Shown: one piece after another, positions 1 to 64,000 of the stretch | How the letters are laid out: every line of letters starts with the position of its first letter | Numbering within the stretch: the first letter of the stretch is position 1 | Source: Actinospica acidithermotolerans | GTDB lineage: Bacteria > Actinomycetota > Actinomycetes > Streptomycetales > Catenulisporaceae | Assembly: GCF_018139625.1 (NCBI RefSeq) | Contig: NZ_JAGSOH010000001.1 | Coordinates: forward strand, 124,001-188,000 | Reading direction: 5' to 3' | DNA length: 64,000 nt | Notes under the pieces: generated by a model | Databases searched by the model: none | What the model saw: only the letters and a program-made list of their open reading frames with translations | Told to the model about the DNA's origin: nothing | Translations under genes and position numbers: made by a program

Positions 1-316
1 TCTGCTCTTCGGCGGCGATGGCGGCCTGGAACTCGTTGCGGCGCACGTCCTGCGGGGTCTCGGCGACCGAGCCGAGGACGATGGGGCGCAGGGCCTCGCG
101 CAGCGCCGGGTAGCCCTGGAAGCCGAGGGCGGTGGCGAAGCGGCTGACGGCGGGCTGGCTCACGCCGGCGCGCTCGGCGAGGTCGACGCTGTTGAGGAAC
201 GCGGCCTCGGACAGGTGGTCGATCAGGTACTGCGCGATGCGGCGCTGCGCCGGAGACAGCCGCCGCCCGTCGAGGAGGGCGAGCAGCTGCTCCGACGCCG
301 CCTTCGTCTGTTCCAT
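1..316 (-). CDS. MurR/RpiR-family HTH regulator (partial)
   Basis: Only the N-terminal ~105 residues are present; the gene runs off the left edge. It begins with ATG (complement of 314-316). The visible part is an RpiR-type N-terminal helix-turn-helix: an RRIAQYL segment, a SEAAFLNSVDLAERAGVSQPAV-like recognition region, then a RFATALGFQGYPALR segment typical of this family. RpiR proteins normally carry a C-terminal SIS sugar-phosphate domain, which would lie outside the window. The start is only 10 bp downstream of the hutH stop on the same strand, so the two are probably co-transcribed. By position it is the likely local regulator of the histidine-utilisation genes; that role is inferred. 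Confidence 0.85.
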   Translation of the reverse strand, partial: MEQTKAASEQLLALLDGRRLSPAQRRIAQYLIDHLSEAAFLNSVDLAERAGVSQPAVSRFATALGFQGYPALREALRPIVLGSVAETPQDVRRNEFQAAIAAEEQ

Positions 317-326
317 CGCAGGAACC

Positions 327-1874
327 TTAGCTGAGCGGACCGGTCACGGCCTCGACGGCGGCGAGCACCGAGCCGTCGCGCACGGCCTGCTCGGCGGCGC
401 GCATCTCGACCGACAGGAAGCGGTCGGGGCCGGGGCCGCCGACGCCGCCGGCGCGCAGGACGGCGACGGCCGCGGCGGTGGCGGGGGCCGGGGTCAGCGG
501 GGCGCGCAGGTCGAGGGCGCGGGCGGCCGTGAGCAGTTCGATGGAGAGGACCTTCGCGAGGTTCTCCAGCGAGTGGCGCAGCTTGCGCGCGGCGGACCAG
601 CCCATCGACACGTGGTCCTCCTGCATCGCGGAGGACGGGATCGAGTCGACGCTCGCGGGCGCGGCGAGGCGCTTGGCCTCCGAGACCAGGGCGGCCTGCG
701 TGTACTGGGCGATCATCAGGCCGCTGTCGACGCCCGGGTCGTCGGCGAGGAAGGGCGGCAGGCCGTGCGAGCGCGCGACATCGAGCATCCGGTCGGTGCG
801 GCGCTCGGCGATGGAGGCGACGTCGGCCGCGGCGATGGCCAGGAAGTCCAGGACGTAGGCGACGGGCGCGCCGTGGAAGTTGCCGTTGGACTCGACGCGG
901 CCCTCGTCGATGAGCACGACGGGGTTGTCGATGATCGAGGCGAGCTCGCGGCCGGCCACGGACGCGGCGTGCGCCACGGTGTCCCGCGCGGCGCCGGCGA
1001 CCTGCGGCGAGCAGCGCAGCGAGTAAGCGTCCTGGACACGGTTGCAGGTGTCGGGCTCGCGGTGCGAGGCCATGATCGCGGAGTCGGCGAGTACGCGCAT
1101 CAGGTTGTCGGCGGACGCGGCCTGGCCCGGGTGTGGCCTTATCGCGTGCAGTTCGGGCCGGAAGACGCGGTCGGTGCCGAGCTGCGCCTCGACGCTCATC
1201 GCGGCGCTGATATCGGCGATCTTGAGCAGCTTCTCGAAGTCGCGGATCGCCATGATCAGCATGCCGAGCATGCCGTCGGTGCCGTTGATCAGCGCCAGGC
1301 CCTCCTTCGGCGCGAGCTCGACCGGGGCGATGCCGTGCGCCGCGAGGACGGGGCCGGCCGCGGTCTCCCTGCCGTCCTCGCCGATGACCTCGCCTTCACC
1401 CATCAGGACGAGCGCGACATGGGAGAGCGGCGCCAGGTCACCCGAGCAGCCGAGCGAGCCGTACTCGCGCACGGCCGGGGTGATCCCGGCGTTGAGCAGC
1501 GCGGCCATCGTCTCGGCGACGATCGGGCGCACGCCGGTCTGCCCGCTGGCGAGCGTCTTGAGCCGCATCAGGATCAGCGCGCGGACGACCTCCGGCTCGA
1601 CGATCGCGCCGAGGCCGGCGGCGTGCGAGCGGATCAGCGAGCGCTGCAGCGCGGCGCGCAGCTCCGGGTCGATGTGCCGGGTGGCCAGCGCGCCGAAGCC
1701 GGTGGAGATGCCGTAGGCGGGGGTCGGGGCGGCGGCCAGCTCGTCGACGAGGGCGCGGCCGCGGGCGAGCGCGTCCAGGGCCTCGGCGCCGAGTTCCACC
1801 TTCGCGCCGCCGCGGGCCACGGCCAGCACGTCGTCGAAGCTCAGCTCGCCCTTACCCAGAGTTACGACCGTCAC
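327..1874 (-). CDS. hutH: Histidine ammonia-lyase
   Basis: This 515-residue cytosolic enzyme removes ammonia from L-histidine to give urocanate, the first step of histidine catabolism. The length is typical. The segment TPAYGISTGFG (Tyr53) and the GSLGCSGDLAPL block mark the family. The internal Cys143-Ser144-Gly145 triad is where the electrophilic MIO prosthetic group would form. Most enzymes use Ala-Ser-Gly, but Cys-Ser-Gly is, as I recall, known in streptomycete HutH. The start is GTG with GGAGGA four bases upstream. It is divergent from hutU and followed by an RpiR regulator gene. Confidence 0.96.
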   Translation of the reverse strand: MTVVTLGKGELSFDDVLAVARGGAKVELGAEALDALARGRALVDELAAAPTPAYGISTGFGALATRHIDPELRAALQRSLIRSHAAGLGAIVEPEVVRALILMRLKTLASGQTGVRPIVAETMAALLNAGITPAVREYGSLGCSGDLAPLSHVALVLMGEGEVIGEDGRETAAGPVLAAHGIAPVELAPKEGLALINGTDGMLGMLIMAIRDFEKLLKIADISAAMSVEAQLGTDRVFRPELHAIRPHPGQAASADNLMRVLADSAIMASHREPDTCNRVQDAYSLRCSPQVAGAARDTVAHAASVAGRELASIIDNPVVLIDEGRVESNGNFHGAPVAYVLDFLAIAAADVASIAERRTDRMLDVARSHGLPPFLADDPGVDSGLMIAQYTQAALVSEAKRLAAPASVDSIPSSAMQEDHVSMGWSAARKLRHSLENLAKVLSIELLTAARALDLRAPLTPAPATAAAVAVLRAGGVGGPGPDRFLSVEMRAAEQAVRDGSVLAAVEAVTGPLS

Positions 1875-1910
1875 GGGTCCTCCACTGCCGAAATGAATAG
1901 CTCCATGCGG

Positions 1911-1939
1911 TTGACCGCACCCATGAATGATTGCATAAC
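1911..1939 (+). promoter_or_regulatory. Putative hutU promoter
   Basis: TTGACC (1911-1916) and CATAAC (1934-1939) are separated by 17 bp in the divergent hutH-hutU spacer. Transcription would start near 1946, which argues against the earlier in-frame starts of hutU (TTG 1931, ATG 1940) and for ATG 1994. Two ATGAAT copies (1893-1898 and 1923-1928) bracket the -35 region and could be half-sites for the neighbouring RpiR regulator. The operator role is speculative. Confidence 0.5.
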
Positions 1940-1993
1940 ATGACTGGTGGCTCCACCATCGATTCGGAACTCAGCAGAAGGCGAGCACTGCGC

Positions 1994-3658
1994 ATGTACG
2001 GTCCCCGGCCCGTCGCCGCTCCGCGCGGCACCGACCTCAACACGCTCGGCTGGCAGCAGGAGGCCGCCTACCGGATGCTGCAGAACAACCTCGACCCCGA
2101 GGTCGCCGAGCACCCGGACAAGCTGGTCGTCTACGGAGGCACCGGCAAGGCCGCCCGCGACTGGGCCAGCTTCGAGGCGCTGCTGCGCACGCTCAAGACG
2201 CTGAAGGCCGACGAGACGATGCTCGTGCAGTCCGGAAAGCCGGTCGGCGTGATGCAGACGCACGAGTGGGCGCCGCGGGTGATCCTGGCGAACTCGAACC
2301 TGGTCGGCGACTGGGCGAACTGGGACGAGTTCCGCCGCCTCGACGCCCTGGGCCTGATGATGTACGGCCAGATGACGGCCGGATCGTGGATCTACATCGG
2401 CACGCAGGGCATTCTGCAGGGCACGTACGAGACCTTCGCGGCGGCCGCGGCCATGAAGTTCAACGGCACGCTGGCCGGGACCATCACGCTGACCGCGGGC
2501 CTCGGCGGCATGGGCGGCGCGCAGCCGCTCGCCGTGACGATGAACGACGGCGTCGCGATCTGCATCGACTGCGACCCGCGCGCGATCACCCGCCGGATCG
2601 AGCACCGCTACCTGGACGTGCAGGCCGATTCGCTGGACCACGCGCTGCGGCTGGCCGTCGAGGCGCGGGACGCGCGCCGCCCGCTGTCCATCGGAGTGCT
2701 GGGCAACGCGGCCGAGCTGGTTCCGCAGCTGCTCGCGATGAACGCGCCGATCGACATCGTCACCGACCAGACCTCGGCGCACGACCCGCTGTCCTACCTG
2801 CCGCTCGGCGTCGCGTTCGAGGACATGAAGTCGTACGCGGAGTCCGACCCGGCTGGCTTCACGGCGCGGGCGCGCGAGGCGATGGCCAAGCACGTCGAGG
2901 CGATGGTCGGCTTCCAGGACGCGGGCGCGGAGGTCTTCGACTACGGCAACTCGATCCGCGGCGAGGCGAAGCTGCACGGCTACGAGCGCGCCTTCGATTT
3001 CGCCGGGTTCGTGCCGAAGTACATCAGGCCGCTGTTCTGCGAGGGCAAGGGCCCGTTCCGCTGGGCCGCGCTCTCCGGAGACCCCAAGGACATCGCCGTC
3101 ACCGACCAGGCCGTGCTCGACCTGTTCCCGGAGAACGAGTCGCTGGCGCGCTGGATCAAGATGGCCGGCGAGCGCGTGCACTACCAGGGCCTGCCGGCCC
3201 GGATCTGCTGGCTGGGCTACGGCGAGCGGGACAAGGCGGGCGTGCGCTTCAACGAGCTGGTCGCGAGCGGCGCCGTCCAGGCCCCGATCGTGATCGGCCG
3301 CGACCACCTGGACTGCGGCTCGGTCGCCTCGCCGTACCGGGAGACCGAGGCGATGCTCGACGGCTCGGACGCGATCGCCGACTGGCCGCTGCTGAACGCG
3401 ATGATCAACGTCGCGTCGGGCGCGTCCTGGGTCTCGATCCACCACGGCGGCGGCGTCGGGATGGGCCGCTCCATCCACGCCGGGCAGGTCTCGGTGGCCG
3501 ACGGCACGCCGCTGGCCGCGCAGAAGCTGGAGCGGGTGCTGGCCAACGACCCGGGCATGGGCGTGATCCGGCACGTGGACGCGGGCTACCCCCGGGCGAT
3601 CGAGGTGGCGCAGGAGCGCGACGTGCGCGTCCCGATGCGCGAAGGGGCAGAGGGCTGA
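1994..3658 (+). CDS. hutU: Urocanate hydratase
   Basis: HutU hydrates urocanate to 4-imidazolone-5-propionate using a tightly bound NAD+. The protein contains [11 protein letters not shown] near the N-terminus, [16 protein letters not shown] (dinucleotide region), and [16 protein letters not shown] with the conserved Cys region. The C-terminal half holds [12 protein letters not shown] chose ATG 1994 (554 residues). It gives the usual family length, has AAGGCGAG about 10 bp upstream, and lies downstream of the predicted promoter; the open frame extends back to TTG 1931. It is first of four same-strand genes, and its stop is two bases before the next start. Confidence 0.95.
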
Positions 3659-3660
3659 GC

Positions 3661-4911
3661 ATGGAACTGCCGTCCACCGAGGAGATCGAGATCGACGAGC
3701 TGTGGCGCTCGCTGCTGCCGCTCGGATACCACGCGGCCAGCGGCGGCTACCGCCGCTTCGCCTGGAACCGGGCGGATCTCGCCTGCCGCGCCTGGTTCAC
3801 CGCGCAGGCCGCCGATCGCGGCCTGGCCGTGCGCACCGACCGCAATGGAAACCAGTGGGCCTGGTGGGGCGCGGACCTGCCCGGCAAGGCCCTGGCGATC
3901 GGCTCGCACCTGGACTCGGTGCCGGACGGCGGCGCGTTCGACGGCCCGCTCGGGGTGGTCAGCTCGTTCGCGGCGGTGGACCTGCTGCGCGCGGCGGGCT
4001 GGGCGCCGGAGCGGCCGATCGCGATCGCCAACTTCGCCGACGAGGAGGGCGCGCGCTTCGGCGTGGCCTGCGCCGGCTCGCGACTGCTGACCGGGCAGCT
4101 GGCTCCGGAGCGTGCCCGGGAGCTGACCGACGCCGACGGCGTCACGATGGCCGCCGCGATGGAGGCCGCCGGCCGGGATCCCGACGCGATCGGCCGGGAC
4201 GACGAGCTGCTCGACCGGATCGGCCAGTACGTCGAGCTGCACATCGAGCAGGGGCGCGCCCTCGTGGACCTCGACCGCCCGGTCGGCGTCGCGACCTCGA
4301 TCTGGCCGCACGGCCGCTGGCGCTTCGAGTTCGGCGGCGAGGCGAACCACGCCGGCACCACCCGGCTCGAGGACCGGCGCGACCCGATGCTGACGTACGC
4401 GTACACCGTGCTCGCCGCGCGCAAGAAGGCGGCGGCGCACGGCGCGCTGGCCACCTTCGGCCGGATCCTCGTGGAGCCCAACGGAACCAACGCGATCCCG
4501 TCCAAGGTCAGCGCGTGGCTCGACGGCCGCGCGCCCGACGAGGCGACGCTGAGCGCGCTGCTCGGCGAGCTCGAAGAGGCCGCGCGGGAACGGGCCGGTC
4601 GGGACGGTGCGTCCTTGTCCGTCGTGAACGAGTCGCTGACCCCGATCGTCGAGTTCGACCACGTGCTGCGCGATCAGCTCGCGAAGTCGCTGGACGGGGC
4701 GCCGGTGCTGCCGACCGGGGCCGGGCACGACGCGGGCATCCTGGCCGCGCGCATCCCGACCGCGATGCTGTTCGTGCGCAACCCGACCGGCGTCTCGCAC
4801 AGCCCGGCCGAGCACGCGGAGATTGCCGACTGCCGGGCCGGGGTAAGCGCCCTAGCCCGCGCGGTCTCCGATTTGGCCGGCGGATCGGCGCGACTGGGAG
4901 CGGCTTGGTGA
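3661..4911 (+). CDS. M20-family amidohydrolase in hut operon (allantoate amidohydrolase/carbamoylase type)
   Basis: This 416-residue protein is a zinc-dependent M20/hydantoinase-carbamoylase family amidase. The expected metal and catalytic positions are visible: His83 in GSHLDSVPDG, Asp94 in GAFDGPLG, the acidic pair in NFADEEGARFG (~128), His194 in ELHIEQG, and a C-terminal SPAEHAE histidine. Homologues are usually annotated allantoate amidohydrolase, yet this one sits between hutU and hutF with a 2-bp upstream gap and a 4-bp GTGA overlap downstream. No hutG is seen nearby. In this setting it plausibly hydrolyses N-formyl-L-glutamate, the HutF product, to glutamate and formate; that substrate is inferred from position. 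Start ATG 3661 has GGGGCAGAGG upstream. Confidence 0.9.
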   Translation: MELPSTEEIEIDELWRSLLPLGYHAASGGYRRFAWNRADLACRAWFTAQAADRGLAVRTDRNGNQWAWWGADLPGKALAIGSHLDSVPDGGAFDGPLGVVSSFAAVDLLRAAGWAPERPIAIANFADEEGARFGVACAGSRLLTGQLAPERARELTDADGVTMAAAMEAAGRDPDAIGRDDELLDRIGQYVELHIEQGRALVDLDRPVGVATSIWPHGRWRFEFGGEANHAGTTRLEDRRDPMLTYAYTVLAARKKAAAHGALATFGRILVEPNGTNAIPSKVSAWLDGRAPDEATLSALLGELEEAARERAGRDGASLSVVNESLTPIVEFDHVLRDQLAKSLDGAPVLPTGAGHDAGILAARIPTAMLFVRNPTGVSHSPAEHAEIADCRAGVSALARAVSDLAGGSARLGAAW

Positions 4912-6251
4912 CCTCGTACCTCGCGGAATACGCGTTCGTGCACGGCGGTGTCGAGACGAACGTGCTGATCGAAACGGATCAAGGGTCGATCACCGGGCTG
5001 AGGACCGGCGTCGCGGACCCGCCGGCCGACGTCGTACGGCTGACCGGATTCACCGTGCCCGGCCTGGCGAACGCGCACTCGCACGCCTTCCACCGCGCGC
5101 TTCGCGGACGGACGCAGGTCGGCGAGGGCACGTTCTGGACGTGGCGCGAGCAGATGTACGCGGCCGTCGCCGGGCTGAATCCGGACACCTACCGCGAGCT
5201 CGCGACCGGCGTCTTCGCCGAGATGGCGCTGGCCGGGATCACGAACGTGGGCGAGTTCCACTATGTGCACCACGCGCCGGGCGGCGCGCCGTACGCCGAC
5301 CCGAACGCGATGGGTCACGCGCTGATCGAAGCGGCGCGGGCGGCCGGAATCCGGATCACGCTGCTCGACACCTGCTACCTCGCCGGCGGCATAAGAACGC
5401 CGATGAATGAGACGCAGCGGCGTTTCTCGGACGGCGATGCGCAGGCCTGGGCTTCGCGCGTCGAGGCGCTGCGTGCCGCGTATGCGGGTGCGCCGGATGT
5501 GCTGGTGGGCACGGCGATCCACTCCGTGCGCGCGGTGCCGGTTGATCAACTGGCGACCGTCGCGAAGGCCGCCGACGAATGGTCGGCGCCCCTTCACGTG
5601 CACCTTTCCGAGCAGCGCGCGGAGAACGACGCCTGTCTCTCGGCGTATCACCGGACTCCGGCGCAGTTGCTCGAGCAGCACGGCGCGCTCGGCCCGCGGA
5701 CCAGTGCCGTGCACGCGACGCACCTGTCGCAGGTGGACATCGACATCCTCGGTGACACCGCGACCAGCGTCTGCATGTGCCCGACCACGGAACGGGATCT
5801 CGCCGACGGCATCGGCGCGGCGCGCTGCATGTTCGAGGCCGGTTCGCCGATCACGCTCGGCTCGGACAGCCACGCGGTGATCGACCTGTTCGAGGAGGCT
5901 CGTGCGGTCGAGCTGGACGAACGGCTCAGCACCGAGCGGCGCGGCCATTGGCCCGCGACCGATCTGCTGACAGCCGCGACCTCCGCGGGCCACGCGAGCC
6001 TGGGCCGCGCGGACATCGGCACCATCGCCGTCGGGCAGGGCGCCGACTTCGTGACGGTGAACCTCGACTCGATCCGCCTTACCGGCACCGATCCGCGCAA
6101 CGCCGTCGAATCCGTTCTCTACGCGGCGACGTCCTCCGATGTGCGGCATGTCGTCGTCGGCGGCCGGGTGATCGTCTGGGAGGGTGTCCATCTGCTCGTG
6201 GACTCCGCGCCGCAACGGCTCGGCGCGGCGGTGCGGCAGGTGATGGGATGA
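4908..6251 (+). CDS. hutF: Formimidoylglutamate deiminase
   Basis: HutF is a 447-residue amidohydrolase-superfamily enzyme that deiminates N-formimino-L-glutamate to N-formyl-L-glutamate and ammonia. The metal-binding HSH pair is at 57/59 ([15 protein letters not shown]). HVHLSEQ near 225, HATHLSQVD and the late [16 protein letters not shown] segment (catalytic Asp region) follow the family order. The start is GTG inside the GTGA overlap with the upstream amidohydrolase stop, and the gene ends in an ATGA overlap with hutI, so translation is coupled. HutF shows that the five-step pathway is used, not direct formiminoglutamase cleavage. Confidence 0.93.
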
Positions 6252-7459
6252 GCAGGAAATCGCTGCTGGTCACGGGGATCGGCGAGCTGACCGTCAACGA
6301 TCCACAGGCTGTGGATAACTCCGCGGACCGGGCGGGACGACGCGAATCGAGGCCGGAGCCGGCCAGTAACACCGCCTTCGCCGTCGAGGACGGCAAGATC
6401 GCGTGGATCGGCCTGGCCATCGACGCCCCGGCGGCCGACGAAGTGCTCGATGTCGCAGGCCGCGCCGTCATTCCGGGCTTCGTGGACAGCCACGCGCACC
6501 TCGTGTTCGCGGGCGACCGAGCCGCCGAGTTCGCCGCCCGGATGACCGGAACCCCGTACTCCGCGGGCGGAATCCGCACGACCGTCGCCGCCACCCGGGC
6601 AGCCGACGACGTCCAGCTGCGCGCCAACGTGCGGCGTCTGGTGCACGAGATGGCGGCGCAGGGTACGACGACGGTCGAATGCAAGACCGGCTACGGCCTC
6701 ACGATCGAGGACGAGCTGCGGGCGTTGAAGATCGCGAAGGAGGAGTGCGATGCCGCGACCTTCCTCGGCGCGCACGTCATCCCCGCCGAGTACGCCGATC
6801 GCCGCGCCGACTACGTGGACCTCGTCCGCGGCCCGATGCTCGACGCATGCGCCGAATACGCCGACTACGTGGATGTCTTCTGCGAGCGCGGCGCCTACGA
6901 CGAGGCGGAGACGCGGCTGATCCTGGACGCGGCGAAGGCCCGCCGAATCCCGGTGCGCCTGCACGCCAACCAGCTCGGCCACGGCCCCGGCGTCCGGCTC
7001 GCCGTCGAGTACGGCGCCGCGAGCGCGGACCACTGCACGTACCTCGACGACAAGGACATCGAGGCCCTCGCGGGCTCCGAAACGGTCGCCACACTGCTGC
7101 CCGGAGTGGAGTTTTCCACAAGGTCTCCGTACCCGGACGCGCGGTCCCTGCTCGACGCCGGAGCGCGCGTGGCGATCGCGACGGACTGCAATCCAGGATC
7201 CTGCTACACGTCCTCGATGCCGTTCTGCCTCGCCCTCGCCGTCCGCGAGATGCGCATGTCCCCAGGTGAGGCGCTCATGGCCGCTACCCTCGGGGGAGCG
7301 CACGCGCTCGGCAGGACCGACATCGGGCACCTCGCCCTCGGCGCCAGGGCCGACTTCGCGGTCCTCGACGCGCCGAGCTATCTGCACCTCGCGTACCGTC
7401 CGGGCGTGCCACTTATCCACAGCGTGTGGAAGAACGGTCGCAAGTCTGTATCAACATGA
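6248..7459 (+). CDS. hutI: Imidazolonepropionase
   Basis: HutI (403 residues) opens the imidazolone ring of 4-imidazolone-5-propionate to give N-formimino-L-glutamate. The His82/His84 metal motif ([14 protein letters not shown]), [20 protein letters not shown] and [15 protein letters not shown] are all present and typical. The start overlaps the hutF stop in ATGA. Residues ~20-42 form a charged, low-complexity insertion not usual in the family. The gene contains three consensus-like DnaA boxes: TGTGGATAA at 6310-6318, TTTTCCACA at 7112-7120 and TTATCCACA at 7413-7421. It is the last gene before a strong hairpin. Confidence 0.94.
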
Positions 7460-7463
7460 CGGA

Positions 7464-7491
7464 GCCCCGGCGGATTCACATCCGCCGGGGC
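7464..7491. terminator. Bidirectional hairpin between hutI and the S53 protease gene
   Basis: A perfect 12-bp stem, GCCCCGGCGGAT (7464-7475) with ATCCGCCGGGGC (7480-7491), encloses a TCAC loop. It lies just past the hutI stop and before the stop of the convergent protease gene, so it probably ends both transcripts. No long T-tract is present, as is common in GC-rich actinobacteria. Confidence 0.8.
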
Positions 7492-7525
7492 CCCATCTGT
7501 CATTCGGCCGTCCGAAGACTCAGCG

Positions 7526-10500
7526 TCAGCTGGCGCTGAAGTATCCGGACAGGTCGACCACGAGCTGCACCGTGCCCGACGCGTTGTTGTAGAACGTCAC
7601 GCCGCTGTTGGACTGGACGACCGCCATGTTCGGGATCGTCTGGCCCGTGCCGAAGTTGACGTTCGACACGTTCGGCAGGCTGCCGTTGAGCGGGTAGACA
7701 CTCACGAATCCGCCGGAGGCCGGCTGGGTGACCGTCACGTTGGAGATGATCGCCTTGTAGGACGAGGGCAGAGCCAGGTTCAGCTTGCCCTTCGCGGCGA
7801 TCGCACCGCTGGCGTTCTCGTTCTTGCGGGTGTCGACCACGCGCACCGGGCCGAGCGGGTGGTACACATCGCCGCTGGTACCGGCGGTGTAGTAGCCCGC
7901 GATGTCCGCGATCACGTCCACCGAACCCGAGATCCCGCCGTTGTAGAAGTCGACCGTGCCGTCCGAGCCCACCGGAACCATGACCATGTTCGCCACCGTC
8001 TGGCCGGTGGAGAAGTTCACGTTCGAAGACTGCGGCCGGGTGGTCAACGAGTTCGGGTACGCCTCGATGTAGCCGCCGCCGGTCGCGTTGGTGACGGTGA
8101 CGTTCATCGCGATGCCGGTGATCCCCTTCGGGATCGAGAGCGTCGCCGTGCCGCCGATGGCGGTGATGGTCGTCGTCGACTTGGTCGGGTCGCTGACCAG
8201 GAGCTTGACGGTTCCGCCGGCGGCTACCTTGGCCTTCGCCACGCCGTTGCCGCCGACGCGCGTGTCCATCGCGCGGATCGGGGTGACCGGCGTGTAGCTG
8301 GAGCTGGTCACGCTGCTCACCGTCGTCGAGGTGGTGAAGTAGCCCTCGAGGTCCGCGATGAACTGCACGGTGCCGGTGGAGTTGTTCGTGATCTTCACGG
8401 CGCCGTCGCTGTTGAGCGGGACCACGACCAGGTTCGGCGTGGTCTGCCCCGCGGTCCAGTTCAGGTTCGAGGTCAGCGGCTCCGTCGAGGTGGCCGGGTA
8501 GACGGTCGCGTTGCCCGCGCCGCTCGGCTGGGTCACCGTCACGTTGAGCACGGCGGCCGTCGCGCCGGTCGGCACGCTGTTCTTGCCGGTGATCTGGACC
8601 GTCACGCTGGCGTTCTTCGCGATCGGACCGGTGACGCTGCCGACCTGGGTCTTCGCGCGCGTGTCCAGCAGCCGGGTCGGGCCGTCGGCCTGGTAGTAGC
8701 TCGGCGCCTGGCAGACGATCGAGACGACGCCCGCAGCCTTCGGGGTGCCCCAGCCGGTGGCCATGTCGTAGCCGGTGCCGGCGGAGTAGCCGTAGGTCGC
8801 GCCGTCGGCGGTGATCTTGTTGGTGCCCGTGGTCACGTCCGTCGCGAACGCCGACGAGGCGGTCGAGGAGAGCGTGCCGACGGTGTAGAGCTGGTTGTTG
8901 ATGGAGCCGGCGCTGCCGCCCACCTTGCAGGTGGTGCTGGCGTCGGCGAGCGCGATGATCGCGGCCCACACCGGAGCGGCGCCGCTGGTGCCGCCGACGA
9001 TGCCGTAGGACTCGCCGGGGGTGTCGGTCGCGATTCCGTCGTCGTAGTACTCCTCGACGACGTAGCCCTCGTTCGGGTCCGCGAGCGCGGAGACGTCCGG
9101 CACCTCACGGCAGCCGGTGCCGCCCTGAGAGACGGTCGAGGTGCACTCGGCCGAGTAGCCCGAGGCCTTCGCCTTGGACTGCCACGTGGGCAGCGGCCAG
9201 GTGTTCGACACGCCGCCGCCGGAGGCGCCGCAGTCGGCGTTGGTGCTCTGGCACTCGTTCCAGGTGGACGGCGTCGGGTTGCTCAGGCCGCTCATCGTGG
9301 TGCCGCCGACGGCTGTCACGTACGGCTGGCTGGCCGGGTCGTCCACCGAGAGGACGGTGTTGTCCGCGGTCACGCCGGCGCCGTAGCAGTCGGTCGAGCC
9401 GGTGTCGCCGGAGGCGACCAGGACCGTCTGGCCCTGGGTCGCGGCCGTCTCGAACAGCGTGTTCTCCGAGGCCTGGAAGGTGGAGTCGCTGCTCTTGGTC
9501 AGGACCTCGCACTCTCCCCAGCTGTCCGAGATGACCTTCGCCGTGTCCGCCGAGATCATCGCGTTGAACACGTCGAGCACCTGCGAGTCGGTGGCGGTCT
9601 TCGCGTCCGGACCCGCGTAGTCGATGATGCTGGCGCCGGGGGCCAGGTTGGCGATGTTCTCGATGTCGAGAGCCGACTCGACGCCGACGTTGTTGTACAT
9701 GTTCGCCGCGGCCGTCGGACCGCCGTCCACAGTCTGCTCGGTGACCGAGGTCGTCGAGTGGCCGTAGCAGGAGTCGATGTCGGCGACACCGCTCGCGTCG
9801 TAGCCCTCGAGCTCGAACACGCCGACGGTCACGCCAGCACCGTCGTTGCCGTTGGTCAGCAGCGAGTTCAGGCCGTAGATGCTCGAGATCGAGTCATCCG
9901 TGTAGTAGTTCGTGCCGTTCGTGAGGCCGTACTGGCTGAACACCTGCGAGATGCTCGAGCACGAGTTCACTGTGTAGTTGCTGGTGACCTTCGAGCCCAC
10001 CGACGAGGCCTTGACCACGTGGTGCGTCGTGCTCGTGCGCGGCAGCGCGTAGTCGACGTCGTCGAGGCCGAGGATGCCGCTAACGTCGCCCGCCACCGAG
10101 GCGGCCACGGTCGGCGCGGTCGTGTTCGCGTAGAAGGTGCGGCCGGCCGCCTTGTAGCCCTTGATGCTCACGTTGAATGCATGCTCGGACTGCGCGACGG
10201 TGCCGGTTGCCGAGATGAACATCCCGTTCGACGACACCGAGCCCACGGTCAGGCCCTGAGCCCTGAGCGAGGCCTCGACGGCGGCGATCTCCGACTTCGA
10301 GGCGCCGAAGTCGGCAGCGACCTGGCTCGGCGTCAGGTAGTGGTGGTAGTAGGCCGAGTTCTTGTCGCTCACGCCGGCGGCGTACGCCGACAGAGCGGCG
10401 GCGTGGCCCGTGTTGAGCTCGACGTCGAGAGTCAGCTTCTTGGACGCCGCGGGAGCGGCGGCCGAGACCGTGTTGTGCGGCAGCGCCGGGGCGTGGCCCA

Positions 10501-10690
10501 CCGCCACGTTCCCCGTCTGGGTTGCTGCCGACTGGGTAGCCGCGAAGCTCGGCGCCGCGCCGGCCAGCTGGCCCGCGCCGAGCGCGATACTGAGCGCGGC
10601 CGCGGGCAGCCCGAGCCGCCGCAGCGCGCCTGGACGCGAGGACGGACGGCCTATGCCGTCCGTCCCGCGCCCGAGTTGATCATTGTCCAC
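7526..10690 (-). CDS. Secreted S53 (sedolisin/kumamolisin-type) serine-carboxyl protease with three C-terminal repeats
   Basis: A large (1054-residue) secreted protease. The GTG start (complement of 10688-10690) follows GGATGGGGA and precedes a signal peptide: a twin-Arg-like LRRLG stretch, then a hydrophobic core ending ...APSFA. A pro-kumamolisin activation domain covers about 60-220. The catalytic core then shows the E-x-x-x-D pair (ESALD, ~338), the oxyanion Asp in ISDSWGE, and the nucleophile in GGTSGAAP (~568). Sedolisins work at acidic pH. From ~664 on there are three ~135-residue beta repeats starting near 664, 798 and 943. Each opens with R-x-(L/M/V)-DTR and ends in a GYF or GYY segment; they probably bind a surface or polymer. 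Unlike most neighbours, the gene looks accessory. Confidence 0.92.
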   Translation of the reverse strand: MDNDQLGRGTDGIGRPSSRPGALRRLGLPAAALSIALGAGQLAGAAPSFAATQSAATQTGNVAVGHAPALPHNTVSAAAPAASKKLTLDVELNTGHAAALSAYAAGVSDKNSAYYHHYLTPSQVAADFGASKSEIAAVEASLRAQGLTVGSVSSNGMFISATGTVAQSEHAFNVSIKGYKAAGRTFYANTTAPTVAASVAGDVSGILGLDDVDYALPRTSTTHHVVKASSVGSKVTSNYTVNSCSSISQVFSQYGLTNGTNYYTDDSISSIYGLNSLLTNGNDGAGVTVGVFELEGYDASGVADIDSCYGHSTTSVTEQTVDGGPTAAANMYNNVGVESALDIENIANLAPGASIIDYAGPDAKTATDSQVLDVFNAMISADTAKVISDSWGECEVLTKSSDSTFQASENTLFETAATQGQTVLVASGDTGSTDCYGAGVTADNTVLSVDDPASQPYVTAVGGTTMSGLSNPTPSTWNECQSTNADCGASGGGVSNTWPLPTWQSKAKASGYSAECTSTVSQGGTGCREVPDVSALADPNEGYVVEEYYDDGIATDTPGESYGIVGGTSGAAPVWAAIIALADASTTCKVGGSAGSINNQLYTVGTLSSTASSAFATDVTTGTNKITADGATYGYSAGTGYDMATGWGTPKAAGVVSIVCQAPSYYQADGPTRLLDTRAKTQVGSVTGPIAKNASVTVQITGKNSVPTGATAAVLNVTVTQPSGAGNATVYPATSTEPLTSNLNWTAGQTTPNLVVVPLNSDGAVKITNNSTGTVQFIADLEGYFTTSTTVSSVTSSSYTPVTPIRAMDTRVGGNGVAKAKVAAGGTVKLLVSDPTKSTTTITAIGGTATLSIPKGITGIAMNVTVTNATGGGYIEAYPNSLTTRPQSSNVNFSTGQTVANMVMVPVGSDGTVDFYNGGISGSVDVIADIAGYYTAGTSGDVYHPLGPVRVVDTRKNENASGAIAAKGKLNLALPSSYKAIISNVTVTQPASGGFVSVYPLNGSLPNVSNVNFGTGQTIPNMAVVQSNSGVTFYNNASGTVQLVVDLSGYFSAS

Positions 10691-10752
10691 CTGGGTGTCC
10701 CCATCCCTTGTGCTTGGTTGCGGGGCGAGGGCATAGGGCACTCCCGTTGACC

Positions 10753-10813
10753 TTCCACGGTCGGCCCCCGTCCGGTTCCCCTCTGTGCAGCCGCGCCGTG
10801 GCCGACCGTGGAA
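10753..10813. repeat. Perfect 14-bp inverted repeat upstream of the S53 protease
   Basis: TTCCACGGTCGGCC (10753-10766) recurs as its exact reverse complement at 10800-10813, with a 33-bp spacer. It lies 63 bp before the protease start in the 391-bp gap (10691-11081) shared with dnaK. It could be a paired operator or a leader stem-loop. Apart from this repeat and the dnaK promoter/HAIR region, I see nothing else in that gap. Confidence 0.75.
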
Positions 10814-10969
10814 TCGATCCGATCGGCAGACGCGCAACGCGCCATCGTACGGAGCCGACCGGTTCCCTCAGGACGCTTTCATGTAGCAGTTCTGTACCAA
10901 GGCCGACCTGGGGCGCGCCGCTCGCGGGGCGCCGGCGCACGGTGGCGGCGCGGCGGCCCGGCGAGGCGA

Positions 10970-10990
10970 CTTGAGTCCGATCCGCTCAAC
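10970..10990 (+). promoter_or_regulatory. HAIR operator 1 (HspR site)
   Basis: CTTGAGT-N7-GCTCAAC matches the HspR-associated inverted repeat (CTTGAGT-N7-ACTCAAG) in 12 of 14 arm positions. Its left arm contains the putative -35 hexamer of dnaK. The repressor gene hspR is in the same operon, so feedback control is expected. Confidence 0.85.
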
Positions 10991-10999
10991 GCCTACAGT
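10971..10999 (+). promoter_or_regulatory. dnaK operon promoter
   Basis: TTGAGT (10971-10976) and TACAGT (10994-10999) are 17 bp apart, a good housekeeping-type promoter. The -35 is within HAIR 1 and the -10 runs into HAIR 2, so bound HspR would block RNA polymerase. Transcription would start near 11006, giving a ~75-nt leader. Confidence 0.75.
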
Positions 11000-11018
11000 T
11001 GAGCCTGTCGGACTCAAC
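10998..11018 (+). promoter_or_regulatory. HAIR operator 2 (HspR site)
   Basis: GTTGAGC-N7-ACTCAAC is a second HAIR element whose centre is 28 bp from that of the first. It overlaps the end of the -10 hexamer and the expected transcription start. Confidence 0.85.
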
Positions 11019-11081
11019 CCCAGGGCCCGGCCGGCTAGAGAAACTCCACGAGTTGCACAGTCCTATCCAAGGAGTCCCACG

Positions 11082-12935
<1,854 letters not shown>

Positions 12936-13087
12936 CCCGCAGTCGGCGATCCGGGAGCCGGCCGAGGCCGGCTGGCTTCCCGGTCGCCGACGTCCCGGCT
13001 CAGTGCCGCAGAACGCGTCGTTGAGCCCGGCGAAGCCGGACCTTAGAAGCCAGCCGCCACGAACCGCACGCATCGCAGGAGACCGAC

Positions 13088-13705
13088 GTGAGTGAAGAGC
13101 CCTACCGCCCCGATGAGGACTACGAGCCCGAGTCCGCGGCGGCGGAGAACGGCGCGCAGCAGTACGACGAGGCGTCCTTCGCCGATCGCGTCAACGAGGC
13201 CATCGGCGAGGGTGTGGCCGACCTCGCGGTGGCCGACCTGATCCAGAAGGTGGCCGAGCGCACCAACGAGCTGCAGACCGCGCAGCACGAGCTGAGCGAG
13301 CGGACCGCCGACCTGCAGCGCCTGCAGGCCGAGTTCGTGAACTACAAGCGGCGGATCGAGCGCGACCGGCAGCAGGTCGTCGAGCTGGCCCAGGGCAAGG
13401 TGATCGGCGAGCTGCTCGGCGTGCTCGACGACATCGGCCGGGCCCGCGACCACGGCGAGCTGGAGGGCGGCTTCCGGCGGGTCGCCGAGTCGCTGGAGTC
13501 CGTGCTGACCAAGATGGGCCTCGAGCAGTTCGGCGCGACCGGCGAGCAGTTCGACCCGAACCTGCACGAGGCGCTGATGCACCAGTCCACCGACGAGCTC
13601 GAGCCCGACACGGTGGCCGCCGTGCTCCAGCCGGGGTACCGGTTCGGAGAGCGCGTGCTCCGGGTGGCGCGGGTCGCGGTGGCGCAACCCGGCGACTCGG
13701 ATTGA
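13088..13705 (+). CDS. grpE: Nucleotide exchange factor GrpE
   Basis: GrpE (205 residues) releases ADP from DnaK and so restarts its cycle. An acidic, disordered N-terminus (~50 residues) precedes a long coiled coil. The conserved head follows, with FVNYKRRIERDR, VLDDIGRA and a C-terminal VLQPGYRFGERVLRVARVAV block. The GTG start has AGGAGA upstream. A 152-bp gap separates it from dnaK and contains a GC-rich imperfect hairpin (~12950-12985) that could attenuate transcription or stabilise the dnaK message. Confidence 0.96.
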   Translation: MSEEPYRPDEDYEPESAAAENGAQQYDEASFADRVNEAIGEGVADLAVADLIQKVAERTNELQTAQHELSERTADLQRLQAEFVNYKRRIERDRQQVVELAQGKVIGELLGVLDDIGRARDHGELEGGFRRVAESLESVLTKMGLEQFGATGEQFDPNLHEALMHQSTDELEPDTVAAVLQPGYRFGERVLRVARVAVAQPGDSD

Positions 13706-13746
13706 GAAACCAGTGCGGCTGGCTGCGAAAGGCTGAGGCTTAAGCG

Positions 13747-14919
13747 ATGAGCACCAAAGACTATGTGGAGAAGGACTACTACAAGGTGCTCGGCGTTGCC
13801 AAGGACGCGACGACCGCCGACATCAAGAAGGCGTACCGGAAGCTGGCCCGCCAGTACCACCCGGACGCCAACAAGGGCGACACGAAGGCCGAGGAGAAGT
13901 TCAAGGAGATCTCCGAGGCCTACGACGTCCTGTCCGACGACAAGCGCCGCAAGGAGTACGACGAGGCCAGGTCGCTGTTCGGCGGCGGCTTCCGCGCCCC
14001 GGGCGGCGGCGGGTTCCCGTTCGACCTCGGCGACCTGCTGAACAACCAGGGCGGCGGCGGGGCCGGCGGCCTCGGGGACATCCTCGGCGGCCTGTTCAAC
14101 CGCGGCCGCACCCCCGGGCAGCCGGGCCCGACCGGCACGGCCGGCACCGGGCGCCGCGGCTCGGACATCGAGTCCGAGGCCTCGATCAGCTTCATGCAGT
14201 CGATCGACGGCGTGACCATCCCGCTCCGGATGACCAGCGAGCAGCCGTGCCGGGCCTGCTCCGGCACCGGCGCGAAGGCCGGCACCACCCCGCGGGTGTG
14301 CCCGACCTGCTCGGGCACCGGGCAGACCAGCACCAACCAGGGCGGCTTCGCCTTCTCCGAGCCCTGCCGCGAGTGCAAGGGCCGCGGCCTGGTGGTGGAC
14401 ACCCCCTGCCCGACCTGCCACGGCTCGGGCCGCGCGGCCTCCACCCACACGCTGCAGGCCCGCATCCCCTCCGGGGTCAAGGACGGCCAGCGGATCCGGC
14501 TCAAGGGCAAGGGCGCGCCGGGCGAGCGCGGCGGACCTTCCGGGGACCTCTACGTGGTGGTGCACGTGAAGCCGCATCCGGTCTTCGGGCGCGACGGCGA
14601 CAACCTGACGGTGACCGTGCCGGTGACCTTCCCCGAGGCGGTGCTCGGCGCCGACATCAAGGTGCCGGTGCTCGGCGGGATGCCGGTGACCGTGAAACTG
14701 CCCGCGGGCAGCGCGAACGGGCGCACGATGCGGGTGCGCGGCAAGGGCGCGCCGCTGCGCGACGGCGGCCGTGGCGACCTGCTGGTCACCTTCGAGGTGG
14801 CCGTGCCGGTGCAGCTAAGCGAGGAGGCCACGGCGGCGCTGGAGTCCTTCCGGACCGCCACGGCGGACAACGACGTACGAGCCGATCTGCTGAAGCAGGC
14901 CAACCACGGAGGTGCGTGA
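13747..14919 (+). CDS. dnaJ: Co-chaperone DnaJ (Hsp40)
   Basis: DnaJ (390 residues) delivers unfolded proteins to DnaK and stimulates its ATPase. The J domain (~9-75) holds the invariant HPD in [11 protein letters not shown] Gly/Phe-rich linker follows. The zinc domain has four C-x-x-C-x-G-x-G repeats: [24 protein letters not shown] and CPTCHGSG. The C-terminal beta domains carry [14 protein letters not shown]. It is 41 bp after grpE, and its stop is one base before the hspR ATG. Confidence 0.97.
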
Positions 14920-14920
14920 G

Positions 14921-15403
14921 ATGGACATCCACGACAACGGGCGCGGGATCCCGGACGAGGCGCCGATCTACGTGATCTCGATGGCGGCGGAGCTGTCCGG
15001 GCTGCACCCGCAGACCCTGCGGCAGTACGACCGGCTCGGCCTGGTCAGCCCGGACCGCGCGCCCGGCCGCGGCCGGCGCTACTCGGCCAGGGACATCGAG
15101 CGGCTGCGCGAGGTGCAGCGCCTGTCCCAGGACGAGGGCGTGAACCTGGCCGGCATCAAGCACATCAGGGGCCTGCAGGACGAGGTCTCCGGGCTGCGGG
15201 CGCGGGTGGCCGAGCTCGAGGCGGCGCTGGCCGCGGTGGCGGCGACCACGATCCCGGTCGCGGTCCCGGTCGCCGGCCAGTCCGCGCAGGTGCCGCAGCA
15301 GACGGCGGCCGTGCACCAGCATGTGCCCAACCCGCTGCTGCCCGCGCTGCCGGCCTTCGGCCGGTCCACCGCGCTCGTCGTCTGGCGTCCGAAGCAGCAC
15401 TGA
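14921..15403 (+). CDS. hspR: Heat-shock repressor HspR (MerR family)
   Basis: HspR (160 residues) is the MerR-like repressor that binds HAIR sites with DnaK as co-repressor. The HTH region reads YVISMAAELSGLHPQTLRQYDRLGLV, followed by GRGRRYSARDIERL and a coiled-coil segment (LQDEVSGLRARVAELEAAL). I chose ATG 14921 because GGAGGT lies seven bases upstream; an earlier GTG (14912) would overlap the ribosome binding site. Two HAIR sites overlap the promoter of this operon, which indicates autoregulation. Confidence 0.96.
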   Translation: MDIHDNGRGIPDEAPIYVISMAAELSGLHPQTLRQYDRLGLVSPDRAPGRGRRYSARDIERLREVQRLSQDEGVNLAGIKHIRGLQDEVSGLRARVAELEAALAAVAATTIPVAVPVAGQSAQVPQQTAAVHQHVPNPLLPALPAFGRSTALVVWRPKQH

Positions 15404-15413
15404 GAGGCCGCAC

Positions 15414-18014
<2,601 letters not shown>

Positions 18015-18039
18015 CGCGGGGCCCGTGCTCCAGACGTAC

Positions 18040-18056
18040 GGAGTGGTAGTCACTCC
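18040..18056 (+). terminator. Weak hairpin after clpB
   Basis: GGAGTG (18040-18045) and CACTCC (18051-18056) form a 6-bp stem with a 5-base loop 25 bp past the clpB stop, followed by TTAG. It may be the operon terminator, but it is weak by comparison with others in the window. Confidence 0.35.
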
Positions 18057-18150
18057 TTAGTGTGATCGGCTCCAGCGTGCCGTCATCGCGCTCCCCGATG
18101 CGTGTCCCCGTCCGTGACACAACGGATCGAGTACGCATCGGAGGCGCGAA

Positions 18151-18804
18151 GTGCTTGAGCTCGTCGTACCGTATCGCGATACCAGGGCCGCGGAACTCTG
18201 CTGGAGCCTGTCCCTGCCGGTCCAGCCCGCGCTCGCCGTGCGCAGCGTGGAGCTGGCCGGGCTGACCCTGGAAATCCGGCTGCTCGGTGCCTCGCACCAG
18301 GTGCTGGCCTGGGCCGAGGAGGGCACCGGGCTGCTGTTCACGGAGACGGTCGCCTGCCTGCCCGGGCGGGCCGGGCCGCTGCCGGAGCGGCACACGGTTC
18401 GGCTGCCCGGCGGCGGGTACACGGTGGAGTCGCAGACGCAGGTCCTGGACGGGCCCGCGTTCGAGCGCGCGGTGGAGCGGATCCGCCGCGCCGTGCAGGC
18501 CAATCGCGCCAGCCTGGCCGGGTGCTATCCCGGCGCACCGGGGGCGCTTACCGCGGTTCTGCCCGAGGCCGCGCCGAGCGGCGTACGCTGGACCACCTGG
18601 CACAGCTATCCGCAGGACGGGCGGCTGGTGCGCACCAGAACAGCGTTCCGGCGTACGCTGAGCCCGATGCAGCGAGGCAGGAGCGACCGCCGCGACGGTA
18701 TCCGCTACGCGCGCGTAGACGGTGATGGGGAAGGCGTAGATGGCGTACGAAGCTACGGTGCCGGTTCACCGCCGGCTTCTGTGGTCTGCTGTCACCGACC
18801 CTGA
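18151..18804 (+). CDS. DUF2617 family protein
   Basis: This 217-residue cytosolic protein matches the DUF2617 family of actinobacteria, recognisable by YRDTRAAEL, LRLLGASHQV-like, ETVACLPG and WHSYPQDGRLVRT(R). Its function is unknown. The family is usually ~170 residues and ends soon after the WHSYPQ block; here a ~40-residue arginine/glycine-rich tail extends the frame and overlaps the next gene by 65 bp. The GTG start has GGAGG upstream. Its position after clpB resembles the Streptomyces arrangement as I recall it. Confidence 0.82.
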   Translation: MLELVVPYRDTRAAELCWSLSLPVQPALAVRSVELAGLTLEIRLLGASHQVLAWAEEGTGLLFTETVACLPGRAGPLPERHTVRLPGGGYTVESQTQVLDGPAFERAVERIRRAVQANRASLAGCYPGAPGALTAVLPEAAPSGVRWTTWHSYPQDGRLVRTRTAFRRTLSPMQRGRSDRRDGIRYARVDGDGEGVDGVRSYGAGSPPASVVCCHRP

Positions 18805-19549
18805 GCGGCTTCTCGGCGCGGTGCCGAACCTCGTCGTGGAGGCCAGCACGGATCAGGGCGTGGCCGCCCGGTTCCGGCTGCGCGCCGGGGACCGCAGCAT
18901 CACCTTCCGCGGCATCGCCCGGCTCGTCGAACTGGCCCCGGAGCAGCTGCGCGCGATCTTCGAGATCGAGGCCGTGCACGGCCGCTCGGACGGCGCGCTC
19001 GACGGCCGGGTGGAACTGCGCCTGATCGCCGCCGGCGGCGGGACGCGGGTGCTGATCACGCCGTCGCTGGAGCTGTCGGGCCGGGCGCCGACGATCCCGG
19101 CCGAGCGGCTGGCCGAGGCCGGGCAGCGGCTGATACCGCGCTGGTTCGAGCAGCTGGCGAGCACCGCGCCGGAGCCGCGGCAAGGTCCGGCGACGCTCAC
19201 CGTCGTGCCGGACGCGGCGCCCGCGGCCGTTCCGCCGCAGCCGGTCCAGCCGGCGCAGCTCCCGGAGCCCGCGGTCGGCGGCCCGACCCCGCCGGCCGAG
19301 CCGCACGTGCCGACGCTCACGCTGATCACCGGCGACGCCGAGGACGCGGCGCCGAGCCCGAAGGCCCCGCTGCGCCTCGTCTCGGACTCGGACGAGGCGG
19401 CCGACGCGGAGCCCGCGGCCGAGGCGGACCTGTGGAGCCGCGGCCGCGGCCCGCTGCTCTCGATCCCGCTGTGGGTCTTCGGCGCCACCGCGCTGGGCCT
19501 GTTCGGCCTCGCCACGCTGCTGCTGCGCCGGCTGCTGCGCCGCCGCTGA
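18740..19549 (+). CDS. SRPBCC (CoxG-like) protein with C-terminal membrane anchor
   Basis: The first ~145 residues form a START/SRPBCC-type lipid- or ligand-binding fold resembling CoxG/SRPBCC proteins (start AYEATVPVHRRLLWSAVTDPERLLGAVP; later a GTRVLITPSLELSGRAP strand). A proline/alanine-rich linker (~150-225) follows. Near 245-265 there is one hydrophobic helix (PLWVFGATALGLFGLATLLL) and then an arginine cluster, so the domain is probably tethered to the inner face of the membrane. The ATG start has GGGGAAGG upstream and overlaps the DUF2617 gene by 65 bp in another frame. Function unknown. Confidence 0.75.
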   Translation: MAYEATVPVHRRLLWSAVTDPERLLGAVPNLVVEASTDQGVAARFRLRAGDRSITFRGIARLVELAPEQLRAIFEIEAVHGRSDGALDGRVELRLIAAGGGTRVLITPSLELSGRAPTIPAERLAEAGQRLIPRWFEQLASTAPEPRQGPATLTVVPDAAPAAVPPQPVQPAQLPEPAVGGPTPPAEPHVPTLTLITGDAEDAAPSPKAPLRLVSDSDEAADAEPAAEADLWSRGRGPLLSIPLWVFGATALGLFGLATLLLRRLLRRR

Positions 19550-19748
19550 TCTGCGACGGAGCGGCGGACAGGCCACTGTCGGCCGGCTTTGTCCCAACGG
19601 CTGTAGCGCCCCTTGGCGCCGCTTGCCCTAAAGAGTGAGTCTTGTCATCGGATCGAGTGGTTGTCGGCTGAATCTCCGTCGAATGGCCGATTCTTCAGCT
19701 TAAGGTGAGCCGCATTCGCCGGATCTTCGACACCAGGAGCCGAAAGCC

Positions 19749-20567
19749 ATGTACGTGGAAGGGTGGAACGCCCACCGAGTCGTCCGTCCCAGTCGGCTGG
19801 CCAACGCCGTGATCGAACGGCTGCTGCTGCGCATACTGGACGGCGAGTTCCAGCCCGGCGGCGACCTGCCGCCGGAGGCCGCCCTGGCGCAGGAGTTCGC
19901 GGTCAGCCGCACCATCCTCCGCGAGGCGCTCAAGGCGCTGGAGGAGAAGCGGGTGCTGCGCATCCGGCACGGACGGGGCACGACGGTCCGTGCGAAGAAC
20001 GAGTGGAACATCCTCGACCCGATGGTGCTCAGCGTGCTGCTGGAGTACGGCGGCTCGGCGACCCTCGCGACCGAGCTCGAAGAGGTGCGCACCGCGCTGC
20101 AGAGCCTGATGGCCGACCTCGCCGCGAGCCGCATCACCCCGGAGCAGCGCCGCGATCTCGACCTGTGCCTGAGCCGGATGCGCTCCGCACTGCCCGCCGA
20201 GCCGGGACTCGGCGACCCGGTCGCCTACCGCGAGGCGGCGCACCTGTTCGCCCGCGTGCTCTCCGAGGCCGCCGGCAACGAGGTCGCGCGCTGCGTGGTG
20301 GAGACCATCGACGTGCCGCTGCCCGAGGACGACCCGGATCACGCCAGCGCCTCGATCGCGCGCACCCAGGAGTTCGCCGAGCGGCTCTACGCACGGATCA
20401 CCGGACTGCCCATCCCGGCCCAGACGATCCCGGCCGACGAGTCGCTGGTCGACCTCGCCGAGCCGCAGGGCCCTAACGGCGGGGCCCCGGTCTCGCTGCC
20501 GAGCCAGCCCCCGGTGCTCACCACTCCGCTGCGCCGCCGGCCGATGGTCGCCGGGATCTCCCGCTGA
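19749..20567 (+). CDS. GntR-family (FadR/FCD) transcriptional regulator
   Basis: A 272-residue regulator. The winged HTH at the N-terminus shows LPPEAALAQEFAVSRTILREALKALEEKRVLRIRHGRGTTV-like features (a standard GntR signature). The rest (~80-215) is an all-helical FCD effector domain, and a ~50-residue proline-rich tail is extra. FCD regulators sense small carboxylates. No obvious target is adjacent: pyrE is 71 bp downstream with its own apparent promoter. The 199-bp gap before this gene (19550-19748) shows no clear site. Confidence 0.86.
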   Translation: MYVEGWNAHRVVRPSRLANAVIERLLLRILDGEFQPGGDLPPEAALAQEFAVSRTILREALKALEEKRVLRIRHGRGTTVRAKNEWNILDPMVLSVLLEYGGSATLATELEEVRTALQSLMADLAASRITPEQRRDLDLCLSRMRSALPAEPGLGDPVAYREAAHLFARVLSEAAGNEVARCVVETIDVPLPEDDPDHASASIARTQEFAERLYARITGLPIPAQTIPADESLVDLAEPQGPNGGAPVSLPSQPPVLTTPLRRRPMVAGISR

Positions 20568-20624
20568 GGGCTCCCTTGAAATTGCGCCGGAGGATCCTGA
20601 CGGTCGTGTGAGCCGCATGACCGT

Positions 20625-20630
20625 TAGGAT
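20625..20630 (+). promoter_or_regulatory. -10 element of pyrE (leaderless candidate)
   Basis: TAGGAT ends 8 bases before the pyrE ATG, so the transcript would begin at or next to the start codon. No ribosome binding site is present in between. Confidence 0.5.
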
Positions 20631-20638
20631 CTGAGGCC

Positions 20639-21196
20639 ATGACCGTCAACTACCCGCAGCCCAGCGCCGAGCGTTCCGCCCTCCTCGAGCAGATCAAGGA
20701 GAAGGCGCTGTTCCGCGGCGAGTTCACGCTCAGCTCCGGCCTGAAGGCCGACTACTACGTGGACCTGCGCCGGATCAACCTGCGCGGCGCGACGGCCCCG
20801 CTGGTCGGCCGGGTGATGCTGGAGACGGTCGGGGACCTCGACTTCGACGCCGTCGGCGGGCTGACCATGGGCGCCGACCCGATGGCCACCGCGATCATGT
20901 ACGCGGCGATCGCGCAGGGCCGGGACATGGACGCGTTCGTGGTCCGCAAGGCGGACAAGGCGCACGGCCTGCAGCGGCGGATCGAGGGCCCGGACGTGGC
21001 CGGACGCAGGGTGCTGATCGTGGAGGACGCCTCCACCACCGGGAACTCGCCGCTGGCCGCGGTCGAGGCGGCGCGCGAGGCGGGCGCCGAGGTGGTCGCC
21101 GTCGCGTGCATCATCGAGCGCGGCGCGGCCAAGGCGATCGAGGCGGCCGGACTGCCCTACTACGCGGCATACAGCGAGGCGGACCTCGGCGTCTGA
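20639..21196 (+). CDS. pyrE: Orotate phosphoribosyltransferase
   Basis: PyrE (185 residues) transfers ribose-5-phosphate from PRPP to orotate to form OMP in pyrimidine synthesis. The PRPP-binding motif VLIVEDASTTGNS lies near 124-136, preceded by the flexible-loop segment FVVRKADKAHGLQRRIEG. FTLSSGLKADYYVDLRR near 25-40 is a family hallmark. No Shine-Dalgarno sequence is seen; a TAGGAT hexamer ends 8 bases before the ATG, so the message may be leaderless. No other pyr genes are nearby. Confidence 0.95.
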   Translation: MTVNYPQPSAERSALLEQIKEKALFRGEFTLSSGLKADYYVDLRRINLRGATAPLVGRVMLETVGDLDFDAVGGLTMGADPMATAIMYAAIAQGRDMDAFVVRKADKAHGLQRRIEGPDVAGRRVLIVEDASTTGNSPLAAVEAAREAGAEVVAVACIIERGAAKAIEAAGLPYYAAYSEADLGV

Positions 21197-21303
21197 GTAG
21201 CGCCTTAACATCGGCGGTCGAGCACGTATCAGCCGCGTCGCAATCCTGAAGTCCTCCTTCAGGAGGACGCGGCGCGCCCCGATTTCGCCTGTAGTCTGCT
21301 TCG

Positions 21304-22068
21304 GTGACCATCGAAGCGTTAAACGTCCTCAGCCCGGCGTCGCTGATCAGCACATTCGGTGTGGTCGGCGTCTGGGTCATCATCTTCGTGGAACTCGCCG
21401 TGATCGTCGGGTTCTTCCTGCCCGGTGACTCGCTGCTGTTCATCGCGGGTGTGGCGGCCTCCGGTGCGGCCAACACCCTGGTCGGCACGCACCTGAACTT
21501 CGCCGCGCTGCTGATCGGAACGCCGATCGTGGCCATCGTCGGCTCGCAGGTCGGCCACTTCACCGGCGCCAAGCTGGGCCGTCGGCTGTTCGACAAGCCT
21601 GACTCGCGCTTCTTCAAGCGCAAGTACGCCGTGCGCGCGGAGTTCTACTTCAACAAGTACGGCGCCGCGAAGGCCGTCGTGGTGAGCCGGTTCATCGTCG
21701 GCGTGCGCACCTTCGTCAACCCGCTCGCCGGCATGCTGGAGATGTCCTCGCGCACCTTCTTCCTCTGGAGCACCCTGGGCAACGTCTTCTGGGTCGAGCT
21801 GATGCTGGTGCTCGGCTACGAGCTCGGCGACAAGGTCAAGGGCAACATCGACAGCGTCATCCTGCCGATCGCGCTGGTCGTCGCCGTGATCACGCTGATC
21901 CCGCTGGCCCTGGAGATGCTCAAGGAGCGCAAGGCGGCCAAGCGCGGCGAGGAGACGGAGCTGCAGGTCTTCGAGCGTCAGCAGGAGGCCGAGTACCACG
22001 CCAGGGTCGGCGCGCAGGACGTCGCGGTGGCGGGGGTCTCGCCTGCTGGAGCGCGGCACCGGAAGTAG
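21304..22068 (+). CDS. DedA family membrane protein
   Basis: A 254-residue integral membrane protein of the DedA/VTT family. It has four to five hydrophobic helices and the family signatures FLPGDSLLFIAG near 40 and VVSRFIVGVRTFVNPLAGM near 125-145, the latter with the conserved basic residues. DedA proteins are implicated in lipid-carrier (undecaprenyl phosphate) or phospholipid translocation; the substrate here is unknown. TAGTCT (21292-21297) ends 6 bases before the GTG, so it too may be leaderless. The tail is charged and cytosolic. Confidence 0.88.
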   Translation: MTIEALNVLSPASLISTFGVVGVWVIIFVELAVIVGFFLPGDSLLFIAGVAASGAANTLVGTHLNFAALLIGTPIVAIVGSQVGHFTGAKLGRRLFDKPDSRFFKRKYAVRAEFYFNKYGAAKAVVVSRFIVGVRTFVNPLAGMLEMSSRTFFLWSTLGNVFWVELMLVLGYELGDKVKGNIDSVILPIALVVAVITLIPLALEMLKERKAAKRGEETELQVFERQQEAEYHARVGAQDVAVAGVSPAGARHRK

Positions 22069-22073
22069 ATTGT

Positions 22074-22102
22074 CTCTGCGAGGATAAAGACGCTACGCAG
22101 AG
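22074..22102. repeat. Inverted repeat upstream of fba
   Basis: CTCTGCG (22074-22080) and CGCAGAG (22096-22102) flank a 15-bp A-rich spacer, ~25 bp before the fba start. It could be an operator or leader hairpin. It is unassigned. Confidence 0.4.
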
Positions 22103-22126
22103 TCGCTTGGATAATTTGGAGTCCCC

Positions 22127-24516
<2,390 letters not shown>

Positions 24517-24559
24517 GCAACCTGCCGTAATCGGGCCGTCCAGCCGTACAGAATGTCGG

Positions 24560-24589
24560 TTGGGCGGCCCGTTCGGGATTTCCTACTCT
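24560..24589 (+). promoter_or_regulatory. Promoter of class-III aminotransferase gene (leaderless candidate)
   Basis: TTGGGC (24560-24565) and TACTCT (24584-24589) are 18 bp apart, and the ATG at 24596 follows after six bases. Transcription would begin at the start codon. Confidence 0.6.
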
Positions 24590-24595
24590 GGAAGC

Positions 24596-25993
24596 ATGAC
24601 CGACACCGCCCTGCCTGACATGCAGCACCTCCCGACCCCCGACCCCGACACGGGCAAGGCGGTGGCCGAACTCGACCGCGCCCACGTCTTCCACTCGTGG
24701 TCGGCCCAGGACCAGATCGCCCCGCTGCCGGTGGCCGGCGCCGCCGGGTCCCGCTTCTGGGACTACGAGGGCAACGTCTACCTGGACTTCGCCAGCCAGC
24801 TCGTCTACACCAACATCGGGCACCAGCACCCGAAGGTGGTCGCGGCGATCCAGGAGCAGGCCGCGAAGCTGTGCACCATCGCCCCCGGCTTCGGCAACGA
24901 CGTGCGCGCCGAGGCGGCCGAGCTGATCACCGACCACGCGCCGGAGGGCCTGAACCGGGTCTTCTTCACCAACGGCGGCGCCGACGCGATCGAGAACGCC
25001 GTCCGGATGGCCCGGATCCACACCGGCCGCCCGAAGGTGCTCACCGCGTACCGCTCGTACCACGGCAACACCGCGACCGCGATCACCATGACCGGCGACC
25101 CGCGCCGCTGGGCGAACGAGGCCGCCGGGCACCACGACGGCAACGTGCACAAGTTCTTCGGCCCGTACCTCTACCGCTCGGCCTTCTACGCGACCACCGA
25201 GGCCGAGGAGTCCGAGCGCGCGCTGGCCCACCTCGAGCAGACGATCGTGCTGCAGGGTGCCACCACCATCGCGGCGATCGTGCTGGAGACCGTGGTCGGC
25301 ACCAACGGCATCCTGGTCCCGCCGCCCGGCTACCTCGCGGGGGTCCGCGCGCTGTGCGACAAGTACGGCATCCTCTACATCGCGGACGAGGTGATGGCCG
25401 GGTTCGGCCGCACCGGCCGGTGGTTCGCGGTGGACAACTGGAACGTGACGCCGGACCTGATCGCCTTCGCCAAGGGCGTGAACTCGGGCTATGTCCCGCT
25501 CGGCGGCGTGATCATCTCGGACCACGTGCACGACACCTTCCGCAACAAGGCGTTCCCCGGCGGCCTGACGTACTCCGGCCACCCGCTCGCCTGCGCCGCG
25601 GCCGTCGCGACGATCAAGGCCATGCGCGAGGAGGGCATCGTCGAGCACGCGGCGTGGCTCGGTGAGAACGTCTTCGCCCCCGGCCTGGCCGCCCTGGCCG
25701 AGAAGCACCCGTCGGTCGGCGAGGTCCGCGGCCTCGGCGCGTTCTGGGCCCTGGAACTGGTCAAGAACCGCGAGACCCGCGAGATGTTCGTGCCCTACGC
25801 GGCCGCCGGCGCCGACGCGGCCCCGATGAACGCCGTGTTCGCGGAGGCCAAAAAGCACGGCGCGTGGCCGATGCCGCACTTCAACCGGCTGCAGCTGACC
25901 CCGCCGCTGATCCTCACCGAGGACGAGGCGCGCCAGGGCCTCGAGGCCGTCGACGCGGCGCTGACCGTGGCCGACTCGTACTACGAGGGCTGA
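24596..25993 (+). CDS. Class III (omega) aminotransferase
   Basis: A 465-residue PLP-dependent aminotransferase of class III. The PLP lysine is Lys293 in IAFAKGVNSGYVPLGG; the conserved acid is in LYIADEVMAGFGRTG, and the GGADAIENAVRMAR segment binds phosphate. The overall pattern (early YLDFASQLVYTNIGHQHP) is closest to omega-amino acid:pyruvate or taurine:pyruvate transaminases, but the substrate cannot be fixed by reading. I prefer ATG 24596 to the in-frame TTG 24560, because that TTG is part of the -35 box. Its end overlaps the convergent enoyl-CoA hydratase gene by 13 bp. Confidence 0.9.
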   Translation: MTDTALPDMQHLPTPDPDTGKAVAELDRAHVFHSWSAQDQIAPLPVAGAAGSRFWDYEGNVYLDFASQLVYTNIGHQHPKVVAAIQEQAAKLCTIAPGFGNDVRAEAAELITDHAPEGLNRVFFTNGGADAIENAVRMARIHTGRPKVLTAYRSYHGNTATAITMTGDPRRWANEAAGHHDGNVHKFFGPYLYRSAFYATTEAEESERALAHLEQTIVLQGATTIAAIVLETVVGTNGILVPPPGYLAGVRALCDKYGILYIADEVMAGFGRTGRWFAVDNWNVTPDLIAFAKGVNSGYVPLGGVIISDHVHDTFRNKAFPGGLTYSGHPLACAAAVATIKAMREEGIVEHAAWLGENVFAPGLAALAEKHPSVGEVRGLGAFWALELVKNRETREMFVPYAAAGADAAPMNAVFAEAKKHGAWPMPHFNRLQLTPPLILTEDEARQGLEAVDAALTVADSYYEG

Positions 25994-26766
25994 GCACCGA
26001 ACACGGGCGGCCGCTTCTCGTTGAAGGCCCTGATGCCTTCGGCGCGATCCGCGGAGAACGCGGCCGCCCGCCACGCCGAGTCCTCGACGTCGAGCCCCGC
26101 GGCGAGCGGCAGATCGACGCCGGTCCGCAGCGCCCGCTTGGCGTTGCGGACGGCGACGGGGGAGTTGGCCGCGATCCTGCGCGCCAGCTCCAGCGCGGCG
26201 GCGGGCGCGGTGCCGACCTCGTCCACCGGGCGATCGACGATGCCGAGCGCGCAGGCCTCGGCGAACCCGACGCGCCGTCCCGTGTAGAGCAGGTCGCCCG
26301 CACGCGACGGGCCGATCTTGCGGGCCAGCAGCTGGGTTCCGCCGCCTCCGGGCACCAGGCCGACCGTGACCTCGGGCAATCCGAATACCGCGGTCTCGTC
26401 GGCGGCGATCAGGTCGCAGCACAGAGCGAGTTCGAGGCCGCCGCCGAGCGCATAGCCGCCCACCGCGGCGATGATCGGCACCGGCAGGCCGAGGATCGAT
26501 CCGAACAGCTCGCGGAACGCGATGCGCTGCGCGAGGAACTCGGCGTCGCTGAACCCGTTGCGCTCCTTGAGGTCCGCGCCCACGCAGAAGGCCTTCTCGC
26601 CGTTGGCGCGGAGCACGGCGGCACGCAGCGATCCGTCCGCCGCGAGCTCGCCCATCCGCGCGGCGAGTTCACCGGCGAACGCGGTACTGATCGCATTGAG
26701 CGCTTCCGGCCTGTTCAGGACGACTTCCGCGACGGCACCAGCCCTGCTCACCTCGATCATCGCCAT
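25981..26766 (-). CDS. Enoyl-CoA hydratase/isomerase family protein
   Basis: A 261-residue crotonase-fold protein. The oxyanion-hole segments are visible: AFCVGADLKERNGF near 60-72 and GGYALGGGLELALCCDL near 103-119. The second catalytic glutamate is expected in FGLPEVTVGLVPGGGG. Both glutamates of true enoyl-CoA hydratases seem present, so beta-oxidation or branched-chain acyl-CoA hydration is plausible. It is convergent with the aminotransferase gene and divergent from the MFS gene. Confidence 0.9.
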   Translation of the reverse strand: MAMIEVSRAGAVAEVVLNRPEALNAISTAFAGELAARMGELAADGSLRAAVLRANGEKAFCVGADLKERNGFSDAEFLAQRIAFRELFGSILGLPVPIIAAVGGYALGGGLELALCCDLIAADETAVFGLPEVTVGLVPGGGGTQLLARKIGPSRAGDLLYTGRRVGFAEACALGIVDRPVDEVGTAPAAALELARRIAANSPVAVRNAKRALRTGVDLPLAAGLDVEDSAWRAAAFSADRAEGIRAFNEKRPPVFGAQPS

Positions 26767-26839
26767 GTGCCCAGTCTGCCAGCCGGTGTTGGCCGGAAGT
26801 ACGATGCGCCCAGGCTCGAACGTACCTAACCTGTGTAAC

Positions 26840-28180
26840 GTGAGGGTCCTTCGTCAATTACGCACGGCGATCTTCGGGCCGGGGCTTCGCCGGTTCCGGT
26901 TGCTGCTGGCCGTGCGGCTGATCGGCCAGTTCGGGGACGGCGCGTTCCAGGCCGCGCTGGCCACCTACGTCGTGTTCTCTCCGCAGAACGCGGCCACGCC
27001 GGGCAAGGTGGCGGAGGCCTTCGCGGTGCTGCTGCTGCCGTTCACCGTCGTCGGGCCGTTCGCCGGGGTCTTCCTCGACCGGTGGCGGCGCAGGCAGATG
27101 CTGGTCTGGGCGAATGTCGTGCGCGCCGGACTCGTGCTGGGCGTCGCGGCGTGCGCGGCGGCCGGGTCGACCGGCTTCCTGTTCTACCTGGCCGCGCTGG
27201 CCGGCTTCTCGGCGAACCGCTTCATCCTGGCCGGGCTCTCCGCCGGGCTCCCGCACACGGTCAACCGCTCCCAACTCGTCGCAGCCAACGCGGTCTCCCC
27301 CACACTCGGCACGTTGGCGACGACAGTCGGCGCCGGCGTGAGCGTCGTCGTGCACGCGGTGGTGGGGCACGGCCAGGGCTCGGTGAGCGGCGTACTCGTG
27401 TGCACGGCCTGCCTGTACGCGCTCAGCGCACTGGTCGCGCTGACCATGCCGGCCGACGGGCTCGGCCCCGCGACACCCTCCAGAACTGCCTGGCGCACCG
27501 CCCTGGCCAGCGTCGTGCACGGCGTGGCCGCCGGCGCCAAGCACGTGGTCGAACGGCCGGCCGCCCGGCGTCCGCTGGCCGCGATCGCGGTCAGCCGCTT
27601 CTGCTACGGCGCCGTGACGATCATGACGCTGCTGCTGTTCCGCAACGCCTTCAACGATCCGAAGGACACCAACGCGGGCCTGGCCGGCTTCGCCTTCGCG
27701 GTGGGCGTCTCCGGGGTCGGCTTCGGACTCGGCGCGCTGGCCACCCCGTTCGTCGCCCGCAAGATCAGCCTGCACCGCTGGATCCCGTTGTGCCTCGTGT
27801 CCGCCGGCGTCGCAGAGCTCGTCTTCGGCGCGCCGTTCCGCGAGCCGACGCTGCTGATCGGGGCGTTCCTGCTCGGCTTCTTCTCGCAGGGCCAGAAGGT
27901 CAGCACGGACACCCTCGTGCAGCGCAACGTGGACGACGACTACCGCGGCCGGGTGTTCGTGTTCTACGACATGCTCTACAACGGCTCGTTCGTGGTCGCC
28001 GCCGCGTTCGCCGCCGCGACACTGCCGATGGACGGCAGGTCGTTCGCCGTCCTCGGCATCGTGTGCGGCGCCTACATCCTGGCCGGTGTCTGGTACGCGC
28101 TCAGGACTCCGAAGGAGTCGGGCCCGGAGCCGCCTGCGCCGATTCCGGCTGGCGAGCCCACCACTCCCGCAATTCGCTGA
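26840..28180 (+). CDS. Major facilitator superfamily permease
   Basis: A 446-residue polytopic membrane protein with about 12 predicted helices. A VVGPFAGVFLDRWRRRQML loop between helices 2 and 3 is the MFS motif A variant (G-x-x-x-D-R-x-x-R). The second half carries a similar charged loop, and the tail is proline-rich. The substrate is unknown; drug/multidrug-type exporters look like this. The start is GTG 26840. TAACCT (26827-26832) ends 7 bases upstream, so the transcript may be leaderless. The 3' end overlaps the convergent cca gene by 80 bp. Confidence 0.87.
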   Translation: MRVLRQLRTAIFGPGLRRFRLLLAVRLIGQFGDGAFQAALATYVVFSPQNAATPGKVAEAFAVLLLPFTVVGPFAGVFLDRWRRRQMLVWANVVRAGLVLGVAACAAAGSTGFLFYLAALAGFSANRFILAGLSAGLPHTVNRSQLVAANAVSPTLGTLATTVGAGVSVVVHAVVGHGQGSVSGVLVCTACLYALSALVALTMPADGLGPATPSRTAWRTALASVVHGVAAGAKHVVERPAARRPLAAIAVSRFCYGAVTIMTLLLFRNAFNDPKDTNAGLAGFAFAVGVSGVGFGLGALATPFVARKISLHRWIPLCLVSAGVAELVFGAPFREPTLLIGAFLLGFFSQGQKVSTDTLVQRNVDDDYRGRVFVFYDMLYNGSFVVAAAFAAATLPMDGRSFAVLGIVCGAYILAGVWYALRTPKESGPEPPAPIPAGEPTTPAIR

Positions 28181-29564
28181 CCGCCCGGTCGTGCCCGAGC
28201 GGACCTTCATCAAGCCGCAGCTCCAGCAGGAATCTGTAGGCGCGTCCGATTACCGGGCCCGGGCCGATGCCGAGCAGCTCCATGACCTCGTTGCCGTCCA
28301 GGTCGGGGCGGATCGCGTCGAGCTTCTCCTGCTCCTGCAGCCGGGCGATGCGGACCTCGAGCTCGTCGTACGAGGCGGCCAGCGCGGCGGCCCGGCGCCG
28401 GTTGCGGGTCGTGCAGTCGGAGCGGGTCAGCTTGTGCAGGCGGCCGAGCAGCGGGCCGGCATCGCGCACGTAGCGGCGCACGGCCGAGTCCGTCCACTCG
28501 CCGTCGCCGTACCCGTGGAACCGCAGATGCAGCTCGACCAGCCGGGAGACGTCGTCGACGAAGTCCTTGGAGTACTTCAGCTCGCGCAGCCGCTTGCGGG
28601 TCATCTTCGCGCCGACGAGTTCGTGGTGGTGGAACGAGACGCCGCCGCCCGGCTCGAACCTGCGGGTGCGCGGCTTGCCGATGTCGTGCAGCAGCGCGGC
28701 CATCCGCAGCACCAGGTCCGGCCCGTCGTCCTCAAGCTCGATCGCCTGCTCGACGACGATCAGCGTGTGCTCGTAGACGTCCTTGTGCCGGTGATGCTCG
28801 TCGATCTCCAGCCGCAGTTTGGGAAGTTCCGGCAGGAACTGGTCGGCGAGAGCGGTGCCGACGAGCAGTCCGAGGCCGCGCCGCGGGTCCGCGGAGAGGA
28901 GAAGCTTGGAGAATTCCGCCTGAACGCGCTCGGCGGAGACGATGGACAGCCGGCCGGCCATCGAGCGCATCGCCGCCTCGACCTCCGGCGCCACCGTGAA
29001 TCCGAGCTGCGCGGCGAACCGGGCCGCGCGCAGCATCCGCAGGGGGTCGTCGCCGAAGGAATCCTGCGGCGTGCCGGGCGTGCGCAGCACCTTGCGGGCC
29101 AGGTCCTCGAAACCCTGGTGCGGGTCCACGAACTGCATCGACGGCAGCTGCACGGCCATCGCGTTCACCGTGAAGTCGCGGCGCACCAGATCGCCCTCGA
29201 GGCTGTCGCCGAAGTCCACCACCGGCTTGCGCGACTCGCGGTCGTACGCCTCGCTGCGGTACGTGGTGATCTCGAGCTTCAGCCCGTCCTTCTGCACGCC
29301 GACGGTGCCGAAGGCGATGCCCACGTCCCAGACGGCCTCGCCCCAGGGACGCACCAGCCGCATGATCTCCTCGGGCCGCGCGTCCGTGGTGAAGTCGAGG
29401 TCGTCGCCGAGCCGGCCGAGCAGCGCGTCCCGCACCGAGCCGCCGACCAGCGCGAGGTCGTGTCCGGCGGCTGCGAACAGCTCTCCCAGCTCGAGCGCGA
29501 CGGGGTTGAGCTGCAGCAGGGCGAGTACCGCCGCCTGCTTGGGATCCGGAACCGAGGTAGACAC
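28101..29564 (-). CDS. cca: CCA tRNA nucleotidyltransferase
   Basis: A 487-residue enzyme that adds or repairs the 3' CCA of tRNAs. The nucleotidyltransferase head shows ALVGGSVRDALLGR and the catalytic DLDF acid pair. RRDFTVNAMA and the DPLRMLRAARFAAQLGF segment follow, and a C-terminal HD domain has AALLHDIGKP. Start GTG (complement of 29562-29564) is supported by TACCCT ending 8 bases upstream, i.e. a leaderless start; the open frame extends much further back. Both tRNA genes in this window lack an encoded CCA, so the organism depends on this activity. Confidence 0.95.
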   Translation of the reverse strand: MSTSVPDPKQAAVLALLQLNPVALELGELFAAAGHDLALVGGSVRDALLGRLGDDLDFTTDARPEEIMRLVRPWGEAVWDVGIAFGTVGVQKDGLKLEITTYRSEAYDRESRKPVVDFGDSLEGDLVRRDFTVNAMAVQLPSMQFVDPHQGFEDLARKVLRTPGTPQDSFGDDPLRMLRAARFAAQLGFTVAPEVEAAMRSMAGRLSIVSAERVQAEFSKLLLSADPRRGLGLLVGTALADQFLPELPKLRLEIDEHHRHKDVYEHTLIVVEQAIELEDDGPDLVLRMAALLHDIGKPRTRRFEPGGGVSFHHHELVGAKMTRKRLRELKYSKDFVDDVSRLVELHLRFHGYGDGEWTDSAVRRYVRDAGPLLGRLHKLTRSDCTTRNRRRAAALAASYDELEVRIARLQEQEKLDAIRPDLDGNEVMELLGIGPGPVIGRAYRFLLELRLDEGPLGHDRAVSELREWWARQPESAQAAPGPTPSES

Positions 29565-29572
29565 GTCAACCA

Positions 29573-29649
29573 AGGGTAAATGCACCGGCCCTGTGCCTGC
29601 GCATCCCAGTCCCGCCGTGCTCAGAAGACTGCTCACATCCCCATAGGAT
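29573..29649. promoter_or_regulatory. Divergent -10 elements of cca and the DUF6049 gene
   Basis: TACCCT on the minus strand (29573-29578) ends 8 bases before the cca GTG. TAGGAT on the plus strand (29644-29649) ends 6 bases before the DUF6049 GTG. The 91-bp spacer therefore seems to hold two leaderless promoters. Confidence 0.5.
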
Positions 29650-29655
29650 TTCCCC

Positions 29656-31806
29656 GTGACCCGGCCCCTCCCGCCACACCGCACCATCCGCGCCGTGCTC
29701 GCTCTGACGCTCGTCGCCGCCGCCGGACTGCTCGGCCTGGCCGGCGCGGAGCCGGCGACCGCGGCGCAGAAGGTGACGGTCAGCCTCAGCACGATGACGC
29801 CGACCGTCGCGACGTCGAGCTCGCAGGAGCTGACCATGACGGGAAACGTGACGATCCCGTCCGGCAGCACGCACACGGACGTCATAGTGCAGCTCGCCTA
29901 CGCGGCCGTGAAGCACCGCTCCGAGATGACCGACACGCCGAACGACAGCAACGATCAGCCGCTCTACTCGGTGCAGGACCAGCTGGGCACGCTCTCCTCA
30001 GGCAGCCACGCGTGGAGCCTGAAGACCTCCGTCGGCGCGATGGGGCTGACCCCCGGCACCGTCTACGCGCTGGACGTGCAGGTCTACTCCGGCGGGGACC
30101 CGATCGGCGTGATGCGCACCTACCTGCCCTACGAGATCGCCTCGGCCTCGGCCGCCACCACGAAGCTGACGGTCCTGGCGCCGGTCACCGCGACGTCCTC
30201 GGCCGACGGATACGAGGAAGCGAGCAGCGGCAACGCGTCGTACCCCGAGCTGACCCAGGACACACTGGCCTCGGAGATGGGCAAGAACGGAAGCCTGTAC
30301 GAGCTGCTGGAGGCGGGCTCGCAGCTGCCGAAGGGCACGATCTCCTGGGTGCTCGACCCGGACCTGCTCGACACCGCGATGCAGATCTCGGGCGGCTACG
30401 TGGTCGCGCGCGGCGGCACCGCCACCGACGACGTGGGTCCGGACTCGAGCAACGCGACCGCGTGGCTCGCCGAGGCCAAGACGGTCCTCGGCAGCACGGA
30501 CGGCGAGCTGTGGCAGCTGCCCTCGACCGACCCCGACCTCGGCTCGCTCTCGAACGCCACGACGGCGCAGGCCGAGCAGTTCCTGTCCGAGGCGGCGCGC
30601 GAGTCCGCCACCGGCACCACGGTGAAGTCGGTGGTCGGCCGGGACGCGCAGGGCCTGCTGGCCTGGCCCGCCGACGGCCAGGTCAACTCGACCACGCTCA
30701 AGCTCGCCGACTCCATCGACCCGGCCGCGGTGGTCGTCGACTCGAACTCGATCGGCCTGTCCGTGCCGAACCAGGAGTACACGCCGACCGGCCGGGCCTC
30801 GGCGAACGGCAAGAGCGACCTCGCCGTCGGCGACACCGCCCTCGACGCGATCATGTCCGGCGACTCGGCCGACGCGGGGTACGTCTCGAACGGCTCAGAC
30901 TCCTCGCTGCTCGCCGGCCAGCGGCTGCTCGCGCAGACCGCGCTGATCTCGCTGGAGGAGCCGAACCTCGCGCGCTCGGTGATGATGACGCTGCCGCGCA
31001 ACGCGACCACCTCGGCCGCGGACATGGGCGTGCTCAAGGTGCTGCAGAGCGCGTCGTGGGTCTCCTCCGCCGGCCTGTCCTCCCTGCTCAAGGAGTCCGC
31101 CGACTCCTCCGCCTCGACCGGCACGCCGTCCCGCAGCTCGTCCTTCGCCTCGACCGACCTGACCGGCAGCCAGCTCTCCTCGGCGATCAGCCTTCAGTCG
31201 CAGCTCACGCTCTATCAGTCGATACTGACCAAGTCGGACACGACGACGGCCGGCCTCGCCGACGCGGTGCTGCGCACGGTCTCCAACAGCTGGCGCGGCA
31301 ACGCGGCGGGCTGGAAGACGTTCGAGTCGGCGGTCTCCAGCCGGCTCACGTCGCAGACCGCGCTGGTCTACCTGATCCCCAAATCCGATCTGACGCTCTC
31401 CGGAACCAGCGGGTCCATCCCGTTCACAATCGTGAATCACCTGTCTCAGGATGTGAGACTCGGCCTCACGGTGGAGACCAGTCCGTCGGGGCTGAACGTG
31501 ACGCAGATCCCGGCGCGCACCTTCCCGGCCGGCGGCAGCACCACCGTCGAGGTGAAGGTCTCGACCAAGGTGGCCTCCAGCACGTACCAGGTCACGGCGT
31601 TCCTGGTCACCGCGAGCGGCGCGCACTACGGCACGGCGAAGTCCGGCGGCTTGCAGTCCCTGCAGGTCACCGTGACCTCGATCGGCTTCGTCGCGCTGCT
31701 GCTGTTCGCGGGCTCGGCGGCATTGCTCGTGTTCGCTGTAGGGTTGCGTATCTACCGGGGTAGGAAGGGCTCGCGAAGCGAGCCGGAGACCCGCGAGGGT
31801 GACTGA
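29656..31806 (+). CDS. DUF6049 family secreted/membrane-anchored protein
   Basis: A 716-residue envelope protein. A signal peptide (~1-37, RTIRAVLALTLVAAAGLLGLAG then ATAAQ) is followed by a large extracytoplasmic region rich in Ser/Thr. One transmembrane helix near 680-700 (TSIGFVALLLFAGSAALLVFAVGL) and a short basic tail complete it. This architecture and the position between cca and murJ match the actinobacterial DUF6049 family. Its role is unknown, but its conserved linkage to the lipid II flippase suggests cell-wall work outside the membrane. It is probably co-transcribed with murJ, 115 bp downstream. Confidence 0.85.
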   Translation: MTRPLPPHRTIRAVLALTLVAAAGLLGLAGAEPATAAQKVTVSLSTMTPTVATSSSQELTMTGNVTIPSGSTHTDVIVQLAYAAVKHRSEMTDTPNDSNDQPLYSVQDQLGTLSSGSHAWSLKTSVGAMGLTPGTVYALDVQVYSGGDPIGVMRTYLPYEIASASAATTKLTVLAPVTATSSADGYEEASSGNASYPELTQDTLASEMGKNGSLYELLEAGSQLPKGTISWVLDPDLLDTAMQISGGYVVARGGTATDDVGPDSSNATAWLAEAKTVLGSTDGELWQLPSTDPDLGSLSNATTAQAEQFLSEAARESATGTTVKSVVGRDAQGLLAWPADGQVNSTTLKLADSIDPAAVVVDSNSIGLSVPNQEYTPTGRASANGKSDLAVGDTALDAIMSGDSADAGYVSNGSDSSLLAGQRLLAQTALISLEEPNLARSVMMTLPRNATTSAADMGVLKVLQSASWVSSAGLSSLLKESADSSASTGTPSRSSSFASTDLTGSQLSSAISLQSQLTLYQSILTKSDTTTAGLADAVLRTVSNSWRGNAAGWKTFESAVSSRLTSQTALVYLIPKSDLTLSGTSGSIPFTIVNHLSQDVRLGLTVETSPSGLNVTQIPARTFPAGGSTTVEVKVSTKVASSTYQVTAFLVTASGAHYGTAKSGGLQSLQVTVTSIGFVALLLFAGSAALLVFAVGLRIYRGRKGSRSEPETREGD

Positions 31807-31921
31807 CCGACGGGAACGCACCACGCGGGACGCCGACCCTGGAGAATAAAGGCAAGGCGCTCGGAGCAAGTCCGCGCGCGACGGCTGTCGCGGGCCGTGC
31901 GGCACAGGAGGAAACCGAGCG

Positions 31922-33952
31922 ATGTCTGGGTGGCGCCCCGAGGGCGACCGGTACCGGGGGCAGGAGTACGTGGCCGAATACCGGCCCGACTCCCCGTACG
32001 CCCAGAACCACGGCCCGGGGTCCTCGGGTGAGCACTACGTCGGCCAGACCGACGAGTGGTACCAGCAGACCCGGCACGAGACGCAGAGCCTCTGGTACCC
32101 CGAGATACCGCCGGACGAGGCGCCGGAGGCCAGGCAGGCCCGGCGCGCCGCCTACGCCGAGGCCGTCGACGCGACCCGGTTCAACATCCCGGCGATCAGC
32201 GCGGGCTTCCTGGACCCGACCTCGCTGCAGACGCTCATCCCGCCGCGCCGCGGACAGGTCCAGGGCCCCGGGACCCGGCCGGCCGACGAGACGGTCGTCG
32301 GCGACGCGGCGGTCGAGGCGCCGTCGGCCGAAGCCGCCAAGGCGAGCGTCTCGCGGGCCAGCCGGATCATGGCGATGGGCACCATCGTCTCCCGCGTCAC
32401 CGGCATGGTGCGCTCCTCGATGCTGGTCGCCGCGCTGAGCACCGGACCGCTGGCCGACGCGTTCACCGTCGGCAACAACCTGCCGAACATGGTCTACATG
32501 ATCGTGATCGGCGGCGCGGTCAACGCGATCTTCGTGCCGCAGCTGGTGCGTGCGATGAAGGACGACGCGGACGGCGGACGGGCCTTCATCGACCGGCTGC
32601 TGACCATGACGATCGTCTTCCTCGGCGGCCTGACCGCCGTCGCCGTCATCGCCGCGCCGCAGCTGGTGACCTTCTACGCGAGCAACGCGCACGGCGCCGA
32701 CCGCACCGCGACGATCGTCTTCGCGCGCTACTGCCTGCCGCAGATCCTGTTCTACGGCCTGTCCGTGATGCTGGGCCAGATCCTCAACGCGAAGGACAGC
32801 TACGGCCCGGCGATGTGGACGCCGGTGCTGGCCAACGTGGTGCAGATCGCCACACTGGGCGCGTACATGTGGATCGTCGGCGGCACCTTCAACACCCCGC
32901 AGACCATCACGATCAACGAGCAGATACTGCTCGGCCTCGGCACCACGCTCGGCATCGTGCTGCAGACGGTGACCCTGCTGCCGTACCTACGCGGGGTGGG
33001 CGTGCGCTTCCGGCCGCGCTTCGACTGGCGCAACACCGGCCTGGGCAAGTCGATGACCCTGGCCAAGTGGACGCTGCTGACGGTCTTCATCGGCGCGGGC
33101 GTGAACTGGGCCGTGACCAACATGTCCACCACGATGGGCAATCGCTTCGCCAGCAACGGCGTCGGCTACTCGGCGTACTCGAACGCGGTCACGCTCTGGG
33201 TGCTGCCGCAGGCCGTCATCACGGTCTCGATCATCACTTCGCTGCTGCCGCGGATGAGCCGCTCGGCGCACGCCGGCGACCGCCGCGCGGTGGGCGACGC
33301 GATCTCCTACGGCCTGCGGTCGACCGGCGTGCTGATCGTGCCCTGCGCCTTCGCGTTCCTCGCCTTCGGCCAGCAGATCGTCTCGATCCTGCTCGGCCAC
33401 GGCGGCATGACGCCGATCCAGTCGCACAACCTCGGGTACATGCTGATGGCGTTCAGTCTCGGACTGATCCCCTACTCGGCCCAGTTCGTGATGCTGCGCG
33501 GTTTCTACGCATACGAGGACACCAAGACGCCGTTCTTCATCGCCCTGTGGATCGGGGTCGCGAACGCGGCGCTCGCCTACGCCGCCTTCGTCGTGCTCGG
33601 AAGCACGCAGTGGGCGGTGGCCGGAATGTGCGCCGGCTACTCGATCTCGTATCTGATCGGAATGGTGCTCACCGCGCAGCGGCTGCACAAGCTCGTCGGA
33701 AGTTTCGACGGAAAGCGCGTGATGCGCGTGCACATCAAGCTGTGCGTCGCGGGCGCCCTGGCCGCCGCGATCGGCGGCCCGGTGGGCATCTACGTCACCG
33801 ATATGCGGGGTGCCGGAACGGTCGGCGCAATCGCCGGTTTCGCCACCGGAGGCCTTCTGTTCATCGCGGTGTTCGTTCTCGCGGCGCGCAAAATGCGCGT
33901 CCAGGAGGTGAACTCCTTGTTGGGCACCCTGAAGGCGCGCCTCGGCCGTTAG
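31922..33952 (+). CDS. murJ: Lipid II flippase MurJ (MviN)
   Basis: MurJ flips the peptidoglycan precursor lipid II across the membrane. The 676-residue protein has a ~145-residue polar, disordered N-terminal extension and then a 14-helix MOP-family core. Core motifs include SRVTGMVRSSMLVAALSTGPLADAFTVGNNLPN, GGAVNAIFVPQLV and a LRGFYAYEDTKTPF segment. ATG 31922 follows AGGAGG. In mycobacteria the MviN protein carries a pseudokinase and an extracellular domain at its C-terminus; here the protein ends after the membrane core, and those parts are in the next gene. Confidence 0.95.
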   Translation: MSGWRPEGDRYRGQEYVAEYRPDSPYAQNHGPGSSGEHYVGQTDEWYQQTRHETQSLWYPEIPPDEAPEARQARRAAYAEAVDATRFNIPAISAGFLDPTSLQTLIPPRRGQVQGPGTRPADETVVGDAAVEAPSAEAAKASVSRASRIMAMGTIVSRVTGMVRSSMLVAALSTGPLADAFTVGNNLPNMVYMIVIGGAVNAIFVPQLVRAMKDDADGGRAFIDRLLTMTIVFLGGLTAVAVIAAPQLVTFYASNAHGADRTATIVFARYCLPQILFYGLSVMLGQILNAKDSYGPAMWTPVLANVVQIATLGAYMWIVGGTFNTPQTITINEQILLGLGTTLGIVLQTVTLLPYLRGVGVRFRPRFDWRNTGLGKSMTLAKWTLLTVFIGAGVNWAVTNMSTTMGNRFASNGVGYSAYSNAVTLWVLPQAVITVSIITSLLPRMSRSAHAGDRRAVGDAISYGLRSTGVLIVPCAFAFLAFGQQIVSILLGHGGMTPIQSHNLGYMLMAFSLGLIPYSAQFVMLRGFYAYEDTKTPFFIALWIGVANAALAYAAFVVLGSTQWAVAGMCAGYSISYLIGMVLTAQRLHKLVGSFDGKRVMRVHIKLCVAGALAAAIGGPVGIYVTDMRGAGTVGAIAGFATGGLLFIAVFVLAARKMRVQEVNSLLGTLKARLGR

Positions 33953-34023
33953 CACTACCATGAGGCGGGAAAGGCTCATGCTCTTCAACCGCCGAACCGC
34001 CGCAAGGAAATCGAGGGAGGGCC

Positions 34024-36147
34024 GTGGCTGCCCTGGCCGAAAACCCCGCCGAGCAGAGCGAGGACGAGGACGTCACCGCGCCGCAGGGGCCGGAGACCGA
34101 GCCCACGGCACACGCCGTGCCCGAGAAGAAGGCAGAGGACGTAATCGAGGCCGCCGAGCCGGAATCCGACAGGGAGTCGGAAACCCCGGCGGCGGACGGC
34201 GAGGAGCCGGAGACCGTGGCCCTCGCCCAGGACGCGTCCGCCCCGAAGCCGGGAAGCGCGGAGAAGTCGGCGAAGCCGGAGAAGGGCGAGCGGCCCGCGC
34301 CGAAGGCGTCGAGTGCGTCCGCCGAGTCCGTCCCGCCCGCTGAGTCCGCAGAGTCCGCGAAGTCGCACGAGCCGGACGGGTCCGCGGAGTCCGGCGCCGA
34401 ATCCCGTGCCGAGTCCGAGTCCGAGTCCGAGAAGGACGAGCCGGCTGCTTCCGCGACCGAGTCCGAGTCCGAGGCCTCGGTCGAGTCCGAGGCCGAGCCG
34501 GAGACCGTGCCCGTCGACCCGGTGTCGAACTGGGAGCCGGCCCGGCCGAAGATCGCGCGCGAGCTCGCCGTCGTCGGCCGCCGGCTCGGCAGCCGGTACC
34601 GGCTCGAGCGCATGGTGCGCGGCTTCGGCGGCGTCTTCTCGCCCGAGCCGCAGCTGTGGGTCGGCGTGGACGAGCTGCTCAACCGCCGCGTCGGTGTCGA
34701 CCTCATAGCCACCGAACACCCCCTGGTCGAGCAGGTGGCCCGGGCCGCCCGCGACGCCGCGGCGGTCCCCGACGCGCGATTCGTCCAGGTCCTCGACGCG
34801 GTGCAGGACGAGGACCTGCTCTACATCGTCACCGAGTGGGTGCCGGGCGCCGAGCAACTGCAGGAGCGGCTGGCCGACGGCCCGCTCTCGCCCGCCCGCG
34901 CCACCCGCATGGTCCGCGACCTCGCCGAGGCGATGGTCCGCGCGCACGAGGCCGAGGTGGCGCACGGCGCGATGAACCCGGCCACGGTGATGATCACCCG
35001 CGCCGGCGAGGTCAAGCTCCGCGGGCTGCTCGTCGAGGCCACCCTGAGCGGCGCCGAGCCGGAGGCCGCCGATCCCGACGAGCGCTACGCGGCGGACGTT
35101 CTGGCGCTGGGTCAGATCTGGTACGCCGCGCTCACCGCGCGCTGGCCGGGCCCCGAGGCCGATTACGGGCTGGAAGCCGCACCGGCCGACGGCGGCGACC
35201 TCTACACCCCGGCGCAGATCCGCGCCGCCGTGCCCAAACAGGTGGACGCGACCGTCTGCCGCGCCCTGGGCATCGGCGGCCAGGAGGCCTTCACCACGGT
35301 CAAGGAGCTCTCGGACGCCATCCGCGCGCTGCCCAAGCTGCGCGAGGAGGCACCGGAGCCGGAGACGGTCGTCGTGCCGCCGCGCACCCGCAGCGCCAAG
35401 CCGGTCTCCGCCGCGAACTCCGCGAACGGCTCGGCCCGCGACGCCGTCCCGAACTGGTCCCCCGCGCCCGAGGAGGCCAAGCCGCTCTGGCGGCGCCGCG
35501 GCGCGCTGGCCGCCGCCGGGTGCGCGGTCATCGCGCTGGCCACGCTCGCCGCGTTCCAGCTCTCCGGGAACAACAAGACGGACACCACGACGGGCAGCAT
35601 CAGCAACGCGACGCCGCACCCGTCCGTCGGCGGGCTGGTCAGCATCCCGGCCGGCACCTCGGGCAAGGCGCTGAAGATCTCGGACGACACCATCTGGGAC
35701 AACGGCCCGAGCTCGGGCTCCGTGGCCACCAAGGCCGACGCCTACAACGGCTCGTCCAGCGGCTGGAAGATGACGACCCAGACGAACTCGAACTGGGCGA
35801 ACAGCGGCGGCGGGATAGGGCTGATCTTCGACCTGGGCGCGGCGCACACCGTGGACCAGATCAAGTTCCAGATCTCCAACCCGGACGCCACGGTCGAGAT
35901 CTTCACCGCGCCCGCGGGCAGCTCGACCGCCTGGAACGCGAACAGCATCACCTCCGACGGCTTCACCCTGCAGAAGACGCTCAGCGGCGCCGTCTCGGGG
36001 CAGACGATCACCGCGAGCTTCTCGCCGACCTCGGCCGAGTACGTGGCGGTCGTCTTCACCCAGCTGCAGTCGCAGAGCGGGCTCAGCGACGGCACGCCGG
36101 CCGGATACCGCAGCAACATCCTCGACGCGCAGGTGCTCGGCGAGTAG
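34024..36147 (+). CDS. Membrane pseudokinase with extracellular discoidin-like domain
   Basis: A 707-residue protein in four parts. Residues 1-~175 are disordered and Ser/Glu-rich, with ESESES runs. A protein-kinase fold (~190-440) starts RYRLERMVRGFGG. One membrane helix lies near 495-515, and the outer part (~535-707) resembles a galactose-binding/discoidin beta-sandwich. Catalysis looks lost: the HRD loop reads HGAMNP (no Asp, ~314), DFG is replaced by LRGLL, and the ATP-binding lysine of the VAIK position is missing (VGVDLIA). In Mycobacterium the equivalent domain is fused to MviN and recruits the FHA protein FhaA when phosphorylated. A similar scaffold role with the adjacent MurJ is likely. 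Confidence 0.85.
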   Translation: MAALAENPAEQSEDEDVTAPQGPETEPTAHAVPEKKAEDVIEAAEPESDRESETPAADGEEPETVALAQDASAPKPGSAEKSAKPEKGERPAPKASSASAESVPPAESAESAKSHEPDGSAESGAESRAESESESEKDEPAASATESESEASVESEAEPETVPVDPVSNWEPARPKIARELAVVGRRLGSRYRLERMVRGFGGVFSPEPQLWVGVDELLNRRVGVDLIATEHPLVEQVARAARDAAAVPDARFVQVLDAVQDEDLLYIVTEWVPGAEQLQERLADGPLSPARATRMVRDLAEAMVRAHEAEVAHGAMNPATVMITRAGEVKLRGLLVEATLSGAEPEAADPDERYAADVLALGQIWYAALTARWPGPEADYGLEAAPADGGDLYTPAQIRAAVPKQVDATVCRALGIGGQEAFTTVKELSDAIRALPKLREEAPEPETVVVPPRTRSAKPVSAANSANGSARDAVPNWSPAPEEAKPLWRRRGALAAAGCAVIALATLAAFQLSGNNKTDTTTGSISNATPHPSVGGLVSIPAGTSGKALKISDDTIWDNGPSSGSVATKADAYNGSSSGWKMTTQTNSNWANSGGGIGLIFDLGAAHTVDQIKFQISNPDATVEIFTAPAGSSTAWNANSITSDGFTLQKTLSGAVSGQTITASFSPTSAEYVAVVFTQLQSQSGLSDGTPAGYRSNILDAQVLGE

Positions 36148-36200
36148 TCCGCGCCGGGCCCGGGGGGTCGCTGGGCCGGCCAGAGAACGCGAGGGAGAGC

Positions 36201-36854
36201 ATGCGGGAGGCTGCGCGCGACGAGGCGGGCGACCTCGAACGCCTGCGCCGGCATCTGGCGGGGGACCGCGAGGCGTTCGGCGAGCTGCTCGCGCGGCACC
36301 GCGGCCGGATGTGGGCCGTGGCGCTGCGCACCGCGGGCAATCCCGAGGACGCGGCGGACGCGCTGCAGGACGCGGCGCTGTCCGCCTTCAAGGCGGCCGG
36401 CTCGTTCCGGCAGGACTCGGCGGTCGGCACCTGGCTCTACCGGATCACCGTGAACGCCTGCCTGGACCGGCTGCGCCGGCAGGCCGCACGGCCGACGGTG
36501 CACTATCCCGATCCCGAGTCGAGCGTCTGGCGGCAGGCCACCGAGGATCCGACCGACATGGCGGAGCAGCGGGAACTGCGGATGGTCCTGGAGCAGGCGC
36601 TGGCACAGCTGCCGGTGGACCAGCGCGCGGCCGTGGTGCTGGTCGACGTCCAGGGGCTGCCGGTGGACGAGGCGGCCGCGGTGCTCGGCGTGCCCGCCGG
36701 CACGATCAAGAGCCGCTGCGCGCGCGGCCGGGCCAAGCTGGCGACGGCGCTGCGCGATCTGCGGAACCCGGCGCCCGATTCCGACGTCTCAGTACAGATC
36801 GACCATCCAGCCACAGCCACACGTGACGAGAACCGGAAGCGGGGTGCCCGGTGA
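36201..36854 (+). CDS. ECF-type RNA polymerase sigma factor (SigM-like)
   Basis: A 217-residue group IV sigma factor. Region 2 covers ~20-90 (RHRGRMWAVALRTAGNPEDAADALQDAALSAF; GTWLYRITVNACLDRLRR) and region 4 covers ~130-185 (LPVDQRAAVVLVDVQGL; AAVLGVPAGTIKSRCARGRAKL). ATG 36201 follows GAGGGAGAG. The 3' end overlaps the anti-sigma start in GTGA. The neighbourhood (murJ cluster upstream, thioredoxin genes downstream) is that of SigM in Streptomyces and Mycobacterium, so a link to envelope or thiol stress is plausible. Confidence 0.9.
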   Translation: MREAARDEAGDLERLRRHLAGDREAFGELLARHRGRMWAVALRTAGNPEDAADALQDAALSAFKAAGSFRQDSAVGTWLYRITVNACLDRLRRQAARPTVHYPDPESSVWRQATEDPTDMAEQRELRMVLEQALAQLPVDQRAAVVLVDVQGLPVDEAAAVLGVPAGTIKSRCARGRAKLATALRDLRNPAPDSDVSVQIDHPATATRDENRKRGAR

Positions 36855-37630
36855 CGGAGCCACAGGAGCCCCGTGGCGCGGCCGCCGCGCACCTGACGCC
36901 CGAAGAGTTGTCGGAGTGCGCGTTCAGCCCGGAGACCGCCCCTGCGGGCCTGCTCGAGCACGCGCAGGGCTGTCCGGAGTGCGCGGCTGAACTCTCCGGC
37001 CTACGCGTCTTGCTGAGCGAGCTGGCCGCGTTGCCCGAGCCGGAGGTCCCCGAGTCGGTCGTCATCCGGATGGACGCCGCGGTGCAGCGGGCGTGGCAGG
37101 AGGCCGACGCGGAGCAGGAGCGGGACAAGCAGCGGGACCGCGTCGGGACCGCGTCGGCGGCCCGGCCGGGCCGGTGGTCCTGGCGGAAGCTCGCGGTGCC
37201 GCTCGCCTCGCTCTCGCTGATCGCGATCGCGGGTATCGGCATCGGCGTGGCCGTGAGCCACAGCGGCTCGAACGCCAGCTCCACGGGAAGCGCATCGAGC
37301 GGCGTTTCCGTCCAGAACGCTCCGCGCAGCAATCAGGACCTCACGGATCCGGCGCTTGTCGCGTGGGTTCACAGCAGCCTGGCCGGCGGCCAGCCGAAGT
37401 CCTCACCGATGGTCGCGGAGGGGAACTGCGCCCAGGCGAGTGCGCCGAAGCGTTCCGGCTACACCGTTCTGACGACGGCTCACCGCGTGTTCGAGAACCA
37501 GGCTGCGACGCTGGTCGTGTACCAGAACGCGCAGGAGCCCGCGTCCTCGACCGTCTACGCGGTCGTGTACGCGGGCTCCTGCCCGAGCTCTGCGAGTGTG
37601 GTGCTCGCCCAGGGCTCCGTCAGCCGATGA
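36851..37630 (+). CDS. Membrane-anchored zinc-binding anti-sigma factor (RsmA/RskA-like)
   Basis: A 259-residue cognate anti-sigma factor. The cytoplasmic N-terminus has the ZAS signature H-x3-C-x2-C at His37/Cys41/Cys44 (EHAQGCPECAAEL). One membrane helix lies near 113-135 (LAVPLASLSLIAIAGIGIGVAV). The extracytoplasmic C-terminus is Ser/Ala-rich with two cysteines (NCAQAS and GSCPSS) that may form a disulfide. It is translationally coupled to the sigma gene and overlaps the convergent trxA gene by 11 bp. Confidence 0.88.
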   Translation: MTEPQEPRGAAAAHLTPEELSECAFSPETAPAGLLEHAQGCPECAAELSGLRVLLSELAALPEPEVPESVVIRMDAAVQRAWQEADAEQERDKQRDRVGTASAARPGRWSWRKLAVPLASLSLIAIAGIGIGVAVSHSGSNASSTGSASSGVSVQNAPRSNQDLTDPALVAWVHSSLAGGQPKSSPMVAEGNCAQASAPKRSGYTVLTTAHRVFENQAATLVVYQNAQEPASSTVYAVVYAGSCPSSASVVLAQGSVSR

Positions 37631-37946
37631 AGTCCTCGAGGTCCTTGAGCAGCGCGCGCTTCGGCTTGGCGCCGACGATGGTCTTGGCGACCTCGCCCTT
37701 GACGTAGACGTTCAGCATCGGGATGTTCAGCACCCCGTAGCGCGTCGCCGTCTCCGGGTTCTCGTCGGTGTTCAGCTTGACGATCTCCAGCTTCTCGCCG
37801 TGCTCGGCGGCGATCTGCTCCAGGATCGGGGCGATCATGCGGCACGGCCCGCACCACTCGGCCCAGAAGTCGACCAGCACCGGCTTGCCGCTCTTGAGGA
37901 CCTCCTCGTCGAACGTCGCGTCGGTGACCTGCTTGAGCGCCGACAT
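37620..37946 (-). CDS. trxA: Thioredoxin
   Basis: A 108-residue thioredoxin with the classical active site WCGPC at 31-35 (VDFWAEWCGPCRM) and the cis-proline region NIPMLNVY. It reduces disulfides in cytosolic proteins and is recycled by the reductase encoded 45 bp upstream on the same strand, so the pair forms a trxB-trxA operon. Confidence 0.97.
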   Translation of the reverse strand: MSALKQVTDATFDEEVLKSGKPVLVDFWAEWCGPCRMIAPILEQIAAEHGEKLEIVKLNTDENPETATRYGVLNIPMLNVYVKGEVAKTIVGAKPKRALLKDLEDFIG

Positions 37947-37991
37947 GAAGCGGCCTCCTTCTTCTGAAAGCTTGCGTCTGTGGGTGGAACG

Positions 37992-38963
<972 letters not shown>

Positions 38964-38990
38964 TGCCTACTGCTTTCTCTCGGTCTGCTG

Positions 38991-39063
38991 ACTGCTGGGG
39001 GGTACTTCTACTGCCACTGCTGCTACTACTACTGCTGCCGCCGCGGCGGTCGTTCACGTGAAC
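38991..39063. repeat. CTG/CTA-rich microsatellite and 12-bp palindrome between trxB and parB
   Basis: The 116-bp gap holds a run of CTA/CTG/CCG triplets (about 39010-39042) and then GTTCACGTGAAC (39052-39063), a palindrome that matches parS at 11 of 14 positions when centred. No gene is seen here. Confidence 0.55.
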
Positions 39064-39079
39064 CGCGACGGAGGCGCCG

Positions 39080-40114
39080 CTATTCCGACGCGCGCACCCG
39101 CTCGCCGGGCGCCATCAGCTCGAGGATCCGGTCCAGGTCCTCGAGGGAGCCGAACTCCACGACGACCTTGCCGCGTCCGCCGAGCACGTTGACCGACACG
39201 CGCGTGTCGTACCGGTCGGAGAGCCGGTCGGCGAGATCGGTCACCGCGGGGGAGATGCGGCTGCCGGGACGCGGTTTGCGCGGCTTCTTGGACTTCTCCG
39301 GGTCGTGCAGCTGGACGATCTCCTCGACCGCGCGCACCGAGAGCAGCTCCTGCACGATGCGCTTGGCGAGCTGCTCCTGCGCCTCATGGTCGTCGACTCC
39401 GGCGAGCGCCTTCGCGTGCCCGGCCGAGATGGTGCCGGCGGCGATTTTCAGCTGCACCTCCGGCGACATCTTCAGCAGCCGGAGCGAGTTGGAGATGTAG
39501 GAGCGCGAGCGGCCGACGCGGCCGCCGAGCTCCTCGTGCGTGCACTCGAAGTCCTTGAGCAACTGGTCGAAGGCGGCGGCTTCTTCCAGCGGATTGAGCT
39601 GAGCGCGCTGCAGGTTCTCCAGCAGCGCGTCGAGCAGCATCCGGTTGTCCTCGGTCTGCCGCACGATCGCCGGGATCTCGGTCAGGCCGATCGCCTTGGA
39701 GGCGCGGAAGCGGCGCTCCCCCATGATGAGCTCGTAGTGCTCGTCGTCGACCTTGCGCACCACGATCGGCTGCAGCAGGCCGACCTCCTTGATGGAGGTC
39801 CCGAGGTCGCGCAGATCGTCCTCGTCGAAGTAATCGCGCGGCTGCCGCGGGTTCGGCACGATCGCGGACAACGGCAGTTCCGCGAAATACGCGCCGGCGA
39901 CCATCGGCGGCTCGGCCGGGGCCGGGGACTGTTCCACGTGGAACTCGTCGGCATCGGGGCGATAGACCTCGCCCAGCGGAAGCCGCCGGGTGGGCACCGG
40001 GTTCGCGGTCGCCGCACCGGCGGCCGCGCTCGGGCTGCCGGGGATCGCCCCTTCCGGGGCCGTGGGAATCAGCGAGCCCAGGCCGCGGCCGAGCCCTCGC
40101 CGACGATCGTTCAT
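39080..40114 (-). CDS. parB: Chromosome partitioning protein ParB
   Basis: ParB (344 residues) binds parS sites, spreads on DNA using CTP and organises the origin region for segregation by ParA. The N-terminal ParA-contact motif RGLGRGLGSLIP is intact. The CTP/ParB domain has PNPRQPRDYFDEDDL, GERRFRA and an HTH with HEELGGRVGRSRSYISNSLRLL. The C-terminal dimerisation region ends the protein. The start overlaps the parA stop by 4 bp. A parS site lies inside the coding sequence, near codons 57-61. Confidence 0.97.
   Translation of the reverse strand: MNDRRRGLGRGLGSLIPTAPEGAIPGSPSAAAGAATANPVPTRRLPLGEVYRPDADEFHVEQSPAPAEPPMVAGAYFAELPLSAIVPNPRQPRDYFDEDDLRDLGTSIKEVGLLQPIVVRKVDDEHYELIMGERRFRASKAIGLTEIPAIVRQTEDNRMLLDALLENLQRAQLNPLEEAAAFDQLLKDFECTHEELGGRVGRSRSYISNSLRLLKMSPEVQLKIAAGTISAGHAKALAGVDDHEAQEQLAKRIVQELLSVRAVEEIVQLHDPEKSKKPRKPRPGSRISPAVTDLADRLSDRYDTRVSVNVLGGRGKVVVEFGSLEDLDRILELMAPGERVRASE
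39931..39944. promoter_or_regulatory. parS: parS site within parB
   Basis: GTTCCACGTGGAAC is a perfect palindrome that differs from the consensus GTTTCACGTGAAAC by one symmetric base pair. It is embedded in the parB coding region. Confidence 0.85.
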
Positions 40115-41334
40115 CGTGCCACCTCTTCTGCGTCCGCGGGCAGCGCGCGCTGGCCGGGAACCTGTGCATAGCGCTCCACGATCTCCCGGGCCGCCTCGCG
40201 ATAGGCGAGCGCGCCGGTCGACGCGGGATCGTAGGTCATCACCGTCTGGCTGTAGCTCGGCGCCTCCGAGATGCGCACCGAACGCGGCACCGCGGTGCCC
40301 AGCACCTCGTTCGGGAAGTGCATCCGCACCTCGTCGGCCACCTGGGAGGCGAGCCGCGTGCGCGCGTCATACATCGTGAGCAGAATCGTCGAGATCCGCA
40401 GATCGGTGTTCAGGTGCGCGCGCACCAACTCGATGTTGCGCAGCAGCTGGGTGAGCCCCTCGAGCGCGTAGTACTCGCACTGGATCGGGATCAGCACCTC
40501 CTTGCCGGCGACCATCGCGTTGACGGTCAGCAGCCCCAGCGAGGGCGGGCAGTCGATGAGGATGTAGTCCATCGTGTCGTGGTATACGGACAGCGCCCGC
40601 TGCAGCCGGCTCTCCCGGGCCACCATCGAGACGAGCTCGATCTCGGCGCCCGCGAGGTCGATCGTCGCCGGGGCGCAGTAGAGCCCGGGGATGTCCTCGA
40701 CCGGCTGGACGATCTCCTCCATGCTGTACCGCTCGATCAGCACGTCGTAGATGGAGGGCACCTCGGAGTGGTGCTCGATGCCGAGCGCCGTGGAAGCGTT
40801 GCCCTGTGGGTCGAGGTCGACCACGAGTACCTTTGCGCCGAACTGGGCGAGCGAGGCGGCGATGTTCACCGTCGTCGTGGTCTTGCCCACGCCGCCCTTC
40901 TGGTTGGCCACCACCATCGTGCGGGTGCTCGCCGGGCGGGGCAGCGGTTGCTGGCTGCGCGCCATCGCCGCCACCGCCGCCTCAGCCTCCCGCGCTATCG
41001 GCGTATCCTCCGCCGGCGCGCGGCGACCGCCGTGCAACATGTCGGTGTCGACAGCGGCGGGCACCGGCTGCGGGCCGCCCGACCCGATCGGCTGGTCGTA
41101 GGGCATCGGCCAACTCTCTTCCTCCGTCGAGATGACGACGGCTCGTTCAGCGTCACGCGATTCAGTGCCGTGCCAGGTCCAGCTGAAGCCGTCCGGCGGC
41201 ATGCTTTCCGCTTCCAGCGATTCTTCCAGGCGCCACCCACGAGGTAGTGGAACGCCGCTCGTTGATTGGTTGCCGCGTTGGCCACTTTCTGGGTGCCCGC
41301 GGCGATGGCCTTCGGACGGACCGGGCGCCACCAT
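40111..41334 (-). CDS. parA: Chromosome partitioning ATPase ParA (Soj)
   Basis: ParA (407 residues) is the Walker-type ATPase that moves ParB-parS complexes. The deviant Walker A (NQKGGVGKTTT) is near 143, DLDPQGNAS follows, and ILIDCPPSLGLLT is the Walker B region. About 135 residues precede the ATPase domain. The last part of this extension (DTPIAREAEAAV... LPRP) resembles Streptomyces ParA as I recall it, whereas the first ~90 residues may include untranslated sequence; ATG codons at MPPDGF and MPYDQP are alternatives. Three parS sites lie just upstream. Confidence 0.93.
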   Translation of the reverse strand: MVAPGPSEGHRRGHPESGQRGNQSTSGVPLPRGWRLEESLEAESMPPDGFSWTWHGTESRDAERAVVISTEEESWPMPYDQPIGSGGPQPVPAAVDTDMLHGGRRAPAEDTPIAREAEAAVAAMARSQQPLPRPASTRTMVVANQKGGVGKTTTTVNIAASLAQFGAKVLVVDLDPQGNASTALGIEHHSEVPSIYDVLIERYSMEEIVQPVEDIPGLYCAPATIDLAGAEIELVSMVARESRLQRALSVYHDTMDYILIDCPPSLGLLTVNAMVAGKEVLIPIQCEYYALEGLTQLLRNIELVRAHLNTDLRISTILLTMYDARTRLASQVADEVRMHFPNEVLGTAVPRSVRISEAPSYSQTVMTYDPASTGALAYREAAREIVERYAQVPGQRALPADAEEVAR

Positions 41335-41396
41335 CGTGTCCCCTCGTCGCTTGAATCAGGAGATACACCTAGGTGCCGATGACCGCACCGCGAGAG

Positions 41397-41410
41397 GTTT
41401 CACGTGGAAC
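41397..41410. promoter_or_regulatory. parS: parS site (parA upstream 1)
   Basis: GTTTCACGTGGAAC, one base from the canonical palindrome, in the 177-bp rsmG-parA gap and the likely parA promoter region. Confidence 0.9.
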
Positions 41411-41432
41411 CGGGGGAGTCTCGTGGAGTCGG

Positions 41433-41446
41433 GTTTCACGTGGAAC
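41433..41446. promoter_or_regulatory. parS: parS site (parA upstream 2)
   Basis: GTTTCACGTGGAAC, identical to the neighbouring copy and starting 36 bp from it. Confidence 0.9.
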
Positions 41447-41464
41447 AGAGGTCCGCTGGATCCG

Positions 41465-41478
41465 GTTTCACGTGAAAC
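41465..41478. promoter_or_regulatory. parS: parS site (parA upstream 3, canonical)
   Basis: GTTTCACGTGAAAC, the exact canonical palindrome, starting 32 bp after copy 2. The three together form a compact ParB-loading cluster. Confidence 0.95.
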
Positions 41479-41511
41479 GCGCCTAGGGAGCAAGTCGTAC
41501 TGTAGCTGGTC

Positions 41512-42252
41512 TCAGTTCGGTGTGCGTCGCGTGCGCGCGGAACGGACGTTTTTGGCCGGGCGAGCGGCCTTCGCGGGGCGGAAACCCTGGGCCCCCAAGT
41601 CAATCCGCACCACGCGGGTCGCGGCCTCGCCGAGCTCGGCCCCCACCGAGACCACTCCCCACTCCACGGCGCCCAGCGCCTTCAGGCTCGGCGCCACCCG
41701 CTCCAGTTCGGTCGCGGCCGCCTCGCCCTTGAGCGCGAGCATCCGACCCTTCGGCGCGAGCAGCGGCAGGCACCAGCCGACCAGCTTCTCCAGCGGGGCG
41801 ACCGCGCGGGCGGTCACCAGATCCGCCCCGATCCGGCCGGCCCACTCCTCGGCCCGGCCGCGGCGCACCTCGACGTTGCGCAACCCGAGGGTCTCGACGC
41901 ACTCGGAGAGGAAGACGGTCCGCCGCAGCAGCGGCTCCAGCAGGGTCATCCGGAGGTCGGGTCGGGCGATCGCCAGCACCAGGCCGGGCAGTCCGCCGCC
42001 CGAGCCGACGTCCACCACGTCAAGATCCGGAGCGATCAGCTCAGCCACGGCCCCGCAGTTGAGCAGGTGCCGCTCCCAGAGCCGCTCCACCTCGCGCGGC
42101 CCGATCAGCCCGCGCTCCACCCCCGGGCCCGCGAGCAGTTCCGCGTACCGGGTCATCGTCGGCAGGCTAGCGCCGAACAGGGTGCTCGCCTCTGCCGGCG
42201 GCAGGGGGAGCGTGCAGCCGGACAGATCCTGGGACATTCCTCCGCACCTCAT
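41512..42252 (-). CDS. rsmG: 16S rRNA (guanine-N7) methyltransferase RsmG
   Basis: RsmG (246 residues, formerly GidB) methylates N7 of G527 in 16S rRNA using SAM; its loss gives low-level streptomycin resistance. GLIGPREVERLWERHLLNC, the SAM loop VDVGSGGGLPGL and a LLEPLLRRTVFL segment are diagnostic. The C-terminus is basic. Two starts are possible: ATG 42252, directly at the parS site, or ATG 42237 (MSQDL), which GGAGGA abuts too closely for a normal ribosome binding site. Either gives an acceptable N-terminus. Confidence 0.94.
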   Translation of the reverse strand: MRCGGMSQDLSGCTLPLPPAEASTLFGASLPTMTRYAELLAGPGVERGLIGPREVERLWERHLLNCGAVAELIAPDLDVVDVGSGGGLPGLVLAIARPDLRMTLLEPLLRRTVFLSECVETLGLRNVEVRRGRAEEWAGRIGADLVTARAVAPLEKLVGWCLPLLAPKGRMLALKGEAAATELERVAPSLKALGAVEWGVVSVGAELGEAATRVVRIDLGAQGFRPAKAARPAKNVRSARTRRTPN

Positions 42253-42266
42253 GTTTCACGTGGAAC
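42253..42266. promoter_or_regulatory. parS: parS site upstream of rsmG
   Basis: GTTTCACGTGGAAC lies immediately before the longer rsmG start, in the gap between rsmG and the jag terminator. Confidence 0.9.
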
Positions 42267-42329
42267 CGGCCGCTGGACTCCATCGGATTGTGTGCACAGC
42301 CTAGCCAGTTCGCGACGGGTGAACCAAAA

Positions 42330-42362
42330 GAGGGCCCCGGCGGCGGCGCCGCCGGGGCCCTC
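42330..42362 (-). terminator. Strong intrinsic terminator of the rnpA-yidD-yidC-jag operon
   Basis: A perfect 15-bp GC stem (42330-42344 with 42348-42362) with a 3-base loop is followed on the minus strand by TTTTGG. It lies 54 bp past the jag stop and separates this operon from rsmG-parA-parB. Confidence 0.93.
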
Positions 42363-42415
42363 TCCACTCACGCTCGACGAGTCCGCCGAGCGGACTGGTC
42401 GGATACTCAGATCTT

Positions 42416-42949
42416 TCAGGCCGGGTAGACGATCACACAGCGGTTGGGCTCCTCGCCCTCCGACTCGCTGCGCAGTCCGGCGGCGGCCACCGCGTCGTGC
42501 ACGACCTTGCGCTCAAACGGGGACATCGGCGCCAGCCGGACGCCCTGCCCGGTGGACTTCGCCTGCTCCACCGCCTCGTTGCCGAGCTCGATCAGCGCGG
42601 CGCGCCGGGCGGCCCGGTGCCCGCCGATGTCCAGCATCAGCCGGGTGCGCTCGCCGGTCTCCCGGGTCACGGCCAGGCGGGTGAGCTCCTGCAGCGCCTC
42701 CAGCACCTCGCCGTTCTTGCCCACCAGGTTCGCCAGGCCGTCGCCGACGATGGACACCGAGGCGCGGTCGCCCTCGACGTCCATATCGATGTCGCCGTCG
42801 AAGTCCGCGATGTCGAGCAGGCCCTCCAGGTAGTCCGCCGCGATATCGCCCTCCTCCTCAAGCCGGGAAAGCCGGCTCTCGGTATCGGTCGCCTCGGCTT
42901 CGCCTTCGGCCGCCGGCTCCGTCACGGCGCTCTCGGACTGCGTCGTCAC
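42416..42949 (-). CDS. jag: RNA-binding protein Jag/KhpB
   Basis: A 177-residue protein with a KH domain (VSIVGDGLANLVGKNGEVLEALQELTRLAV) and a C-terminal R3H domain (MSPFERKVVHDAVAA). The separate Jag-N domain found in Firmicutes KhpB is absent and is replaced by an acidic N-terminus, which is usual in actinobacteria. It probably binds RNA with a KhpA partner and affects cell elongation or division. The GTG start (complement of 42947-42949) follows GGAGAGG; the open frame extends further upstream into yidC. Confidence 0.92.
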   Translation of the reverse strand: MTTQSESAVTEPAAEGEAEATDTESRLSRLEEEGDIAADYLEGLLDIADFDGDIDMDVEGDRASVSIVGDGLANLVGKNGEVLEALQELTRLAVTRETGERTRLMLDIGGHRAARRAALIELGNEAVEQAKSTGQGVRLAPMSPFERKVVHDAVAAAGLRSESEGEEPNRCVIVYPA

Positions 42950-42984
42950 CGTCCCGTCCTCTCCTTCTTCTCGACCTCGGCGCG

Positions 42985-43995
42985 CTAGCGCTTGGTGCGC
43001 TGGCTCTTGGTGGTCCGCGTCGGCTGGTTGCGCTGCGGCTTGGGTCGGCCGGTCGAGGTCATGCTCGCCTCGGGGGCCGCGTCCTGCGGCTCGCTCTTCG
43101 GCGCGTCGGCCGGAGCGGGCTTGCCCTTCTTCTGCGCCTTGGCGGCCTTGCGCGCCAGGTGCTCCTCGTGCGCGAGCGAGCCGGGCGTCGGGTTGTTGCG
43201 CAGGACGTAGAACTGCTGCCCCATGGTCCACAGGTTCGAGGTCAGCATGTAGATCAACACGCCGATCGGGGCGATCAGATAGAACAGTCCCAGCATCAGC
43301 GGCATCACGTACATCAGCATCTTCTGCTGCTTGACCATCGGGTTGTCCGGCGCGCTGTTCTTCAGGATCATCTGCCGCTGCGTGATGAACTGGGTCAGCA
43401 TGCAGATCAGGATCATCGCGCCCGCGACGGCCTTGACGTCCGCGGAGCTCGCGCCGTGCAGAGCGGCGCCGGAGCTATTGAAGTGCGTCGAGATCGGCGC
43501 GCCGAGGATGTGCGCGCTGTTGATGCTCGCGACCAGGGCGGTGGTCATGAACGCGAAGGTGGTGCCGTTCGCGACGTTGTAGAGCAGCCGGTAGAGCGAG
43601 GCCCAGAACGGGGACTGCGCCAGCACCGGGAGGCAGCTGGCGAAGGGGTTGGTGCCGTGCTCCTTGTACAGCGCCATCATCTCGCGCTGCTGCTTCTGCT
43701 GGAGATCGCGCTTCTTGACCGGGTCGAACTTGGCCCGCTCGATGTCCCGCTTGTACTTGTCCTGCAGCGCCTTGATCTCGGGCTGGATGACCTGCATCGC
43801 CCGCATCGACTTGATCTGCTTGACGAACAGCGGAATCAGCAGCACCCGGATCGACAGGGTGAGGAAGACGATGGCCAGGCCCCACGCCCAGCCGCTGTTC
43901 GGCTCGAACACCAGGCTGAACAGACGGTGGAACTGGACCACCAACCAGCTGATGACCCACATGATGGGCCACAACAGCGTGTCATACCAACTCAC
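42985..43995 (-). CDS. yidC: Membrane protein insertase YidC
   Basis: YidC (336 residues) inserts membrane proteins alone or with SecYEG. About five hydrophobic helices are seen, with the conserved IRVLLIPLFVKQIKSMRAMQ segment carrying the key arginine of the hydrophilic groove. MMALYKEHGTNPFASCLPVLAQSPFW marks the second conserved part. The ~60-residue C-terminal tail is Lys/Pro-rich and may contact ribosomes. It lacks the large periplasmic domain of Gram-negative YidC. Confidence 0.96.
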   Translation of the reverse strand: MSWYDTLLWPIMWVISWLVVQFHRLFSLVFEPNSGWAWGLAIVFLTLSIRVLLIPLFVKQIKSMRAMQVIQPEIKALQDKYKRDIERAKFDPVKKRDLQQKQQREMMALYKEHGTNPFASCLPVLAQSPFWASLYRLLYNVANGTTFAFMTTALVASINSAHILGAPISTHFNSSGAALHGASSADVKAVAGAMILICMLTQFITQRQMILKNSAPDNPMVKQQKMLMYVMPLMLGLFYLIAPIGVLIYMLTSNLWTMGQQFYVLRNNPTPGSLAHEEHLARKAAKAQKKGKPAPADAPKSEPQDAAPEASMTSTGRPKPQRNQPTRTTKSQRTKR

Positions 43996-44010
43996 GATCA
44001 GGCTCCTCGC

Positions 44011-44310
44011 CTAAGGCCTGCCAGGTTCACTGCCCACAGCTCCACTCGTCTCGGCGTTCACTGCCGCCGTTGCCGTTGTCGGGTTGCTCCATCTTCCGCG
44101 CGGCGGCACCTCGTCGATGCCGCCCGAACTCCACGGGTTGCAGCGCAGGATCCGCCATGCGGTAAGTATTGTCCCCTTAGCGGCTCCGTGGACCGACATC
44201 GCCTCGTAGCCGTAGTGCGAACAGCTCGGGTAATAACGGCAGACCGGGCCCAGCAGCGGTGAGATGGTCCGCTGATAGATCCGGATGAGCCCCATGAGGA
44301 GGTATTTCAC
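44011..44310 (-). CDS. yidD: Membrane protein insertion efficiency factor YidD
   Basis: A 99-residue Yid[50 protein letters not shown] and GGIDEVPPR are the family signature. It is an amphipathic membrane-associated helper of YidC-dependent insertion. Its start overlaps the rnpA stop by 4 bp, and yidC begins 15 bp downstream. Confidence 0.95.
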
Positions 44311-44720
44311 GGCCTCTCACCCCGCCGGTCGGCACGCGGGCGCCGCGCGGCGCCGCCGCCTGTCAGACGTTCGAGGGCCGCATCGAGTTCCCGGCCGAGC
44401 AGCGCGTAGTCCGCTTCGGCGGCCGGCGGCAGCGCCCGGACCACCAGGATCGAGCCCGGCGGCAGCGTGCCGAGCCGGGCCGCGCACAGATGCCGCAGCC
44501 GGCGGCGCACCCGGTTGCGGACGACCGCGTTGCCCACGGCCTTGCTCACGACGAAGCCCGCGCGGGCACCGGGACCCGTGCGGGCTTCGTCTGTCGCCTT
44601 CTCGGACTGTCCGTCCGCAGCGAGATACGCCACCAGATGGGCACGCCCGGATCGCCGTCCGGCGCGGATCGCCCGGGCGAACTCGTCACCGCGACGCACG
44701 CGGCTTTCGGAAGGCAGCAC
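44307..44720 (-). CDS. rnpA: Ribonuclease P protein component
   Basis: RnpA (137 residues) is the protein subunit that helps the RNase P RNA trim tRNA 5' ends. [27 protein letters not shown] is the RNR motif and family signature. It follows rpmH by 58 bp on the same strand, the standard order. The first residues ([22 protein letters not shown]) are also typical. The C-terminus has a ~20-residue basic extension. Confidence 0.95.
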
Positions 44721-44778
44721 GCGCGACTCCGATGACGTCCGGACGACCCGGCGGGCTCACCGCCGGGCGCTGCCCGTC

Positions 44779-44916
44779 TTACGCGGACAGTTCGCGACGG
44801 CCCTTGGCGCGACGCGAGGAGAGGATGGCCCGGCCGGCCCGGGTGCGCATGCGCAGCCGGAAGCCGTGGGTCTTGGCGCGGCGCCGGTTGTTCGGCTGGA
44901 AGGTGCGCTTGCTCAC
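44779..44916 (-). CDS. rpmH: Ribosomal protein bL34
   Basis: A 45-residue basic protein with [22 protein letters not shown], the L34 signature. The GTG start (complement of 44914-44916) gives exactly the usual length; the open frame extends 22 codons further but without family similarity. It heads the rpmH-rnpA-yidD-yidC-jag operon, divergent from dnaA. Confidence 0.97.
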
Positions 44917-45072
44917 TGGGGGCTCCAGACAGGTACTGGCTTGAGGACTCGGTCTTTCGGCGCGAGCGGCTCCGGGCAGCATTCAACACGGAGGTTTCGA
45001 CTCGACCTGCTTACGGTACGCGGGAGGCCGCCACCGGGTCAAACCCGCTCGCACGCGGCTTCGTCCCCCGGC

Positions 45073-45197
45073 TGTGGACAACGAGTTGAACAGCAGGCCC
45101 GGGATGGCTACCGTCGTGTGGTCGCCCCGGGTCGGCCCGTGGCTCGTTCAGGGAATCCGCAGCGGGATCCACAAGTTGTCCACAGCACTTGTGGAAA
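45073..45197. promoter_or_regulatory. DnaA boxes in the rpmH-dnaA spacer
   Basis: The 364-bp gap 44917-45280 holds TGTGGACAA (45073-45081), TTGTCCACA (45176-45184) and TGTGGAAAA (45189-45197), the first two being exact actinobacterial consensus. Together with a GATCCACAA near 45167, they probably autoregulate dnaA. Nothing else is apparent in this gap. Confidence 0.8.
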
Positions 45198-45280
45198 ACT
45201 TGGGCACGCACTCCTGCCGAGTGCCGCCGGGCACGCTGAGCCCGGCGCAGCCGGACCTCTGACACCCCGATTCACGATGA

Positions 45281-47032
45281 GTGGTAGCCGTGCCTGACGA
45301 GTACTCCAACGCCCCTTCGACCGGCGGCATGCCCCCGGTCGGCGACTTCGGCACGGTGTGGAAGCACTTCGTCGCGCAGCTCGAGGCGGAGGGCAGGCTC
45401 GGCCCCAAGGACCGCGCGTTCCTCATGCTCACCGTGCCGATCGCGCTGGTCGGCAACACCGTCGTGCTCGGCGTGCAGGACAACTACACCAAGGAGAAGC
45501 TCGAGGGCAGCCTGCGCGACCTGGTCGCCGGCGGCCTCGCCCAGCTCCTCGGCCACCAGGTGCACCTCGCCGTCACGGTCAACGCGCAGCCGCAGCCGCT
45601 CCCGCAGCCGCCGCAGCAGCAGATCCCGCGGCCGTTCAGCCCGCAGCCGCCGGTCGCCCCGCAGCTGCCTTCCTTCGAGGATCTGCGCGAGCAGGCCAGG
45701 CTGCCCTTCGCGCCGCGCCAGGACGAGCAGCCCGCCCCCGGCGTGACCGCGGGCCCGATCAGCCTGCCCCCGCAGCCGCCGAGCGCGCACTCGGCCCCGC
45801 CGCCGCTGCCCTTCGCGGCCCGGCCGCTCGACCACGCCGACGACCTGCCGTCCCAGCCTCCGGCCGTGGCGCTGCCCTTCGCCTCCGCGCCCGATCCGCT
45901 GCCCGAGCGCAGCTTCGGCGCGCCGGCCGACGCGATGGAGCGGGAGAAGGCGAAGCAGCCGGGCGGGGCGTCCGACGCTCCGGTGAAGGCCGAGGGCGAA
46001 GCCGGGCGGCTCAACCCCAAATACCTCTTCGAGACCTTCGTCATCGGCTCGAGCAACCGCTTCGCGCACGCGGCCGCCGTCGCGGTCGCGGAGGCCCCGG
46101 CCAAGGCGTACAACCCGCTGTTCATCTACGGCGAGTCCGGGCTCGGCAAGACGCACTTGCTGCACGCGATCGGGCACTACACCCGCTCGCTCTACCCGGG
46201 GACCCGGGTGCGGTACGTCAGCACCGAGGAGTTCACCAACGACTTCATCAACGCGATCCGCGACGGCAAGCAGGACCTGCTGCGGCGCCGGTACCGCGAC
46301 ATCGACATCCTGATGATCGACGACATCCAGTTCCTGGAGAACAAGGAAGGCACGCAGGAGGAGTTCTTCCACACCTTCAACGCGCTGCACAACTCCAACA
46401 AGCAGATCGTGATCTCCAGCGACCGGCCGCCCAAGCAGCTGGTCACCCTGGAGGACCGGCTGCGCTCGCGCTTCGAGTGGGGCCTGATCACCGACGTGCA
46501 GCCGCCGGAGCTGGAGACCCGCATCGCGATCCTGCGGAAGAAGGCCGCGCAGGAGCGGCTCAACGCCCCGCCCGAGGTGCTGGAGTTCATCGCCAGCAAG
46601 ATCTCCACCAACATCCGCGAGCTCGAGGGCGCGCTGATCCGGGTGACGGCGTTCGCCTCGCTCAACCGCTCGCCGGTGGACTTCCCGCTGGCCGAGGCGG
46701 TCCTCAAGGACCTCTTCCCGGAGGCCGGCGGCACCGAGATCACGGCGTCGACCATCATGGCGCAGACGGCCGCCTACTTCGGACTGACCATAGAGGACAT
46801 CTGCGGCACCTCGCGCAGCCGGGTGCTGGTCACGGCGCGCCAGATCGCCATGTACCTGTGCCGGGAGCTGACGGACATGTCGCTGCCCAAGATCGGCCAG
46901 CTGTTCGGCGGCCGCGACCACACGACCGTCATGCACGCCGACCGGAAGATCAGGAACCTGATGGCCGAGCGGCGCTCCACCTACAACCAGGTGACCGAGC
47001 TGACGAACCGCATCAAGTCCATGCGCGGCTAG
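45281..47032 (+). CDS. dnaA: Chromosomal replication initiator DnaA
   Basis: DnaA (583 residues) binds DnaA boxes at oriC, opens the duplex and loads helicase. Domain I is ~1-95. Domain II is a long Pro/Gln-rich linker (~100-235). Domain III (AAA+) has [11 protein letters not shown] near 284 and [21 protein letters not shown]. Domain IV ends with the DNA-binding [14 protein letters not shown] near 543. The length is close to streptomycete DnaA and longer than the Escherichia protein, owing to domain II. The start is GTG 45281 or GTG 45290; neither has a strong ribosome binding site. Confidence 0.97.
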
Positions 47033-47659
47033 TCTCCACCCTGAGTACACGTCAGGTTCATCTGTCAAATCGCGATTCAAAATCCTGGTTTTCCACCGGG
47101 ATTATCCACAGCCCCCGCCGGGTACACAGGACAAAGAGCCTGGTCCCGTCGGGGGCTGTGTCGGTTGATGTGGAAACAGCGCCATCCCAATGCACAGCCT
47201 GTGGATACTTGTGGACAACTTCTGTGCATAAGCTACCGGGACGTTGGACGAGTCACCGATTCGAGTGAGAATCTTATCCCCAGGCTTCAAGATTTTTTTG
47301 GGGACAAGCTGTGCACAAACTGTGGACGTCTGTGGACGCGGTGTGGACAACGCGCGTTTCTCCACAGGGGAGTTCGAGTTCTCCCCAGGTTCTCCCCAGG
47401 GCCTGTGTACAAAAATTTCCGCGCCGACCTGCGGAAAGGGCGCTTTTCCACAGTATCCACACCCCCTACTACTACTACTCAAGAGATAACTCCATCTAGG
47501 CAAAAAGCTCGTGGGCTGCGCACAATTCTGTGGATAACCTCGCCGAGAGGTCTGACGTCCAATCTCCCTCTCTCCGAAAAAGCGCTATCCTCATCCGAGG
47601 CAGTCGACGGTCGGGGTGATGAGAATCCTGATCATGTCCGGACAGTGGAGGCGAGACCG
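47033..47659. other. oriC: Origin of chromosomal replication (oriC)
   Basis: The 627-bp dnaA-dnaN gap is relatively AT-rich and contains about a dozen DnaA boxes. Plain or near consensus copies are TTATCCACA 47102-47110, TGTGGAAAC 47169-47177, TGTGGATAC 47200-47208, TGTGGACAA 47210-47218, TGTGCACAA 47310-47318, TGTGGACGT 47321-47329, TGTGGACGC 47331-47339, TGTGGACAA 47342-47350, TTCTCCACA 47358-47366, TTTTCCACA 47444-47452, GTATCCACA 47453-47461 and TGTGGATAA 47529-47537. Boxes left of 47350 mainly point one way (TGTGG on the plus strand), and those at 47358-47461 point the other. AT-rich patches lie at ~47270-47303 and ~47405-47420. Genes on both sides point away from here. Confidence 0.93.
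47444..47480 (+). other. DnaA-trio-like basal unwinding element in oriC
   Basis: Two abutting DnaA boxes (TTTTCCACA 47444-47452 and GTATCCACA 47453-47461) are followed, after a C-run, by CTA x4 (47466-47477) and CTC. This is the same orientation and layout as the Bacillus subtilis DnaA-trio element, in which DnaA moves from the boxes onto single-stranded 3'-GAT repeats. The sequence match is direct; the function is inferred. Confidence 0.65.
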
Positions 47660-48796
47660 GTGAAGTTTCGGGTAGAACGCGACGTCCTCGCCGAGGCGGT
47701 GGCCTGGACGGCCAAGTCGCTTCCGGCCCGCCCACCGGCGCCGGTGCTCGCCGGCCTGCTGCTCTCGGCCATAGGCGAGGAGCTGGTCATCAGCGGCTTC
47801 GACTACGAGGTCTCCTCGCGCTCGCAGCTGCCCGCGCAGGTCGAGGAGGCCGGCACGGTCCTGGTCTCCGGCAAGCTGCTCGCGGACATCGCCCGCGCCC
47901 TGCCGAACCGGCCGGTGGAGTTCTCCACCGACGGCCCCAAGGTCCAGCTGGTGTGCGGCAGCTCCCGCTTCACCCTGCAGACCATGCCGGTGGAGGAGTA
48001 CCCGGCGCTGCCGGACATGCCCAAGGCGGCGGGCAGCATCGCGGCCGGCACCTTCGCCGCCGCCGTCGCCCAGGTCGCCGTCGCGGCCGGCAAGGACGAC
48101 ACCCTGCCGTTCCTGACCGGCGTCCGCGTCGAGATCAACGGGGACACGCTGCGGCTGGTGGCCACCGACCGCTACCGGCTGGCCGTGCGCGAGATCCTGT
48201 GGAAGCCGGAGATCGCCGACCTCGACGCCGTCGCGCTCGTCCCGGCCAAGACCCTGCACGAGATCGCCCGCTCGCTCACCGGCGGCGAATTCGTCACCCT
48301 CGCCCTGGCGGACACCGAGGCCGAGGCGGGCCAGGGCCTGATCGGCATCGAGGCCTCCGGCAAGCGCACCACCACCCGGCTGCTCGAGGGCGAGTTCATC
48401 AAGTACAACTCGATCTTCCCGGCCGAGTTCACCGGCGACGCGGTGATCGAGACCTCCGCGCTGATCGAAGCCGTCAAGCGCGTCGCGCTGGTGGCCGAGC
48501 GCAACACCCCGGTGCGCCTGAGCTTCTCCACCGGCCAGGTCACCCTCGAGGCCGGCACCGGCGACGAGGCCCGCGCCAGCGAGACCATGGACGCGGTCTT
48601 CGAGGGCGAGGACATCTCGCTCGCCTTCAACCCGGGCTATCTGCTCGAGGGCCTCGGCGCGCTGGAGGCCCCGTACACGCAGCTGTCGTACACCACCTCC
48701 ACCAAGCCCGCGGTGCTCACCGGCCGTCCGGCCGCCGACGCCGACCACGACCCGGCCTACCGCTACCTGGTGATGCCGATCCGGCTCACCGGCTGA
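47660..48796 (+). CDS. dnaN: DNA polymerase III beta sliding clamp
   Basis: DnaN (378 residues) is the ring clamp that gives the replicase processivity. Three clamp domains are recognisable: VKFRVERDVLAEAVAW at the start, LRLVATDRYRLAVRE mid-protein, and the C-terminal YRYLVMPIRLTG that forms the partner-binding pocket. The GTG start at 47660 follows GGAGGCG; the open frame runs back through oriC but is not coding there. Confidence 0.97.
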   Translation: MKFRVERDVLAEAVAWTAKSLPARPPAPVLAGLLLSAIGEELVISGFDYEVSSRSQLPAQVEEAGTVLVSGKLLADIARALPNRPVEFSTDGPKVQLVCGSSRFTLQTMPVEEYPALPDMPKAAGSIAAGTFAAAVAQVAVAAGKDDTLPFLTGVRVEINGDTLRLVATDRYRLAVREILWKPEIADLDAVALVPAKTLHEIARSLTGGEFVTLALADTEAEAGQGLIGIEASGKRTTTRLLEGEFIKYNSIFPAEFTGDAVIETSALIEAVKRVALVAERNTPVRLSFSTGQVTLEAGTGDEARASETMDAVFEGEDISLAFNPGYLLEGLGALEAPYTQLSYTTSTKPAVLTGRPAADADHDPAYRYLVMPIRLTG

Positions 48797-48888
48797 CGCC
48801 CGCACGCGCGCGTTCTCCCGTCGCGATAACGTCTCCATGGAAGAGACAAGGACGTCACACAGGTAGACGACAGGAAGGTGGGCTCAGG

Positions 48889-49803
48889 ATGGAGCTCGGA
48901 CTCATCGGCCTCGGCAAGATGGGCGGAAACATGCGCGAGCGCATCCGCCGGGCCGGGCACACGGTGATCGGCTACGACCGCAACCCGGACCTCGCGGACG
49001 TCGGCTCGCTCAAGGAGCTGGTGGACACCCTCGCCGCGCCGCGCGTGGTGTGGATCATGGTTCCGGCCGGCGGCCCGACCCAGTCCACCGTGGACGAGCT
49101 GGCCGAGCTGCTCTCGCCCGGCGACCTCGTCGTCGACGGCGGCAACTCGAAGTGGACCGACGACAAGAAGCACTCCGAGGAGCTCGCCGCCAAGGGCATC
49201 GGCTTCGTGGACGCCGGTGTCAGCGGCGGCGTGTGGGGCCTGGAGAACGGCTACGCGCTCATGGTCGGCGGCAGCGTCGAGAACGTCGCCAAGGTGCAGC
49301 CGATCTTCGACGCGCTCAAGCCGGAGGGCGACTACGGCTTCGTGCGCGCCGGCGAGGCGGGCGCCGGCCACTTCGCGAAGATGGTCCACAACGGCATCGA
49401 GTACGCGATGATGCAGGCCTACGCCGAGGGCTGGGAGCTGCTCGAGGCCGTGCCCGAGGTCACCGACGTGCGCGAGATCTTCCGCAGCTGGAAGGAGGGC
49501 ACGGTCATCCGCTCCTGGCTGCTCGACCTCGCGGTCAACGCCCTCCAGGAGGACGAGCACCTGACCGGCCTGCGCGGCTACGCCGACGACTCCGGCGAGG
49601 GCCGGTGGACCGTCGAGGCCGCGATCGACCACGCGGTGCCGCTGCCCGCGATCACCGCCTCGCTCTTCGCCCGGTTCAGCTCACGGCAGGAGGACTCGCC
49701 GTCGATGAAGATGGTCGCGGCGCTGCGCAACCAGTTCGGCGGCCACGCGGTCACCGACGCCTCCGGCCGCGTGGCCAAGGAGCACAAGACCCCCGGTGCC
49801 TGA
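48889..49803 (+). CDS. gnd: 6-phosphogluconate dehydrogenase (decarboxylating, short form)
   Basis: A 304-residue protein of the short, GndA/YqeC-like group. It oxidises 6-phosphogluconate to ribulose-5-phosphate, giving NAD(P)H. The dinucleotide fold starts GLIGLGKMGGNM. VVDGGNSKW, VDAGVSGGVWGLENGYALMVGG and AGHFAKMVHNGIEYAMMQAYAEG are the substrate and catalytic segments (Lys/Asn). Linkage between dnaN and recF is a conserved actinobacterial arrangement. ATG 48889 has GAAGGTGGG upstream. Confidence 0.93.
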   Translation: MELGLIGLGKMGGNMRERIRRAGHTVIGYDRNPDLADVGSLKELVDTLAAPRVVWIMVPAGGPTQSTVDELAELLSPGDLVVDGGNSKWTDDKKHSEELAAKGIGFVDAGVSGGVWGLENGYALMVGGSVENVAKVQPIFDALKPEGDYGFVRAGEAGAGHFAKMVHNGIEYAMMQAYAEGWELLEAVPEVTDVREIFRSWKEGTVIRSWLLDLAVNALQEDEHLTGLRGYADDSGEGRWTVEAAIDHAVPLPAITASLFARFSSRQEDSPSMKMVAALRNQFGGHAVTDASGRVAKEHKTPGA

Positions 49804-49815
49804 GGTCACCCCGCC

Positions 49816-50967
49816 TTGCGTCTGAGTCACCTGTCGCTCGTCGACTTCCGCAGCTACGCCGGGCTCGAACTCGAGCTCGAGCCCGGCGTCTGCGTGCTGG
49901 TCGGGCCGAACGGCCACGGCAAGACGAACGTGGTCGAGGCCGTCGGCTACCTCGCCACGCACGGCAGCCACCGGGTGGCGCAGGACCAGCCGCTGGTCCG
50001 GATCGGCGCGCAGCGCGCGGTGATCCGGGCGGCGGTGCACCACGAGGATCGCAGTGTCCTGCTGGAACTGGAGATCAACCCGGGCCGGGCGAACCGGGCC
50101 AGGGTCAACCGGAACGCCGTCGGCAAGACCCGGGACGCGCTCGGCTACCTGCGCACGGTGCTGTTCGCGCCGGAGGATCTGGCACTGGTCAAGGGGGATC
50201 CGGCCGTCCGCAGGCAGTTTCTGGACGAGCTGCTGGTCGCCCGCACTCCCCGCTTCGCCGCCGTGCGCGCGGATTACGAGCGCGCCCTCAAGCAACGCAA
50301 TGCCCTGCTTCGCAGCGCGGCCCAGCTGCGCAGGGCGAACCGCGGCGCGGCCGTGGACATGACGACCCTGGACCTGTGGGACGGCCACCTGGCCTCCGCC
50401 GGCGCACATCTGCTGGCCGCCCGGCTCGAGCTGGTCGAGTCGCTCAATCCGCTGGTGGGCAAGGCATACGGCACCATCGCCGGCCGGGACACTGCGCTGC
50501 TCGACTACAAACCCTCATTCGAGTTGTCCACAGGCGGTGGATCGCCGGTGGACGAATCCGCCGTGCACGACGCGCTGATCGCGGCGCTCAACGCCGGGCG
50601 CAAGGACGAGATCGAGCGCGGGATGACGCTCGTCGGCCCGCATCGCGACGAGCTCGCGCTGCTGCTCGACCACGGGCACGGCCCGGTACCCGCGAAGGCC
50701 TATGCCAGCCACGGGGAATCCTGGTCATTCGCGCTCAGCGCCAAGCTCGCCGCGTTCGAGCTGCTGCGCGCCGAGGCGATCGAGCCGGTGCTGATCCTGG
50801 ACGACGTCTTCGCCGAACTCGACAACTCCCGCCGCGGCCAGCTGGCGCAGGTGGCGGCGAGCGCCGAGCAGGTGCTCATCACCGCCGCCGTGGAAGAGGA
50901 CGTACCAGCCTCGCTCAGCGGGATGCGCTACCGGATCGGCAAGGGGACCGCGGAGCGGCTCCGGTGA
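49816..50967 (+). CDS. recF: DNA replication and repair protein RecF
   Basis: RecF (383 residues) is the SMC-like ATPase that helps load RecA at gaps. Walker A is GPNGHGKT at 30-37. The ABC signature and Walker B ([13 protein letters not shown]) are in the C-terminal half. TTG 49816 is the start that gives the usual [15 protein letters not shown]-terminus, 12 bp after gnd. An exact DnaA box TTGTCCACA occurs in the gene (50524-50532). The stop overlaps the next start in GTGA. Confidence 0.95.
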
Positions 50968-51455
50968 GCGCCGAGGGCGAGCCCACCGGCATCGACCTGG
51001 CGCGCGCCGCGCTGGCCGCGGCCAGGAAGAAGGCCAAGGAGCTCGAGCAGGACAAGGCCCGCCGGTCCGCCGCGGGCCGCCGCGCCGGCGCGCAGCGCCG
51101 TTCCGGATCGCGGTCCGACGACCGGGATCCGCAGCCGCTGCAGGCCACCATCGGCCGGCTGATGTCCGAGCACGGCTGGGAGGCGCCGGTCGCCGTCGGC
51201 GGCGTCATCCACAACTGGCCGCACGTCGTCGGCGAGCGCATCGCAGAGCACTGCGTGCCCGTCGGGTTCGCCGACGGGGTGCTGACGGTGCAGGCCGATT
51301 CCCCGGCCTGGGCGGTGGAACTGCGGCATCTGTCCGGGGCACTGCTCGCGAAGCTGAACGAATCGGTGCCTTCCGGACCCGACGGGCGCGCCGTGAAGCG
51401 GATCGCCGTGCTCGGTCCGGCCAAGCCCAGATTCGGCCTGAACGGCTTCCGCTGA
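50964..51455 (+). CDS. DUF721/DciA-type helicase-loading factor
   Basis: A 163-residue protein. The N-terminal ~65 residues are a charged helix and linker; the rest is the DUF721 domain ([36 protein letters not shown], then [17 protein letters not shown]). DUF721/DciA proteins are the ancestral loaders of the replicative helicase DnaB in bacteria without DnaC/DnaI. The location between recF and gyrB near oriC fits that role. It is translationally coupled to recF by 4 bp. Confidence 0.9.
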
Positions 51456-51478
51456 ATTCCGACCCCGCACAGGTGTAG

Positions 51479-53674
<2,196 letters not shown>

Positions 53675-53719
53675 TCCGGTCCACCTCTCCGAGCAGCTTC
53701 CTGAAAGGAGTTAGCCCTC

Positions 53720-56341
<2,622 letters not shown>

Positions 56342-56429
56342 TGCCCGGTAGATTGCGTCTAGCAAGCGTAAGCGGATTGAGTCGGTCGGTCGGGTGACGG
56401 CCGGCGGAACACGTGAAGGGGCCAGTCCC

Positions 56430-57110
56430 GTGAGTGACAGCGTGAACCCGGCGGGTTCCCGCCCGGGCGGGGGCCGCGGATACGGCGGAGGCGTGCCCGC
56501 GCGGCCGGAACAGCCGGTGCCGCACGAGCCGGGCGCCGGCCCGGTGGCCGCGCCGGCCGGCTCCGCCCAGCAGCAGGGACCCCAGGTGTCCGGCTTCGGC
56601 CGAACGCTGGGCCGGATGGGCAACGCGGTGGCCGCCGGGGTGCAGACCGCCTCCGGCGCCGCCCGCTCCGGCTTCGGCGGCGCGCCGGGCGAGCGCGCGG
56701 CCGGCTCCGCGGCCCGGCCGGTCGGCTCGCAGGTGCGGGTCCGCAAGGCCCGGCTGCGGGTGGCCCACGTCGACCCGTGGTCGGTGATGAAGGTCTCCTT
56801 CGTGCTGTCCATCGCGCTCGGCATCGTGACGCTGGTCGGCACGGCGGTGGTCTGGGAGGTGCTCAACGCGCTAGGCGTCTTCTCCTCGCTGGACAAGACC
56901 GTCGGCGACCTGACGAGCGGCAGCAGCGGCTCGAGCAGCTTCAACCTCTCCTCGGTGCTCTCCTTCGGCCGGGTCGAGGGCTACATGCTGATCATCGCCC
57001 TGGTGGACGTCGTCCTGGTGACCGCCCTGGCGACGCTCGGCGCGTACCTCTACAACCTCTCCTCCGGCTTCGTCGGCGGCCTGGAAGTGACCCTCGCCGA
57101 GGATCAGTAG
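56430..57110 (+). CDS. DUF3566 transmembrane protein
   Basis: A 226-residue protein. The first ~95 residues are Gly/Pro/Ala-rich and disordered. The DUF3566 domain follows (RVRKARLRVAHVDPWSVMKVSFVLSIALGIVTLVGTAVVW) with two membrane helices, near 120-140 and 185-205, and a Ser-rich loop between them. This family always lies downstream of gyrA in actinobacteria; the function is unknown. The GTG start has AAGGGG upstream. Confidence 0.9.
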   Translation: MSDSVNPAGSRPGGGRGYGGGVPARPEQPVPHEPGAGPVAAPAGSAQQQGPQVSGFGRTLGRMGNAVAAGVQTASGAARSGFGGAPGERAAGSAARPVGSQVRVRKARLRVAHVDPWSVMKVSFVLSIALGIVTLVGTAVVWEVLNALGVFSSLDKTVGDLTSGSSGSSSFNLSSVLSFGRVEGYMLIIALVDVVLVTALATLGAYLYNLSSGFVGGLEVTLAEDQ

Positions 57111-57140
57111 GACCCGCGGGGCCGCGCCCGGGCAATCGGT

Positions 57141-57170
57141 TTGGGATCACCGGGGCCGATGCGGTACTCT
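57141..57170 (+). promoter_or_regulatory. Promoter of tRNA-Ile
   Basis: TTGGGA (57141-57146) and TACTCT (57165-57170) are 18 bp apart. Transcription would begin ~20 bases before the mature tRNA. Confidence 0.6.
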
Positions 57171-57195
57171 CGTGGAGCGCTCGCAAGGGCGCGAT

Positions 57196-57269
57196 GGACC
57201 TATAGCTCAGTCGGTTAGAGCGCTTCCCTGATAAGGAAGAGGTCGGTGGTTCAAGTCCACCTAGGTCCA
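57196..57269 (+). tRNA. tRNA-Ile (GAT anticodon)
   Basis: A complete cloverleaf. The 7-bp acceptor is GGACCTA / TAGGTCC. The anticodon arm CTTCC-CTGATAA-GGAAG carries GAT at 57230-57232, and the T loop reads TTCAAGT. The discriminator base is A. The 3' CCA is not encoded. Confidence 0.98.
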
Positions 57270-57278
57270 CGGCGTATC

Positions 57279-57309
57279 AGCCCGATCCCCTCGTACCTGG
57301 GATCGGGCT
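57279..57309 (+). terminator. Hairpin after tRNA-Ile
   Basis: AGCCCGATCCC (57279-57289) pairs perfectly with GGGATCGGGCT (57299-57309) around a 9-base loop. It lies 10 bp past the tRNA. Confidence 0.85.
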
Positions 57310-57335
57310 GCTTCCCTAGCTGAGAGGTTCGGGTC

Positions 57336-57470
57336 ATGAAGAAGCTACTCCTGCTCGGTGTGGTCGCCGCCGGCGGTTTCCTCGTCTACAAGCAGGTCAA
57401 GGCCGCGGACAAGAGCGAGCAGGACCTGTGGACCGAGGCCACCGACCCGGTCCCGGCAGCCAGCCGCTGA
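57336..57470 (+). CDS. DLW-39 family small protein
   Basis: A 44-residue protein with a hydrophobic N-terminal helix (KKLLLLGVVAAGGFLVYKQ) and the signature acidic end EQDLWTEATDP, in which DLW gives the family its name. Members occur between the gyrA-DUF3566 genes and the tRNA-Ala/Ile genes of actinobacteria. The protein is probably membrane-associated; its function is unknown. The ATG at 57336 is preceded by GAGAGG. Confidence 0.9.
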   Translation: MKKLLLLGVVAAGGFLVYKQVKAADKSEQDLWTEATDPVPAASR

Positions 57471-57515
57471 TCCGCACCGCAGCACCACCCGTCGCCGCGC
57501 GCAGCGGCGGCATCG

Positions 57516-57588
57516 GGGGCCATAGCTCAATTGGCAGAGCACTGCCTTTGCAAGGCAGGGGTTAGGGGTTCAAGTCCCCTTGGCTCCA
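57516..57588 (+). tRNA. tRNA-Ala (TGC anticodon)
   Basis: The acceptor is GGGGCCA / TGGCTCC with one G-T pair. The anticodon arm CTGCC-TTTGCAA-GGCAG has TGC at 57549-57551. The T arm is AGGGGTTCAAGTCCCCT. CCA is not encoded. Confidence 0.98.
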
Positions 57589-57603
57589 CCCGCGCACCTT
57601 CCG

Positions 57604-57636
57604 GGCCGCGAGCGCTGACCGACAGCGCGCGCGGCC
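57604..57636 (+). terminator. Terminator after tRNA-Ala
   Basis: A long GC stem (57604-57617 with 57623-57636, one mismatch) is followed by TTT. Confidence 0.85.
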
Positions 57637-57697
57637 TTTGTCGTCTCATCCGGTGAGAGGCTGTGGAAACACGGTCGGTGCCGCGCCGGTACGCGGC

Positions 57698-57703
57698 TAG
57701 GAT
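57698..57703 (+). promoter_or_regulatory. -10 element of the MocR-like aminotransferase gene
   Basis: TAGGAT 40 bp before the GTG start. A DnaA box-like TGTGGAAAC (57662-57670) lies ~28 bp upstream of it, where it could affect transcription. Confidence 0.45.
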
Positions 57704-57743
57704 GGGGCACGAATGGTGTTCGACGAGGAGGCGATCCGCGCCA

Positions 57744-59027
57744 GTGGACGAGTTCAGCGCTCTTGGTTCCGAAGCCCTGCAGGCTCTCCGTGAGGAGCTG
57801 CGCAAGGATTACGCGCACTTCCAGGATCGGGGGCTGAAGCTCGATCTGACGCGCGGCAAGCCGTCCGCGGAGCAGTTGGACTTCTCGAATGAGCTGCTCG
57901 GGCTGCCGGGGGCGCAGGACTTCAAGGCCGCGGACGGGACGGACACCCGCAACTACGGCGGCCTGCACGGGCTGCCCGAGCTGCGCGAGATCTTCAGCCC
58001 GCTGCTGCAGGTGCCGGTCGACCAACTGCTGGCCAGCGACAACTCCAGCCTTTCGCTGATGCACGACCTGGTCATGCACGCGATGCTCTTCGCGCTGCCC
58101 GGCGGCGAGACGCGCTGGGTGGACGTGCAGCGGCCGGCGTTTCTGTGCCCGGTGCCCGGCTACGACCGGCACTTCTCCATCTGCGAGAAGTTCGGCATCG
58201 AGATGATCCCGGTCGAGCCGACCGAGGACGGCCTGCTGGACATCGACGAGGTGGAGCGGCTCGCGGCCTCGGATCCGCGGATCAAGGGCATCTGGCTCGT
58301 CCCTAAGTACAGCAACCCCACGGGCGTGACGGTCTCCGACCGCACCGCCGAGCGGCTGGCCGGGATGACCACCGCGGCGCCGGACTTCCGGATCTTCTGG
58401 GACGACGCGTACAGCGTGCACCATCTGACCGACCATCGGGTCACCGTCGCGCCGATCGTGCAGCTGTGCGCCGAGGCGGGGAAAGCGGACCGGGTCTTCG
58501 TGCTCGGATCCACCTCGAAGATCACCTTCGCCGGCGCCGGCGTGTCCTTCCTGGGCAGCTCCCCGGCCAACCTGCAGTGGTACCTCGGGCACATCGCCAA
58601 GCGGACGATCGGCCCGGACAAGACCAACCACCTGCGGCACGTGCGCTTCCTGCAGGACTCCGAGGGCGTGCAGAAGCTGATGGAGCGTCACCGGGACAAC
58701 CTGGCGCCGAAGTTCGCCAAGGTGCAGGAGATCCTGGCCGCCGAGCTCGGCGGCACCGGCGTCGCGAGCTGGACCGAGGCCTTCGGCGGATACTTCATCA
58801 GCCTGGACGTGCTCGACGGCACGGCCTCCGAGGTGATCCGGCTGGCCAAGGAGGCGGGCATCGCGCTCACCCCGGCCGGTTCGACCTACCCGTACGGCAA
58901 GGACCCGCGGGACCGCAACATCCGGCTCGCGCCCTCGTTCCCGCCGGTCGCGGACCTCGACACGGCGATGCGCGGCGTGGTGCTCTGCGTGAAGCTCGCC
59001 GCCGTGGAGAAGCTGCTCGAGGGCTAG
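57744..59027 (+). CDS. MocR-like PLP-dependent aminotransferase
   Basis: A 427-residue fold-type I aminotransferase related to the aminotransferase half of MocR regulators, but without a DNA-binding domain. LDLTRGKPSAEQLDFSNELLGLPG and NYGGLHGLPELREIF are N-terminal. The substrate/PLP segments are KYSNPTGVTVSD and FWDDAYSVHHL, and the Schiff-base lysine is in GSTSKITFAGAGVSF. The substrate is unknown. Start GTG 57744 follows GAGGAGGCG; the open frame extends 27 codons upstream through the -10 element. Confidence 0.9.
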   Translation: MDEFSALGSEALQALREELRKDYAHFQDRGLKLDLTRGKPSAEQLDFSNELLGLPGAQDFKAADGTDTRNYGGLHGLPELREIFSPLLQVPVDQLLASDNSSLSLMHDLVMHAMLFALPGGETRWVDVQRPAFLCPVPGYDRHFSICEKFGIEMIPVEPTEDGLLDIDEVERLAASDPRIKGIWLVPKYSNPTGVTVSDRTAERLAGMTTAAPDFRIFWDDAYSVHHLTDHRVTVAPIVQLCAEAGKADRVFVLGSTSKITFAGAGVSFLGSSPANLQWYLGHIAKRTIGPDKTNHLRHVRFLQDSEGVQKLMERHRDNLAPKFAKVQEILAAELGGTGVASWTEAFGGYFISLDVLDGTASEVIRLAKEAGIALTPAGSTYPYGKDPRDRNIRLAPSFPPVADLDTAMRGVVLCVKLAAVEKLLEG

Positions 59028-59042
59028 TCGTCGCGTCCGTTA

Positions 59043-59116
59043 CGGCATCGCTCACGGCCGTAAGTCACGACATCGCTCACGGCGTTAGTCACGACATCGC
59101 TCACGGCATCGCTCAG
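59043..59116. repeat. Short imperfect tandem repeats (CATCGCTCA units)
   Basis: Between the aminotransferase stop and the terminator, CATCGCTCACGGC-type units occur four times, twice within a longer GTCACGACATCGCTCACGGC copy. Period ~24, then 12 bp. Possibly slippage-derived; no function is evident. Confidence 0.75.
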
Positions 59117-59125
59117 GACATCAGA

Positions 59126-59155
59126 GAGGCCCGGTCGCCATCGCGACCGGGCCTC
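59126..59155. terminator. Bidirectional terminator hairpin
   Basis: A perfect 13-bp stem GAGGCCCGGTCGC / GCGACCGGGCCTC with a CATC loop sits between convergent genes. Confidence 0.92.
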
Positions 59156-59173
59156 ATCTGTCGTTCGTCTGCG

Positions 59174-59593
59174 TCAGTCGGCGACGGTGCCCGTGCTTCC
59201 GTTGGCATTGGCCTCGTCGACGCGCTCCTCGGTCCACATGTCGTCGTTGTTGCTGTGCATGCGCTGCCACATCACGGCGCCGGCGCCGATCGCGGCACCC
59301 GCGGCCGTGGCCGCGGCGACCAGACGCCACCTCAGATGCCTCTCGTGCACGCGTTCCAGCTCGGCGCCCTTTAGCACGGCCGCGGCGAGCATCGCTCGTT
59401 TGCCCGCCTCGGGCAGGTACTCCTCCCGCATCCGATGCGAGACGTCCAGAGCCTTGTTCGACATGTCGAGGGCGATCGGGACGGCGACGTCCCGGGTGTG
59501 CGCGATGCGCGGCCCGAGTTCCTGGCGCACGCTCGCATAACGGTCGCGCAGGAACGGTTGCGCCTGCTCCATCAACGCGGTGGTCTTGCTCAC
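59174..59593 (-). CDS. Hypothetical single-pass membrane protein
   Basis: A 139-residue protein without a recognised domain. The N-terminal ~85 residues are polar helices (RDRYASVRQELGPRIAHTRDVAVPIALDMSNKAL). One membrane helix is near 93-108 ([20 protein letters not shown]), and the tail is acidic (DDMWTEERVDEANA). The overall plan and position next to the cyclophilin gene resemble the streptomycete DUF5324 proteins. I cannot confirm homology. ATG is at 59593 with GAGGAGGTACC upstream. Confidence 0.75.
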   Translation of the reverse strand: MSKTTALMEQAQPFLRDRYASVRQELGPRIAHTRDVAVPIALDMSNKALDVSHRMREEYLPEAGKRAMLAAAVLKGAELERVHERHLRWRLVAAATAAGAAIGAGAVMWQRMHSNNDDMWTEERVDEANANGSTGTVAD

Positions 59594-59791
59594 AGCGGTA
59601 CCTCCTCAGGTCACTTGTGGCCTAGTGCCCGGGTATGACCGTCGTATTCGCTGATTGGGCCGTTCAGTGACGGGCCGCCGAGCCCTGGAAACCAGGACAC
59701 AGAACGGCAACCAAGACCGCGCCCCGCACCCTGCGCTGCGGGGCACATGGGAGAATGACGGCGCACCTGTAAACGGAAGAGAGGGCCCGTC

Positions 59792-60334
59792 ATGGCCGAA
59801 GAGACCTATGCCGTGCTGAAGACGAACCTCGGCGACATCACCATCCAGCTGTTCCCGAACCACGCGCCGAAGACCGTGCGCAACTTCGTGGAGCTGGCCG
59901 AGGGCACGCGCGAGTACACCGACCCGAACACGAACAAGCCGGGTAGCGGCCCGTACTACGACGGCACGATCTTCCACCGCATCATCGCGGGCTTCATGAT
60001 CCAGGGCGGCGACCCGCTGGGCCAGGGCTTCGGCGGCCCCGGCTACGCCTTCGACGACGAGATCCACCCGGACCTGCGCTTCGACAAGAAGTACCTGCTC
60101 GCCATGGCCAACGCCGGCGTGCGCGGCGGCCGCGGCACCAACGGCTCGCAGTTCTTCATCACCGTCTCCACGCCGGCGCACCTGAACGGCAAGCACACCA
60201 TCTTCGGCGAGGTCGCGGACGAGGCCAGCAAGAAGGTCGTGGACGAGATCGCCAACGTGCCGACCGGCCCGGGCGACCGTCCGCTGCAGGACGTCGTGCT
60301 GCAGCAGGTCGTCATCGAGCGCCGGCAGGGCTGA
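59792..60334 (+). CDS. Peptidyl-prolyl cis-trans isomerase (cyclophilin type)
   Basis: A 180-residue cytosolic cyclophilin that speeds proline isomerisation. FHRIIAGFMIQGGDP, MANAGVRGGRGTNGSQFFITVS and HLNGKHTIFGEV are the canonical active-site segments, including the catalytic Arg of FHRI. No signal peptide is present. ATG 59792 follows AGAGAGGG. It is 27 bp upstream of the rhomboid gene, so the two are probably co-transcribed. Confidence 0.96.
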   Translation: MAEETYAVLKTNLGDITIQLFPNHAPKTVRNFVELAEGTREYTDPNTNKPGSGPYYDGTIFHRIIAGFMIQGGDPLGQGFGGPGYAFDDEIHPDLRFDKKYLLAMANAGVRGGRGTNGSQFFITVSTPAHLNGKHTIFGEVADEASKKVVDEIANVPTGPGDRPLQDVVLQQVVIERRQG

Positions 60335-60361
60335 GGCCCGGCCGGGGGAGGAACCGCCGCA

Positions 60362-61345
60362 GTGAGCAGCAGCACACCCTCGGACGAGCGGCCGCCGGCG
60401 GCGGTCGGTGAGACCCGCGAGCAACGGCCCGCGGGCGCTCCGGTGTGCTTCCGGCACCCGGATCGGGAGACCTATCTGCGCTGCCACCGCTGCGAGCGGT
60501 CCATCTGCACGGACTGCATGGTGCCCGCGGCCGTCGGACACCAGTGCCCCGAGTGCGTGCGCGGCGCGGCGAAGACAGTGCGCCAGGCGCGCACCGTCGC
60601 GGGCGGCCGGGTGCATTCCCGGCAGGGCGTGGTCACGATCGGGATCATCGCCGTCTGCGTCGTGATGTACGGCCTGCAGCAGCTGATCGGCGAGGCCTTC
60701 ACCACCCGGATGGAGCTGCTGGGGATAGCGGGCTCCTCGTCCGCCACGCCGAGCGCGGTCAACATAGGGGTGGCCAACGGCGAGTGGTACCGACTGCTGA
60801 CGTCGATGTTCGTGCACGAGAGCCCGGCCCACATCGGGCTCAACATGCTCTCGCTGTGGTGGATCGGCGTGCCGGTGGAGACCCGGCTCGGCCGGCTGCG
60901 CTACCTGCTGACCTATCTGGTCTGCGGGATCGGCGCCTCGGCCGTCTCCTTCGCCTTCATGGGGCGCTACGACGCCTCGCTCGGCGCCTCCGGCGCCATC
61001 TTCGGCCTGCTCGGCGTCCTCGCGGTGATGGCCTACCGCGAGAAGCTGGACATGCGCCCGATCCTGTTCGTGATCGTCATCAATCTGGCCTACAGCTTCG
61101 GGGTGGCCGGGATCGACTGGCACGCGCACCTCGGCGGCCTCGGCTGCGGGCTGCTGATGGGGCTCGCCTTCGCCTACGCGCCGCGGCCCGAGCGCGCGAC
61201 CGCCTGGTACCGCAATCCGCAGAACCTGGTGCCGCTCGGCGCCGGGGCCGCGCTGCTCGTACTCACCGTCGTGCTCGTCGGCGTGCACTCGAGCACGCTG
61301 CAGAACTCGGCGCTCGCCGCCTCGCTGACCGCGATCATCCGCTGA
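60362..61345 (+). CDS. Rhomboid family intramembrane serine protease
   Basis: A 327-residue membrane protease. The N-terminus carries a B-box-like zinc finger (CFRHPDRETYLRCHRCERSICTDCM...CPEC) and then six to seven helices. The catalytic dyad is Ser210 (GASGAIFG) and His254 or His256 (IDWHAHLGG). HxGLNM appears as HIGLNM in the second helix. Substrates are unknown. Actinobacterial rhomboids of this type have the same zinc finger. The start is GTG 60362. Confidence 0.93.
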   Translation: MSSSTPSDERPPAAVGETREQRPAGAPVCFRHPDRETYLRCHRCERSICTDCMVPAAVGHQCPECVRGAAKTVRQARTVAGGRVHSRQGVVTIGIIAVCVVMYGLQQLIGEAFTTRMELLGIAGSSSATPSAVNIGVANGEWYRLLTSMFVHESPAHIGLNMLSLWWIGVPVETRLGRLRYLLTYLVCGIGASAVSFAFMGRYDASLGASGAIFGLLGVLAVMAYREKLDMRPILFVIVINLAYSFGVAGIDWHAHLGGLGCGLLMGLAFAYAPRPERATAWYRNPQNLVPLGAGAALLVLTVVLVGVHSSTLQNSALAASLTAIIR

Positions 61346-61394
61346 TCTCCGCTCGGTTCCACGGGCTGAGACGGCTTCGGGACAGTGTCACAAC

Positions 61395-61523
61395 TTGTCC
61401 ACAGGCTTCGAGTTATCCACAGATGCGCCGCCGACTCCTCCACAGGTTTTCCACAGTGTGGAAAAGGGCCCCGAGTCTGTGGATAACCTGGTCGTCGGAT
61501 CTCCTGTCGTCGGCTGTGGATAA
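61395..61523. promoter_or_regulatory. DnaA-box cluster between rhomboid gene and crgA
   Basis: In the convergent 185-bp gap 61346-61530 there are TTGTCCACA (61395-61403), TTATCCACA (61413-61421), TTTTCCACA (61447-61455), TGTGGAAAA (61457-61465), TGTGGATAA (61478-61486) and TGTGGATAA (61515-61523). Four are exact consensus, and a degenerate TCCTCCACA is at 61436-61444. The middle pair forms a 19-bp palindrome. The gap is convergent, so promoter control is unlikely. Confidence 0.85.
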
Positions 61524-61530
61524 AACGCGA

Positions 61531-61785
61531 TCAGCGCCAGCGCGTGGAGATCGCGAAGCCGCCCGCGATGAATCCGAAGCCGATCACGACGTTCCACGCG
61601 CCCAGCGCGTCGACCCAGCTGATGCTCGAGGCCAGGTAGTACAGCACCATCCAGCCCAGGCCGATGACGAAGAACGCGACCATGAACCGAGGCACCCAGG
61701 CCGAGGACTCCAGCTTGATCTTCTGCGGCTTCGGCTCGGTCGGCGGCGTGTACGCCACCTTGTCCCGGGTCTTCGACTTCGGCAC
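61531..61785 (-). CDS. crgA: Cell division protein CrgA
   Basis: CrgA (84 residues) is the small actinobacterial membrane protein that coordinates septation and binds FtsZ and other divisome parts. The N-terminus VPKSKTRDKVAYTPP and two helices (WVPRFMVAFFVIGLGWMVLYYL and WNVVIGFGFIAGGFAIST) match the family. I chose the GTG at 61783-61785, which gives the usual 84 residues with GGAGAG upstream; a GTG four codons earlier is open. Confidence 0.94.
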   Translation of the reverse strand: MPKSKTRDKVAYTPPTEPKPQKIKLESSAWVPRFMVAFFVIGLGWMVLYYLASSISWVDALGAWNVVIGFGFIAGGFAISTRWR

Positions 61786-61978
61786 GGAACTCTCCACGTC
61801 ATGAGGTCATTGGACGACTGGTTGTCGCTGATACAGCGTAGCTGTGCGGGCTGCTCTAGGACAGTCCGCATTATCCGATTGCTACCTGAGAGCGGCATGG
61901 GAGACCGGCGTGTCGGGCCCTGAGTAGTCCCCAGCCTGTGGGAGGTTCGCTGTGCGCGGCCCGCCCGAATCCGAAAAG

Positions 61979-61987
61979 TTATCCACA
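61979..61987. promoter_or_regulatory. DnaA box upstream of the small membrane protein gene
   Basis: TTATCCACA, exact consensus, 34 bp before the GTG at 62021. It is an outlier of the nearby cluster and could influence this promoter. The rest of the 235-bp gap (61786-62020) shows no feature. Confidence 0.6.
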
Positions 61988-62020
61988 GACGGGTGTGGAC
62001 TGTGCGGAGAGGAGCCCCCC

Positions 62021-62185
62021 GTGTACGCGTTGATCTGGCGTCGGCTGCCCGGCCCCCTGTGGATGAAGCTGGCGTGTGCGGTCGTCCTGGTTTCCCTGTT
62101 GGTCGTCTTACTGTTCGGCTGGGTTTTCCCCTGGGTCGAACCGTATCTGCCGTTCTCCGGCAGCGGGACGATCGGCGGCAGCTAG
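62021..62185 (+). CDS. Small conserved membrane protein
   Basis: A 54-residue single-pass protein: VYALIWRRLPGPLWMKLACAVVLVSLLVVLLFGWVFPWVEPYLPF. The WxxLPGP and WVFPWVEPYLPF signature is typical of small proteins next to crgA/pabA in actinobacteria as I recall them. The GTG at 62021 follows AGGAG; the open frame extends 23 codons further. Function unknown. Confidence 0.8.
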   Translation: MYALIWRRLPGPLWMKLACAVVLVSLLVVLLFGWVFPWVEPYLPFSGSGTIGGS

Positions 62186-62195
62186 CCGGCCCGGG

Positions 62196-62825
62196 CTAAG
62201 CGGCCCGGCCGGCGAGGGTCGGCGCGAGGCCGACCGCGGCCTCGCGCGCCGCCGGGTCGCCGCACACGGCGAGCCAGTTGGCCAGCATCCGGTGGCCGCC
62301 GTCCGTGAGCACCGACTCCGGGTGGAACTGCACCGCCTCGATGGGCAGCTCGCGGTGCCGCACCCCCATGACGATCTCGTCGGTGCGCGCCGTCACGATC
62401 AGTTCCGGCGGCACGGTCGCGGGTTCGATCGCCAGCGAGTGGTACCGGGTCGCCGTGAACGGGTTCTCCAGGCCCTCGAAGACGCCGAGCCCGTCGTGCG
62501 TCACCTCGCTCGTCTTGCCGTGCATCAGCTCCGGCGCCCGGCCGACCGTAGCGCCGAAGGCGACGCCGATCGACTGCAGCCCGAGGCAGACGCCGAACAG
62601 CGGCTGACGGGTCGTCGCGCAGTGCCGGACCATCTCGATGCACACGCCCGCGTGCTCCGGTGTGCCGGGGCCCGGGGAGAGCAGTACGCCGTCGAAGCCG
62701 TCGGCGTCGTCCACCGACACGGCGTCGTTGCGGCGCACGTCGCACTCCGCGCCGAGCTGGTACAGGTACTGCACCAGGTTGTAGACGAACGAGTCGTAGT
62801 TGTCCACGACGAGGATGCGCGCCAT
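62196..62825 (-). CDS. Aminodeoxychorismate/anthranilate synthase component II (glutamine amidotransferase)
   Basis: A 209-residue class I glutamine amidotransferase that supplies ammonia to a chorismate-using partner. The nucleophile is Cys80 (FGVCLGLQSIG), and the His/Glu pair is in FHPESVLT. The N-terminus LVVDNYDSFVYNLVQYL is that of PabA/TrpG. No component I gene is in the window, so whether it serves folate or tryptophan synthesis cannot be decided; bifunctional use is common. Confidence 0.92.
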   Translation of the reverse strand: MARILVVDNYDSFVYNLVQYLYQLGAECDVRRNDAVSVDDADGFDGVLLSPGPGTPEHAGVCIEMVRHCATTRQPLFGVCLGLQSIGVAFGATVGRAPELMHGKTSEVTHDGLGVFEGLENPFTATRYHSLAIEPATVPPELIVTARTDEIVMGVRHRELPIEAVQFHPESVLTDGGHRMLANWLAVCGDPAAREAAVGLAPTLAGRAA

Positions 62826-62847
62826 CGGTCCAGTCCTCGCAGCCGGC

Positions 62848-64000
62848 TCAGCCGTTGCCGTTGTTGCCGCCGTTGAGCCCGCCCAGCAGGCCGCCGGTGC
62901 TGGAGTCGGTGGCGGTCGGGGTGGCCGTCGCGGTCGCCGTGTCGGTGGCCGAGGCGCCGGCTCCGGACGAGCAGGTGATCGTGATCGACGTGCCCTTGTT
63001 CACCGTGCTGTTCGGCGCCGGGCTCGTGGTGATCACGGTGTTCGCCGCGAAGGACGGGCTCGCCTCGTAGGTGAACTGGCTGTTGACGCTCAGGCCCATG
63101 CCGGTCAGCTCCGAGTCGGCGTCGCTGCAGCTCTTGTTGACCACGTCGCTCGGCACGGTCACGGTGCCCGGGCCGCCCGAGATCACCACGACCAGCGGGG
63201 TGGTCACGGGCTCGGTCTGGCCGAGCAGCGACTTGCCGTTCGCGTCCTGGATGTCGATCGCGTCGCCGACGGCCACCGAGGAGCTCGTCTGCTGCTTGGT
63301 CGTCACGTTCGTGAAGCCCTTGGACTGCAGCGTGGAGACCGTCTGGCTGCCGCTGGTGTTCGTCAGCGTGGACGGCAGCGTGTACTGCACCGGGCCGGAC
63401 GAGACGCAGTACCCGACGGCCTGGCCGAGGGTGGCCGAGGCGCCGGAGGCCGGGCTCTGCGAGATGATCTCGCCGCTCTTGATCGAGTTGCTGCTGGTCC
63501 CGCTGCCGCAGTTGGAGGTGCCGAGCTTGTAGCCGGCGTTCTTCAGCGTCGTCTCGGCCTGGGTCAGCGTCTGCCCGGTGATCGTCGGGACGGTGCCGGT
63601 GGTCGCGCTGCTGCCGGCGAAGACCGTCTTGAAGACGAAGATCGCGAGCACCGCGAGGACGACCACGACCACGCCGAGGATGATCCAGCCGGTCTTGTCC
63701 TTCTCCTTGCCGCGGGTGGCCGGGGAGGCTCCGGCCCGGCGCGAGCGCGGCACCTCGTCCTCGGGGGCCTCCTGGCCGTACTCGGAGCCCTGGTACGCCG
63801 TCGGCTCGTAGCGGGTCTGCGCCGCCGCGGAGCCGTAGCCCCCGGCTCCGTAGCCGCGGCCGGACGGGGAGGACATCACCGTGGTCGGGGCGGCCGCCGC
63901 GCCGAAGCCCGCGGCCACCGTCGGGGCGGCGGCGACCGGGCGGCCGTCGAGGGCGCGCTCGAGGTCGGCGCGCATGTCGTCCGCGGACTGGTAGCGCTCG
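62848..64000 (-). CDS. PASTA-domain Ser/Thr protein kinase (PknB-type), C-terminal part
   Basis: The 3' part (~384 codons) of a gene that continues past the right edge. It begins inside the last helix of the kinase C-lobe (RYQSADDMRADLERAL). A juxtamembrane linker follows, then one membrane helix (WIILGVVVVVLAVLAIFVFKTVFAG) and about three extracellular PASTA repeats with the T-L/V-x-x-A-x-x-x-L pattern. The C-terminus is Thr/Ala- then Gly/Asn-rich. PknB-type kinases sense muropeptides or lipid II and control growth. The gene follows the usual actinobacterial location near crgA. The catalytic domain is not in view. Confidence 0.93.
   Translation of the reverse strand, partial: ERYQSADDMRADLERALDGRPVAAAPTVAAGFGAAAAPTTVMSSPSGRGYGAGGYGSAAAQTRYEPTAYQGSEYGQEAPEDEVPRSRRAGASPATRGKEKDKTGWIILGVVVVVLAVLAIFVFKTVFAGSSATTGTVPTITGQTLTQAETTLKNAGYKLGTSNCGSGTSSNSIKSGEIISQSPASGASATLGQAVGYCVSSGPVQYTLPSTLTNTSGSQTVSTLQSKGFTNVTTKQQTSSSVAVGDAIDIQDANGKSLLGQTEPVTTPLVVVISGGPGTVTVPSDVVNKSCSDADSELTGMGLSVNSQFTYEASPSFAANTVITTSPAPNSTVNKGTSITITCSSGAGASATDTATATATPTATDSSTGGLLGGLNGGNNGNG

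Follow-up and report, generated by a model that had tools for sequence, protein, structure and literature searches.

An oriC-proximal DnaA-box cluster directly 3' of crgA in Actinospica, a putative local copy of a DnaA-regulating locus of the class Actinomycetes

The box cluster and the genes around it

The window, by which we mean the whole 64,000-nucleotide stretch of Actinospica acidithermotolerans DNA analysed, harbours six DnaA boxes in the 185-bp gap that separates crgA from a convergent gene for a rhomboid-family protease (Table 1). The cluster is intergenic and lies directly 3' of crgA: its box nearest that gene ends at 61523, and the crgA stop is at 61531. An earlier reading made from the letters of the window without database searches (hereafter called the sequence-only reading) had reported six good boxes, four of them exact, within 129 bp, a 19-bp back-to-back pair, two flanking genes that both end at the gap and a distance of ~14 kb to oriC. 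Our scan reproduced the box positions exactly, and the pair, the gene ends and the distance to the box array that follows dnaA were likewise confirmed. The four exact boxes match TTRTCCACA and the remaining two are TTTTCCACA. Read along the + strand, all six aim at the centre of the cluster.

Table 1. Features of the window (positions in the window; a dot marks features with no strand)
Feature	Position	Strand	Basis or remark
DnaA-box cluster, six boxes, polarity +,+,+ then -,-,-	61395..61523	.	motif scan
Exact DnaA box TTGTCCACA	61395..61403	+	motif scan
Exact DnaA box TTATCCACA	61413..61421	+	motif scan
Weak DnaA-like box TCCTCCACA, seventh box	61436..61444	+	2 mismatches
Near-exact DnaA box TTTTCCACA	61447-61455	+	
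Near-exact DnaA box TTTTCCACA	61457-61465	-	
Exact DnaA box TTATCCACA	61478..61486	-	motif scan
Exact DnaA box TTATCCACA	61515..61523	-	motif scan
19-bp back-to-back pair TTTTCCACA-G-TGTGGAAAA, element core	61447..61465	.	1-bp gap; general form TTNTCCMCANTGKGGANAA
crgA, 88 aa	61531..61797	-	CrgA family PF06781; adjoins element in most genomes
Rhomboid-family protease gene, convergent neighbour	60362..61345	+	homologues after crgA in ~92/145 loci
dnaA	45281..47032	+	
oriC-like dnaA-dnaN intergenic DnaA-box array	47102..47537	.	mixed orientation

Exact TTRTCCACA boxes number 34 in the whole genome, which comprises 7.89 Mb on 422 contigs, with 10 matches to a control motif. At this genome-wide rate, the Poisson probability of four exact boxes in 129 bp is ~4e-15 per stretch of that length, and the cluster of the crgA gap is the densest group of exact boxes in the 7.9-Mb genome. 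Same-strand exact pairs no more than 30 bp apart were found in the crgA gap only, and converging TTNTCCACA/TGTGGANAA pairs within the same distance only there and upstream of dnaA. Directly upstream of dnaA, at 45176-45198, TTGTCCACA and TGTGGAAAA are separated by 5 bp, a gap equal to that between boxes I and II of DARS; this arrangement probably corresponds to dnaA autoregulation. The oriC-like region carries a DnaA-trio-like sequence, TACTACTACTACT, at 47467-47491 (GTAGTAGTAGTA on the other strand), which resembles an unwinding element. An extra exact box, TTATCCACA, is located upstream of crgA, at 61979-61987, within the 5' part of a small ORF.

Similar clusters do not occur at random positions in the genome. 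A single looser cluster was identified, also inward-facing, with a similar architecture and also between convergent genes, in the ppc-purU gap (G000:C244:47030-47180; L242:2131-2280). It consists of TTGTCCACG-A-TGGGGATAA-ATCC-TGTGGATAA and outer boxes. It is kept in Actinospica and partially in Actinocrinis, and no cluster after purU was found in Catenulispora or Streptomyces; we therefore rejected ppc-purU as a second class-wide site. In a complete genome of the same genus (G149), the ppc-purU cluster is ~407 kb from dnaA and the crgA site 17 kb. The same genome has same-strand exact pairs 17-23 bp apart at G149:C1:5045201, 5300284 and 5653316, all less than 0.9 Mb from oriC and on one side of it only. 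In the genome of the window, we also noted three DnaA boxes on one strand, upstream of a gene for a YgjP/SprT-type-looking metallopeptidase (G000:C15:16652-16726; L241:2153-2227).

Distribution and form of the element across the class

The element is not private to the window: sites of this kind adjoin crgA in most sampled families of the class. In a sample of 144 genomes from 35 families, in which related genomes are counted separately, exact TTNTCCACA boxes reach a density of 0.80 per 100 bp in the first 100-bp bin past the crgA stop, falling to 0.35 in the second and 0.11 in the third; bins ahead of the stop or farther downstream hold 0-0.014. Conservation beside crgA, i.e. 0.80 versus ~0.01 boxes per 100 bp, thus extends across the class and upholds the reading of these boxes as a genuine conserved locus outside oriC. 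In 110 of the 144 genomes, one or more exact boxes lie within 250 bp of the crgA stop; clear boxes after crgA were not found in families f4, f28 and f33 or in several genomes of f22 and f23. Searches of 146 whole genomes with the degenerate form of the 19-bp pair, TTNTCCMCANTGKGGANAA, yielded 30 sites in 30 genomes, all of them at most 200 bp from the crgA stop, and no site with the reversed control. The crgA gene itself stays close to dnaA, at a median distance of 24 kb and within 150 kb in 93 of 94 cases.

Polarity is best conserved near the window's own lineage. Our order-level sample comprises 80 crgA loci, nearly all of them from Streptomycetales and Catenulisporales, with typically three to six TTNTCCACA boxes per locus of up to 20 kb, nearly all located within a few hundred bp 3' of crgA. 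Inward polarity was found in all 78 Streptomycetales and Catenulisporales loci with at least two exact boxes. Outside these orders it is common, not universal: among the 60 genomes of the class sample with at least two exact boxes, 35 show inward and 2 outward polarity, the rest being one-sided or mixed. The inner converging boxes of the order-level loci are offset by 10, 23, 30-33 or 43-44 bp, values that approximate whole helical turns, which is suggestive only as the loci are related.

The gap of the inner pair is 1 bp in some families and 21-35 bp in Streptomycetaceae, and most families have only one to three strong boxes at the site. Given this variation in box number and spacing, a single fixed DnaA complex cannot be assumed for the whole class. 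In the family of the window, the back-to-back pair with a 1-bp gap is present in 13 of 13 readable crgA loci, that of the window included. It takes the forms TTTTCCACA-C-TGTGGAAAA in Actinospica, TTATCCACA-G-TGTGGAAAA in Actinocrinis and TTATCCCCA-G-TGTGGATAA in Catenulispora, with some genera assigned through matching named loci or through relatedness. Every sampled Streptomycetaceae crgA locus carries boxes; in the 64 loci of this family, the boxes are near-invariant, as are the blocks GGAAAAGGTC-GA-GATCTGTGGATAAC and GTTGACGCCGG, and the rest of the gap is unconserved. Another near-invariant block of these loci, GTTGACGCCGGTGTGACCG, is found ~10 bp past the inner minus box and is perhaps a relic of the palindrome described below.

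In most families outside the window's order, a palindrome, (C/T)ACACNNGTGT(A/G), is located between crgA and the boxes (e.g. at L155, L107 and L132). It is absent from the window, from the window's family and from Streptomycetaceae, and perhaps it is a common rather than a defining component of the crgA-proximal DnaA site. We considered the form ATTACACNNGTGTAAT as the motif of a possible genome-wide regulon; no sampled genome has more than one exact site, and approximately half of these sites are at the crgA locus. Three of the others are at the ancestral locus, from which crgA is missing, and the remainder are in unrelated places. HigA2 binds the same palindrome in Mycobacterium tuberculosis (PMC11205783), where it has been described as two DnaA-box-like sequences (PMC7738170).

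Comparison with known DnaA-binding loci

The closest described counterpart is mycobacterial. In M. tuberculosis, IDAP-seq with recombinant DnaA identified five top regions, including Rv0010c-Rv0011c, in which Rv0011c is crgA, and ChIP-seq in M. smegmatis showed that the homologues of the same five regions are bound by DnaA in vivo (Hicks et al. 2020, PMC7738170). Clinical M. tuberculosis isolates harbour convergent, recurrent mutations within the palindrome, which precedes Rv0010c by 65 bp in an intergenic gap of 155 bp; mutants of the site have longer cells and phenocopy dnaA mutants, in which the expression of both flanking genes is unchanged (PMC7738170). According to the authors, the site has no evident equivalent in other species (PMC7738170). 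In our f5/g5 loci, the palindrome is at approximately +80 after crgA, in agreement with the position published for the Rv0010c gap, and on this basis f5 is presumably the mycobacterial family. The window element shares with the mycobacterial site, ~13 kb from oriC, its intergenic position directly after the crgA stop, its box or box-like cluster and its proximity to oriC. The two differ in that the palindrome ATCACACNNGTGTGAT is retained in mycobacterial loci, where strong boxes are few, whereas the window lacks ATCACACNNGTGTGAT and has the 19-bp pair, six strong boxes and a different downstream gene.

A second counterpart is found in Streptomyces. Smulczyk-Krawczyszyn et al. 2006 (J Bacteriol 188:6184) reportedly described three DnaA-box clusters in S. 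coelicolor, H69, H24 and D78, of which D78, not H69, is said to be the one with a published phenotype. Initiation at the wrong time is repressed in this species by a cluster analogous to datA (PMC5742627). The H69 cluster shares its name with a cosmid. Cosmid H69 contains SCO3857 (PMC3878966), three genes from crgA, which is SCO3854 (PMC4416010). Given this proximity to crgA and the boxes carried by all sampled Streptomycetaceae loci, the oriC-proximal H69 cluster is very probably the orthologous locus, an identity that we infer. The Streptomyces precedent cited by the sequence-only reading would then be more than an analogy. Streptomyces loci differ from the window in having mostly three or four strong boxes, the inner of which are 21-35 bp apart.

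We also compared the element with the Escherichia coli loci that act on DnaA outside oriC: the DnaA-reactivating sequences DARS1 and DARS2, which promote the release of ADP from DnaA, and datA, which stimulates the hydrolysis of DnaA-ATP and represses extra initiations. In the E. coli genome sequence, DARS1 reads TTATCCACT-5 bp-TGTGGATAA-3 bp-TGTGTATTA and DARS2 TTATCCCAG-5 bp-TGTGGATAA-3 bp-GGTGTAAGA, and box I facing boxes II and III reportedly lets DnaA molecules contact each other head to head (PMC5742627). The core of the window has the same polarity, with boxes oriented + - - at 61447, 61457 and 61478, so that the first is opposite to the second and third. In contrast, its I-II and II-III gaps are 1 and 12 bp, versus 5 and 3 bp in both DARS1 and DARS2, and it has more boxes. 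No IHF- or Fis-type sites were identified in the crgA element in this comparison. Strict DARS membership was rejected on the I-II spacing; as the DARS polarity is present and the gap is 1 bp, the element can, by analogy, act like a DARS without being one. With datA, which lowers initiation in E. coli, it shares the status of an intergenic, non-oriC DnaA-box locus. However, the two exact boxes of datA face the same way, ~160 bp apart, around an IHF site, and this layout was not seen at the crgA element, the site of the actinobacterial IHF-like protein being too ill-defined to scan.

INDEPENDENCE from the neighbouring genes, and possible function

The rhomboid gene is missing from ~53 of the 145 crgA loci, as counted by hand from our table, in which a few contigs end early, and ~36 of these loci keep boxes. 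We thus rejected a tie of the element to the rhomboid gene, as it persists beside other neighbours. Three small genomes (G145, G038 and G118; L305-L307) present the converse situation. Their crgA is across oriC, without boxes after it, and the palindrome followed by box-like sequences is found at 10.7 kb, beside ppiA and the rhomboid gene and ~10 kb from dnaA. The boxes of these genomes are weak, with one TGTGGATAA in L307 and box-like sequences in the other two. Genome G088 (L311) shows, at that same distance, the ancestral arrangement ppiA-rhomboid-element-crgA, and the element was not found in the related genomes G021, G078 and G127 within the stretch examined. Since the element outlives either neighbour, its partner would be oriC or DnaA and not crgA, a tie to which is weakened by the genomes that keep the element after crgA has left.

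An element with a defined sequence and geometry, conserved across the class, close to oriC and persisting without either neighbour is best explained, in our view, as the local copy of an ancient, free-standing, oriC-proximal DnaA-regulating locus of the class Actinomycetes, which probably acts in trans. This DnaA-binding locus would have been kept near oriC class-wide, usually directly 3' of crgA. On its inward-facing boxes, DnaA molecules would meet head to head, centred on the 19-bp pair, and form a complex of fixed geometry, and the job of the locus would be to set the amount or the nucleotide state of DnaA available to oriC, in the manner of datA or DARS, rather than to control the transcription of crgA or of the rhomboid gene. 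The binding of DnaA in Actinospica, the head-to-head complex, the trans mode and the direction of the effect, i.e. activation or inactivation of DnaA, are features that we infer. The sequence-only reading had argued from the convergent genes against transcription control and for DnaA titration or a datA/DARS-like role; a trans role of this kind does fit best, but convergent placement is not general, given the ~53 loci without the convergent rhomboid gene.

Plain titration, in which the boxes soak up DnaA by number and geometry is irrelevant, is in our estimation unlikely, though it comes closest among the alternatives. It would agree with the extra boxes added in the genus Actinospica, with the second cluster at ppc-purU and with the repression of untimely initiation by the datA-analogous S. 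coelicolor cluster (PMC5742627). However, the one to three strong boxes of most families are too few to titrate much, and the conserved traits are the position, the inward polarity and, in many families, a pair with a 1-bp gap present once per genome.

Less plausible still is that DnaA bound 3' of crgA controls this gene in cis, by altering transcript ends, antisense transcription or terminator read-through, and thereby links septation to replication, a coupling that the sequence-only reading had suggested as possible from the adjacency of the divisome gene. All 30 matches to the 19-bp pair adjoin crgA, and the element follows crgA in ~36 of the ~53 loci without a rhomboid neighbour. Yet L305-L307 have the element beside the rhomboid gene near dnaA without crgA at the locus, and the expression of Rv0011c is the same in M. 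tuberculosis dnaA mutants (PMC7738170). Survival of the site after the loss of either neighbour, crgA included, makes cis control of crgA improbable, and the proposed coupling found no support.

The sequence-only reading had also offered a second DnaA assembly site, and an accessory origin that opens DNA would have a box density rivalling that of oriC in its favour. This is very improbable. The cluster has a 58% GC content and no AT-rich unwinding region, its least GC-rich 25-mer having 11 G+C, and no DnaA-trio-like repeat was found beside its boxes, whereas oriC carries one at 47467. Furthermore, its boxes point inward and those of E. coli oriC outward (PMC5742627). We consequently rejected a second origin. 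Finally, although the core is a perfect inverted repeat between convergent genes, a terminator or RNA hairpin is hardly credible and was rejected on non-compensatory variation. The variable paired positions are complementary no more often than in shuffled sequences (43% vs 47% and 57% vs 50%; 30 genomes), which fits the degeneracy of DnaA boxes and not an RNA hairpin, and no U-tract was found after the repeat.

To our knowledge, little is known of the control of DnaA outside oriC in actinomycetes. Returning to the preferred reading of a trans-acting DnaA-regulating locus, a bolder version, which we put forward tentatively and consider rather doubtful, is that all Actinomycetes inherited one oriC-proximal DnaA-remodelling locus whose head-to-head complex switches the nucleotide state of DnaA. 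If true, the locus would fill the role of E. coli DARS and datA with a geometry of its own, and the clinically selected site of M. tuberculosis and the H69 cluster of S. coelicolor would be two descendants of a single locus. As it is common to Streptomyces, Catenulispora and Actinospica and to about 30 further families, its function is testable in harmless model organisms, with a defined geometry to mutate. It looks like an ancient control point for the initiation of replication.
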